Positions 1 through 30,250 of a DNA stretch of 30,250 nucleotides are shown piece by piece. The notes under the pieces were generated by a model. It did no database searches. It was not told where the DNA came from and saw only the letters and a list, made by a program, of their open reading frames with translations. Each line of letters begins with the position of its first letter. Positions within the stretch are counted from its first letter, which is position 1. The DNA is from a virus: positions 1 to 30,250 of IMG/VR virus record IMGVR_UViG_3300044825_000555. One strand, given 5' to 3'. The position numbers and the translations under genes were made by a program.

Positions 1-19
1 ACATTGTAAATCAATGTTA
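1..19. repeat. Inverted repeat at the window start
   Basis: ACATTG-TAAAT-CAATGT is a perfect 6-bp inverted repeat at bases 1-17. It becomes 9 bp (ATAACATTG/CAATGTTAT) if the last three bases of the window (ATA) precede base 1. It includes the proposed ATG of the small membrane gene. No terminator T-tract follows on the minus strand. Confidence 0.5.
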
Positions 20-65
20 TATAATTTTTATTTTAAAATTTAATTTTGATTTAATTTTTTTATGA

Positions 66-455
66 CTATTTAATCTCATTCTCGCTACTTGCTAAAGGGA
101 TTGCACTTTCTACAACCTTAATATTAACAGTATTAATAGTTACCTCTTGGCTTACAGTTTCTTTAGGTTTGCCATATACCCTACTCATTAAAGTATCTAA
201 AGAATACAAGCTGCCTTTTTCAAGTGATTTCTTTAAAGCATTTGCTACTGTCTTTTCTAATATCGTTGCATTTGGATTTTTAAAGGTATCTGCCAACTCT
301 TCAAGAGTCATAGACATAAGCACCTGGATAGCATCATTTACCTCGCTCATTTTGTACCCTTGCTCTTTTAAAGCCGACACAAACTTTCTTGGTCTGCCAT
401 TAGGATTTCTTACCTCTCCTTTTTTAGCCGGTCTTAAATTCTGTTCGTTAGCCAT
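66..455 (-). CDS. DUF5681-like protein, putative terminase small subunit
   Basis: This 129-residue basic protein starts with a KKGEVRNPNGRPRK segment (about residues 11-24). That is the GNPxGRP-type motif of DUF5681-like phage proteins often found beside large terminases. The rest is predicted to be mostly helical. It lies downstream of an HNH nuclease gene and a small gene, and, if the molecule is circular, a few small genes upstream of the large terminase. Small terminases recognise packaging-site DNA and load the large subunit; I infer that role from position and the basic N-terminus, not from a diagnostic domain. It could instead be another DNA-binding phage protein. The stop is TAG at 66-68. 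Confidence 0.55.
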   Translation of the reverse strand: MANEQNLRPAKKGEVRNPNGRPRKFVSALKEQGYKMSEVNDAIQVLMSMTLEELADTFKNPNATILEKTVANALKKSLEKGSLYSLDTLMSRVYGKPKETVSQEVTINTVNIKVVESAIPLASSENEIK

Positions 456-475
456 TTCTCTTATTTGTTTCTAAA

Positions 476-664
476 TTATCTATTAAACTTTTCGTTAAAA
501 TATTGCTCTGCAGATTGATAACTATTACTCTCAATGTAGGCAGTTTTAACTTGGTGCTCATGGATTTGTTGAGCCTTTATAAATGCTATTAGTAAATCAT
601 TGCCTATGAAGTATCTGTTTTGCTCCATAAATGATTGTAAGAATTCGACTGGTGTTTGTTCCAT
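476..664 (-). CDS. Small hypothetical phage protein
   Basis: This is a 62-residue, probably helical protein beginning MEQTPVEFLQ. I recognise no enzymatic motif. Its opening (xQTxVEFL / xQTAVEYL) and a helix with AxxIHEHQVKTAYI resemble the 72-residue protein at 29634-29852, so the two may belong to one family of small accessory proteins common in Bacteroidota phages. It sits between the HNH gene and the small terminase candidate with tiny gaps, so it is probably co-transcribed with them. Confidence 0.6.
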   Translation of the reverse strand: MEQTPVEFLQSFMEQNRYFIGNDLLIAFIKAQQIHEHQVKTAYIESNSYQSAEQYFNEKFNR

Positions 665-666
665 AG

Positions 667-933
667 TTATTTATGATATTCTATTGTTTTATTGTGTAGT
701 TCTTGTAAAAAATCGTTATATCTCTTGTTTTGTCCGTACCTAACATGGCATAATCTACAAAGTGCCATTACATTCTCAACTCTATCTTGCTCCTCTTTAT
801 TGTTTTTACCGAATTTGCTTCTTGGGACTATGTGGTGGAAATCATGACTTTGAGATCCACAACATTCACATGGAATAAAATCAGCTACTGTATAACCAAA
901 GTATTCAAGATAGTTTTTAGTATATTTTTGCAA
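667..933 (-). CDS. HNH endonuclease (zinc-binding)
   Basis: This 88-residue protein has cysteines at 22, 24 and 25, a His-His pair at 33-34 in DFHHIVPRS, Asn54, and a second CxxCH cluster at 59-63. That is a compact zinc-supported HNH fold. Phage HNH proteins encoded beside terminase genes, such as HK97 gp74, assist terminase cleavage during packaging, and this gene sits two genes upstream of the small terminase candidate. The start overlaps the end of the preceding homing endonuclease gene by 17 bases. A packaging role is inferred from context; the nuclease fold is well supported by the motif. Confidence 0.85.
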   Translation of the reverse strand: MQKYTKNYLEYFGYTVADFIPCECCGSQSHDFHHIVPRSKFGKNNKEEQDRVENVMALCRLCHVRYGQNKRYNDFLQELHNKTIEYHK

Positions 934-1405
934 AATTAGATTTATTATTTTTATCTCTATATAAAGTATATTGTAATGAATTAGGCTTTAAATTGTAGGC
1001 TTCTGCTGCTAATTTTATAGAGTCATATACTATGCCGGTATTCTTGTCAAGTATTTTAACTCCGTTTCTATTTAATCTATTATGTTTAGAAGCATACATC
1101 ATATTCTCTTTTTGAGTACACCATTCTAAATTATCTACACAATTATTGCTTGGATTATGGTCAATATGATTTATTACTGGTTTGTTATATGGATTTTCAA
1201 TAAATGCCATTGCTACAACCCTATGCAAGAATAAATCTTTTTTAATTCTATTCTTATATAACCTTACCTTTTTATAGCCATGTTTATTGTGCAAATATCC
1301 ATTAGATATATACCCTAATCTATTTTTTAATCTTGCGAAGTTAGATATCCAATATAAACCCTCATAACCTACTACTTCTTTCCAAATTTCTGTATTATTA
1401 TCCAT
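917..1405 (-). CDS. NUMOD4-HNH homing endonuclease
   Basis: This 162-residue protein has three parts. A NUMOD4 domain covers about residues 6-50 (WKEVVGYEGLYWISN). An HNH_3 core covers about 58-105, with His61, the INHIDHN cluster at 79-84 and DNLEWCT at 91-97. A NUMOD1-like DNA-contacting tail lies at about 115-155. This is the classic layout of a free-standing, intron-less homing endonuclease that spreads into phage genomes by cutting recipients that lack it. It is flanked by the ParB-like gene upstream and another HNH gene downstream, and looks intact. It is probably a selfish insertion, not part of phage physiology. Confidence 0.9.
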   Translation of the reverse strand: MDNNTEIWKEVVGYEGLYWISNFARLKNRLGYISNGYLHNKHGYKKVRLYKNRIKKDLFLHRVVAMAFIENPYNKPVINHIDHNPSNNCVDNLEWCTQKENMMYASKHNRLNRNGVKILDKNTGIVYDSIKLAAEAYNLKPNSLQYTLYRDKNNKSNFAKIY

Positions 1406-1447
1406 ATGCCATTTATACTATATAGGATAATATGACTTTTTACCAAT

Positions 1448-1882
1448 TTAAAATTCTACACCACAAGATGGGCAGATAGTTCCAGTTCCTTTTGAATTAT
1501 CTTCTTCCTTATCTTCATTCCATATAGGAACATCTAAACCCCAATTTTGAAGCTCTATTGCATCCCATTCATTAGCTAACTGCTCATAATCCCATTCTCC
1601 AGCATTGATATTATCTCTAATTAAAAACTCTTTTAGCTCTTTAGCATTAAAATCAGTAGCTTTCTTTACCCAAGTATCCTCTATTTCTTTGTAATTTAAG
1701 TCAAGTAAAGCTCTATATCTTTGATTGCCACCTACTATTATATTATTCTCATCTATAATTATAGGTCTTAATTCAAGCATTTTAGGGAATGTCCTTATGC
1801 TTTCAACCAATTTCTTAAAATTCTCGTTTCTTACTACTCTTGGGTTTTCTGGATTGAGCTTTAAACTTGTTAATTTTATCAT
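1448..1882 (-). CDS. ParB/sulfiredoxin-fold N-terminal domain protein
   Basis: This 144-residue protein opens with a ParB-like domain. NPENPR is at about residues 10-15, RPIIID at 39-44, and the nucleotide-binding signature GGNQRYRAL at 51-59. A helical segment with WDYEQLANEW follows. The last eight residues are CPSCGVEF, a half zinc-ribbon. Phage ParB-like proteins can bind CTP, nick DNA or guide modification enzymes; the sequence does not decide between these. It overlaps the upstream HAD gene by four bases (ATGA), indicating translational coupling. It lacks the central HTH of plasmid-partitioning ParB, so segregation is unlikely. Confidence 0.8.
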   Translation of the reverse strand: MIKLTSLKLNPENPRVVRNENFKKLVESIRTFPKMLELRPIIIDENNIIVGGNQRYRALLDLNYKEIEDTWVKKATDFNAKELKEFLIRDNINAGEWDYEQLANEWDAIELQNWGLDVPIWNEDKEEDNSKGTGTICPSCGVEF

Positions 1883-2307
1883 TTGAATAGTTTACCCTCT
1901 GTTTTAGTCATTTTATTTATTAAATCTACTTGCTCCTGGTTGTTATCATAATGGATAGCAACTCCCAACCTTTTGACTGTTTCCCACTTGTTTTTGCCCG
2001 AAGTAAAGAAAATATCACTTCTTCTTATACCTAATTTATCAGCCACATCAAATACTTCTTTACTATCCTTACTTTGTCTTGCAGTAATAATTAAAACTCG
2101 GTAATTCTCTGCTAATAGCTGCTTTGCTTTCTCTTGACCTTTTGAAGTGCTTAAAGTATCATCAAAGTCAAAACTTACTATTTTAGTTGCAAATTCTCCT
2201 TGAGCCAATATTGCACGATATACCTTTTCGGCTTTACCTTGCGTGTCATAAATGCAAGATCCGTTACCTATTCGGTATTTACCATTTGAGCACTTATATA
2301 CCGGCAT
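1879..2307 (-). CDS. HAD-like phosphatase with N-terminal YKCxNGKYRIG module
   Basis: Residues 1-35 form a small phage module with conserved cysteines (YKCSNGKYRIG, then SCIY). Residues 42-142 are a compact HAD-superfamily hydrolase. Motif I is DFDDT at 47-51 with the nucleophile Asp47, motif II is Thr75 in IITAR, a basic motif lies near Lys105/Lys107, and an acidic motif is Asp121. There is no cap domain, as in small nucleotidase or polynucleotide-phosphatase types. The likely reaction is dephosphorylation of a nucleotide or nucleic-acid end; the substrate is unknown. It overlaps its ParB-like neighbour by four bases, so the two are made together. Confidence 0.8.
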   Translation of the reverse strand: MPVYKCSNGKYRIGNGSCIYDTQGKAEKVYRAILAQGEFATKIVSFDFDDTLSTSKGQEKAKQLLAENYRVLIITARQSKDSKEVFDVADKLGIRRSDIFFTSGKNKWETVKRLGVAIHYDNNQEQVDLINKMTKTEGKLFK

Positions 2308-2605
2308 CTACTTTCTTTTTAGATTTCTTACCATTCGCACTGTCTTGATTAGGTGCTTCACTCGGTTGTTGAGCGATTTTAAGGCTTTCTTTATATTTAT
2401 TGGCATAATTATATACTCGGTTTACAAGTTCAAAAACGCAGCTTCCACAGTTGTTTCTATCATTGCTTTCATAGATATACTTGTTATGGATTGCTTTATA
2501 CTGCTCAAATACTGGTTGAGTTAGGTTTCTCAATACTTCATACTGAATGCTTATTGAGTTGTCTAATTGGGTAACAAATAAAAAATCTAATTCTTCTTGT
2601 GTCAT
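2294..2605 (-). CDS. Conserved phage hypothetical protein with CGSC motif
   Basis: This 103-residue protein is predicted to be helical, with one CGSCVFELVNR segment near residue 53. It ends in a lysine-rich, probably disordered tail. The CxxC could bind metal or form a disulfide, but no family assignment is possible from the sequence alone. The start overlaps the preceding membrane protein stop by four bases (ATGA), and its end overlaps the start of the HAD fusion gene by 14 bases. It is therefore embedded in a tightly coupled operon. Confidence 0.65.
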   Translation of the reverse strand: MTQEELDFLFVTQLDNSISIQYEVLRNLTQPVFEQYKAIHNKYIYESNDRNNCGSCVFELVNRVYNYANKYKESLKIAQQPSEAPNQDSANGKKSKKKVDAGI

Positions 2606-2835
2606 TTTCTTATAAATTTTATGATTAATTGAAATAAGATTACTGAAAGGAATGCACCTATAATAATCTCTTTAATATAAATAGGTAAAAGTGAAATTAT
2701 TAAATAAGCATATACTGGTAAGCAGTATTCACAACCAAATGGCTTCTTTTTTAAATACTTATTCCAGCTTGGTACTTGGTAGATTTCAAACCATACTACC
2801 ATTAAAATCAAAGTTGCTATGATATTTTGTAGCAT
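2602..2835 (-). CDS. Small membrane protein with GCEYC motif
   Basis: This 77-residue protein has two to three hydrophobic segments (about residues 3-17, 40-53 and 57-74) around a short polar stretch, KKKPFGCEYCLP. Small membrane proteins with a KPFxCxxC loop recur in Bacteroidota phages and prophages, but I know of no assigned function. The paired cysteines could bind metal or form a disulfide. It overlaps the upstream sigma-like gene by 19 bases. Confidence 0.65.
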   Translation of the reverse strand: MLQNIIATLILMVVWFEIYQVPSWNKYLKKKPFGCEYCLPVYAYLIISLLPIYIKEIIIGAFLSVILFQLIIKFIRK

Positions 2836-3455
2836 ATAGGAGTAAATTTGTTTTCTTTATTTTCTTGCACTTTTTTGAATACCTTATCCAGCTCATCAAG
2901 TATCTGGTCAATGTCCCATTCTTTAGGAACATCTATTTCGCACTCAATAGTGAATTTGATTTTCTCGTTAAATAAGTCGCTCATTTTAGCTTTTCTTTTG
3001 ATTTTAGAGATAGTTTCATAAATACTTCTTACCGGTATGCCAGTATCATTGCTTAACTTTTTAGCCTTGCAATTATATTTTAAATAGTATTTAAGTAGGT
3101 TGTTCTCGTAGAATGGTAGTTTATCATGGAATTCCTCTACTTTTTCAAACTTTGCCTCCATTATCTCAAAATCACTTGGAGTTTCTACTATATTAGGTAC
3201 TTCCTCATAAACTCTCCTAAATTTATTATGGAATGTACTATCATTGGACTTAATCATGTTTAAAATGGTGCGAATAACATAGAATTTGAGATACCCATCA
3301 TTATTCATTTGGAATAATCTCTCTTCTGGAAGATTACATACTACTAACATTACTTCGGATAGCAATTCATCTCGTAAATGCTCCGGCTGCATTTTAGAGA
3401 TTACATCTTTTAATTCTCTTGAATTATAAAGGTCAGTTATTATCTGTTGCCTCAT
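2817..3455 (-). CDS. Phage sigma-70-like transcription factor (putative)
   Basis: This is a 212-residue protein. Residues about 20-80 resemble sigma region 2, with HLRDELLSEVMLVVCNL followed by YLKFYVIRTILNMIKS. Residues about 129-157 form a region-4-like helix-turn-helix (AKKLSNDTGIPVRSIYETISKIKRKAK). A further domain of about 50 residues, KIKFTIECEIDVPKEWDIDQILDELDKVFKK, follows at the C-terminus. I infer a phage sigma factor redirecting host RNA polymerase, probably to late genes, consistent with the lack of host-type promoters in the structural module. Similarity is weak, so a related HTH regulator remains possible. The start overlaps the DUF1599 gene by 23 bases. Confidence 0.6.
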   Translation of the reverse strand: MRQQIITDLYNSRELKDVISKMQPEHLRDELLSEVMLVVCNLPEERLFQMNNDGYLKFYVIRTILNMIKSNDSTFHNKFRRVYEEVPNIVETPSDFEIMEAKFEKVEEFHDKLPFYENNLLKYYLKYNCKAKKLSNDTGIPVRSIYETISKIKRKAKMSDLFNEKIKFTIECEIDVPKEWDIDQILDELDKVFKKVQENKENKFTPICYKIS

Positions 3456-3741
3456 CTTCGTGGATCATTGACAAAATTAAAGAATATGTTATAAGGTCTT
3501 GTAAGCTATCTTTCATACTCTCGTTTCTTGCCTCTTTGCCAATTAAGTTGACAATTCTTGATATTTTTATTCCTATTTGATTAAGGCAAACCTGGAATGC
3601 AGTAGTGCCACATAACATCCCAGTTTCCTTAAAATTGCTTAATCTATCTTCATTTGCATAGTCATCACCTTTGCTTTCCAAAAGGTCTAATATATCCTTA
3701 AATATATCTCTTGCAAATTGCAGTTGTTCTTGTTTGTTCAT
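3433..3741 (-). CDS. DUF1599 (nucleotide-modification-associated) protein
   Basis: This 102-residue helical protein carries SKGDDYANEDRLSNFKE (about residues 24-40) and a helix with NQIGIKISRIVNLIGKE. This pattern fits DUF1599, also called nucleotide modification associated domain 1. The family is often encoded by phages and near nucleotide or base-modification genes. It may act on a nucleotide precursor, but no biochemical activity is established that I know of. It is coupled to the upstream gene by a TAATG overlap at 3741. Confidence 0.75.
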   Translation of the reverse strand: MNKQEQLQFARDIFKDILDLLESKGDDYANEDRLSNFKETGMLCGTTAFQVCLNQIGIKISRIVNLIGKEARNESMKDSLQDLITYSLILSMIHEDEATDNN

Positions 3742-3974
3742 TAGAAAGGTAATTTATCTTCTTTTTTAGCTACTTCTATTTTACCATCAGTCCAAGCCAC
3801 TTTCCCATTCCCTACATAAACTTTCTTTTCTTTAGCTTCTCTTTGCTCTTTAGTTTGTTGCAAAGTTATTGCAACGTTATTGCCAAACTTATCAAGTTGG
3901 TCATTTATTGAAGCAGTATAGTACTTATATGTACCATCTTCTTGCTTTATGCTGAAATTAATTAGTGCTCCCAT
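3741..3974 (-). CDS. Small protein with SSB-like acidic LPF tail
   Basis: This 77-residue protein has predicted beta-strands (ALINFSIKQ, YKYYTASIND, NNVAITLQQ) and a linker, and ends KKEDKLPF. The last residues resemble the acidic DDIPF tail that bacterial single-stranded-DNA-binding proteins use to recruit partners. A small beta-rich body and such a tail within a replication and recombination cluster suggest a mini-SSB, but the body is short for a full OB fold. I treat this as a hypothesis. Its start overlaps the upstream gene by 17 bases. Confidence 0.6.
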   Translation of the reverse strand: MGALINFSIKQEDGTYKYYTASINDQLDKFGNNVAITLQQTKEQREAKEKKVYVGNGKVAWTDGKIEVAKKEDKLPF

Positions 3975-4302
3975 TTTTTTGTTCTTTTATTAGTTGTTCG
4001 GAATATTCCTCAAGTTTTGCTCTGTTCTCTTCGTTTAGAATTACATAGTTATTAGCCATACTATCAATAGCTCCGGCATTTGCTAAATCAATCTCATACA
4101 TTTTTCTAAAATCTTCATGAGTTATCTTCATAAGCAAATCTCTATTAATCCAATCCAATCTACCGGTATAACCTTTTAAAGTTTGTTTAGCCCCATAAGT
4201 TGCTCCGGTTTCTGTAATTATGAAATCAAAATAATCTCTACTCAATTTAGCATAAAGTAAAGCCTTTGCAAAGTAAAAAGCATCTGTTGTTTTCGCTGCC
4301 AT
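3958..4302 (-). CDS. Hypothetical phage protein
   Basis: This is a 114-residue, mostly helical protein containing DAFYFAKALLYAKLSRDYFDFI and a central YTGRLDWINRDLLMKI. I do not recognise a family. It lies in the replication cluster between the VRR-NUC nuclease and the SSB-tail protein. It follows a 53-base gap, the largest between 2.6 and 5.2 kb, which holds a near-repeated AAAAAACCT block and an AATTAACAAA half-site on the coding strand. Confidence 0.6.
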   Translation of the reverse strand: MAAKTTDAFYFAKALLYAKLSRDYFDFIITETGATYGAKQTLKGYTGRLDWINRDLLMKITHEDFRKMYEIDLANAGAIDSMANNYVILNEENRAKLEEYSEQLIKEQKNGSTN

Positions 4303-4355
4303 AGTGTAAAATTAAGGTTTTTTGTTAATTTAAAATATTTTATTAGGTTTTTTAT

Positions 4356-4700
4356 TCACAATTTGTAATAATTGTTAATAGTTTGCATAAACTCATCTAA
4401 ACTCCAGCATACTGCACACAAGTAGCCTTTGTTATTTAGATAAGCCATTATTTTCTTTTGAGCTTCGCTTGGTTTATTATATCCGTATTTCATTTCAATA
4501 TAAAGTCCATGATATTCGCCCATCGGAGTTGGAACGCATAAGTCCAAAATTCCGGCAGTTGTTCCCTCTGCCTTTAGCCTTTTAGCAGTTGAGTAGGCTC
4601 TGTGTCCCCCGTTCGGGATTGCAAATATTAATTCTCTCGGATATTGCAACCTAAACCAATTTACACAAGCCACCTGGAGTGTGTGTTCATCTTTTATCAT
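4356..4700 (-). CDS. VRR-NUC domain nuclease
   Basis: This 114-residue protein is a stand-alone VRR-NUC domain of the PD-(D/E)XK superfamily. Visible motifs are the N-terminal acidic residue in DEHTLQVACVNWF, the IPNGGHR loop, the core Asp in GILDLCVP, the ExK in YIEMKYG, and SEAQKKIMAYLNNKGY. Phage VRR-NUC proteins are thought to cut branched or structured DNA during replication or recombination. It overlaps the upstream gene by four bases (ATGA), which couples it to the replication cluster. Family assignment is strong; the exact substrate is not known. Confidence 0.88.
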   Translation of the reverse strand: MIKDEHTLQVACVNWFRLQYPRELIFAIPNGGHRAYSTAKRLKAEGTTAGILDLCVPTPMGEYHGLYIEMKYGYNKPSEAQKKIMAYLNNKGYLCAVCWSLDEFMQTINNYYKL

Positions 4701-5278
4701 TTGTTGAAATAGTTTTTAAATGTTTTATTCCATTGTTCTCTTCGCTCTGCTATTCTTTGCTCTTTATTGTCCGTTTCTGGCTTGTTTGCTACCTGGTTGA
4801 TACATTCTATTAGCTTATCAAAATAACCGTCTATAACCGGTATTTCTTCGCTTACTTCATTTATTTGTCTATCCTTTTGTATCTTAAACTGCTCGTTTGC
4901 ATAATCGCACTCAGCTGCATAAGTATTTACCCATTTCATAAAAGCAATAGGGCTTAACTTTCCGTATATATCTCCAAAAGTGCCGGTTTTAGCTTTTACA
5001 TAAAATAGCTTCCATTGTTCAGCAGTTAGATTGGCATAGTTATTGCAAATAAGCTCAACAACATCTTGTTTTTGAGCGTTATTCCACTCACAACCTATGT
5101 AGTTTAAAAAGTTGCTTAATTGAGCAGCAACTCCGGAATAAATCTTTTCTACTCCTAATTCTTTTGATAATTGGACTAAAGTTTTTGTGTGGCTAAAATC
5201 AGCCGGTGCATGATTAACCGAAATACTTTGCTGTTTCTTCGTCAAGCTCAATTCTTTGTCCTTCTTGTTTTGTTCCAT
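4697..5278 (-). CDS. Hypothetical replication-cluster protein
   Basis: This 193-residue protein has a basic, disordered N-terminus followed by helices. The central part contains LFYVKAKTGTFGDIYGKLSPIAFMKWVNTYAAE, an arrangement I associate with DUF6633-type phage proteins found next to replication initiators. I cannot confirm that assignment. It could be a helicase loader or another initiation partner, by position only. The start overlaps the end of the initiator gene by 65 bases, an unusually long overlap. No internal Met gives a shorter plausible start, although an alternative GTG or TTG start is possible. Confidence 0.6.
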   Translation of the reverse strand: MEQNKKDKELSLTKKQQSISVNHAPADFSHTKTLVQLSKELGVEKIYSGVAAQLSNFLNYIGCEWNNAQKQDVVELICNNYANLTAEQWKLFYVKAKTGTFGDIYGKLSPIAFMKWVNTYAAECDYANEQFKIQKDRQINEVSEEIPVIDGYFDKLIECINQVANKPETDNKEQRIAERREQWNKTFKNYFNK

Positions 5279-6026
5279 AGTTGATAATTTTGTTGAATTG
5301 TGAATTTATATTTTTAAGTAAAAAGTTTTCTTTTAACCATTTGTCTTTTGAAGCATAATCTAAAACTTTATAAAAACTTGCTTTTATTGTTTCTGCTTTA
5401 GTTTCTAAATTCCTTTGGTTGCATAAAAATATGATTTTATTTTCTATTTCTTTAATCATCTTTCCATCTACTGCTTGGAATGTTGGTTTGAAGTTAAACA
5501 TAGATTGGTAAAAATCAAAATAAACCTCAACCATTAAATCATAGTTAGCAGATTTATCTGCAAATTCTATTTTACTTTTCTTTTCTTTAGTTTCCTTTAG
5601 TTTATTTTCCTTTACTTTACTTGCATTACCAACGCAATGCTCTTGCAATGCATTTGCATCTGCATTTGCATCTTTAACTCCTTGCCATCTCTTTTGAGCA
5701 GCTAATCGTGCGTTATTTGACTTTTCTAAATAAGGTTGTAAGTAATATACTTGTTTGATAGAAAAAAAGTTATTGCACTCATCTATTTGAAATAAATCAT
5801 ACTTTTTAAGTACTACCTCAACTTTAGCAAGTGAAGTTCCAAATTCATCAGCAAGTAGGTCAATATCCGAAATAGGATACCTAAAATCTTGTTGTTCTCT
5901 TAATACCTCAAGAAGCATAAAATAGATACCATAACCCTCTATTCCAAGCTCTTTTGTTACTCGTTTGATCTTCCTATCGTGTCTTGCATTAGCAAAGTGT
6001 GGGAAGTAAAATGCATCTTTTTTCAT
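5214..6026 (-). CDS. DUF4373 (Lin1244/Lin1753-like) replication initiator / replisome organizer
   Basis: This is a 270-residue protein. Residues 1-105 match the Lin1244/Lin1753-like N-terminal domain, with KDAFYFPHFANARHDRKIKR then GIEGYGIYFMLLEVLREQ. This is a winged-helix DNA-binding unit found in phage replisome organizers. A low-complexity linker (about 115-155, with DANADANA and many lysines) leads to a helical C-terminal domain of DnaD-like character. I infer origin binding and recruitment of the host helicase. The linker DNA contains a 12-bp tandem repeat, which may be part of the origin. The ATG lies just after a terminator-like hairpin and T-tract, so expression may be controlled by that leader. 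Confidence 0.8.
   Translation of the reverse strand: MKKDAFYFPHFANARHDRKIKRVTKELGIEGYGIYFMLLEVLREQQDFRYPISDIDLLADEFGTSLAKVEVVLKKYDLFQIDECNNFFSIKQVYYLQPYLEKSNNARLAAQKRWQGVKDANADANALQEHCVGNASKVKENKLKETKEKKSKIEFADKSANYDLMVEVYFDFYQSMFNFKPTFQAVDGKMIKEIENKIIFLCNQRNLETKAETIKASFYKVLDYASKDKWLKENFLLKNINSQFNKIINYGTKQEGQRIELDEETAKYFG
5649..5672. repeat. 12-bp tandem repeat (iteron-like), possible origin core
   Basis: TGCATTTGCATC occurs twice in immediate tandem inside the initiator gene. It is preceded by further TTGCA-containing matches (5630-5650) and by a pyrimidine-rich TTTAG/TTTAC-repeat stretch at about 5577-5630. Iterons beside a low-melting tract inside the initiator gene are the arrangement of lambda ori within gene O. 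The repeat also encodes DANADANA in the linker, so it could merely be protein low complexity. Confidence 0.45.
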
Positions 6027-6029
6027 AAA

Positions 6030-6061
6030 ATAAAAAACCCTTGTAGTAAGGAGTACAAGGG
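6030..6061 (-). terminator. Intrinsic-terminator-like hairpin just before the initiator gene
   Basis: On the minus strand an 8-bp perfect stem, CCCTTGTA with TACAAGGG, encloses the 8-base loop CTCCTTAC. It is followed by TTTTTTATTTT and then the ATG at 6026. A terminator so close to a start codon suggests attenuation or translational control, not the simple end of the upstream operon. The loop is perfectly complementary to the loop of the hairpin at 6085-6112. Confidence 0.6.
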
Positions 6062-6084
6062 CTGGTTTATAAAACCTAATAGAA

Positions 6085-6112
6085 AATATTTAACTCCTTA
6101 CTTTTAAATATT
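6085..6112 (-). promoter_or_regulatory. Leader hairpin whose loop matches the terminator loop
   Basis: On the minus strand a 9-bp A/T stem, AATATTTAA with TTAAATATT, encloses the loop AAGTAAGGAG. GTAAGGAG in this loop is the exact reverse complement of the downstream hairpin loop CTCCTTAC, and the match extends to 10 bp if closing bases are included. It could form a loop-loop kissing complex or an antiterminator helix. A further 5-bp hairpin (GGTTT/AAACC, 6064-6076) sits between the two. Confidence 0.5.
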
Positions 6113-6143
6113 CCCTTTTATATAAATAGTAGTTCTTTAGAAA

Positions 6144-6171
6144 TTACCGGCAGCTTTTACACCACCGGTAA
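6144..6171 (-). promoter_or_regulatory. Leader inverted repeat TTACCGG/CCGGTAA
   Basis: A perfect 7-bp inverted repeat with a 14-base spacer lies in the untranslated leader upstream of the initiator gene. It could be an additional RNA hairpin or a protein-binding site in the DNA. It has no T-tract, so I do not call it a terminator. Confidence 0.35.
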
Positions 6172-6187
6172 ATCAACTATGAACAAG

Positions 6188-6195
6188 CAAATATA
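6188..6195 (-). promoter_or_regulatory. Possible promoter -7 box for the initiator leader
   Basis: TATATTTG matches the Bacteroidota -7 consensus TAnnTTTG on the minus strand, two bases after the stop codon of the small gene at 6197-6337. No exact -33 TTTG lies at the usual spacing, so it would be weak or need an activator. Transcription from here would make a leader of roughly 155 bases holding the hairpins described above. Confidence 0.35.
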
Positions 6196-6196
6196 A

Positions 6197-6337
6197 CTAA
6201 ATTTCCTTTAAAAATTCTTTTTTTACAGAAAATCTTTCTTTTTTACCTTCAACGATATAAACATCTCCATGTTCAGCTATAAATTCTACTATTTCACCTT
6301 TAGCACCATATAACTTAAATACCTTTTTATCTACCAT
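6197..6337 (-). CDS. Small hypothetical protein (46 aa)
   Basis: This ATG-started ORF of 46 residues reads MVDKKVFKLYGAKGEIVEF, then IAEHGDVYIVEG, then KKERFSVKKEFLKEI. It has a plausible beta-rich fold with regular polar-apolar alternation. It fills a stretch otherwise empty between the wHTH gene and the initiator leader, and its A-rich upstream context is like that of its neighbours. No family is recognised. It could be a small regulatory or accessory protein. Confidence 0.6.
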   Translation of the reverse strand: MVDKKVFKLYGAKGEIVEFIAEHGDVYIVEGKKERFSVKKEFLKEI

Positions 6338-6372
6338 TCTATTGCTTTTTATATCCTTTAAGAGTTGATATT

Positions 6373-6678
6373 TCACAATGCTTTTCTCATTTTAGTTGCT
6401 ACTTGCATTATTGACTTGGCTCTTAATTCTAAAGATTTAATGTACTTCATTACTTTGAGCTGGTCTTTTTCTATCCAATATCCCTCCCAATCTGCTGCCA
6501 AGTTTTTAACTATCCCCTCTGTACGAAGATAGTTTATAATTTTACGCATTTGAATTTGGCTCAAGTGAATAGAGTGCTCTTGCATCATTAAGGCTCTCAA
6601 GTCATTGTTAGTTATCTTTTTATTTGACTTGATAAATTTAGCTACTTTTTTAGCTACGGAGATTTCATAGTGTGTCAT
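6373..6678 (-). CDS. Putative winged-helix DNA-binding protein
   Basis: This is a 101-residue basic protein. Residues 8-75 look like a winged helix: KVAKFIKSNKKITNNDLRAL, then LSQIQMRKIINYLRTEGIVKNL, then a wing-like DWEGYWIEKDQ. The C-terminal 25 residues form a helix. Phage proteins of this shape beside replication genes may regulate early transcription or bind the origin; no target is evident. It precedes the small 46-residue gene and the initiator. Confidence 0.6.
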   Translation of the reverse strand: MTHYEISVAKKVAKFIKSNKKITNNDLRALMMQEHSIHLSQIQMRKIINYLRTEGIVKNLAADWEGYWIEKDQLKVMKYIKSLELRAKSIMQVATKMRKAL

Positions 6679-6684
6679 AGTTTT

Positions 6685-7041
6685 TTATTTTAAGGTTAGT
6701 GAAGCTGGTTGTAAGATTAATTTATTAGGAATTGCATCGCCAAGATTATACCATTGACAGAATTTAGCGTCATCAAAATATTCAATGCCATCTTTAAAAT
6801 AGCTTGGTATTTCGTATACTCGTTTTATTATGGCTGCTTTAGGATCATAAGTAAACATGTGTATTTCTCTTATGCCATCGTTAAAAACGAAATCAATAAT
6901 GCTATCTGTATATTTTACAATCATGCCAGTTGCATAGCATTCACGATTATATCTTGTATTGTGTACTTTGCTTTTGACTAATCTGCCATCAACATAAACG
7001 TGCAAAGTGCCTACCGGAGGAGTTATTTTATAGTTACCCAT
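6685..7041 (-). CDS. Hypothetical phage protein
   Basis: This 118-residue protein appears mainly beta-stranded (VGTLHVYVDGRLV, SIIDFVFNDGIREIHMFTYD). It contains a YFDDAKFCQWYNLGD segment near residue 90. I do not recognise a family. Its start overlaps the end of the YqaJ exonuclease gene by eight bases, so it belongs to the recombination operon. Confidence 0.6.
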   Translation of the reverse strand: MGNYKITPPVGTLHVYVDGRLVKSKVHNTRYNRECYATGMIVKYTDSIIDFVFNDGIREIHMFTYDPKAAIIKRVYEIPSYFKDGIEYFDDAKFCQWYNLGDAIPNKLILQPASLTLK

Positions 7042-7672
7042 TGATTATATTTAAAATGTTATTTACATAGATTGTAGCAAGTTCTACCTTTTCAATTAGC
7101 TTCTCGCAGAAATCATTATCTCTATCAATATGCAGTATTTTAAGCATATTTATTCTCGGATCATAAGCAACCCAATTCGCCCAATTAGTGTTAGTGCATA
7201 CCATGTTAAACTGTACTTGAGCATAGTAATTCTTGTTATAAGCAAGTAAATCAGCACCAGAATTAAATAACAAGTAATCAATCATAGTTTCTCCGGTATA
7301 TGGACATTTAACCTCTAACACTCCTTGACCTTTGTCGCTTTCAATCAATCCGTCTGGACTGCCTCCGGACCTTTCGCCAAACTCAAAGAATTTAGGATTA
7401 GCACCACCCAAGTTTTCTACTTTATAACCAGTTTGAGCTTCATAAACCAAGATAGCTTCGTTCTCTAAAGATTTACCCCATTCTAAACTCGGTAGTGAGC
7501 CTAAAGATTTTACTTCGCCACTTAATATCTCGTGGATTTTTCTATGTATGTAGGTTTTAGCAGTTGCACCAAATACCTCATCTTTCTTTTTACTTTCAGT
7601 AAGTAAGTTTCCTATTTCGGAAGCAGTAAACTTTCCCAGCCTACTGCTCATCCAATTGTCTTGTTCAAACAT
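7034..7672 (-). CDS. YqaJ-family (lambda exonuclease-like) recombination nuclease
   Basis: This 212-residue protein has the PD-(D/E)XK motifs of the YqaJ/lambda Exo family. They are LEWGKSLENEAILVYE at 63-78, the catalytic Asp107 in GGSPDGLI, Glu120 and Lys122 in VLEVKCP, and the YYAQVQFNM motif in the C-terminal half. It would resect linear double-stranded DNA 5' to 3' and hand 3' single strands to an annealase. The adjacent upstream gene encodes an ERF annealase and overlaps by one base (TAATG), so the pair is a two-component recombinase like Red or RecET. Confidence 0.9.
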   Translation of the reverse strand: MFEQDNWMSSRLGKFTASEIGNLLTESKKKDEVFGATAKTYIHRKIHEILSGEVKSLGSLPSLEWGKSLENEAILVYEAQTGYKVENLGGANPKFFEFGERSGGSPDGLIESDKGQGVLEVKCPYTGETMIDYLLFNSGADLLAYNKNYYAQVQFNMVCTNTNWANWVAYDPRINMLKILHIDRDNDFCEKLIEKVELATIYVNNILNIING

Positions 7673-8211
7673 TATTTTAAAGATTTTTTGCGATTAGTAA
7701 ATAAAGTTTTCTCTGCATTACTCCAATCTTCTTTTGTAGAGTATAGCATTTGTAATTCTGTAATATCCTTACATTTAGCAAGTTTATTAACTAATTCAGC
7801 ATCAATACCTACCGGCTCATCTTTGCCATGAGTGTTAGTAGCATCTGCATCTTTAGTGTCATCAATAAGGAATAAACCATTTAAGGCATATTTACGAGCG
7901 TAAGAAGATGATGCTCCGAAACTTTGTGCAATATCCATTCCTCTTTTATTAGGATCAATACCGGCACATGCAGTTACTTTATATGAAGATGAAGTTTCTA
8001 AATCAATTAATAGTGCTTCAGCTTCTACATAAATAATACCACTAATTTCTTTTATTTCATCGGACAAAGTTAAAGTACATTCATGCTTAGCTAATAATGG
8101 CTTAACTGCTTCAAGAATATCCTCGCAGTTTCTGTACTTGTAATTACCAAAGTTATTAAATTGGTTTTTTGGGGCTTTCAGTTCAAACTGAATTTTTGAT
8201 AATTTGTTCAT
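7672..8211 (-). CDS. ERF-family single-strand annealing protein
   Basis: This 179-residue protein carries both ERF hallmarks: NQFNNFGNYKYRNCEDILEA at about residues 16-35 and AQSFGASSSYARKYALNGLF at 95-114, followed by DD. ERF proteins, typified by P22 Erf, anneal complementary single strands and circularise or concatenate phage genomes. It is encoded directly upstream of the YqaJ exonuclease. It has its own Bacteroidota-type promoter 39 bases ahead of the ATG, so it heads a transcription unit. Confidence 0.9.
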   Translation of the reverse strand: MNKLSKIQFELKAPKNQFNNFGNYKYRNCEDILEAVKPLLAKHECTLTLSDEIKEISGIIYVEAEALLIDLETSSSYKVTACAGIDPNKRGMDIAQSFGASSSYARKYALNGLFLIDDTKDADATNTHGKDEPVGIDAELVNKLAKCKDITELQMLYSTKEDWSNAEKTLFTNRKKSLK

Positions 8212-8250
8212 AGTTGTAGTTGGCTTTTATAACTCCTGCCAGAAGTTTTA

Positions 8251-8281
8251 CAAAAATAAGTAAAGTTTTTTAATTAACAAA
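8251..8281 (-). promoter_or_regulatory. Bacteroidota-type promoter for the ERF operon
   Basis: The minus strand reads TTTG (8281-8278), 19 bases, then TATTTTTG (8258-8251), an exact match to TTTG-N19-TAnnTTTG. The expected start of transcription is around 8245, giving an untranslated leader of about 33 bases. The spacing from the -7 box to the ATG, 39 bases, equals that of the promoter at 9646-9679. Confidence 0.7.
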
Positions 8282-8287
8282 ATTTGT
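8272..8287. promoter_or_regulatory. Operator-like repeat, copy 2
   Basis: AATTAACAAAATTTGT matches copy 1 at 9670-9685 in 15 of 16 bases. Its core AACAAA-A-TTTGTT is a perfect 13-bp palindrome covering the promoter's -33 box. This suggests a shared regulator or simply a shared promoter-upstream element. Confidence 0.45.
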
Positions 8288-8635
8288 TTATAAAATAATA
8301 TCATCATAAAGGTCTTTTTGTGCTTCAATCTTCCTAATAGCGTTTAAAACAGTTGTATGATCTCGGTTGAATATAGCCCCTACTTCAGTCATTGTGAAGC
8401 CGGTTTGATATAGTTTATACATTAAAACCATTCTCGGCAATACTACTGTTCTTCTTCTGCTTCCACTCATCATATCTTCGTAGCTTATTTTATAGTCCTT
8501 ACAAACTCCCACGATTGCAGTTTTTATAACCTGGTCCTTGTTAGCCTTTAGATTGTTTCTTAATTCTTTAATTTGAGCTTTAAGTTTAATTAACTCGTGG
8601 TTCTTCAATTTTAACTCCCTCGGTGTTGTCTGCAT
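8288..8635 (-). CDS. Stand-alone DnaA domain IV (DnaA-box-binding) protein
   Basis: This is a 115-residue protein. Residues 8-35 are a likely coiled coil. Residues 60-105 match DnaA domain IV, with a basic SRRRTVVLPRMVLMYKL helix, MTEVGAIFNRDHTTV and the trailing AIRKIE. The RDHTTV DnaA signature is at 91-96. The AAA+ ATPase domain is absent. The protein should bind DnaA-box-like DNA but cannot itself melt an origin, so it may act as a regulator, a competitor of host DnaA or an origin marker. Its start overlaps the preceding 65-residue gene by 50 bases. Confidence 0.85.
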   Translation of the reverse strand: MQTTPRELKLKNHELIKLKAQIKELRNNLKANKDQVIKTAIVGVCKDYKISYEDMMSGSRRRTVVLPRMVLMYKLYQTGFTMTEVGAIFNRDHTTVLNAIRKIEAQKDLYDDIIL

Positions 8636-8783
8636 AATAAATGGATAGTTTTATATTTTCTTGTTTACATTTTAGTTTTAAATCTACATAAAAATCATGT
8701 AGCATATTGTCTATTTCTTCCGATTTTAGAGATGCTTCAAATATTGTAGCTATTTCCTCTAATCTTGATAATCTTCTATCCAT
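8586..8783 (-). CDS. Small hypothetical protein
   Basis: This is a 65-residue charged helical protein (MDRRLSRLEEIATIFEASLK) with a short beta-like end. No family is recognised. It overlaps the upstream 150-residue gene by eight bases and the DnaA-like gene by 50 bases. The long downstream overlap makes its last residues less certain as a selected sequence, but reading frame and spacing fit the operon. Confidence 0.5.
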   Translation of the reverse strand: MDRRLSRLEEIATIFEASLKSEEIDNMLHDFYVDLKLKCKQENIKLSIYYADNTEGVKIEEPRVN

Positions 8784-9228
8784 GATAAGAGTTTTTATTG
8801 TTTTCTAATTCTTTACAAATATATTCAATTAGCTCTTGCATACCATCTTCAAGCAATTCATCTGGCTCAATGCCGAATATTTTAATATCCTCTACAATAT
8901 AGTGTCCTTGAATACCAAGCTCTCTCTCGGCTGGTTGATAATAAGAAGTGAATGTTACCGGAAATCCTTTATAAGTTACTTCTGCCATAGTTGGTATATT
9001 TAAGTTTTGAAAAAATCGTTTTATTTCTGTTTGATTATGATTGTCATTTGGGTAAAGATCCAGGCACCTTGTTCTTAATTCATCAAGTTTTTCTCCACTT
9101 GCAATTAAGTTACATATCTCTTGCTTTATTGCACTAATATGAGCAAAGGATTTCATCCATAAGTCATGATCTTCGCTATACATAAAAGTAAAGTCATGGT
9201 TTCTTAACATTTGAATAAGTTGTTCCAT
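8776..9228 (-). CDS. Hypothetical early phage protein
   Basis: This 150-residue protein appears to have two parts. Residues 1-78 form a helical region with SEDHDLWMKSFAHISAIKQEI. Residues 80-150 form a beta-rich region (MAEVTYKGFPVTFTSYY, GIQGHYIVEDIKIFGIE) ending in an acidic helix. The internal Met80 at the join could be a second start or mark a fusion of two ancestral genes. No family is recognised. It lies in the early operon behind the promoter near 9650. Confidence 0.6.
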   Translation of the reverse strand: MEQLIQMLRNHDFTFMYSEDHDLWMKSFAHISAIKQEICNLIASGEKLDELRTRCLDLYPNDNHNQTEIKRFFQNLNIPTMAEVTYKGFPVTFTSYYQPAERELGIQGHYIVEDIKIFGIEPDELLEDGMQELIEYICKELENNKNSYHG

Positions 9229-9233
9229 AGTTT

Positions 9234-9470
9234 TTAGTTTTTAGAGTTACGATAAGCATTTAATAATTTAATACAATCTTGATACCAATCATGGTTTCTA
9301 TCCGAGTAAGGTTTATTAGGCAATCTTAAATAATTTATTGCAGTTTTATAAACCCACTTTTTATGTATCGGATTGATAGTGTCTGTATCTCTTAAAAGAG
9401 TTAATAACAACCAAGCTAAATATTTGTTTGTTGGTTTTGTTTCTACGAGCCAGTTAGTTAAATTATCCAT
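9234..9470 (-). CDS. Small hypothetical early protein
   Basis: This is a 78-residue helical protein with LAWLLLTLLRD and tryptophan/tyrosine-rich segments (KKWVYKTAINYL, HDWYQDCIKLL). The hydrophobic stretch at 19-27 is short for a membrane span. No family is recognised. It overlaps the upstream small membrane gene by eight bases, so the two are coupled. Confidence 0.55.
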   Translation of the reverse strand: MDNLTNWLVETKPTNKYLAWLLLTLLRDTDTINPIHKKWVYKTAINYLRLPNKPYSDRNHDWYQDCIKLLNAYRNSKN

Positions 9471-9606
9471 TGTTCTCGTTTTTATAAGCGTTAATAAATA
9501 AAGCTCCTAAAATAGTAACACAAACTAAAGTGCAACCATACAATACATAATCGTTTTGAATTAAACCTACTGAAAGGAATGTTGAAAGGATAGTTAATTT
9601 GTTCAT
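9463..9606 (-). CDS. Small membrane protein, first gene of the early operon
   Basis: This 47-residue protein begins MNKLTILSTFLSVGLIQ and carries one or two hydrophobic segments (about 4-15 and 20-38), suggesting an inner-membrane protein. A longer ORF could start at 9678. I reject that start because the promoter -7 box at 9646-9653 places the transcript start near 9640, downstream of it. First-expressed small membrane proteins in phages often interfere with the host or with competing phages, but nothing here shows that. A nine-codon ORF overlaps its start. Confidence 0.6.
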   Translation of the reverse strand: MNKLTILSTFLSVGLIQNDYVLYGCTLVCVTILGALFINAYKNENNG

Positions 9607-9632
9607 AATTGTTTTTTTAACCTCAGCACCAT
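9603..9632 (-). CDS. Possible nine-residue leader peptide (uORF)
   Basis: Within the leader of the early promoter, ATG at 9632 opens a nine-codon frame, MVLRLKKQL. Its TGA overlaps the ATG of the membrane-protein gene as ATGA. This is the usual geometry for translational coupling. At this length it may be chance. Confidence 0.25.
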   Translation of the reverse strand: MVLRLKKQL

Positions 9633-9645
9633 TGCTTTGGTAGAA

Positions 9646-9679
9646 CAAAGATAAACAAACTATTTCAATAATTAACAAA
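9646..9679 (-). promoter_or_regulatory. Bacteroidota-type early promoter
   Basis: The minus strand reads TTTG (9679-9676), 22 bases, then TATCTTTG (9653-9646), fitting the Bacteroidota housekeeping-sigma consensus. It lies in the 190-base gap ahead of the early genes and sets the start of the 47-residue gene. The expected transcription start is around 9640. Confidence 0.7.
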
Positions 9680-9685
9680 TTTTGT
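9670..9685. promoter_or_regulatory. Operator-like repeat, copy 1
   Basis: AATTAACAAATTTTGT overlaps the -33 box of the early promoter and nearly repeats the element at 8272-8287. Its centre, ACAAA-T-TTTGT, is palindromic. See the matching copy for interpretation. Confidence 0.45.
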
Positions 9686-9796
9686 CAATTATTTTTTAAA
9701 GTTTTTCTAACTTATTGTAAATTAATGGTTTATAATACTAACTTTTGGCAAAATTCATGCAATTATTTAGCTGAAATTATATCTAATTGAATATAG

Positions 9797-10024
9797 TTAA
9801 TCATCGAAGAGCTCAAAATATGTTTCATTTACGAACTTTTCTACAATTCTTAAAGATTTGGCTTTGATATTGTCTATAACTTCTCTATCATCTTTAGTCA
9901 TTACATTAAGCTGCTCCATTGTAGCAAGAGCATAACAGAATGTATTAATATACTCCGAGGCAGTAGTTTCATCTACTACCCACTCAATTTCTTGTTCCTG
10001 GTCCTCGTTTAACTCTTCAGCCAT
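9797..10024 (-). CDS. Small acidic hypothetical protein
   Basis: This 75-residue protein is very rich in Asp and Glu (EELNEDQEQEIEWVVDE at the start, ELFDD at the end) and probably all helical. It is the last gene of the late transcription unit, two bases after the metallophosphoesterase, and is followed by the early promoter region. A DNA-mimic or anti-host role is conceivable for such an acidic protein, but nothing specific supports it. Confidence 0.55.
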   Translation of the reverse strand: MAEELNEDQEQEIEWVVDETTASEYINTFCYALATMEQLNVMTKDDREVIDNIKAKSLRIVEKFVNETYFELFDD

Positions 10025-10026
10025 AA

Positions 10027-11010
10027 CTAAAGTATTTCGCCTTTGAATATTCTTTTGTTTTCTACTTTAAAATTGCCCTCTTTATCTACAATAACATGAG
10101 CAAACCCATGAGCGTAATTGTTAGCAAATGGCACATAATCTGGATTTAACTCACATAAGCAGCCGGTACTCCAAGTTGTAGTAATATCTCCACTCAAATT
10201 TGTTTCTGTATGTTCGCTTACTTTGTGAACGTGCCCAATTAAAATACTTTGTTTAGCTTTTACATAAGCTCCACGAGCAGCATTTACTGGACTAAAAGCA
10301 CCTCTCATTAATAAGTGCCCATGATGAATAAATAACTTACCAGCTTTAACCAATTTAGTATCCTCAATTAAACGTATTTTAAGCTCATTTAAGCCAAGTA
10401 TTGACTCCAATGAAGCATTTGCTATATCCAATAATTCAGGAGCTTTAGCCATCATCCAATGATTAAAGCGAACGTCGTGGTTGCCAAGCATCCAATATAT
10501 ATCTTGAGTAGGGAATGTAGCTCTTAATACTTGTAAGAAGTTTTTACAAACGTCAATCTCATAAGCCAAGCTCTTTTTTCTTGGATCTTTAAGGAAGCGG
10601 CTAATTTGGTAGAAGTCAATTAAGTCCCCATTTATTACAATGGTATTTACTTTCTTATCTCTCCCATAATTAAAAGCACAAGTTAAAGCCTGGATATCAT
10701 GGTAAGGAACATGAATGTCGGATATAACAAGAATATTATTATTAGCCAAAGGAAGTTTAATAGGGATATTTTCTACTGCTTCGCTTTTAGGGAATTGGTA
10801 TGGATTTTCTGGATTTAATGGCTCGGCAGATTTATTGTTTGTTCTTGACTTTTCTCCAGCCTTACCAAGAGCTTTTAAGCATTGAGTATAGCAACCCTTC
10901 CAATCATTAAATAGATGTTTATTTTTATTATAAACTATTCTTGAGAATTGCCTTACCGGAGTATTTGGGAACTCTTGCCTTAATTCAATAATGATTTGTT
11001 TTTTTGTCAT
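10027..11010 (-). CDS. Calcineurin-like metallophosphoesterase
   Basis: This 327-residue protein has a complete set of dinuclear-metal motifs: DIH at 98-100, GDLID at 128-132, GNHD at 176-179, HHGH at 229-232 and GHVH at 259-262. The first 75 residues are a separate basic helical region (KKQIIIELRQEFPN...) that may bind nucleic acid. It would hydrolyse a phosphodiester or phosphomonoester; the substrate (DNA ends, cyclic nucleotides or RNA) cannot be told from sequence. It follows the lysozyme gene on the same strand, an unusual neighbour for a probable nucleic-acid enzyme. Confidence 0.88.
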   Translation of the reverse strand: MTKKQIIIELRQEFPNTPVRQFSRIVYNKNKHLFNDWKGCYTQCLKALGKAGEKSRTNNKSAEPLNPENPYQFPKSEAVENIPIKLPLANNNILVISDIHVPYHDIQALTCAFNYGRDKKVNTIVINGDLIDFYQISRFLKDPRKKSLAYEIDVCKNFLQVLRATFPTQDIYWMLGNHDVRFNHWMMAKAPELLDIANASLESILGLNELKIRLIEDTKLVKAGKLFIHHGHLLMRGAFSPVNAARGAYVKAKQSILIGHVHKVSEHTETNLSGDITTTWSTGCLCELNPDYVPFANNYAHGFAHVIVDKEGNFKVENKRIFKGEIL

Positions 11011-11025
11011 CGTAGTTGTATTTAG

Positions 11026-11469
11026 TTATGAAAAGTATAAGTTAGCTTCGGCTTCTCTTCTTCGTGTAAGTCCGTTTAAAACCTTTCCACCACCTTTGTT
11101 CCATTTCATAAACTCATCACGAATAGTTTTGTCTGTAGGATCAGCATTTACTTTTTTAAGCAATGTTGAGCTTCTTAAATTACCTACTCCACAATTATAT
11201 GCAAAGTCAGTAAGTGCATCTCTTTGATTTTGATTTACATTTGATTTTATAAGCTCATTAGTTTGCTGAACGAATTTAATCAAGATAACATCTAATAACT
11301 CCTCTGCTCTTTGTTGGGTAATTTTATCTCCTGGTTTTACCTTTACTCCGTTCTCATAAAAAGTATTTCCGTATCCTATTGTATTATGCCCAGCTGAACA
11401 TACATACGAAGTCAATTTGCAACCCTCAAAGTGCTTAACTAATTCTCTTAATTTGTTTGATATTATCAT
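11026..11469 (-). CDS. Phage endolysin, GH24 lysozyme (muramidase)
   Basis: This 147-residue protein is a GH24 lysozyme. Glu15 in HFEG, Cys24 in the place of the T4 Asp, and Thr30 in TIGYG give the spacing E-8-C-5-T known from phage lysozymes that use cysteine in the triad. Downstream lie FAYNCGVGN (substrate-binding face) and GLTRRREAEANLY, typical of the C-terminal lobe. It has no signal peptide, so it needs a holin to cross the membrane. It hydrolyses peptidoglycan at the end of infection and overlaps the spanin-like gene by four bases. Confidence 0.93.
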   Translation of the reverse strand: MIISNKLRELVKHFEGCKLTSYVCSAGHNTIGYGNTFYENGVKVKPGDKITQQRAEELLDVILIKFVQQTNELIKSNVNQNQRDALTDFAYNCGVGNLRSSTLLKKVNADPTDKTIRDEFMKWNKGGGKVLNGLTRRREAEANLYFS

Positions 11470-11924
11470 TTTAATAGTTTTTTAAATACAAAAATTACAC
11501 CTATAAAGATTAATAGCATAAAGCCAACCCACCTACCTATTACGATTAGTTGTTTCTGCTTAATTATAACCTCATTAGCAGCCTTTAATTTACTTTCCAA
11601 TACAAATAGCTTTGCAGTATTTTCAAGCCTTATAACACTATCCTTTTTGATTGTTTTAGTAATGGTTTGACCTGGTAGGTAAACATAACGAATTATCTCG
11701 TTGTTTATAACAGTATCTTTTATTAAAGTATCGGTACTTTTTAAGGTATCATGCGTAATCGTTTCTCTTACTTCAATAGTTTCTTTAATTGGGAACTTAT
11801 CAGCACAGTTTTGAGCTATAAGCTCTGGATATTTACTTTGAATGATTGCTAACTTCTTAACTGATTGCTTTTCAGTCATGCAAGAAGCTAAAAGGATTGT
11901 TGTTAGTAGTAGTAAGTATTTCAT
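11466..11924 (-). CDS. Lipoprotein with C-terminal membrane span, putative unimolecular spanin
   Basis: This 152-residue protein starts with a lipoprotein signal whose lipobox LLASC puts the lipidated cysteine at residue 15. A periplasmic region follows with beta-like repeats (ETITHDTLKSTDTLIKDTVI) and a helix at about 103-125. It ends with one membrane span at about 131-147 and KKLLK. Outer-membrane lipid anchor plus inner-membrane C-terminal span in a single chain is the unimolecular spanin layout, as in phage T1 gp11. Its location between the holin candidate and the lysozyme supports outer-membrane disruption. A spanin of this type could also be a tethered Rz-like protein. Confidence 0.7.
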   Translation of the reverse strand: MKYLLLLTTILLASCMTEKQSVKKLAIIQSKYPELIAQNCADKFPIKETIEVRETITHDTLKSTDTLIKDTVINNEIIRYVYLPGQTITKTIKKDSVIRLENTAKLFVLESKLKAANEVIIKQKQLIVIGRWVGFMLLIFIGVIFVFKKLLK

Positions 11925-12170
11925 TTATTTGTTTTTAAAGTATCCGTCTATAAACTTTTCAACCACTTTTAAACCTAATAAAGCAGCTATTAGAATAGTT
12001 ACCGAAATAACTAAAGTTTCGCTCGGTGCTATATGTGCCTCGCTGTATGAGTTATGATATAAAGTAACGCCTAATAAAACACCTAAAAACAAAGCTATTA
12101 AACGCTTCATGCTTGGAGTATCTTGTCTATCTAAAAAGAAACCGGCAATAAAAGTTAGTAGTTTTCTCAT
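11925..12170 (-). CDS. Putative holin (two membrane spans)
   Basis: This 81-residue protein has two hydrophobic segments (about residues 22-39 and 53-70) around a short polar loop, and a positively charged C-terminus (EKFIDGYFKNK). Size and topology fit a class II holin. Holins form timed lesions in the inner membrane that release the cytoplasmic lysozyme. It sits immediately upstream of the spanin and lysozyme genes and overlaps the previous gene by four bases (ATGA). The two other small membrane proteins upstream could serve as holin or antiholin instead. Confidence 0.6.
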   Translation of the reverse strand: MRKLLTFIAGFFLDRQDTPSMKRLIALFLGVLLGVTLYHNSYSEAHIAPSETLVISVTILIAALLGLKVVEKFIDGYFKNK

Positions 12171-12442
12171 TTTATATTTAATTTATACTCTATAATTGCT
12201 AATCTCTTATCTAAATCTGCTCTTGCTATTGCTGCATCGGATTTAATCTCTTGCATTTCAATAGTTGTCCCTTGTGGGGGAATAGCTTTATTCTCTTGAG
12301 TAACTACAACAGAGATTTTACTCTCTAAAACTGTTACTTTACTTTGTAAGCTATTAAGCGTAGATAAAAGATATACTATACAACTGAACATTATTGGAAC
12401 TGCTGAAAAAAATATCTTTTCTACTAATTTACTTTCGCCCAT
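12167..12442 (-). CDS. Membrane protein with coiled coil, lysis-module accessory
   Basis: This 91-residue protein has one membrane span at about 9-27 and a coiled coil (LNSLQSKVTVLESKISVVV and a second helix near 66-90), divided by a proline-rich stretch. The layout resembles one-span Rz-like or holin-associated proteins of Bacteroidota phages. It may be an antiholin or an inner-membrane spanin-like partner. It overlaps both neighbours slightly (14 and 4 bases), which ties it to the lysis cassette. Confidence 0.55.
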   Translation of the reverse strand: MGESKLVEKIFFSAVPIMFSCIVYLLSTLNSLQSKVTVLESKISVVVTQENKAIPPQGTTIEMQEIKSDAAIARADLDKRLAIIEYKLNIK

Positions 12443-12617
12443 TTTTACCTTTTAAATTCTTTCTTATTTGAATTATATAATTAGCAATAGCCAATAAAGA
12501 AACTATCACTCCGAGTATGAATGTAATATCGCTTTTCGTTAAGTTTGCAGCTATGTTTAAAAACAATGAAGATGCAAGAAGCAAATTATTGTTGTGGTGC
12601 TGGTTCTCCAATATCAT
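12429..12617 (-). CDS. Small membrane protein, lysis module
   Basis: This 62-residue protein has a hydrophobic stretch at about 33-51 (TFILGVIVSLLAIANYIIQI), a weaker one at 12-24, and a strongly basic C-terminus (RKNLKGKNGRK). It may be a holin or antiholin. The ATG at 12617 lies 32 bases inside the preceding gene; a TTG just after that gene's stop could be the real start, which would remove the first dozen residues. Confidence 0.5.
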   Translation of the reverse strand: MILENQHHNNNLLLASSLFLNIAANLTKSDITFILGVIVSLLAIANYIIQIRKNLKGKNGRK

Positions 12618-12969
12618 TTAAAGGTCTTTTTTCTGGGTATTTAGTATAATATCTTTCTGCATATAAACCCTCTAATCCAGCGAAAGTATGCACTCCACAT
12701 GGATCGGGGTATATTTCATATTGATTAAAATCTATCAATGGCTCTTCTTTCCAAAGTATATCTACCGAGTATTTATCCGACAAGATAGCCTCTTCAATTA
12801 CTTGCATATCTTCAATTACTGCCGGAGTTAAAACCAATTGCCCTAACTCTACTACGTTTTCAGTAAAGTAGGTTGTTTCGTTACCCTCTAAATCCGTAGA
12901 AGTAGCTTGTATTTTTGTTTTTATTTTATCCCATTGATCTTGGGTAAATTCATATTTTGCGAATACCAT
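12586..12969 (-). CDS. Hypothetical protein downstream of the fibre gene
   Basis: This 127-residue protein has an N-terminal helical part (YEFTQDQWDKIKTKIQATST) and a C-terminal part rich in tyrosine and proline with YPDPCGVHTFAGLEGLYAERYYTKYPEKRP. Such proteins commonly follow adhesin genes in Bacteroidota phages. A fibre-assembly or minor tip role is plausible by position only. It begins within a few bases of the end of the fibre gene. Confidence 0.6.
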   Translation of the reverse strand: MVFAKYEFTQDQWDKIKTKIQATSTDLEGNETTYFTENVVELGQLVLTPAVIEDMQVIEEAILSDKYSVDILWKEEPLIDFNQYEIYPDPCGVHTFAGLEGLYAERYYTKYPEKRPLNDIGEPAPQQ

Positions 12970-12970
12970 A

Positions 12971-14746
12971 TTATATCGTTGTTAGTTGAGCTAATTCTGT
13001 ATTTGTTAAACCTCTTTCAAACAATAAGCATTGTCCAACACTTATAGCCTCTCCATATCCATAGTATGTACTTGGCTCTCCTAATCTAATTTCTGTTTTA
13101 GTACCATTGAAAGTCATAGTAGTACTATCTGTACCTATTTGTACTCCGTTTATATATAAAGCAAAATCTCCGGATTTGTATCTATATCCAATTTTTAACT
13201 TTTGACCTACAGAAAAAGAGCCCCCATTTATTATTACTCCACCATAACCACCATTCCCAAAAAATGTTTTAACTTCTATAGCTCCAGCAACATAAACAAT
13301 CGCAATTGTTGATATGGCATTTGCCGAGCCTAATTCATTACTAAAAATATTAGCTGCTAAACCTCTATCCCCTTTTACAATACACTCAACAAAAATACTA
13401 CCTTCGGATTGCCCAATTAAACTACTTATCCCAGTTTTATAACAAGAGTCAGCTAATCTTGTTACAGAAGTAGAAGTAGTAGGTATATATGAAGTAGGGT
13501 AAGCAGATGCTTCAATTTGAGCACCCCATATAAACCCACCATTAACGCCATTACCAGTATATTGAGGTAAATTACTTCCATCAATAGTGTATCCGGTTGT
13601 TGGCAAAAACGAGAATACTGGAGCTACAACTGTAGAAGTAGTTGTTACTGTTAAAATTATTCTATACCAACCATTGCCAACGGATTGAATTGAATGAGTT
13701 ACGCTTCCAGAAGTTGAAACTAAAGATTGATTTGTTAAATTATAAATTACATAAGGATTGCCAGTTACACCACCAATTCTAAAATAAGCATAAGTGTATT
13801 CACTTGATTTGAAATATGCACTTAAAGTATAAGCCGTTCCACTTGCAACTGTATCAACTTGATATACAAATTTATTGCCACTTGCATTGTTAGAAACTAA
13901 CTTGTCAGCATTTTGAGTTCCATCTGGACTTATTGCTACATTTGAAGATTTAGTTATTCCATCAACTTCCCAAACTGCATTGCTAAAATCTTCACTATAA
14001 GTAACAACATTCGTACTCTGCTTCTCTAACAATAAACTCGGACAACCATTTTCATAAGTTAATCTCGGTACGTTTAATCTGTCTGTAGTAGGGAAGTATG
14101 GTTTTAAAGCTCCATAATTTGCTTGATAACCCCAAATATAAACACCTTTACCAGTTCCAATATATCCAGTAGTACTTCCATTATTTAAAAATACATAGCA
14201 ATAAGTATTTGCACTTGTAGGCAAATCATAAGAAAAACTACATCTATACCAACCATTGCCAACATTTTCAATACTTTGATTAGCTCCGGTAGTTGTTCCA
14301 TTAGCTAAATTAAATACGTTAGATTGATATCCAGCAGTTCCATCATAAAACTGTAAATTAATATGACTTAATGTATTCGCCTTAGCATAAACTGATATAG
14401 TATTTATTCCTTTTTGTAAAGGTAAAATTTGATAGGCAATATGAGCATCATTTGCTGAATTATCATATAAAAAATCAGCAGTATTTGTACCATTAGGAGC
14501 AGTTGCAGCATTACCAGTAACACTTGCTTGATATTTTGACCAAGCTGTATTTGCAAAATCTTCACTATAAGTAGATAAATTCCAACAAACATTTTCCACT
14601 TGCCCTAAACTATTAATACGAGTGCCATCACTTCCTCTTACGAAATCTAAATCTCCACTTCCATCACTTGGAATTATAGAATAAACCTTATCTTCTTTAT
14701 AGCCACTTGGTATCAATACAAGTGAAGCATCGTTTAATAAACTCAT
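12971..14746 (-). CDS. Tail fibre / adhesin with tandem jellyroll domains and LamG-like C-terminus
   Basis: This is a 591-residue protein. After a 50-residue N-terminal region come two homologous, probably jellyroll carbohydrate-binding modules. Their anchors are YSEDFANTAWSKYQ (about 60) and YSEDFSNAVWEVDG (about 247), each later followed by VGNGWYR and IWGYQ or IWGAQ. The last 160 residues (SIFVECIVKGDRG...FALYINGVQIG...GQCLLFERGLTNTELAQL) look like a LamG/concanavalin-like lectin fold. The likely job is binding a cell-surface glycan as receptor. The duplicated modules suggest gene-internal duplication and diversification. Its ATG overlaps the stop of the small gene upstream (ATGA). Confidence 0.8.
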   Translation of the reverse strand: MSLLNDASLVLIPSGYKEDKVYSIIPSDGSGDLDFVRGSDGTRINSLGQVENVCWNLSTYSEDFANTAWSKYQASVTGNAATAPNGTNTADFLYDNSANDAHIAYQILPLQKGINTISVYAKANTLSHINLQFYDGTAGYQSNVFNLANGTTTGANQSIENVGNGWYRCSFSYDLPTSANTYCYVFLNNGSTTGYIGTGKGVYIWGYQANYGALKPYFPTTDRLNVPRLTYENGCPSLLLEKQSTNVVTYSEDFSNAVWEVDGITKSSNVAISPDGTQNADKLVSNNASGNKFVYQVDTVASGTAYTLSAYFKSSEYTYAYFRIGGVTGNPYVIYNLTNQSLVSTSGSVTHSIQSVGNGWYRIILTVTTTSTVVAPVFSFLPTTGYTIDGSNLPQYTGNGVNGGFIWGAQIEASAYPTSYIPTTSTSVTRLADSCYKTGISSLIGQSEGSIFVECIVKGDRGLAANIFSNELGSANAISTIAIVYVAGAIEVKTFFGNGGYGGVIINGGSFSVGQKLKIGYRYKSGDFALYINGVQIGTDSTTMTFNGTKTEIRLGEPSTYYGYGEAISVGQCLLFERGLTNTELAQLTTI

Positions 14747-14895
14747 AATAAATTGTTTAATTTAGAAACCAAGCAATCTTGTCCCTCAAAAAATCCACCA
14801 TCAGCATCTATTCTTGCCTTAAATGGTATAGCATATCTATTTAATGTAGATATTGCAGCCTTAAAAACTCTACTAAATAACGCTAAAGTAATCAT
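14743..14895 (-). CDS. Small protein sharing a C-terminal motif with the large tail protein
   Basis: This 50-residue ORF starts at an ATG overlapping the upstream stop (TAATG) and ends with a TGA overlapping the fibre ATG (ATGA). It is thus coupled on both sides. Its last 20 residues contain GGFFEGQDCLVSKLNNLL, closely matching the end of the 749-residue tail protein (GAFYEGEACLVNKINNLELI). Such short FxEGxxCL proteins sit near tail fibre genes in Bacteroidota phages. The motif may mark attachment to the tail tip. No function is established. Confidence 0.7.
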   Translation of the reverse strand: MITLALFSRVFKAAISTLNRYAIPFKARIDADGGFFEGQDCLVSKLNNLL

Positions 14896-15152
14896 TAGTA
14901 TAAAACTACGCTTCCAGAAGTTAAAGTTATAGAAGTAAAGCTCTTGCCGGTAGGAGCAAAAATAATCATACCAGCAGTTATTGTTTTACCACTTAATCCC
15001 ATAGAAGAAACTGCATTTGAGCCATCTAAAGTCAAAGATGAAACAATGCAATCTGTATTTACAACAAACGCTTCAAAATTCTTATCGTTTGCTGAAGTAT
15101 TAGATACAAGATAACTACCACTTGCACCACTTATTCTTTCTAATAAAGTCAT
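14895..15152 (-). CDS. Small beta-rich virion protein (putative)
   Basis: This 85-residue protein is rich in Ser, Thr and Gly and probably all beta (GASGSYLVSNTSANDKNFEAF, FTSITLTSGSVVLY). Its regular small residues suggest a capsid-decoration or fibre-base protein. Position between connector-type genes and the adhesin gene supports a virion role. It has no recognised family and ends with a one-base overlap with the next small gene. Confidence 0.6.
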   Translation of the reverse strand: MTLLERISGASGSYLVSNTSANDKNFEAFVVNTDCIVSSLTLDGSNAVSSMGLSGKTITAGMIIFAPTGKSFTSITLTSGSVVLY

Positions 15153-15173
15153 TTCTTTTTATTTTAAATAGGT

Positions 15174-15602
15174 TTAATTAGGAATTTGACACTCATTATA
15201 TACAAAATCTACACCCAAAGTAAAGCTAAACCTTGCCCCACCTAAATAGTCCGGAGTTTGCTCTTCAACCACATCAAAAGAAACATCGCCTAAACGAACT
15301 TCTTGATTGTATTTTAAAGCCGAGAGAATATCTCCACCTATTTGAATGCAGTCGCTTTTTACGTCCTCTACATTGGTTTGATCTTGTAAGGTTTTATCCA
15401 AAGTAAATAACTCAACATTGAAAGTCATCACATTGCCACTTATAGAGCCATTAGCAATGTTAAAAAACATAGCCGGATAGTTGTTATCCCCTTGCTCTAA
15501 AAAGTCAAACGTATCCCCAAAGAATACAGTTTTAACTTGCTTATGACTTTCCCCTAACGAGCTTATTGTTTGTATTACTTGGTTTAGTGTCATTTTTTTC
15601 AA
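15174..15602 (-). CDS. Putative tail-terminator / head-tail completion protein
   Basis: Two starts are possible: TTG at 15602, or the ATG at 15593 three codons later (MTLNQVIQTIS), which I prefer. The protein is about 139 residues, with an N-terminal helix and then beta-strands (VMTFNVELFTLDK, EVRLGDVSFDVVEEQTPDYLGGARFSFTLGVDFV). That is the helix-plus-sheet shape of tail-terminator (gpU-like) and related phage proteins. It follows the DUF6712-type connector gene, a fitting place for a head-tail completion protein. No signature motif confirms it. Confidence 0.6.
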   Translation of the reverse strand: MKKMTLNQVIQTISSLGESHKQVKTVFFGDTFDFLEQGDNNYPAMFFNIANGSISGNVMTFNVELFTLDKTLQDQTNVEDVKSDCIQIGGDILSALKYNQEVRLGDVSFDVVEEQTPDYLGGARFSFTLGVDFVYNECQIPN

Positions 15603-15660
15603 TTTTAGCCAAGAAGAGTTTTAACTTCTCAACATTTTTGTTGTTATAATTTTTTGCCAT
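15541..15660 (-). CDS. Short coupled ORF (39 aa) overlapping the next gene
   Basis: The ATG at 15660 overlaps the stop of the connector gene as TAATG. The frame encodes 39 residues (MAKNYNNKNVEKLKLFLAKI, then EKNDTKPSNTNNKLVRGKS), basic and partly helical. It runs 53-62 bases into the next gene. The first 20 codons fill an otherwise empty gap. It may be a genuine small gene, or simply keep ribosomes moving into the downstream start. Confidence 0.45.
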   Translation of the reverse strand: MAKNYNNKNVEKLKLFLAKIEKNDTKPSNTNNKLVRGKS

Positions 15661-16253
15661 TAGCAATCGTTGCTGTTTCTATAAATGTTTCCTTGATACT
15701 TCTCTTCAAACGTTCTTTTTCTATCATAGCAGCAATCATCTAAAAATATAGAGCTTGTATATGCGTCATTATCCGGTAGTATCGTTTCAATCGTACTTCC
15801 TGGATTAATATACAAAGGTAAGTTACCTATTGATGCTTGGTATTTTAAATAATTAATTAATCTCTCTTTGTAGAACTCTGCTCTTGTTTTGTATCTCGCT
15901 GAAATATCTAACAAATCTTGCATTGATGGTTGAGTAGTATTCTCTCCAGTTTTTTGTACCACTCCTTTAGTATAGAATTGATAATTTAACTCTACACTTA
16001 ATTCGCTTAATACATAATAAACCAAAGTGTCTGCTATATAGTCATTGATTAAGGTAACCTCTGCCGGAGTTAAGTTATTAGCTTGAATACCGGTAAGAAT
16101 ACGATTGTATAGAGCAGTCCCAAGAGCTGGGTGTATGTACATATCTTGACTCGCTTTGATTTCTGGATAAAGTAGTTTCTCATCTACGTTACCGGCTAAA
16201 CCACTACGCTCTTTTATTGAATTAGGACTAATTATAAGTATGTTCTTGCTCAT
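15660..16253 (-). CDS. DUF6712-like head-tail connector protein
   Basis: This is a 197-residue mainly helical protein with DEKLLYPEIKASQDMYIHPALGTALYNRILTGI near the N-terminus, ADTLVYYVLSELSVELNYQFYTKGVVQK in the middle and YKERLINYLKY near the end. The pattern fits the gp6/DUF6712 family of connector adaptors that bind under the portal. It begins two bases after the portal gene, a standard location for an adaptor. Confidence in a connector role is good; the exact ring (adaptor or stopper) is not resolved. Confidence 0.75.
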   Translation of the reverse strand: MSKNILIISPNSIKERSGLAGNVDEKLLYPEIKASQDMYIHPALGTALYNRILTGIQANNLTPAEVTLINDYIADTLVYYVLSELSVELNYQFYTKGVVQKTGENTTQPSMQDLLDISARYKTRAEFYKERLINYLKYQASIGNLPLYINPGSTIETILPDNDAYTSSIFLDDCCYDRKRTFEEKYQGNIYRNSNDC

Positions 16254-16255
16254 TT

Positions 16256-18151
16256 TTATTTGTTTTTACGCATTACGATATTGCTTTTCCATTCATGTCG
16301 GCAGCTTGGAGAATGTTCGCCACTTGGCATAGTCCACCAACCACCTTTTCTGTCCCATACTGAATAACCTAATCTTGCACTAATTTGCTCAATATCACTT
16401 CTTGAATAGAATTTATCTAAAGACATTAATCGTTTGCAAAACTCTCTACTTGGATGAGCAGCAGTATTCCTCTCTCCAGCTGGTACTATATCTTTCCACT
16501 CATAAGAGTATCTAATCATAAAAGATTTAGTTTCTGGCTCTATTTTAGTTAAGTCCTTTAAAGGAGCAGTTAATTCGTGTATAATTACGCCTTTCTCCAT
16601 TCCTTGAGTTAAACTCCCACTCTTAATTAAGTCCTCAATATTAACCTTAACTGTTTCAACATCAAGTTTTAATGTTTCTGCAATTACTTCCGGAGTTATT
16701 CTCTTATCCTTGCTTATTAAGTCAAGTATATCAGCTTTAGTTTGGTTTATAGATGCAAATAATTCGTAATCGGTATTCTCATCAAATCTTGTTTTCTTTT
16801 TTAGCACTTGGAAGTTAGATGCTGCTTCGCCAAACTCTTCAAATATAAACTCATCGCTCATTTGTTGAGGTAAATCAGCTCCTTGTGCTTCTGGAGGAAG
16901 TCCTACAATTGCCCTTACCTCATTAGGAGTCATGCTTTCAAGTACCTTATTTGCAACTAAAGGAGATAAACTATTTAAAGAGTCAATAACATCTTGACTT
17001 GTTGAGCTTGTTTTTGCCTCTAATTTAGGAGCACCTAACATTTCTCTAATCTCATCTTTAGTCAAATTTTGAGCTATAATTTCTGCACTAAATTCAATTC
17101 CAATAGGATCAACTGATTGAATATTCATAGGCTCTTTTACACCTCTGTAGCTGCCTATCATATTAATAACTGCCTCTATTTGTCTTTGCTTGTAATTTAC
17201 ATAAGTGTTTTTAAATATCTCATATCCATCACGCATCTCTTGTCTGCCACCTAATTTGCCAGGCTCTGCAATACCAAATAAAGCCGGAGTAGTAATTTGA
17301 TGAGCTACATAAATGTTTGTTCTAATTAACTCATCTACATGACCAAAATCTTCTTTAGTCAAATCACTTGCACCTAAATCATCTATGATTGGCTTTCTTC
17401 CACTATCGTTTACAAATGACAATAAGAATTTCTTGCCATCACTACCGGTAAATTTATTCTCAAACTTACGCTCAATAATTCTTTTCTCTTCTGGATTAGG
17501 CTCTCCGTTTGGTAAAGTAATTAACTTGCTCGGAGTGAAGCCAGTTTGTGCATTGCCTAAAACGTGTTTACTTACTTCAATATCACTTTCAATATAATTC
17601 AAACCACCGAAATAAGATGGCAAAGGATAAATGCTAATTCCAGCTCTATATTCTTTTACAAATAAGATTTGGCTTCCTTTAGGGAAGTTAGGATTAAACG
17701 CTGGATATATTTTAACATCTTCGTACTTGTCTTTCCAATTCTCTTTTATCCAAAATTGAGTATTGTCTTTGTTAGTTCTAACTTTAGAATAATCTACATG
17801 GTAAATATCCGAGATCATTCCATTCATTGACCAAATAACTTGAAGATAAAAGCCACCAAAAAGCTCATTATCAGTTACTATCTTTTTAGTAACCTCTTCA
17901 AGTGTTTCTACTTGGTTTGCATTTCTAATAAAAAGCTCTCCGTAAACGTCTCCGGCTTTCCAGCCATTGCCACAGATATAGTTAATCTTACCTTTTATTA
18001 ATGCTTGATGCTTTGCAGATTTCTTATAAAGCTCTAATAAGTATTCTGGATAGTCATTCATATGACCATACTCATAATAACCTACTCCCTTTTTCTCTTT
18101 ATAGTCCGGTTGTCTTGCCTCTGCAAATGTTAATATACTGAAATTATCCAT
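16256..18151 (-). CDS. Portal protein with wHTH insert and MuF-like C-terminus
   Basis: This is a 631-residue protein. The first 440 residues are a phage portal of the type seen in Bacteroidota phages: KHQALIKGKINYICGNGW, LIRTNIYVAHQITTPALFGIAE, and YEIFKNTYVNYKQRQIEAVIN. Residues about 466-517 resemble a winged helix (ADILDLISKDKRITPEVIAE...VNIEDLIKSGSL). The last 64 residues, from SREFCKRL through SVWDRKGGWWTMP to SPSCRHEWK, have the C-x-H-like ending of Mu gpF-type minor head proteins. The portal forms the packaging ring; the tail part likely sits inside the capsid. The gene overlaps its upstream neighbour by eight bases. Confidence 0.82.
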   Translation of the reverse strand: MDNFSILTFAEARQPDYKEKKGVGYYEYGHMNDYPEYLLELYKKSAKHQALIKGKINYICGNGWKAGDVYGELFIRNANQVETLEEVTKKIVTDNELFGGFYLQVIWSMNGMISDIYHVDYSKVRTNKDNTQFWIKENWKDKYEDVKIYPAFNPNFPKGSQILFVKEYRAGISIYPLPSYFGGLNYIESDIEVSKHVLGNAQTGFTPSKLITLPNGEPNPEEKRIIERKFENKFTGSDGKKFLLSFVNDSGRKPIIDDLGASDLTKEDFGHVDELIRTNIYVAHQITTPALFGIAEPGKLGGRQEMRDGYEIFKNTYVNYKQRQIEAVINMIGSYRGVKEPMNIQSVDPIGIEFSAEIIAQNLTKDEIREMLGAPKLEAKTSSTSQDVIDSLNSLSPLVANKVLESMTPNEVRAIVGLPPEAQGADLPQQMSDEFIFEEFGEAASNFQVLKKKTRFDENTDYELFASINQTKADILDLISKDKRITPEVIAETLKLDVETVKVNIEDLIKSGSLTQGMEKGVIIHELTAPLKDLTKIEPETKSFMIRYSYEWKDIVPAGERNTAAHPSREFCKRLMSLDKFYSRSDIEQISARLGYSVWDRKGGWWTMPSGEHSPSCRHEWKSNIVMRKNK

Positions 18152-18497
18152 AAACTACATATGTATTTAATGTTTCGTTAGTTGTAAATACTGTATCATT
18201 GTCAATTACTCTTACTAAACCAACTTCTAACTCTTGGCCGGTTGTAGCTACTGCTGAATTTGAGCCAAATACTAAATAATTCCATTGCCCAATTGTTAAG
18301 GCATTGAAAAAAGCATAAGGAAATTCATTGTATCTATTAGGATAAGGACTTAAATCGGTGCTTCTTAATTTAGTAATAGTAATTACTTGCTTCGTAACCA
18401 CATTAGTAAACTGAAAATACCAATAAGCCCATGCACTCGTTTCTTTTTCATTTAGAGTGAAGATAAAATTAGTAGGATTGTCAAGATTAAGTACCAT
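18144..18497 (-). CDS. Small phage structural-type protein
   Basis: I start this gene at the internal Met (MVLNLDNPTNFIFTL), giving 117 residues. The longer frame starting at 18569 would translate straight through a terminator hairpin at 18523-18555 and begins with a sequence unlike its family. Bacteroidota phages carry similar small beta-rich proteins of the form (FTLNEKETSAWAYWYFQFTNVVTKQV...RYNEFPY) near the tail or capsid genes. Its function is unknown; an accessory virion role is likely. It overlaps the portal start by eight bases. Confidence 0.65.
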   Translation of the reverse strand: MVLNLDNPTNFIFTLNEKETSAWAYWYFQFTNVVTKQVITITKLRSTDLSPYPNRYNEFPYAFFNALTIGQWNYLVFGSNSAVATTGQELEVGLVRVIDNDTVFTTNETLNTYVVYG

Positions 18498-18522
18498 TCT
18501 ATATGTAAATAGGTAAACCTCT

Positions 18523-18555
18523 AAAAATACAAAAAGGAGTGGTAAAAACCACCCC
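18523..18555 (-). terminator. Intrinsic terminator after the major tail protein gene
   Basis: On the minus strand GGGGTGGT pairs with ACCACTCC (8 bp, one G-U) around a TTTT loop (18536-18555), followed by TTTTTGTATTTTT. It lies 27 bases past the stop of the tail-protein gene. It would end most transcripts there and lower expression of the portal and later genes. Confidence 0.75.
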
Positions 18556-18581
18556 TCTTTTATATACAACTACGAACAACC

Positions 18582-19091
18582 TTAGTTTGTAATAGCTCCT
18601 ATTGTAGCAGCAGATACAGACCACATTGGATCAGCTTCCATTGCTTGGAATGTTAAAGAGTAGCCATTTCTGTCGCCAGATGCAGTACCAGTAGCAGAAT
18701 TACCAGAAGTAATATCTAAACCATTTTTTGCACCTATTAACCAATAAGCCCCGTTCATATCTTCAACGATAGCCATTAATCTGTTTTTAGCCAATAACAA
18801 GATTTCGTTTCTTGTTGCTGCAGCTAATTTGTTTAAAACTACCACAACTTCTTGTTGGTAGAATATAGTTCCGTTTTGTACGTTAGCAGTAATAGTTTCA
18901 GTAAGTGAAGATGTTTCACGAACTTGAGAATATAGCCAGAATTTTTTACCAGCGTCCATTGTTAATGTAGCAACACCAGCAGCGTAAGCGATTGAAGCAA
19001 CATTATCAAATTCTACAAATCTTACTGACTTTACACCACCTAACGACTCTTTACAATCTAATACGAAACCTTGAGTTAAAGCACAAGCCAT
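18582..19091 (-). CDS. Major tail protein (tube) candidate
   Basis: This 169-residue protein begins MACALTQGFVLDCKESLGG and contains AGKKFWLYSQVRETSSLTET, VVVVLNKLAAATRNEILLLAKNRLMAIVEDMNG and SGDRNGYSLTFQAMEADPMW. The central helix pair between beta segments recalls tail-tube folds, and this family is abundant next to capsid genes in Bacteroidota phages. It is bounded by terminator-like hairpins on both sides, consistent with a protein needed in high copy. A head decoration protein is the main alternative. Confidence 0.65.
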   Translation of the reverse strand: MACALTQGFVLDCKESLGGVKSVRFVEFDNVASIAYAAGVATLTMDAGKKFWLYSQVRETSSLTETITANVQNGTIFYQQEVVVVLNKLAAATRNEILLLAKNRLMAIVEDMNGAYWLIGAKNGLDITSGNSATGTASGDRNGYSLTFQAMEADPMWSVSAATIGAITN

Positions 19092-19114
19092 GTTTATTTA
19101 ATTTAAAAATTGAG

Positions 19115-19144
19115 AAGAAAAGTGGGAGTATTTAAACCCCCACT
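19115..19144 (-). terminator. Terminator-like hairpin after the capsid gene
   Basis: On the minus strand AGTGGG pairs with CCCACT, extendable by a G-T pair, around a loop of about 12 bases, followed by TTTCTTCTC. It lies just after the capsid stop. The T-tract is interrupted, so it is probably a partial terminator or 3' stabiliser. Confidence 0.5.
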
Positions 19145-19153
19145 ATAATTTTA

Positions 19154-20113
19154 TTATACTAATACGAAAGCAACCATTTGAGTACCGAACGCATAGTTCA
19201 CACCCATTTTGAATTCACTTACGAAACGAACTTCATCAGCTTCTTTAGCGTAGAAGATTTCAAATTTCTCTTCTTCGTTCAATAAGTCAGTACCTAAGAA
19301 TAAGTTTTCTAAATTTGTAGCATACATTTTAGAAGTACCATTTAAACCTGGAGTAGCAACAACTTCAATTGAAGTACCTGGTAAGAAGAAAGAGCTATCA
19401 GCTTTTACATCTACTGCATAATGGAACATATTAGCATTTTTCAATGCGATAGTGTATGTACGGAATACATCTTGACCACAGAAGATTTTAGTGCTATCTT
19501 TAGATACGATTTCAGCAGGGATTGCTTTGTAGATTGCATCAAAAGCAGCGATTACGTTAGAAGCAACGATACCTACTGCAGTAGTGATTGGAGTAGCAAT
19601 GTAAGCAGCAGCGTTAGCTAAGATTACAGTACCATCAGCAGCAGCTAATTTAGCGATACCATCAAATTTGTTTAAGTTAGCAGTACCAGAAGCAGTATCG
19701 CCTTGCCAGATAGCAGTTTCTAATTGAGCAGCAATTTTAGCAGCTTTTAAATTAGAATAATCTTCAGCATAAACCATTTCAGTATACATTGATCCTGCAG
19801 GTAAAGCTTTTTGAAGATATTTAGTTTCTAAAGATTTGATACAAAGAGCTTCGTTAACTTTGATTTTACCAATAGTTACAGTTCTTTGAGTGAAAGTAGT
19901 AGTACCAGAAGCATTGAAGCCACAAGTTCCACCAGCTTGGAATACTGCATCAGTATCCATGATGTTGATTTTTTCAGCAGATTTTACACCTACCATTACG
20001 TTACCTTGATTTTTAATCAAAGTAGCAGTTTTTGCTCCTAATACAGCAGCAGACACTAATAAATCTTGATTTTCAATAGTGTAGTTTGATAAAGCACTTA
20101 CGTTAAACGCCAT
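19154..20113 (-). CDS. Major capsid protein
   Basis: This 319-residue protein shows capsid features: VSALSNYTIENQDLL, the middle GSMYTEMVYAEDYSNLKAAKIAAQLETAIWQGD (a long spine-type helix), PAEIVSKDSTKIFCGQDVFRTY, and a C-terminal ADEVRFVSEFKMGVNYAFG, as in HK97-fold capsids that bind a partner by this end. It follows the protease and scaffold genes, the canonical order within a capsid block, and codon use near AAA/GCA/GTA looks optimised. A cleaved N-terminal delta domain is not obvious, so the separate scaffold would serve. The assignment rests on family look and context. Confidence 0.82.
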   Translation of the reverse strand: MAFNVSALSNYTIENQDLLVSAAVLGAKTATLIKNQGNVMVGVKSAEKINIMDTDAVFQAGGTCGFNASGTTTFTQRTVTIGKIKVNEALCIKSLETKYLQKALPAGSMYTEMVYAEDYSNLKAAKIAAQLETAIWQGDTASGTANLNKFDGIAKLAAADGTVILANAAAYIATPITTAVGIVASNVIAAFDAIYKAIPAEIVSKDSTKIFCGQDVFRTYTIALKNANMFHYAVDVKADSSFFLPGTSIEVVATPGLNGTSKMYATNLENLFLGTDLLNEEEKFEIFYAKEADEVRFVSEFKMGVNYAFGTQMVAFVLV

Positions 20114-20140
20114 TTTTCTTAATTTTAAATTGTTATTTGA

Positions 20141-20707
20141 TTATTTTACTTTTTTAGCCATTTCTAAAAAACGATTGATTTTTTCGTTTTTCTTTTCAAT
20201 TTTTTGAAAGCTACTTGGAGCATCAATTGGATCAGCAGTTGCAGTTGTAGCTAAACCCTCAATTGCAGAAGCTAAATCTTTAATAGCTGCTTCAAATTTA
20301 GAGTACATTGCTAAAGCATTTTCCTCTTGGCTTACCAATTTTGCAGATTGCTCTTCAAATTGACCTTTAGTAGCTGCTAACTCTTCTTCAAGTTTAGCAA
20401 TCTTTTCTTTTAATTCTTGCTCGGCATCTACTTCCGGCATTTCTTCTTCTACCTCTGGAGTTTTAATTTCAACAATCATACCATTCTCATCTAAGACAAT
20501 AATGGTTTTGTCTGCTAAAATATGCTCTCCCATAGGTGCAAAAGTTCCATCAGCTAAAGTAACAATACCACCTACTTCATACTTATCTACGTTGATTGTA
20601 GTACCATCTTCTAATGTGTACTCTACAAACTCAACTTGACTTTCTGTAGCAATTGGAGCATCATTAAATAGCTCTTTTACTTTGTTTACGAAATCAATTG
20701 GGTGCAT
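20141..20707 (-). CDS. Putative scaffold protein
   Basis: This is a 188-residue protein. Its N-terminal half is beta-rich and carries a GGIVTLADGTFAPMGEHILADG-like repeat pattern (DGTTINVDKYEVGG, ADKTIIVLDENGMIVEIK). The middle is a long acidic coiled coil (EQELKEKIAKLEEELAATKG). The tail is basic (KKNEKINRFLEMAKKVK). Acidic coiled coil plus basic C-terminal helix, encoded between protease and capsid genes, fits a scaffold that binds the capsid protein and is removed by the protease. Confidence 0.65.
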   Translation of the reverse strand: MHPIDFVNKVKELFNDAPIATESQVEFVEYTLEDGTTINVDKYEVGGIVTLADGTFAPMGEHILADKTIIVLDENGMIVEIKTPEVEEEMPEVDAEQELKEKIAKLEEELAATKGQFEEQSAKLVSQEENALAMYSKFEAAIKDLASAIEGLATTATADPIDAPSSFQKIEKKNEKINRFLEMAKKVK

Positions 20708-20740
20708 GATATATTTTATTTTAATTAGTGAACAATAATT

Positions 20741-21640
20741 TTAGTGCAACTTAACTTGGTCAAGTAAGTTTTTGATTTGAGCTTTTATTTGCTCTGCTTT
20801 CATTTCTTCCGGTCTTTTATACTTAAATAAACCCTCAACCGAGAAGCCTTTGAAATCTCCGTTCTTAATAGAAGCCCATACTTCTGGATTGTCTACTTTA
20901 AAGCTACCAAACCAACTACCCTCTGGTGCATCTTCAAATCCGACCATTGGTTGTATGCCTCTTTTCTTTGAAGTGATAAAGCTCTCAAATAAAGTAACCC
21001 CATCTACGATTTGCATTGGATCATGCATTAAGTTTACATTAGCTTGATACCCTTTTTGGAAGTACTTTTGTACTATTTTTTGAATAGTAGCAGCATTAAA
21101 TACCACATAATACTCTCCATTTGCATCAAATCTATATATTGGAGTATCGCTTAACATTAAAGGACCAGAAACGATTTGCTCATCTTCATTGATTGAGAAT
21201 TTCATTTTTTGAACGCTTGTTAGCTTGTTCTCTGCCCAAGTCAAAGCAGCTTCGCCACCCCAAGCATCGTACATTAATTTACCACAACCATCTTCGTAGC
21301 TTTTAGAGCTTTCTAAATCTACTTTGTGTCTGCTTAAATAGGAGTACATTCTTTGGATAGTATCTAAACTGATTGGCTCTCCACTTGCTAATTGATTAGC
21401 TCTTGTTTTGCCTACCGGAGTTCCACAAGTACCCCAACCATTTTCTTCTGCCCAATCTAAAGCCTTTTGAGCAGTATTCTTTACGCTCTCCGGATAGTCG
21501 CTAAATGAGTCAGCAAACTTTAAGAAATTCTTTTGAATTGCAGGTTTGTCAACGAGTGCGATGAAGTCCACCTCACTATCATCGTTGAAGTCGCTTGATA
21601 TATCCAAGTAATAGAATGGAATGTTTGAGTCATATTTCAT
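20741..21640 (-). CDS. XkdF-like prohead protease (Peptidase S78_2 type)
   Basis: This is a 299-residue protein. The N-terminus has VDFIALVDKPAIQKNFLKF (about 24-42), the XkdF/prohead-protease start. Residues 53-140 are an inserted module (TAQKALDWAEENGWG...KLMYDAWGGEAALTWAE) often found in Bacteroidota phage proteases. The catalytic region has His206 in NLMHDP and Ser267 in GFSVEG. It would process scaffold and capsid during maturation. The scaffold and capsid genes lie immediately downstream. The family assignment is strong; the role of the insert is unknown. Confidence 0.82.
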   Translation of the reverse strand: MKYDSNIPFYYLDISSDFNDDSEVDFIALVDKPAIQKNFLKFADSFSDYPESVKNTAQKALDWAEENGWGTCGTPVGKTRANQLASGEPISLDTIQRMYSYLSRHKVDLESSKSYEDGCGKLMYDAWGGEAALTWAENKLTSVQKMKFSINEDEQIVSGPLMLSDTPIYRFDANGEYYVVFNAATIQKIVQKYFQKGYQANVNLMHDPMQIVDGVTLFESFITSKKRGIQPMVGFEDAPEGSWFGSFKVDNPEVWASIKNGDFKGFSVEGLFKYKRPEEMKAEQIKAQIKNLLDQVKLH

Positions 21641-21660
21641 AATAATAAATAGTTTAATTT

Positions 21661-23463
21661 TTATTTAAAGCGACTTGAATTAAGTATTCTTGTTACTCTA
21701 TTTTGTGAATTTGTTACATCGCTCTCTAAAACGTATGCTTTTATAGCTTGGTTTCCGAGTGCATTAATTGTTCCTTGATTTAATTGTGTTACTGTTTGTT
21801 GAATTGGTACACTTGGAGTCATAGGTGCATTACCACCAGCTCCACCAGATACGCTCATGCTTCCAGTTGTGCCACCAAATTGAGTTTGTGCAATTTTAGA
21901 TATAGTTGCAGCAGTTGTTGCCCCTATCATAGTAGCATTTACACCTCTTGCTATTGCCCCAAATGGCTCTGGAAGTACAGATTTAGCAGACAAAGCATTT
22001 ACAACGCCATTCAATCCACTTATAATCGTTTGAGCTATTTGTATTTTCTTGTTAGTTTCAAATTGCTTTTTTAATATCTCTTGCTCTTCTTTACTTCCTT
22101 TTTCTACGCCCTCTAATTTAGCAGCATATAAAGCATCGGATAAACCTTGAGCTGACTGAGCATAAGTCATAGCCCACTTTAAACTCTCTTCAAATCTTTG
22201 CTTTTCAAGTGCTTTCTCTTTTTCTATTAATTCTTCTTTAGTTTTAGCAACCTGTATTTCGCCTTTTAGCCTTTCAGTTCTTAAAAAAGCATCATCTTTA
22301 GCTTGTTGATCTTTAGCCTCTTTGTTTAATTGAGTTTCTTCTTTTAATTGATTATCTAACTCAACTAATTGATCTTCATCTCTTTTCTTATTAAGCAATT
22401 TAAAATCTTCAAATAGCTTGTTTTTAGCATCTTCGTGCTCTTTTTCTTTCTTCAGCTCCTCATCTCTTCTTTCTTTATCCTTTTTAGCTTTTTCTTCTCT
22501 TTCTTTTCTATCTGCAGCTATTCTTTCATTTCTTGCTACTATGCCATCAGCGTTTGATTTAGCAATATCGTTAGATGCTTCTTTCGCTGCTTGTGTATCT
22601 ATTTTTTTAATCTCATTATAATATCTAATTTGGGCTTCCGTTTTTCTTCTTCTATAACTTTGCTCAATATTAAATATCTCTTGTTCACTTGCATTTCTTG
22701 CTTTTGCTTTAGATACATCAATTCTCATTTGATTATCTAAAGATTTTAATAGCTCATCTAATTCAAATTTTGCACCCTCTTTAATGGTTTTATTGAATTC
22801 TTTTTGTTTATTAGCTGCTTCTTGTGCTGAATTTGAAAGTTTATCAAAGTAAGATATTGCTTGTCCCAATCCGACTACAAGTAAACCTATACCGGTTGCT
22901 GCAATAGCCCCTTTAAGAACATTAAAAGCCACACTCGTAGTTTCTACCTCAATTCCAAATAATCGCATTGTAACTGCTGCAGCTTTTGTAGCTATTTCAT
23001 TTGCCTTAATTACAACTGTACTATTTTGAATTACAGATATTAAGTTTTTAAAGCCTTGAATACCGGTATCTAAAAAGGTATTTAAACCCTCACTTAAAGC
23101 TAAAGCACCTTGTACCTTAAGTAAAGTTTTTTGTAAATCTTCACTCTCAACTCCAAAAGTAGCCATTGCGCCTTGAACTGCTGCAAATGCTCCGGCTATA
23201 CCTTGAACGGATTGAGATACTGCTTTAAATTTAGCATCTGGATTAAATGCTTCTGCCATACTTTTAGCATCTCCAATTCTATCTCTTAACTCGGCTACTC
23301 GTTTCGCTGCATTAACTGCTTCTTTTGATCCTTCCCCAAATTTAGCTGCTAAAGATACCAATTCATTTGTAGCATCTCTTAATTGCTTTTTAATACTACC
23401 AACTGACTCAACTGCTTGAGCCGAGTCAATTACTACCTTTGTGCCTACTATATTATCTGCCAT
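21661..23463 (-). CDS. Tail tape measure protein
   Basis: This is a 600-residue protein. The N-terminus is helical (SIKKQLRDATNELVSLAAKFG, KRVAELRDRIGDAKSM). Hydrophobic segments run at about 85-105 and 180-210 (NVLKGAIAATGIGLLVVGLGQ). A long charged coiled coil occupies about 220-450 with many KKEKE/EEK runs. The C-terminus is Ala/Gly-rich (ISGLNGVVNALSAKSV, GGTTGSMSVSGGAGG). This is the usual look of a tape measure, which fixes tail length and is injected. Its modest length would imply a short siphovirus-like tail. Confidence 0.82.
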   Translation of the reverse strand: MADNIVGTKVVIDSAQAVESVGSIKKQLRDATNELVSLAAKFGEGSKEAVNAAKRVAELRDRIGDAKSMAEAFNPDAKFKAVSQSVQGIAGAFAAVQGAMATFGVESEDLQKTLLKVQGALALSEGLNTFLDTGIQGFKNLISVIQNSTVVIKANEIATKAAAVTMRLFGIEVETTSVAFNVLKGAIAATGIGLLVVGLGQAISYFDKLSNSAQEAANKQKEFNKTIKEGAKFELDELLKSLDNQMRIDVSKAKARNASEQEIFNIEQSYRRRKTEAQIRYYNEIKKIDTQAAKEASNDIAKSNADGIVARNERIAADRKEREEKAKKDKERRDEELKKEKEHEDAKNKLFEDFKLLNKKRDEDQLVELDNQLKEETQLNKEAKDQQAKDDAFLRTERLKGEIQVAKTKEELIEKEKALEKQRFEESLKWAMTYAQSAQGLSDALYAAKLEGVEKGSKEEQEILKKQFETNKKIQIAQTIISGLNGVVNALSAKSVLPEPFGAIARGVNATMIGATTAATISKIAQTQFGGTTGSMSVSGGAGGNAPMTPSVPIQQTVTQLNQGTINALGNQAIKAYVLESDVTNSQNRVTRILNSSRFK

Positions 23464-23464
23464 T

Positions 23465-25714
23465 TTATATAAGTTCTAAATTATTTATTTTATTTACTAA
23501 ACAAGCCTCGCCCTCGTAGAATGCACCAGCCAAATTCAATCTGTCTTTATATCCAGCTACATATTGATTGTAATCAAAAGTATTATCTATTACTTTTAAT
23601 AACTCTACTTTTGTAGGTACGCTTAATAAAGGATTGTAATTGTCTATTTTGTTTATTCTCCATATAGTTCCATCTATAAGTATGTTTTTACTGAAATCTA
23701 ATGTTCTAATATCCATCATTGTCAGCCAAAAATGAGCAGTAAGGATAATACTATTAGGGTCAGTAATTTCTGCAAAGTAAGGACTCCAGAAAGCATTGAA
23801 TAAACCATAGTTTACCGATGTTCCGGTAATCGTGTAGTAAATCTCTTTTGGAGATGCCCAGCCTAATGACTGAAAGTAAGTGCCATTTTGTGGAACAGTT
23901 GGGTGCTCCCACATACCAGCATAAGGGAATTGAGTTATATTAGTGTGATAGTTACCACCAGAAGTATATTTTATATCCCAATTGGCTACAGTTAGCATTT
24001 TGGTTTGTAGGATACGGATATTGCTTGAAGTAATACTTTCATCTGCAAAATTACCCTCTTTATATAAAGCCGGTACTATTTTATCTTGACCATTTGGAGC
24101 ATAGTTTACAGTACTTGCAAAAATAACCTCTAAATCTTCCTTGTCTTTAGCGTATTCGTACTCACTATCGTAAGTAAAGTCCATATAACCCTCATTATAC
24201 TTCTCTTTATAGGTCTTATTCCAGTAAGCATCATCATTCTTGAATTTAAAATTAAATACACGAGCGTTCAATTCGCCCATAGGTTTTAATCTAATCTCTT
24301 GGCTTCTATCAAGTTTGTTAGTCCAATCTAAAGCTTCATTTGTATAGAAATCTATATACGGAGTAATAATCAACCTTTTAGGTATAAATCTATCTTCAAC
24401 AACATAAAGATTAAATAGCTTTAATATTGAAGTAAAGAAGTCCGTTATTTTAATGTTTTTAGGAACACAATAATTCATTTGTAAATTATCCCCAATAGTA
24501 GCTTGAGTTGCTACCTTAACTGGAGTGTTAATTTGCCAAGTTGTTGAATATGACCTAATTGTAGAAACTAAACCACCAACGTATGGAAGATACTCAATTA
24601 CAACTTTAAAAATATCATTTGTTGCAATAGTAAGTTTTGTGCTTAATCCTTTTGCATAAATATAAGGATTTGTTGTAGTACCTTGATTTGAAGTTTGGAA
24701 GCTATCTAATATTGCTACTTCAAGTCCGTTCTTATATAATTTAACTGCATAAAAACCTTGCCCCTCAATAGACATATTCATAAAAAAGCTAAATTCTGTA
24801 TTACTAACAGTAGCAGCTCCAGTATATTGATATTGTCCACTTCCTATGCTTGAAAAATCTCTAAAAGTACCAGCATACCATAATAAAGTATAAGGAGATG
24901 CAGCAGTTAAATTAAAAGGAGGAGGCTGTAATGTACTAATATTTAATAATTGAGTTATTAATACTTTTAGCCTATCATCATTGTTAGGAACGATTAATGT
25001 TTTAAAAAAGTCCGACTCAAAGAATGAACAGTCATAAGTATAACCTACCGAGCTGAATATTCTATCTATGTATTCCTTAACATAAATTGCCGGTCTTAAT
25101 GCTTGATCGTAGTAATGGTTTCTTGTTGCACTTTCTGCTACCTTTCCGTAGTCAATTAAAGGATAAAAGTACCCAACGCCTGGAGTAGTGTTTCTATCTG
25201 CCCAAGAGTCAGTCATGTTTGTATAATTCCAAGCATGGTCTAAATCTGTAAAATCTAATTGGTCAAGTAATTTAGTACCAGAATTTATATTAGAAATAGG
25301 ATCAACTATCCCTTTGCTTAACTCATAATAAAACCCACCTAACTCCCCAAAAACTGCACACTCGTACTCTACATGATTAGCATATTTTACAACCTCTAAA
25401 ACCCTTAATTTCCCCTTAAAGATTTGAATATTATCTACTAATATAACGCAATTACTTCCAATGGCTGCAGTATAATTCTCGTTTACGTTTGCTGCAGAAA
25501 CATTTACATTTTCAATAGCCAAAAATCTACCAAGTTCGGATATATGATTAAAAACCTTGTTGTTCCTTTGAGTTCCTTGTATTACGATTGTCTTTGAATA
25601 GCTCGTATTTTTACTACCGAAGTCCTTTACATCATCTATAACATAGCTTAATTCACAAGCTATATCATCTGTTAAATCTAACTCAAAACCCTCTACAAAT
25701 ATTTGTGTAACCAT
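23465..25714 (-). CDS. Large tail protein (tail tip / hub candidate)
   Basis: This 749-residue protein opens VTQIFVEGFELDLTDDIACELSYVIDDV and contains SYSKTIVIQGTQRNNKVFNHI, VLEVVKYANHVEYECAVFGELGGFYYEL and RLIITPYIDFYTNEALDWTNKLDRSQEIRL. These fit the large Bacteroidota-phage tail proteins sitting beside the tape measure, probably at the tail tip or hub. It is coupled by TAATG to the 390-residue gene. It ends GAFYEGEACLVNKINNLELI, a motif shared with the 50-residue protein at 14743-14895. No enzymatic motif is evident. Confidence 0.7.
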   Translation of the reverse strand: MVTQIFVEGFELDLTDDIACELSYVIDDVKDFGSKNTSYSKTIVIQGTQRNNKVFNHISELGRFLAIENVNVSAANVNENYTAAIGSNCVILVDNIQIFKGKLRVLEVVKYANHVEYECAVFGELGGFYYELSKGIVDPISNINSGTKLLDQLDFTDLDHAWNYTNMTDSWADRNTTPGVGYFYPLIDYGKVAESATRNHYYDQALRPAIYVKEYIDRIFSSVGYTYDCSFFESDFFKTLIVPNNDDRLKVLITQLLNISTLQPPPFNLTAASPYTLLWYAGTFRDFSSIGSGQYQYTGAATVSNTEFSFFMNMSIEGQGFYAVKLYKNGLEVAILDSFQTSNQGTTTNPYIYAKGLSTKLTIATNDIFKVVIEYLPYVGGLVSTIRSYSTTWQINTPVKVATQATIGDNLQMNYCVPKNIKITDFFTSILKLFNLYVVEDRFIPKRLIITPYIDFYTNEALDWTNKLDRSQEIRLKPMGELNARVFNFKFKNDDAYWNKTYKEKYNEGYMDFTYDSEYEYAKDKEDLEVIFASTVNYAPNGQDKIVPALYKEGNFADESITSSNIRILQTKMLTVANWDIKYTSGGNYHTNITQFPYAGMWEHPTVPQNGTYFQSLGWASPKEIYYTITGTSVNYGLFNAFWSPYFAEITDPNSIILTAHFWLTMMDIRTLDFSKNILIDGTIWRINKIDNYNPLLSVPTKVELLKVIDNTFDYNQYVAGYKDRLNLAGAFYEGEACLVNKINNLELI

Positions 25715-26886
25715 TATCTTAATTGGCTTGATTGTGTTCCTAAAAGTATATCTATTTCTAAATTGAATATCTTGTCTGCTCCTTGCTTTTTCTCTGCCCA
25801 GTCGCTTGTTTCAATTGTAACCGGTATCATGGTTGTATTATTGTCTATTTGAGCGTAAACTAAAGGAGAAGCAAGTAACTCTCTTAACCATAAAAAGTCA
25901 GTTTCGCTAACATAGTCGCTTATTAACCTCATTTTATGAGTCATTGTATTATTGTAGTTTACTTTGCCCTCTGCTATTATTGAATTGGCTACTCGGCTTA
26001 TAACCACACCTCTATCTAAACCACTTGCAGTCAAAGTAGTAGTTAATCCTAATTTATTGATAGAATTACGTTCTATGTTTGTATTTACACGATTAACCCC
26101 AGAGAATAAGAAGCTCTCAAACCCACCCATTGAGTTTAGGAAGTGTATCATTACTGGATTATTCTTTGTGCAATTGAAGTTTACATTTACTGTAGTATTA
26201 TTAAGTACATTATTAAAAGCATCGCCATCAACATCAAATAATACTTTACTTGCATCTCCAAATAATATTGAGCTTGTTAATTTAGCATTGTAAACGCCTA
26301 CAACATTTAAAGAGTCATTAAATGTATAAGTACTTGGACTTGCTATTGTACCAAAATTAACTGTACCTCCTACATAAGTTTGCGATTTGAATATAGGAAC
26401 ATAAACCGAGTAATTCCCATAAGAATTAATTGTTCTATACCTATTTGTACTTAAATATAAAGGAGCTGCACCACCATAAGAAACCAACCCTAAATCAGTT
26501 AATAAAGAGTCATTACTAAACGATGGATAACCATACCAAGCTATTGAAGTATCTGTAGCTACGTTTGTAGTTATGTTCCCACTCAAGTCCTCAACCCCAC
26601 ATTTAACTTGATATTGTATAAACGCTGGATAAGAAGTGCTTATAGTTGATGAAATATAGTTTTTTATAATAGGAGATACGTCTATATAGGCATATATTGT
26701 AGCATCAAAAGTAATAGCTTTAAACTCTCTTAAAACCATTACTCCATTGATATAAATATCAAATATAAATCTGTTATAAGAATAAGGTAAAGGAGTAACT
26801 GTATTCTCCCCAAAAGCATGAATTAAAGGTCTATATAATGACCTCATTTGCCCTACTGTGTAATTTCCTTGTAATATTGATGGCAT
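25714..26886 (-). CDS. Tail protein (beta-rich, distal tail candidate)
   Basis: This 390-residue beta-rich protein has early strands FDIYINGVMVLREFKAITFDATIYAYIDVSPIIKNY and a C-terminal domain with DYVSETDFLWLRELLASPLVYAQIDNN. The end resembles the domain of Bacteroidota phage tail proteins that pairs with the large hub protein encoded next. It may be a distal tail ring or tip component. The overlap with the next gene (TAATG) suggests near equimolar synthesis. Evidence for the exact part of the tail is contextual. Confidence 0.68.
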   Translation of the reverse strand: MPSILQGNYTVGQMRSLYRPLIHAFGENTVTPLPYSYNRFIFDIYINGVMVLREFKAITFDATIYAYIDVSPIIKNYISSTISTSYPAFIQYQVKCGVEDLSGNITTNVATDTSIAWYGYPSFSNDSLLTDLGLVSYGGAAPLYLSTNRYRTINSYGNYSVYVPIFKSQTYVGGTVNFGTIASPSTYTFNDSLNVVGVYNAKLTSSILFGDASKVLFDVDGDAFNNVLNNTTVNVNFNCTKNNPVMIHFLNSMGGFESFLFSGVNRVNTNIERNSINKLGLTTTLTASGLDRGVVISRVANSIIAEGKVNYNNTMTHKMRLISDYVSETDFLWLRELLASPLVYAQIDNNTTMIPVTIETSDWAEKKQGADKIFNLEIDILLGTQSSQLR

Positions 26887-26888
26887 AT

Positions 26889-27524
26889 TTATTTATTTTC
26901 CCATGAATTTTTAATTACTACATGCACCTCAAAGCCTACTGCTTCTGCTAAATCACTTTTAAATTTAGCTGAATTAAATAACCTTAAAGCATTGTCAAAA
27001 TATTTAGATGGTTTAATACCCTCTCGTTTTATCTTAGTTGATATTGCATAAGCTAATTGCTTAACACTATTAGCCTCAGTAGCTAATTTTCTTATTGATT
27101 TTCTCTTCCTTTCTAAGCCGGATAGCTTCTTTTTTTCAGTCGGTCTAATTGAATTCCTCCTAATCCACATAAGAATAGCCCCAGCCATTTTCTTATTTGC
27201 AAATGGACTTTTAAAATTATAAGGACTCCCACTTATTTGCTTACCATATCCAGCAACACCCTTATTCACATAGTCCCAATATTCTGCTGCCTTACTGTCT
27301 TTAGGATACCCCAATGTAAGCTCATATCCTTTGCCCATAAATTTGACATCAAAGGTCATATTCATAAGCTCCCCAGTTACTATCTTTTTTTGGCTTCTTA
27401 AGTTTCTTTGTGCTGACTCAATAAATACTTGGGCATAAGTAGCTAATAAAGCATCTACCTCTTCCATTTTACCGGTTGTGAGGAAGTCCTTTTTACTTTC
27501 GCCAAATGAATATATTGAAGCCAT
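26889..27524 (-). CDS. HK97 gp10-like tail / head-tail completion protein
   Basis: This 211-residue basic protein has SAQRNLRSQKKIVTGELMNMTFDVKF (about 37-62), then LTLGYPKDSKAAEYWDYVNKGVAGYG, and a helical basic C-terminus. The pattern of helix, VTGxLxxS-like turn, strands and yYxxxvnxGxxG fits gp10-like head-tail completion proteins. It lies between the frameshifted chaperone pair and the tail proteins. I call the family with moderate confidence. Confidence 0.62.
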   Translation of the reverse strand: MASIYSFGESKKDFLTTGKMEEVDALLATYAQVFIESAQRNLRSQKKIVTGELMNMTFDVKFMGKGYELTLGYPKDSKAAEYWDYVNKGVAGYGKQISGSPYNFKSPFANKKMAGAILMWIRRNSIRPTEKKKLSGLERKRKSIRKLATEANSVKQLAYAISTKIKREGIKPSKYFDNALRLFNSAKFKSDLAEAVGFEVHVVIKNSWENK

Positions 27525-27797
27525 TTACTTTAAATTTTTAATCTGTTGTTGCTCGTAATCTTGTTTCGCTTTCAAATATGCTAAATCATTTAAGAATTGA
27601 AGTACCGGCATATCGTATACCTCATCTAATTTTACTCTTTCGTGTTCGGCAACAATTGCTGCTTGATAGATCCAGCCATAAGTGTCCATAAATCGTTTAC
27701 CACTTTCTCGGACTCGGATTGGCTCATCTTCGCTGCTTTCAATAGGCTCTCCAAATAGTCCTTTGAATTGTCTATCCAATTTAGATATACTTTGCAA
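27525..27797 (-). CDS. Tail assembly chaperone, frameshift extension (GT-type)
   Basis: This 90-codon open frame has only a TTG at its head and begins exactly at the T9 run. I read it as the continuation of the chaperone gene after a -1 shift, not as an independent gene. The fused product would be about 250 residues: 160 from the upstream frame plus 90 from this one. The extension is charged and helical (IYQAAIVAEHERVKLDEVYDMPVLQFLNDLAYLKAKQDYEQQQ), as in phage T-domain extensions that bind the tape measure. The short product, made without a shift, ends at 27632. Confidence 0.72.
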   Translation of the reverse strand: MQSISKLDRQFKGLFGEPIESSEDEPIRVRESGKRFMDTYGWIYQAAIVAEHERVKLDEVYDMPVLQFLNDLAYLKAKQDYEQQQIKNLK

Positions 27798-28276
27798 AAA
27801 AAAACCACCATTCCATAAACCTCTACAATTGATGCACTCAACATATCCTCTGCATATATATCGTGGTCTTGGTCTTGGTATTTTAAATCCCTATACCCAA
27901 ACCAGCTTTTCTTTTGTGGCATTACCATTGAAGCTGCAATCCTATGCAAGTTTTGAACTACATCTCTTTGGAAGTATTTAGTTGTTATATATCTACCAGT
28001 CCCACCTACTCTTATCTCTCTTATATCTGGAATAAAACGATAAACATTTCCATTTGCTTTGATATACTTACAAGTTTTGCTCGGTAGTTGCTCTTTGTAT
28101 ATAAATTCAATCTCCTTGCACTTCTTGTTAAATTCATTCATAGGCATAGCATCTACTTGCTTTTCAGTCAAGTTATATAGAATTGCTACTACCTTAACGA
28201 TAGCTTCAAAGTTGTCATCTGTTTTTAACTGCTCCAGTTGTTGAAATTGGTAAACAGTTACATCATTCCAAGTCAT
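27632..28276 (-). CDS. Tail assembly chaperone (G-type)
   Basis: This 214-residue, mostly helical protein starts MTWNDVTVYQFQQLEQL. Residues 24-60 contain IVKVVAILYNLTEKQVDAMPMNEFNKKCKEIEF, the pattern of the many Bacteroidota-phage tail chaperones. The gene contains a T9 slippery run at residues 158-161, from which a second frame continues. By analogy with lambda gpG/gpGT, the long and short forms coat the tape measure during tail assembly. It follows the terminase gene, whereas tail chaperones usually sit between tube and tape measure genes. Confidence 0.75.
   Translation of the reverse strand: MTWNDVTVYQFQQLEQLKTDDNFEAIVKVVAILYNLTEKQVDAMPMNEFNKKCKEIEFIYKEQLPSKTCKYIKANGNVYRFIPDIREIRVGGTGRYITTKYFQRDVVQNLHRIAASMVMPQKKSWFGYRDLKYQDQDHDIYAEDMLSASIVEVYGMVVFFCKVYLNWIDNSKDYLESLLKAAKMSQSESEKVVNDLWTLMAGSIKQQLLPNTKE
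27796..27804 (-). promoter_or_regulatory. Slippery T9 run, probable -1 ribosomal frameshift site
   Basis: The minus strand reads GG-TTTTTTTTT-GC. In the zero frame this is GTT TTT TTT TGC, containing the heptamer T TTT TTT. Slipping back one base gives TTT TTT TTG CAA and enters the 90-codon frame. A run of nine could also slip during transcription. Confidence 0.7.
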
Positions 28277-28314
28277 TGTAGTTTATTTTAAATAGGTAAA
28301 AAATAGAAAGTACC

Positions 28315-29460
28315 TTACGAAAAGGAGTATTGCCCAAACCCACCTTGTAGGTAAGTAAGTGCCACATATCTTAAAGCATCAATAGCATGGTCATTCATTC
28401 CTATAACTTCATTAAGCATTTCGCCATTCTTTTGCTTCCACTTGTAACTTGCTAACTCTCTTAATAGATTAGTACTATCGTTTGTAATATTCATTTTATA
28501 GCCCTTGAGTAAGTTTAAACCAGCTCTTACCGAGTCAGCTCCTTTCTTTACCCCACTTGCATTGATACCGCAATTAAATAACTCTTGAATAGATTTAGGC
28601 TCGGAGCTATCTGCTATAACCGAAGTAATGCCTTGCTCTTTTAACTTATCTGCTAACATAGGATTAGTTAATTGCCTTTCATAAACAAATTCCTTAATAT
28701 AAAGCTCCCCATTATACCTCCAAACCCCAACACAAGCCGAAGGATCATTTGTAAAACCAAAGTCCAAGCCATAACCTACTAAAGTTGCATCTATTGGTAT
28801 TTCGCTGCACCTTGTATAATTTCTAAACACTAACCCCTCAATCTTGCCGGTCATTCCTCGTGCATATACTTTCCATAGCTCAAGATCAACCTCTTTTAGA
28901 TTTTCAATTTTCTCTACTAACTTCTTGTCTATAAATGGATTGTGTCTATAATCGGATATTAATAATTTAACATTTGGTTGCCCTAATAACTTCTCATGCA
29001 CCCAAAATGCCTCATTTGGATTATAGTCAATATAGGTTTTGACTTTAGTACGCATATAAAGCTCGTTAAATACATCATAACGCACCCCATTAGCCTCATT
29101 GATAAATAAGTAGTCCCTTTTACCATTCTTGGCATCTTGAGCATCATCATAGCTTTTAAACTCTATTATGCTTCCAGATTGAAAGGTAAATATTCTATCC
29201 GACTTGTTATATTCCTTGACTAATTGCTTTAGTTCCTCACTTGAGCTCCAAATAGTAATGGCATCTCTTAACGCTCCGGCTTTTAAGTTGGGTATATCTT
29301 GACCGGCTACAGTTATAACCAAATTAGGCTGACTTACTGCAAAAGTAAATAGCACCTGGAGAATAGAGTATGTTTTACCAGAAGAAGTCCCCCCTTGATT
29401 AACTACAATATCCTCTTTTGCATCTAAATTAGCTTTATAAAGTACTCCGGTAGTAAACAT
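28315..29460 (-). CDS. terL: Terminase large subunit
   Basis: This is a 381-residue protein. The ATPase half has Walker A GGTSSGKT at 23-30, Walker B YLFINE at 117-122 and the coupling-type YIDYNPNEAFWVHE at 143-156. The nuclease half has Asp233 in GLDFGFTNDP, Asp284 in VIADSSEP and the terminal GMNDHAIDALRY (Asp357/Asp361). This matches the Terminase_3 / PBSX-type family. It translocates DNA into the procapsid and cuts it into genome units. Its ATG overlaps the stop of the upstream 56-residue gene (TAATG). Confidence 0.95.
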   Translation of the reverse strand: MFTTGVLYKANLDAKEDIVVNQGGTSSGKTYSILQVLFTFAVSQPNLVITVAGQDIPNLKAGALRDAITIWSSSEELKQLVKEYNKSDRIFTFQSGSIIEFKSYDDAQDAKNGKRDYLFINEANGVRYDVFNELYMRTKVKTYIDYNPNEAFWVHEKLLGQPNVKLLISDYRHNPFIDKKLVEKIENLKEVDLELWKVYARGMTGKIEGLVFRNYTRCSEIPIDATLVGYGLDFGFTNDPSACVGVWRYNGELYIKEFVYERQLTNPMLADKLKEQGITSVIADSSEPKSIQELFNCGINASGVKKGADSVRAGLNLLKGYKMNITNDSTNLLRELASYKWKQKNGEMLNEVIGMNDHAIDALRYVALTYLQGGFGQYSFS

Positions 29461-29630
29461 TATTTTAAGGTAAAATCCTTTTCTATTAATATAAAAAAAG
29501 AATTGTTAGATGAAGTTGTGCTTATTATAAACCAACCCTCTTTTAAATAATCATTTAGTATTTTATATAAATGATCATTTTCAGCTGTTGGTATTTCTGG
29601 CAAAATGAAAAATCTTTGTTGTTTGTCCAT
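29460..29630 (-). CDS. Small hypothetical protein upstream of terL
   Basis: This 56-residue ORF begins MDKQQRFFILPEIPTAENDH and continues YKILNDYLKEGWFIISTT and FILIEKDFTLK, a plausible small alpha/beta fold. The stop overlaps the terL start as TAATG. Its start follows the 19-base leader shared with two neighbours, so both ends support it as a real gene. No function is recognised. Confidence 0.7.
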   Translation of the reverse strand: MDKQQRFFILPEIPTAENDHLYKILNDYLKEGWFIISTTSSNNSFFILIEKDFTLK

Positions 29631-29646
29631 AGTTTATTTGTTTTTA
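29628..29646 (-). repeat. Shared gene leader, copy 3
   Basis: TAAAAACAAATAAACTATG precedes and includes the start of the 56-residue gene. The same 19 bases occur at 29850-29868 and 30087-30105. Here it also encodes the C-terminal KNK and stop of the upstream gene. Confidence 0.75.
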
Positions 29647-29852
29647 AATGTTGTATTGTAATATAGTTCTTGCCCTTTTTCGTTTATATACCAACCTTCA
29701 TTGTCTATATTGTCTTGTCCTTTTAAATAAGCTGTTTCTATTTGTTCCTTCTCCATTTCTTTAGCTTTTTCAATATGATAATATTGCTCTTCGCTTAATG
29801 CTTTTGGAAATAATTGTTCAATTAAATATTCTACTGCTGTTTGTTGTTTCAT
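29634..29852 (-). CDS. Small hypothetical accessory protein
   Basis: This 72-residue protein begins MKQQTAVEYLIEQLFPKALS and contains EKAKEMEKEQIETAYLKGQ, a helix-rich layout common in small Flavobacteriia phage proteins. It resembles the 62-residue protein at 476-664 in its start. It ends FKNK. Its start leader is identical to that of its two neighbours. Function unknown. Confidence 0.65.
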   Translation of the reverse strand: MKQQTAVEYLIEQLFPKALSEEQYYHIEKAKEMEKEQIETAYLKGQDNIDNEGWYINEKGQELYYNTTFKNK

Positions 29853-29868
29853 AGTTTATTTGTTTTTA
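29850..29868 (-). repeat. Shared gene leader, copy 2
   Basis: Identical 19-base TAAAAACAAATAAACTATG leader before the 72-residue gene, encoding the KNK-stop end of the 77-residue gene upstream. Confidence 0.75.
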
Positions 29869-30089
29869 AGGTTTAGTAGTTCTTGTTTTACTTCCATCCA
29901 ATATTCTAAATATGAAGGTTTCATAACAAAAGTATCTTCATCTATTAGCATATCAGTTTTTATTATTTCATCTACTGCAATTAATGCACATTTTATTGCG
30001 TTTTGGTATTTCATATTATCACTTAAAAATGACATAATAGAATTATTGTATTTATCTACTAATTCAATTGCTTTTTCTTTTGGTGTCAT
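29856..30089 (-). CDS. Small hypothetical accessory protein
   Basis: This 77-residue protein begins MTPKEKAIELVDKYNNSIMS and has NAIKCALIAVDEIIKTDM and YLEYWMEVKQELLNLKNK. Near-identical layouts (KEKAxELVxKY...CALIAVDEII) are common as short hypothetical proteins in Flavobacteriia phages. It is helical and probably cytosolic. It ends LNLKNK, sharing KNK-stop and leader DNA with the next gene. Function unknown. Confidence 0.7.
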   Translation of the reverse strand: MTPKEKAIELVDKYNNSIMSFLSDNMKYQNAIKCALIAVDEIIKTDMLIDEDTFVMKPSYLEYWMEVKQELLNLKNK

Positions 30090-30105
30090 AGTTTATTTGT
30101 TTTTA
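30087..30105 (-). repeat. Shared gene leader, copy 1
   Basis: Same 19-base leader before the 77-residue gene. In this copy the block is not part of an upstream reading frame, so it seems maintained for translation or transcription initiation, not for coding. Confidence 0.75.
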
Positions 30106-30116
30106 GTTGTTAATAG

Positions 30117-30250
30117 TTATTCATATATTTCTTTAATATGCAATAATATATAAGTTATCAATGAAATTATATTTATAATTAAAATAGTATAACCAAAAAT
30201 TGTATTGCGTATAATAATATTATTTATAGAAACTCCAATAACTGAAGATA
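30117..30250 (-). CDS. Partial small membrane protein, open at the window edge
   Basis: The frame is open from the window end to TAA at 30117-30119 and encodes 43 residues, starting SSVIGVSINNIIIRN and including a hydrophobic stretch (TILIINIISLITYILL). That suggests a single-span membrane protein. If base 30250 joins base 1, the frame gains Leu and an ATG at 4-2, giving a complete 45-residue protein. No function is recognised. Confidence 0.5.
   Translation of the reverse strand, partial: SSVIGVSINNIIIRNTIFGYTILIINIISLITYILLHIKEIYE

Follow-up and report, generated by a model that had tools for sequence, protein, structure and literature searches.

The analysed DNA stretch (the window) comprises 30,250 nucleotides and encodes, on the minus strand (5214-6026), a protein of 270 aa with a Lin1244_N domain (Pfam PF14297, E 1.9e-12). 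The gene also matches phrog_2562, replication initiation protein (E 1.1e-14), and both matches support its earlier assignment, from the sequence alone, as a replication initiator. Neither an integrase nor a lysogeny repressor was recognised among the window proteins scanned.

Iteron-like repeats GATGCAAATGCAGATGCAAATGCATTGCAAGAGCATTGC (peptide DANADANALQEHC) were detected inside the initiator gene at about 5600-5670 on the minus strand. The initiator genes of relatives retain GATGCAAATGCAATGCAAATGCATAGCAAATGCAATGC with a strong bias among synonymous codons: GCA accounts for 92 of 110 Ala codons there and for 61 of 131 in the rest of the gene, AAT for 76 of 78 and 62 of 92, respectively. The codon skew at this retained motif suggests that a replication origin is located within the initiator gene, as in lambda O. 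Furthermore, a small protein encoded at 8288-8635 on the minus strand corresponds to the C-terminal DNA-binding domain of DnaA alone (Bac_DnaA_C, E 8e-18). Its gene lies near those encoding ERF (7672-8211) and YqaJ (7034-7672), and the protein may bind DnaA boxes of the phage or the host. DnaA-like genes are also present in the replication regions of the phages P12002L and phi10:1.

Leader element of the initiator gene

The 5' region of the initiator gene contains a leader RNA with two hairpins whose loops could form a kissing contact. It is read from the minus strand, from 6195 down to 6027, and has the following features:

6195-6188, minus strand: -7 box of a Bacteroidota-type promoter, TATATTTG, assigned by sequence
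6171-6144, minus strand: hairpin C, an extra 5' hairpin with the stem UUACCGG/CCGGUAA (predicted fold)
6115-6082, minus strand: hairpin B, the 5' kissing hairpin (H1), with a 12-bp stem (predicted fold)
6103-6094, minus strand: loop of hairpin B, AAGUAAGGAG
6102-6093, minus strand: L1, AGUAAGGAGU, the complement of L2, including a GUNR motif (GUAA)
6076-6064, minus strand: small linker hairpin GGUUU-UAU-AAACC (predicted fold)
6063-6036, minus strand: hairpin A (H3), the 10-bp stem of a putative intrinsic terminator (predicted fold)
6054-6045, minus strand: L2, ACUCCUUACU, in the loop of the terminator hairpin, the complement of L1
6053-6046, minus strand: loop of hairpin A, CUCCUUAC
6037-6032, minus strand: U-tract (six U) of the putative terminator
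6026-6024, minus strand: start codon (ATG) of the initiator gene

The match between the loops is perfect over 8 bp, or 10 Watson-Crick bp with the closing bases (L1 6102-6093 with L2 6054-6045), and spans 48 nt from start to start. In the minimum free energy fold hairpins A and B are both formed and both loops are open (z -2.6); the fold of the whole leader has a z of -3.3. The sequences GTAAGGAG and CTCCTTAC occur once each in the window. A strict scanner, which requires L1 in a hairpin and, at a distance of 30-75 nt, L2 within a hairpin with a U-tract, matched only the leader element on both strands of the 30 kb window, shuffled windows giving 0.2 matches each.

Transcription presumably starts at about 6185-6180, 3' of the -7 box. 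This box is located 93 nt 5' of L1 because hairpin C, which is confined to the window's own close relatives (L002-L012), intervenes. The linker hairpin resembles GGGUUAAAAAACC of the type A relatives, and a gap of 5 nt separates the U-tract from the ATG. The sequence-only reading had described two complementary hairpin loops and a hairpin A with a terminator T-tract just ahead of the ATG. Both features were recovered on the minus strand, hairpin A and its U-tract resembling an intrinsic terminator. The proposed bounds of 6030-6112 hold approximately for the hairpins themselves (about 6036-6115) and are too narrow for the likely, still putative transcript (about 6027-6185).

Conservation of the element in related and cultured phages

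Protein searches of IMG/VR delivered several hundred loci, among which the same contigs often recur as overlapping copies. Close relatives retain the window leader, some of them with a C to U change in L2 that preserves a G-U pair. Distant relatives have an entirely different leader sequence in the same layout: a -7 box (TAnnTTTG), a 5' hairpin, a linker, an intrinsic-terminator hairpin with the complement of L1, a U-tract and the start codon. Their loops (L1/L2) include:

L015: GUCGGAU/AUCCGAC
L018: GUCGCAU/AUGCGAC
L014: AUGCGAC/GUCGCAU, the reverse assignment of L018
L023: GUAGUGUG/CACACUAC
L125: CUCACUAC/GUAGUGAG
L139: CUCUCGAC/GUCGAGAG
L013: CUACGAA/UUCGUAG
L060: GUAGCAG/CUGCUAC

The purine-rich strand is found in either hairpin, and L223 carries CUCCUUAC in its 5' loop. 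In three loci (L036, L041, L044) L2 is located in an internal loop of the terminator instead of its apex, where the automatic scan did not count it. The motif GUNR starts L1 or L2 in 22 of 23 distinct loop pairs across all types, these pairs being not all independent and their ends having been read by hand. Loops of antisense RNAs carry the U-turn motif YUNR, which the GUNR loop ends recall, but with G in place of Y. Large internal loops and conserved linkers occur within types A, B and C. Short reading frames noticed by eye in some type B members were rejected as a leader peptide, being inconsistent across members.

For a statistical evaluation 109 unique leaders were grouped into 61 clusters and searched for a hairpin loop able to form 7 or more Watson-Crick bp with another hairpin close to the ATG, with dinucleotide shuffles as background. 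Such a pair was detected in 40 of the 61 clusters (4.7 expected). After removal of three off-position chance matches (L126, L192, L198) and of a different pair in L044, 36 clusters pair in a consistent position, with a span between L1 and L2 of 50.4 nt on average (sd 3.1, range 44-56). A -7 box is present no more than 40 nt 5' of L1 in 32 of these 36 clusters, compared with 4.8 expected from shuffles. Boxes on the opposite strand are at background level (2 of 36 versus 2.1 expected), and an antisense RNA from that strand was rejected on this ground. This anatomically constrained scan and the pattern scan described below replaced an initial, less stringent loop scan of 200 nt because the shuffle background of the latter was high.

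The kissing helix is 95% paired in the type A alignment (34 sequences), with 3 doubly changed pairs, and 100% paired in the type B alignment (10 sequences), with 5 of 8 pairs doubly changed. None of 500 shuffles and no slid register approached these values, so that the covariation search in related phages proposed together with the sequence-only reading did reveal compensatory double changes. The type B pair L138/L171 differs almost solely in the loops.

In an independent scan IMG/VR was searched for terminator hairpins with CTNNNAC in the loop, a pattern that is silent about L1, and at least 120 matches were obtained. Among the matches listed, 82 of 87 unique RNAs possess the exact L1 complement about 50-60 nt upstream; the other five comprise three representatives of one unrelated marine element, one other sequence and one RNA cut by the contig end. 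The same listed matches contain six loop variants (GUAGGAG, GUGAGAG, GUGGUAG, GUCGGAG, GUGAUAG, GUCAGAG; GU-N-R-N-AG), and no RNA carries the complement of a variant other than its own (0 of 410 mismatched combinations). In 79 of 83 listed type A cases the first ATG follows the last of the six T at a distance of 8-14 nt. A different conserved terminator (a CGGATGTTAATCCG hairpin and AAGCCAGTCGGCTAACACCGACTGGCTTTTTT) without a kissing loop was observed in the marine contigs L303, L304 and L332.

Diversifying selection on the loops was considered and rejected, as across 81 type A RNAs the loops evolve no faster than the rest. Free loop positions change about as fast as stems in this test, in which the loop rate is biased downwards because the search pattern fixed four of the seven L2 bases.

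Taken together, the comparison of relatives demonstrates selection on the loop-loop complementarity, and the covariation and the pattern scan both argue that the loop match is functional. A covariance model of type A detects the window (E 0.0014) as well as L013 (6e-4) and L023 (0.037), none of which was in the training set, although these E-values are rough. Rfam 15 contains no family at the gathering threshold and nothing near it, the best sub-threshold match being the trpB ncRNA motif with 26.2 bits versus 59. In 396 cellular Bacteroidota genomes the model found only two marginal matches (L413, L414), which by eye are plain terminators, and a limited literature search yielded no description of a kissing-loop leader. 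Since many relatives keep the loop fit while the loop letters change, the leader RNA is very probably a real, previously undescribed control of early phage genes.

The first or second gene after the RNA encodes one of at least four unlike initiator classes: Lin1244_N proteins, LHDSNSF proteins with weak Lin1244_N and O-like matches, DnaD-like loaders or replisome organisers, and HTH_36 replication proteins. Among the matches listed the same loop variants accompany different initiators, so that RNA, loops and protein appear to be exchanged as modules. In some loci the RNA and the initiator are separated by cargo (an HNH gene, a methyltransferase gene or a tiny ORF). About one third of the Lin1244_N leaders have no such RNA element adjacent to the gene, and in many of these it was found further upstream beyond a cargo gene. 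In six loci (L198, L305, L361, L343, L377, L387) the cargo is inserted exactly between RNA and initiator, the inserted types being an HNH endonuclease, a methyltransferase-like gene and an ORF for a predicted membrane protein of 56 aa (MKNSNNLSFIEILTLILITLKLTNQI).

Cultured phages of Flavobacterium, Cellulophaga, Polaribacter, Tenacibaculum and Bacteroides carry the element as well:

Tenacibaculum phage JQ: L1 35967-35976 and L2 36025-36034, followed by a 78-aa ORF and a DnaD-like gene
Polaribacter phages P12002L/S: before an O-like replication gene
Flavobacterium phage 11b: element present
Cellulophaga phages phi10:1/phi19:1: followed by gp024 and a primosomal-protein-like gene
Flavobacterium phages of the Lillamyvirus/Muminvirus/Hattifnattvirus group: element present

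In JQ, phi10:1 and the Lillamyvirus/Muminvirus phages the gap between U-tract and ATG is longer (about 40-50 nt). The loops are GUGAGACG/CGUCUCAC in the lillamy group (stinky/lillamy) and GUGAGAAG/CUUCUCAC in morran9-1; these phages are congeneric, share the same host strain and are one compensatory loop pair apart. The lillamy group and morran9-1 are virulent (PMC7077304).

A similar element in Bacteroides phage B40-8 precedes an anti-repressor/Rha gene rather than an initiator. Phage BF702P1 retains the B40-8 loops, and BF766P1 breaks one of the seven pairs. The second loop of the B40-8 element (FJ008913, L426, about 28411-28473), UUUGGCGGC, includes UUGGCG; a reference listed in PMC10724649 names this loop motif for the Inc RNA target of plasmid ColIb-P9.

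Apart from a chance match in a coding region of P12024S, no element was found in this phage or in 6H, nor in the initiator leaders of Flavobacterium phage 1/32, Parabacteroides phage PDS1, Porphyromonas phage 005b and Bacteroides phage VA7. About two chance matches are expected over the cultured genomes scanned (0.2 per 30 kb), in agreement with two coding-region matches that lack a promoter box (P12024S; minus strand of 11b). A DNA-level similarity search with the type A RNA revealed no cultured relative.

Presumed attenuation and alternative readings

The leader RNA probably belongs to the early replication operon of the phage and acts there as a transcription attenuator, most likely one that would be set in cis by the loop-loop pairing. 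RNA polymerase would start just upstream of the 5' hairpin displaying L1, in most relatives directly at it, and about 50 nt later the intrinsic-terminator hairpin would form with L2 as its loop or internal loop. The initiator gene would be reached solely by polymerases passing the terminator, because there is no room for a promoter before the start codon in the window and in type A, and the operon would have to be read through the U-tract.

Pairing of L1 with L2 is supported by the covariation and would most simply take place within one molecule, as a kissing complex or pseudoknot. L1 would catch L2 on its exit from the polymerase, at a time when the terminator still lacks part of its 3' arm. 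Kissing may thereby hinder termination and allow expression of the operon, while an L1 or L2 occupied by leaders of other genome copies or by a protein would favour termination. In this way the attenuator would fix the timing and amount of initiator made. Antitermination is preferred here on kinetic grounds: L2 would emerge from the polymerase immediately ahead of the terminator's 3' arm, and rapid pairing of the loops would be of use chiefly where timing counts. Kissing could equally stabilise termination, as on paper the terminator stem can coexist with the kissing complex. The transcript as drawn with its start site, its termination, the read-through and the lowering of termination by kissing are inferred from the sequence. 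Taking into account the functional loop match, the terminator-like hairpin A and the initiator gene, a kissing/terminator leader that controls initiator synthesis, as anticipated in the sequence-only reading, is the best reading of the locus.

A considerably less probable scenario is that the leaders sense each other in trans. Terminated leaders of about 105 nt would build up with the genome copies, and their L2 would pair with nascent L1, or the reverse, and cause termination. Copy-number control, or exclusion of co-infecting phages whose loops are identical, would then be achieved without a separate antisense gene, which we regard as doubtful to the same degree. Among the matches listed, the loop pairs represent a limited set of specificity types common to unlike initiators; this, the resemblance of the GUNR loop ends to antisense-RNA U-turns, the lack of antisense -7 box enrichment and the single compensatory change between stinky/lillamy and morran on one host strain are consistent with such a sensor. 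However, pairing in cis should out-compete pairing in trans, the similar rates of loops and stems give no sign of diversifying selection, and lysogenic immunity is inapplicable to the Baltic phages because they are virulent (PMC7077304). It is only tentatively considered that a single self-complementary attenuator lets a phage count its own genomes, the loop types being exclusion groups across Bacteroidota phages. If true, terminated leaders with free L1 or L2 would shut off initiator synthesis within the same loop type.

It seems unlikely that the leader binds a protein or ligand, in the manner of a riboswitch or by autoregulation, with the kissing contact serving only as scaffold while termination is decided by the initiator or by a small molecule. 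Kissing scaffolds do occur in known riboswitches, and the large internal loops and conserved linkers of types A, B and C would fit such a function. Nevertheless, outside the base pairs no residues are evidently common to all types, no Rfam family matches, and binding by the own protein product is improbable since one RNA type is found ahead of four or more unlike initiators.

Control of translation by a pseudoknot that opens or closes the ribosome site, as in the IncI-alpha/IncB repZ plasmids, would explain the same topology of two pairing loops ahead of a replication initiator. Here it appears quite improbable, as the start codon lies outside the structure in a U-rich single-stranded stretch, no Shine-Dalgarno sequence is located near it and the next gene after the RNA is often cargo. 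Even less credible is an independent small RNA gene merely sitting ahead of the initiator: it would account for the element's own promoter box and terminator, but not for a U-tract very near the start codon at a spacing that is constant in type A, nor does a further promoter fit between the two. Chance complementarity, or mimicry of the 16S anti-Shine-Dalgarno end as proposed earlier from the resemblance of CUCCUUAC to CCUCCUU, can practically be dismissed in view of the covariation and the ratio of 82/87 to 0/410 among the matches listed, all the more as relatives conserve the complementarity and not the anti-Shine-Dalgarno letters, their loops varying and swapping hairpins.

The timing of replication onset is little known beyond a few model phages, and very little for Bacteroidota phages. 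The leader is a widespread structured RNA, absent from Rfam and rightly placed to time this step, with loop pairs that co-change and are common to non-homologous initiators. Stinky/lillamy and morran offer a natural pair of virulent phages on one laboratory-grown host, which makes action in cis or trans directly testable.

Comparison with known systems

In plasmids pT181 and pIP501 an antisense RNA drives termination ahead of repC and repR, respectively (PMC4878617). The phage leader shares with them its position in the initiator 5' leader, a 5' hairpin with a sensing loop, an intrinsic terminator before the gene and a kissing contact. There, however, a separate RNA from the opposite strand kisses and the antiterminator pairs with a terminator arm, whereas the phage leader carries both loops in one RNA, uses the terminator loop as L2 and shows no enriched antisense promoter.

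In leaders of the repZ type two hairpins with complementary loops form a pseudoknot ahead of the initiator, and the phage leader likewise possesses two initiator-leader hairpins with mutually pairing loops. The leaders of IncI-alpha, IncB and IncL/M repZ are accompanied by RNAI/Inc RNA, the loop sequence setting the specificity (PMC10724649). The repZ system regulates translation by means of a leader peptide and an antisense RNA, and its second loop is not in a terminator hairpin; unlike in repZ, the phage start codon is outside the structure, downstream of the U-tract, and the second hairpin does not cover the ribosome site.

Complementary segments of an untranslated leader also control premature termination before the replication genes in the CI RNA immunity of satellite phage P4 (PMC4825925), an arrangement that the phage leader resembles. 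The P4 CI RNA is a processed trans factor with the targets seqA and seqC in lysogeny, whereas at least some carriers of the phage leader are virulent and the layout is different. ColE1 RNA I and RNA II likewise form loop-loop helices, of 7 bp, but these join sense and antisense RNA of a primer and do not constitute an mRNA attenuator.

The phage leader is thus partly like pT181, repZ and the P4 CI RNA and is a member of none of these systems, because it has no antisense gene, its second loop is inside the terminator and its start codon lies outside the structure.
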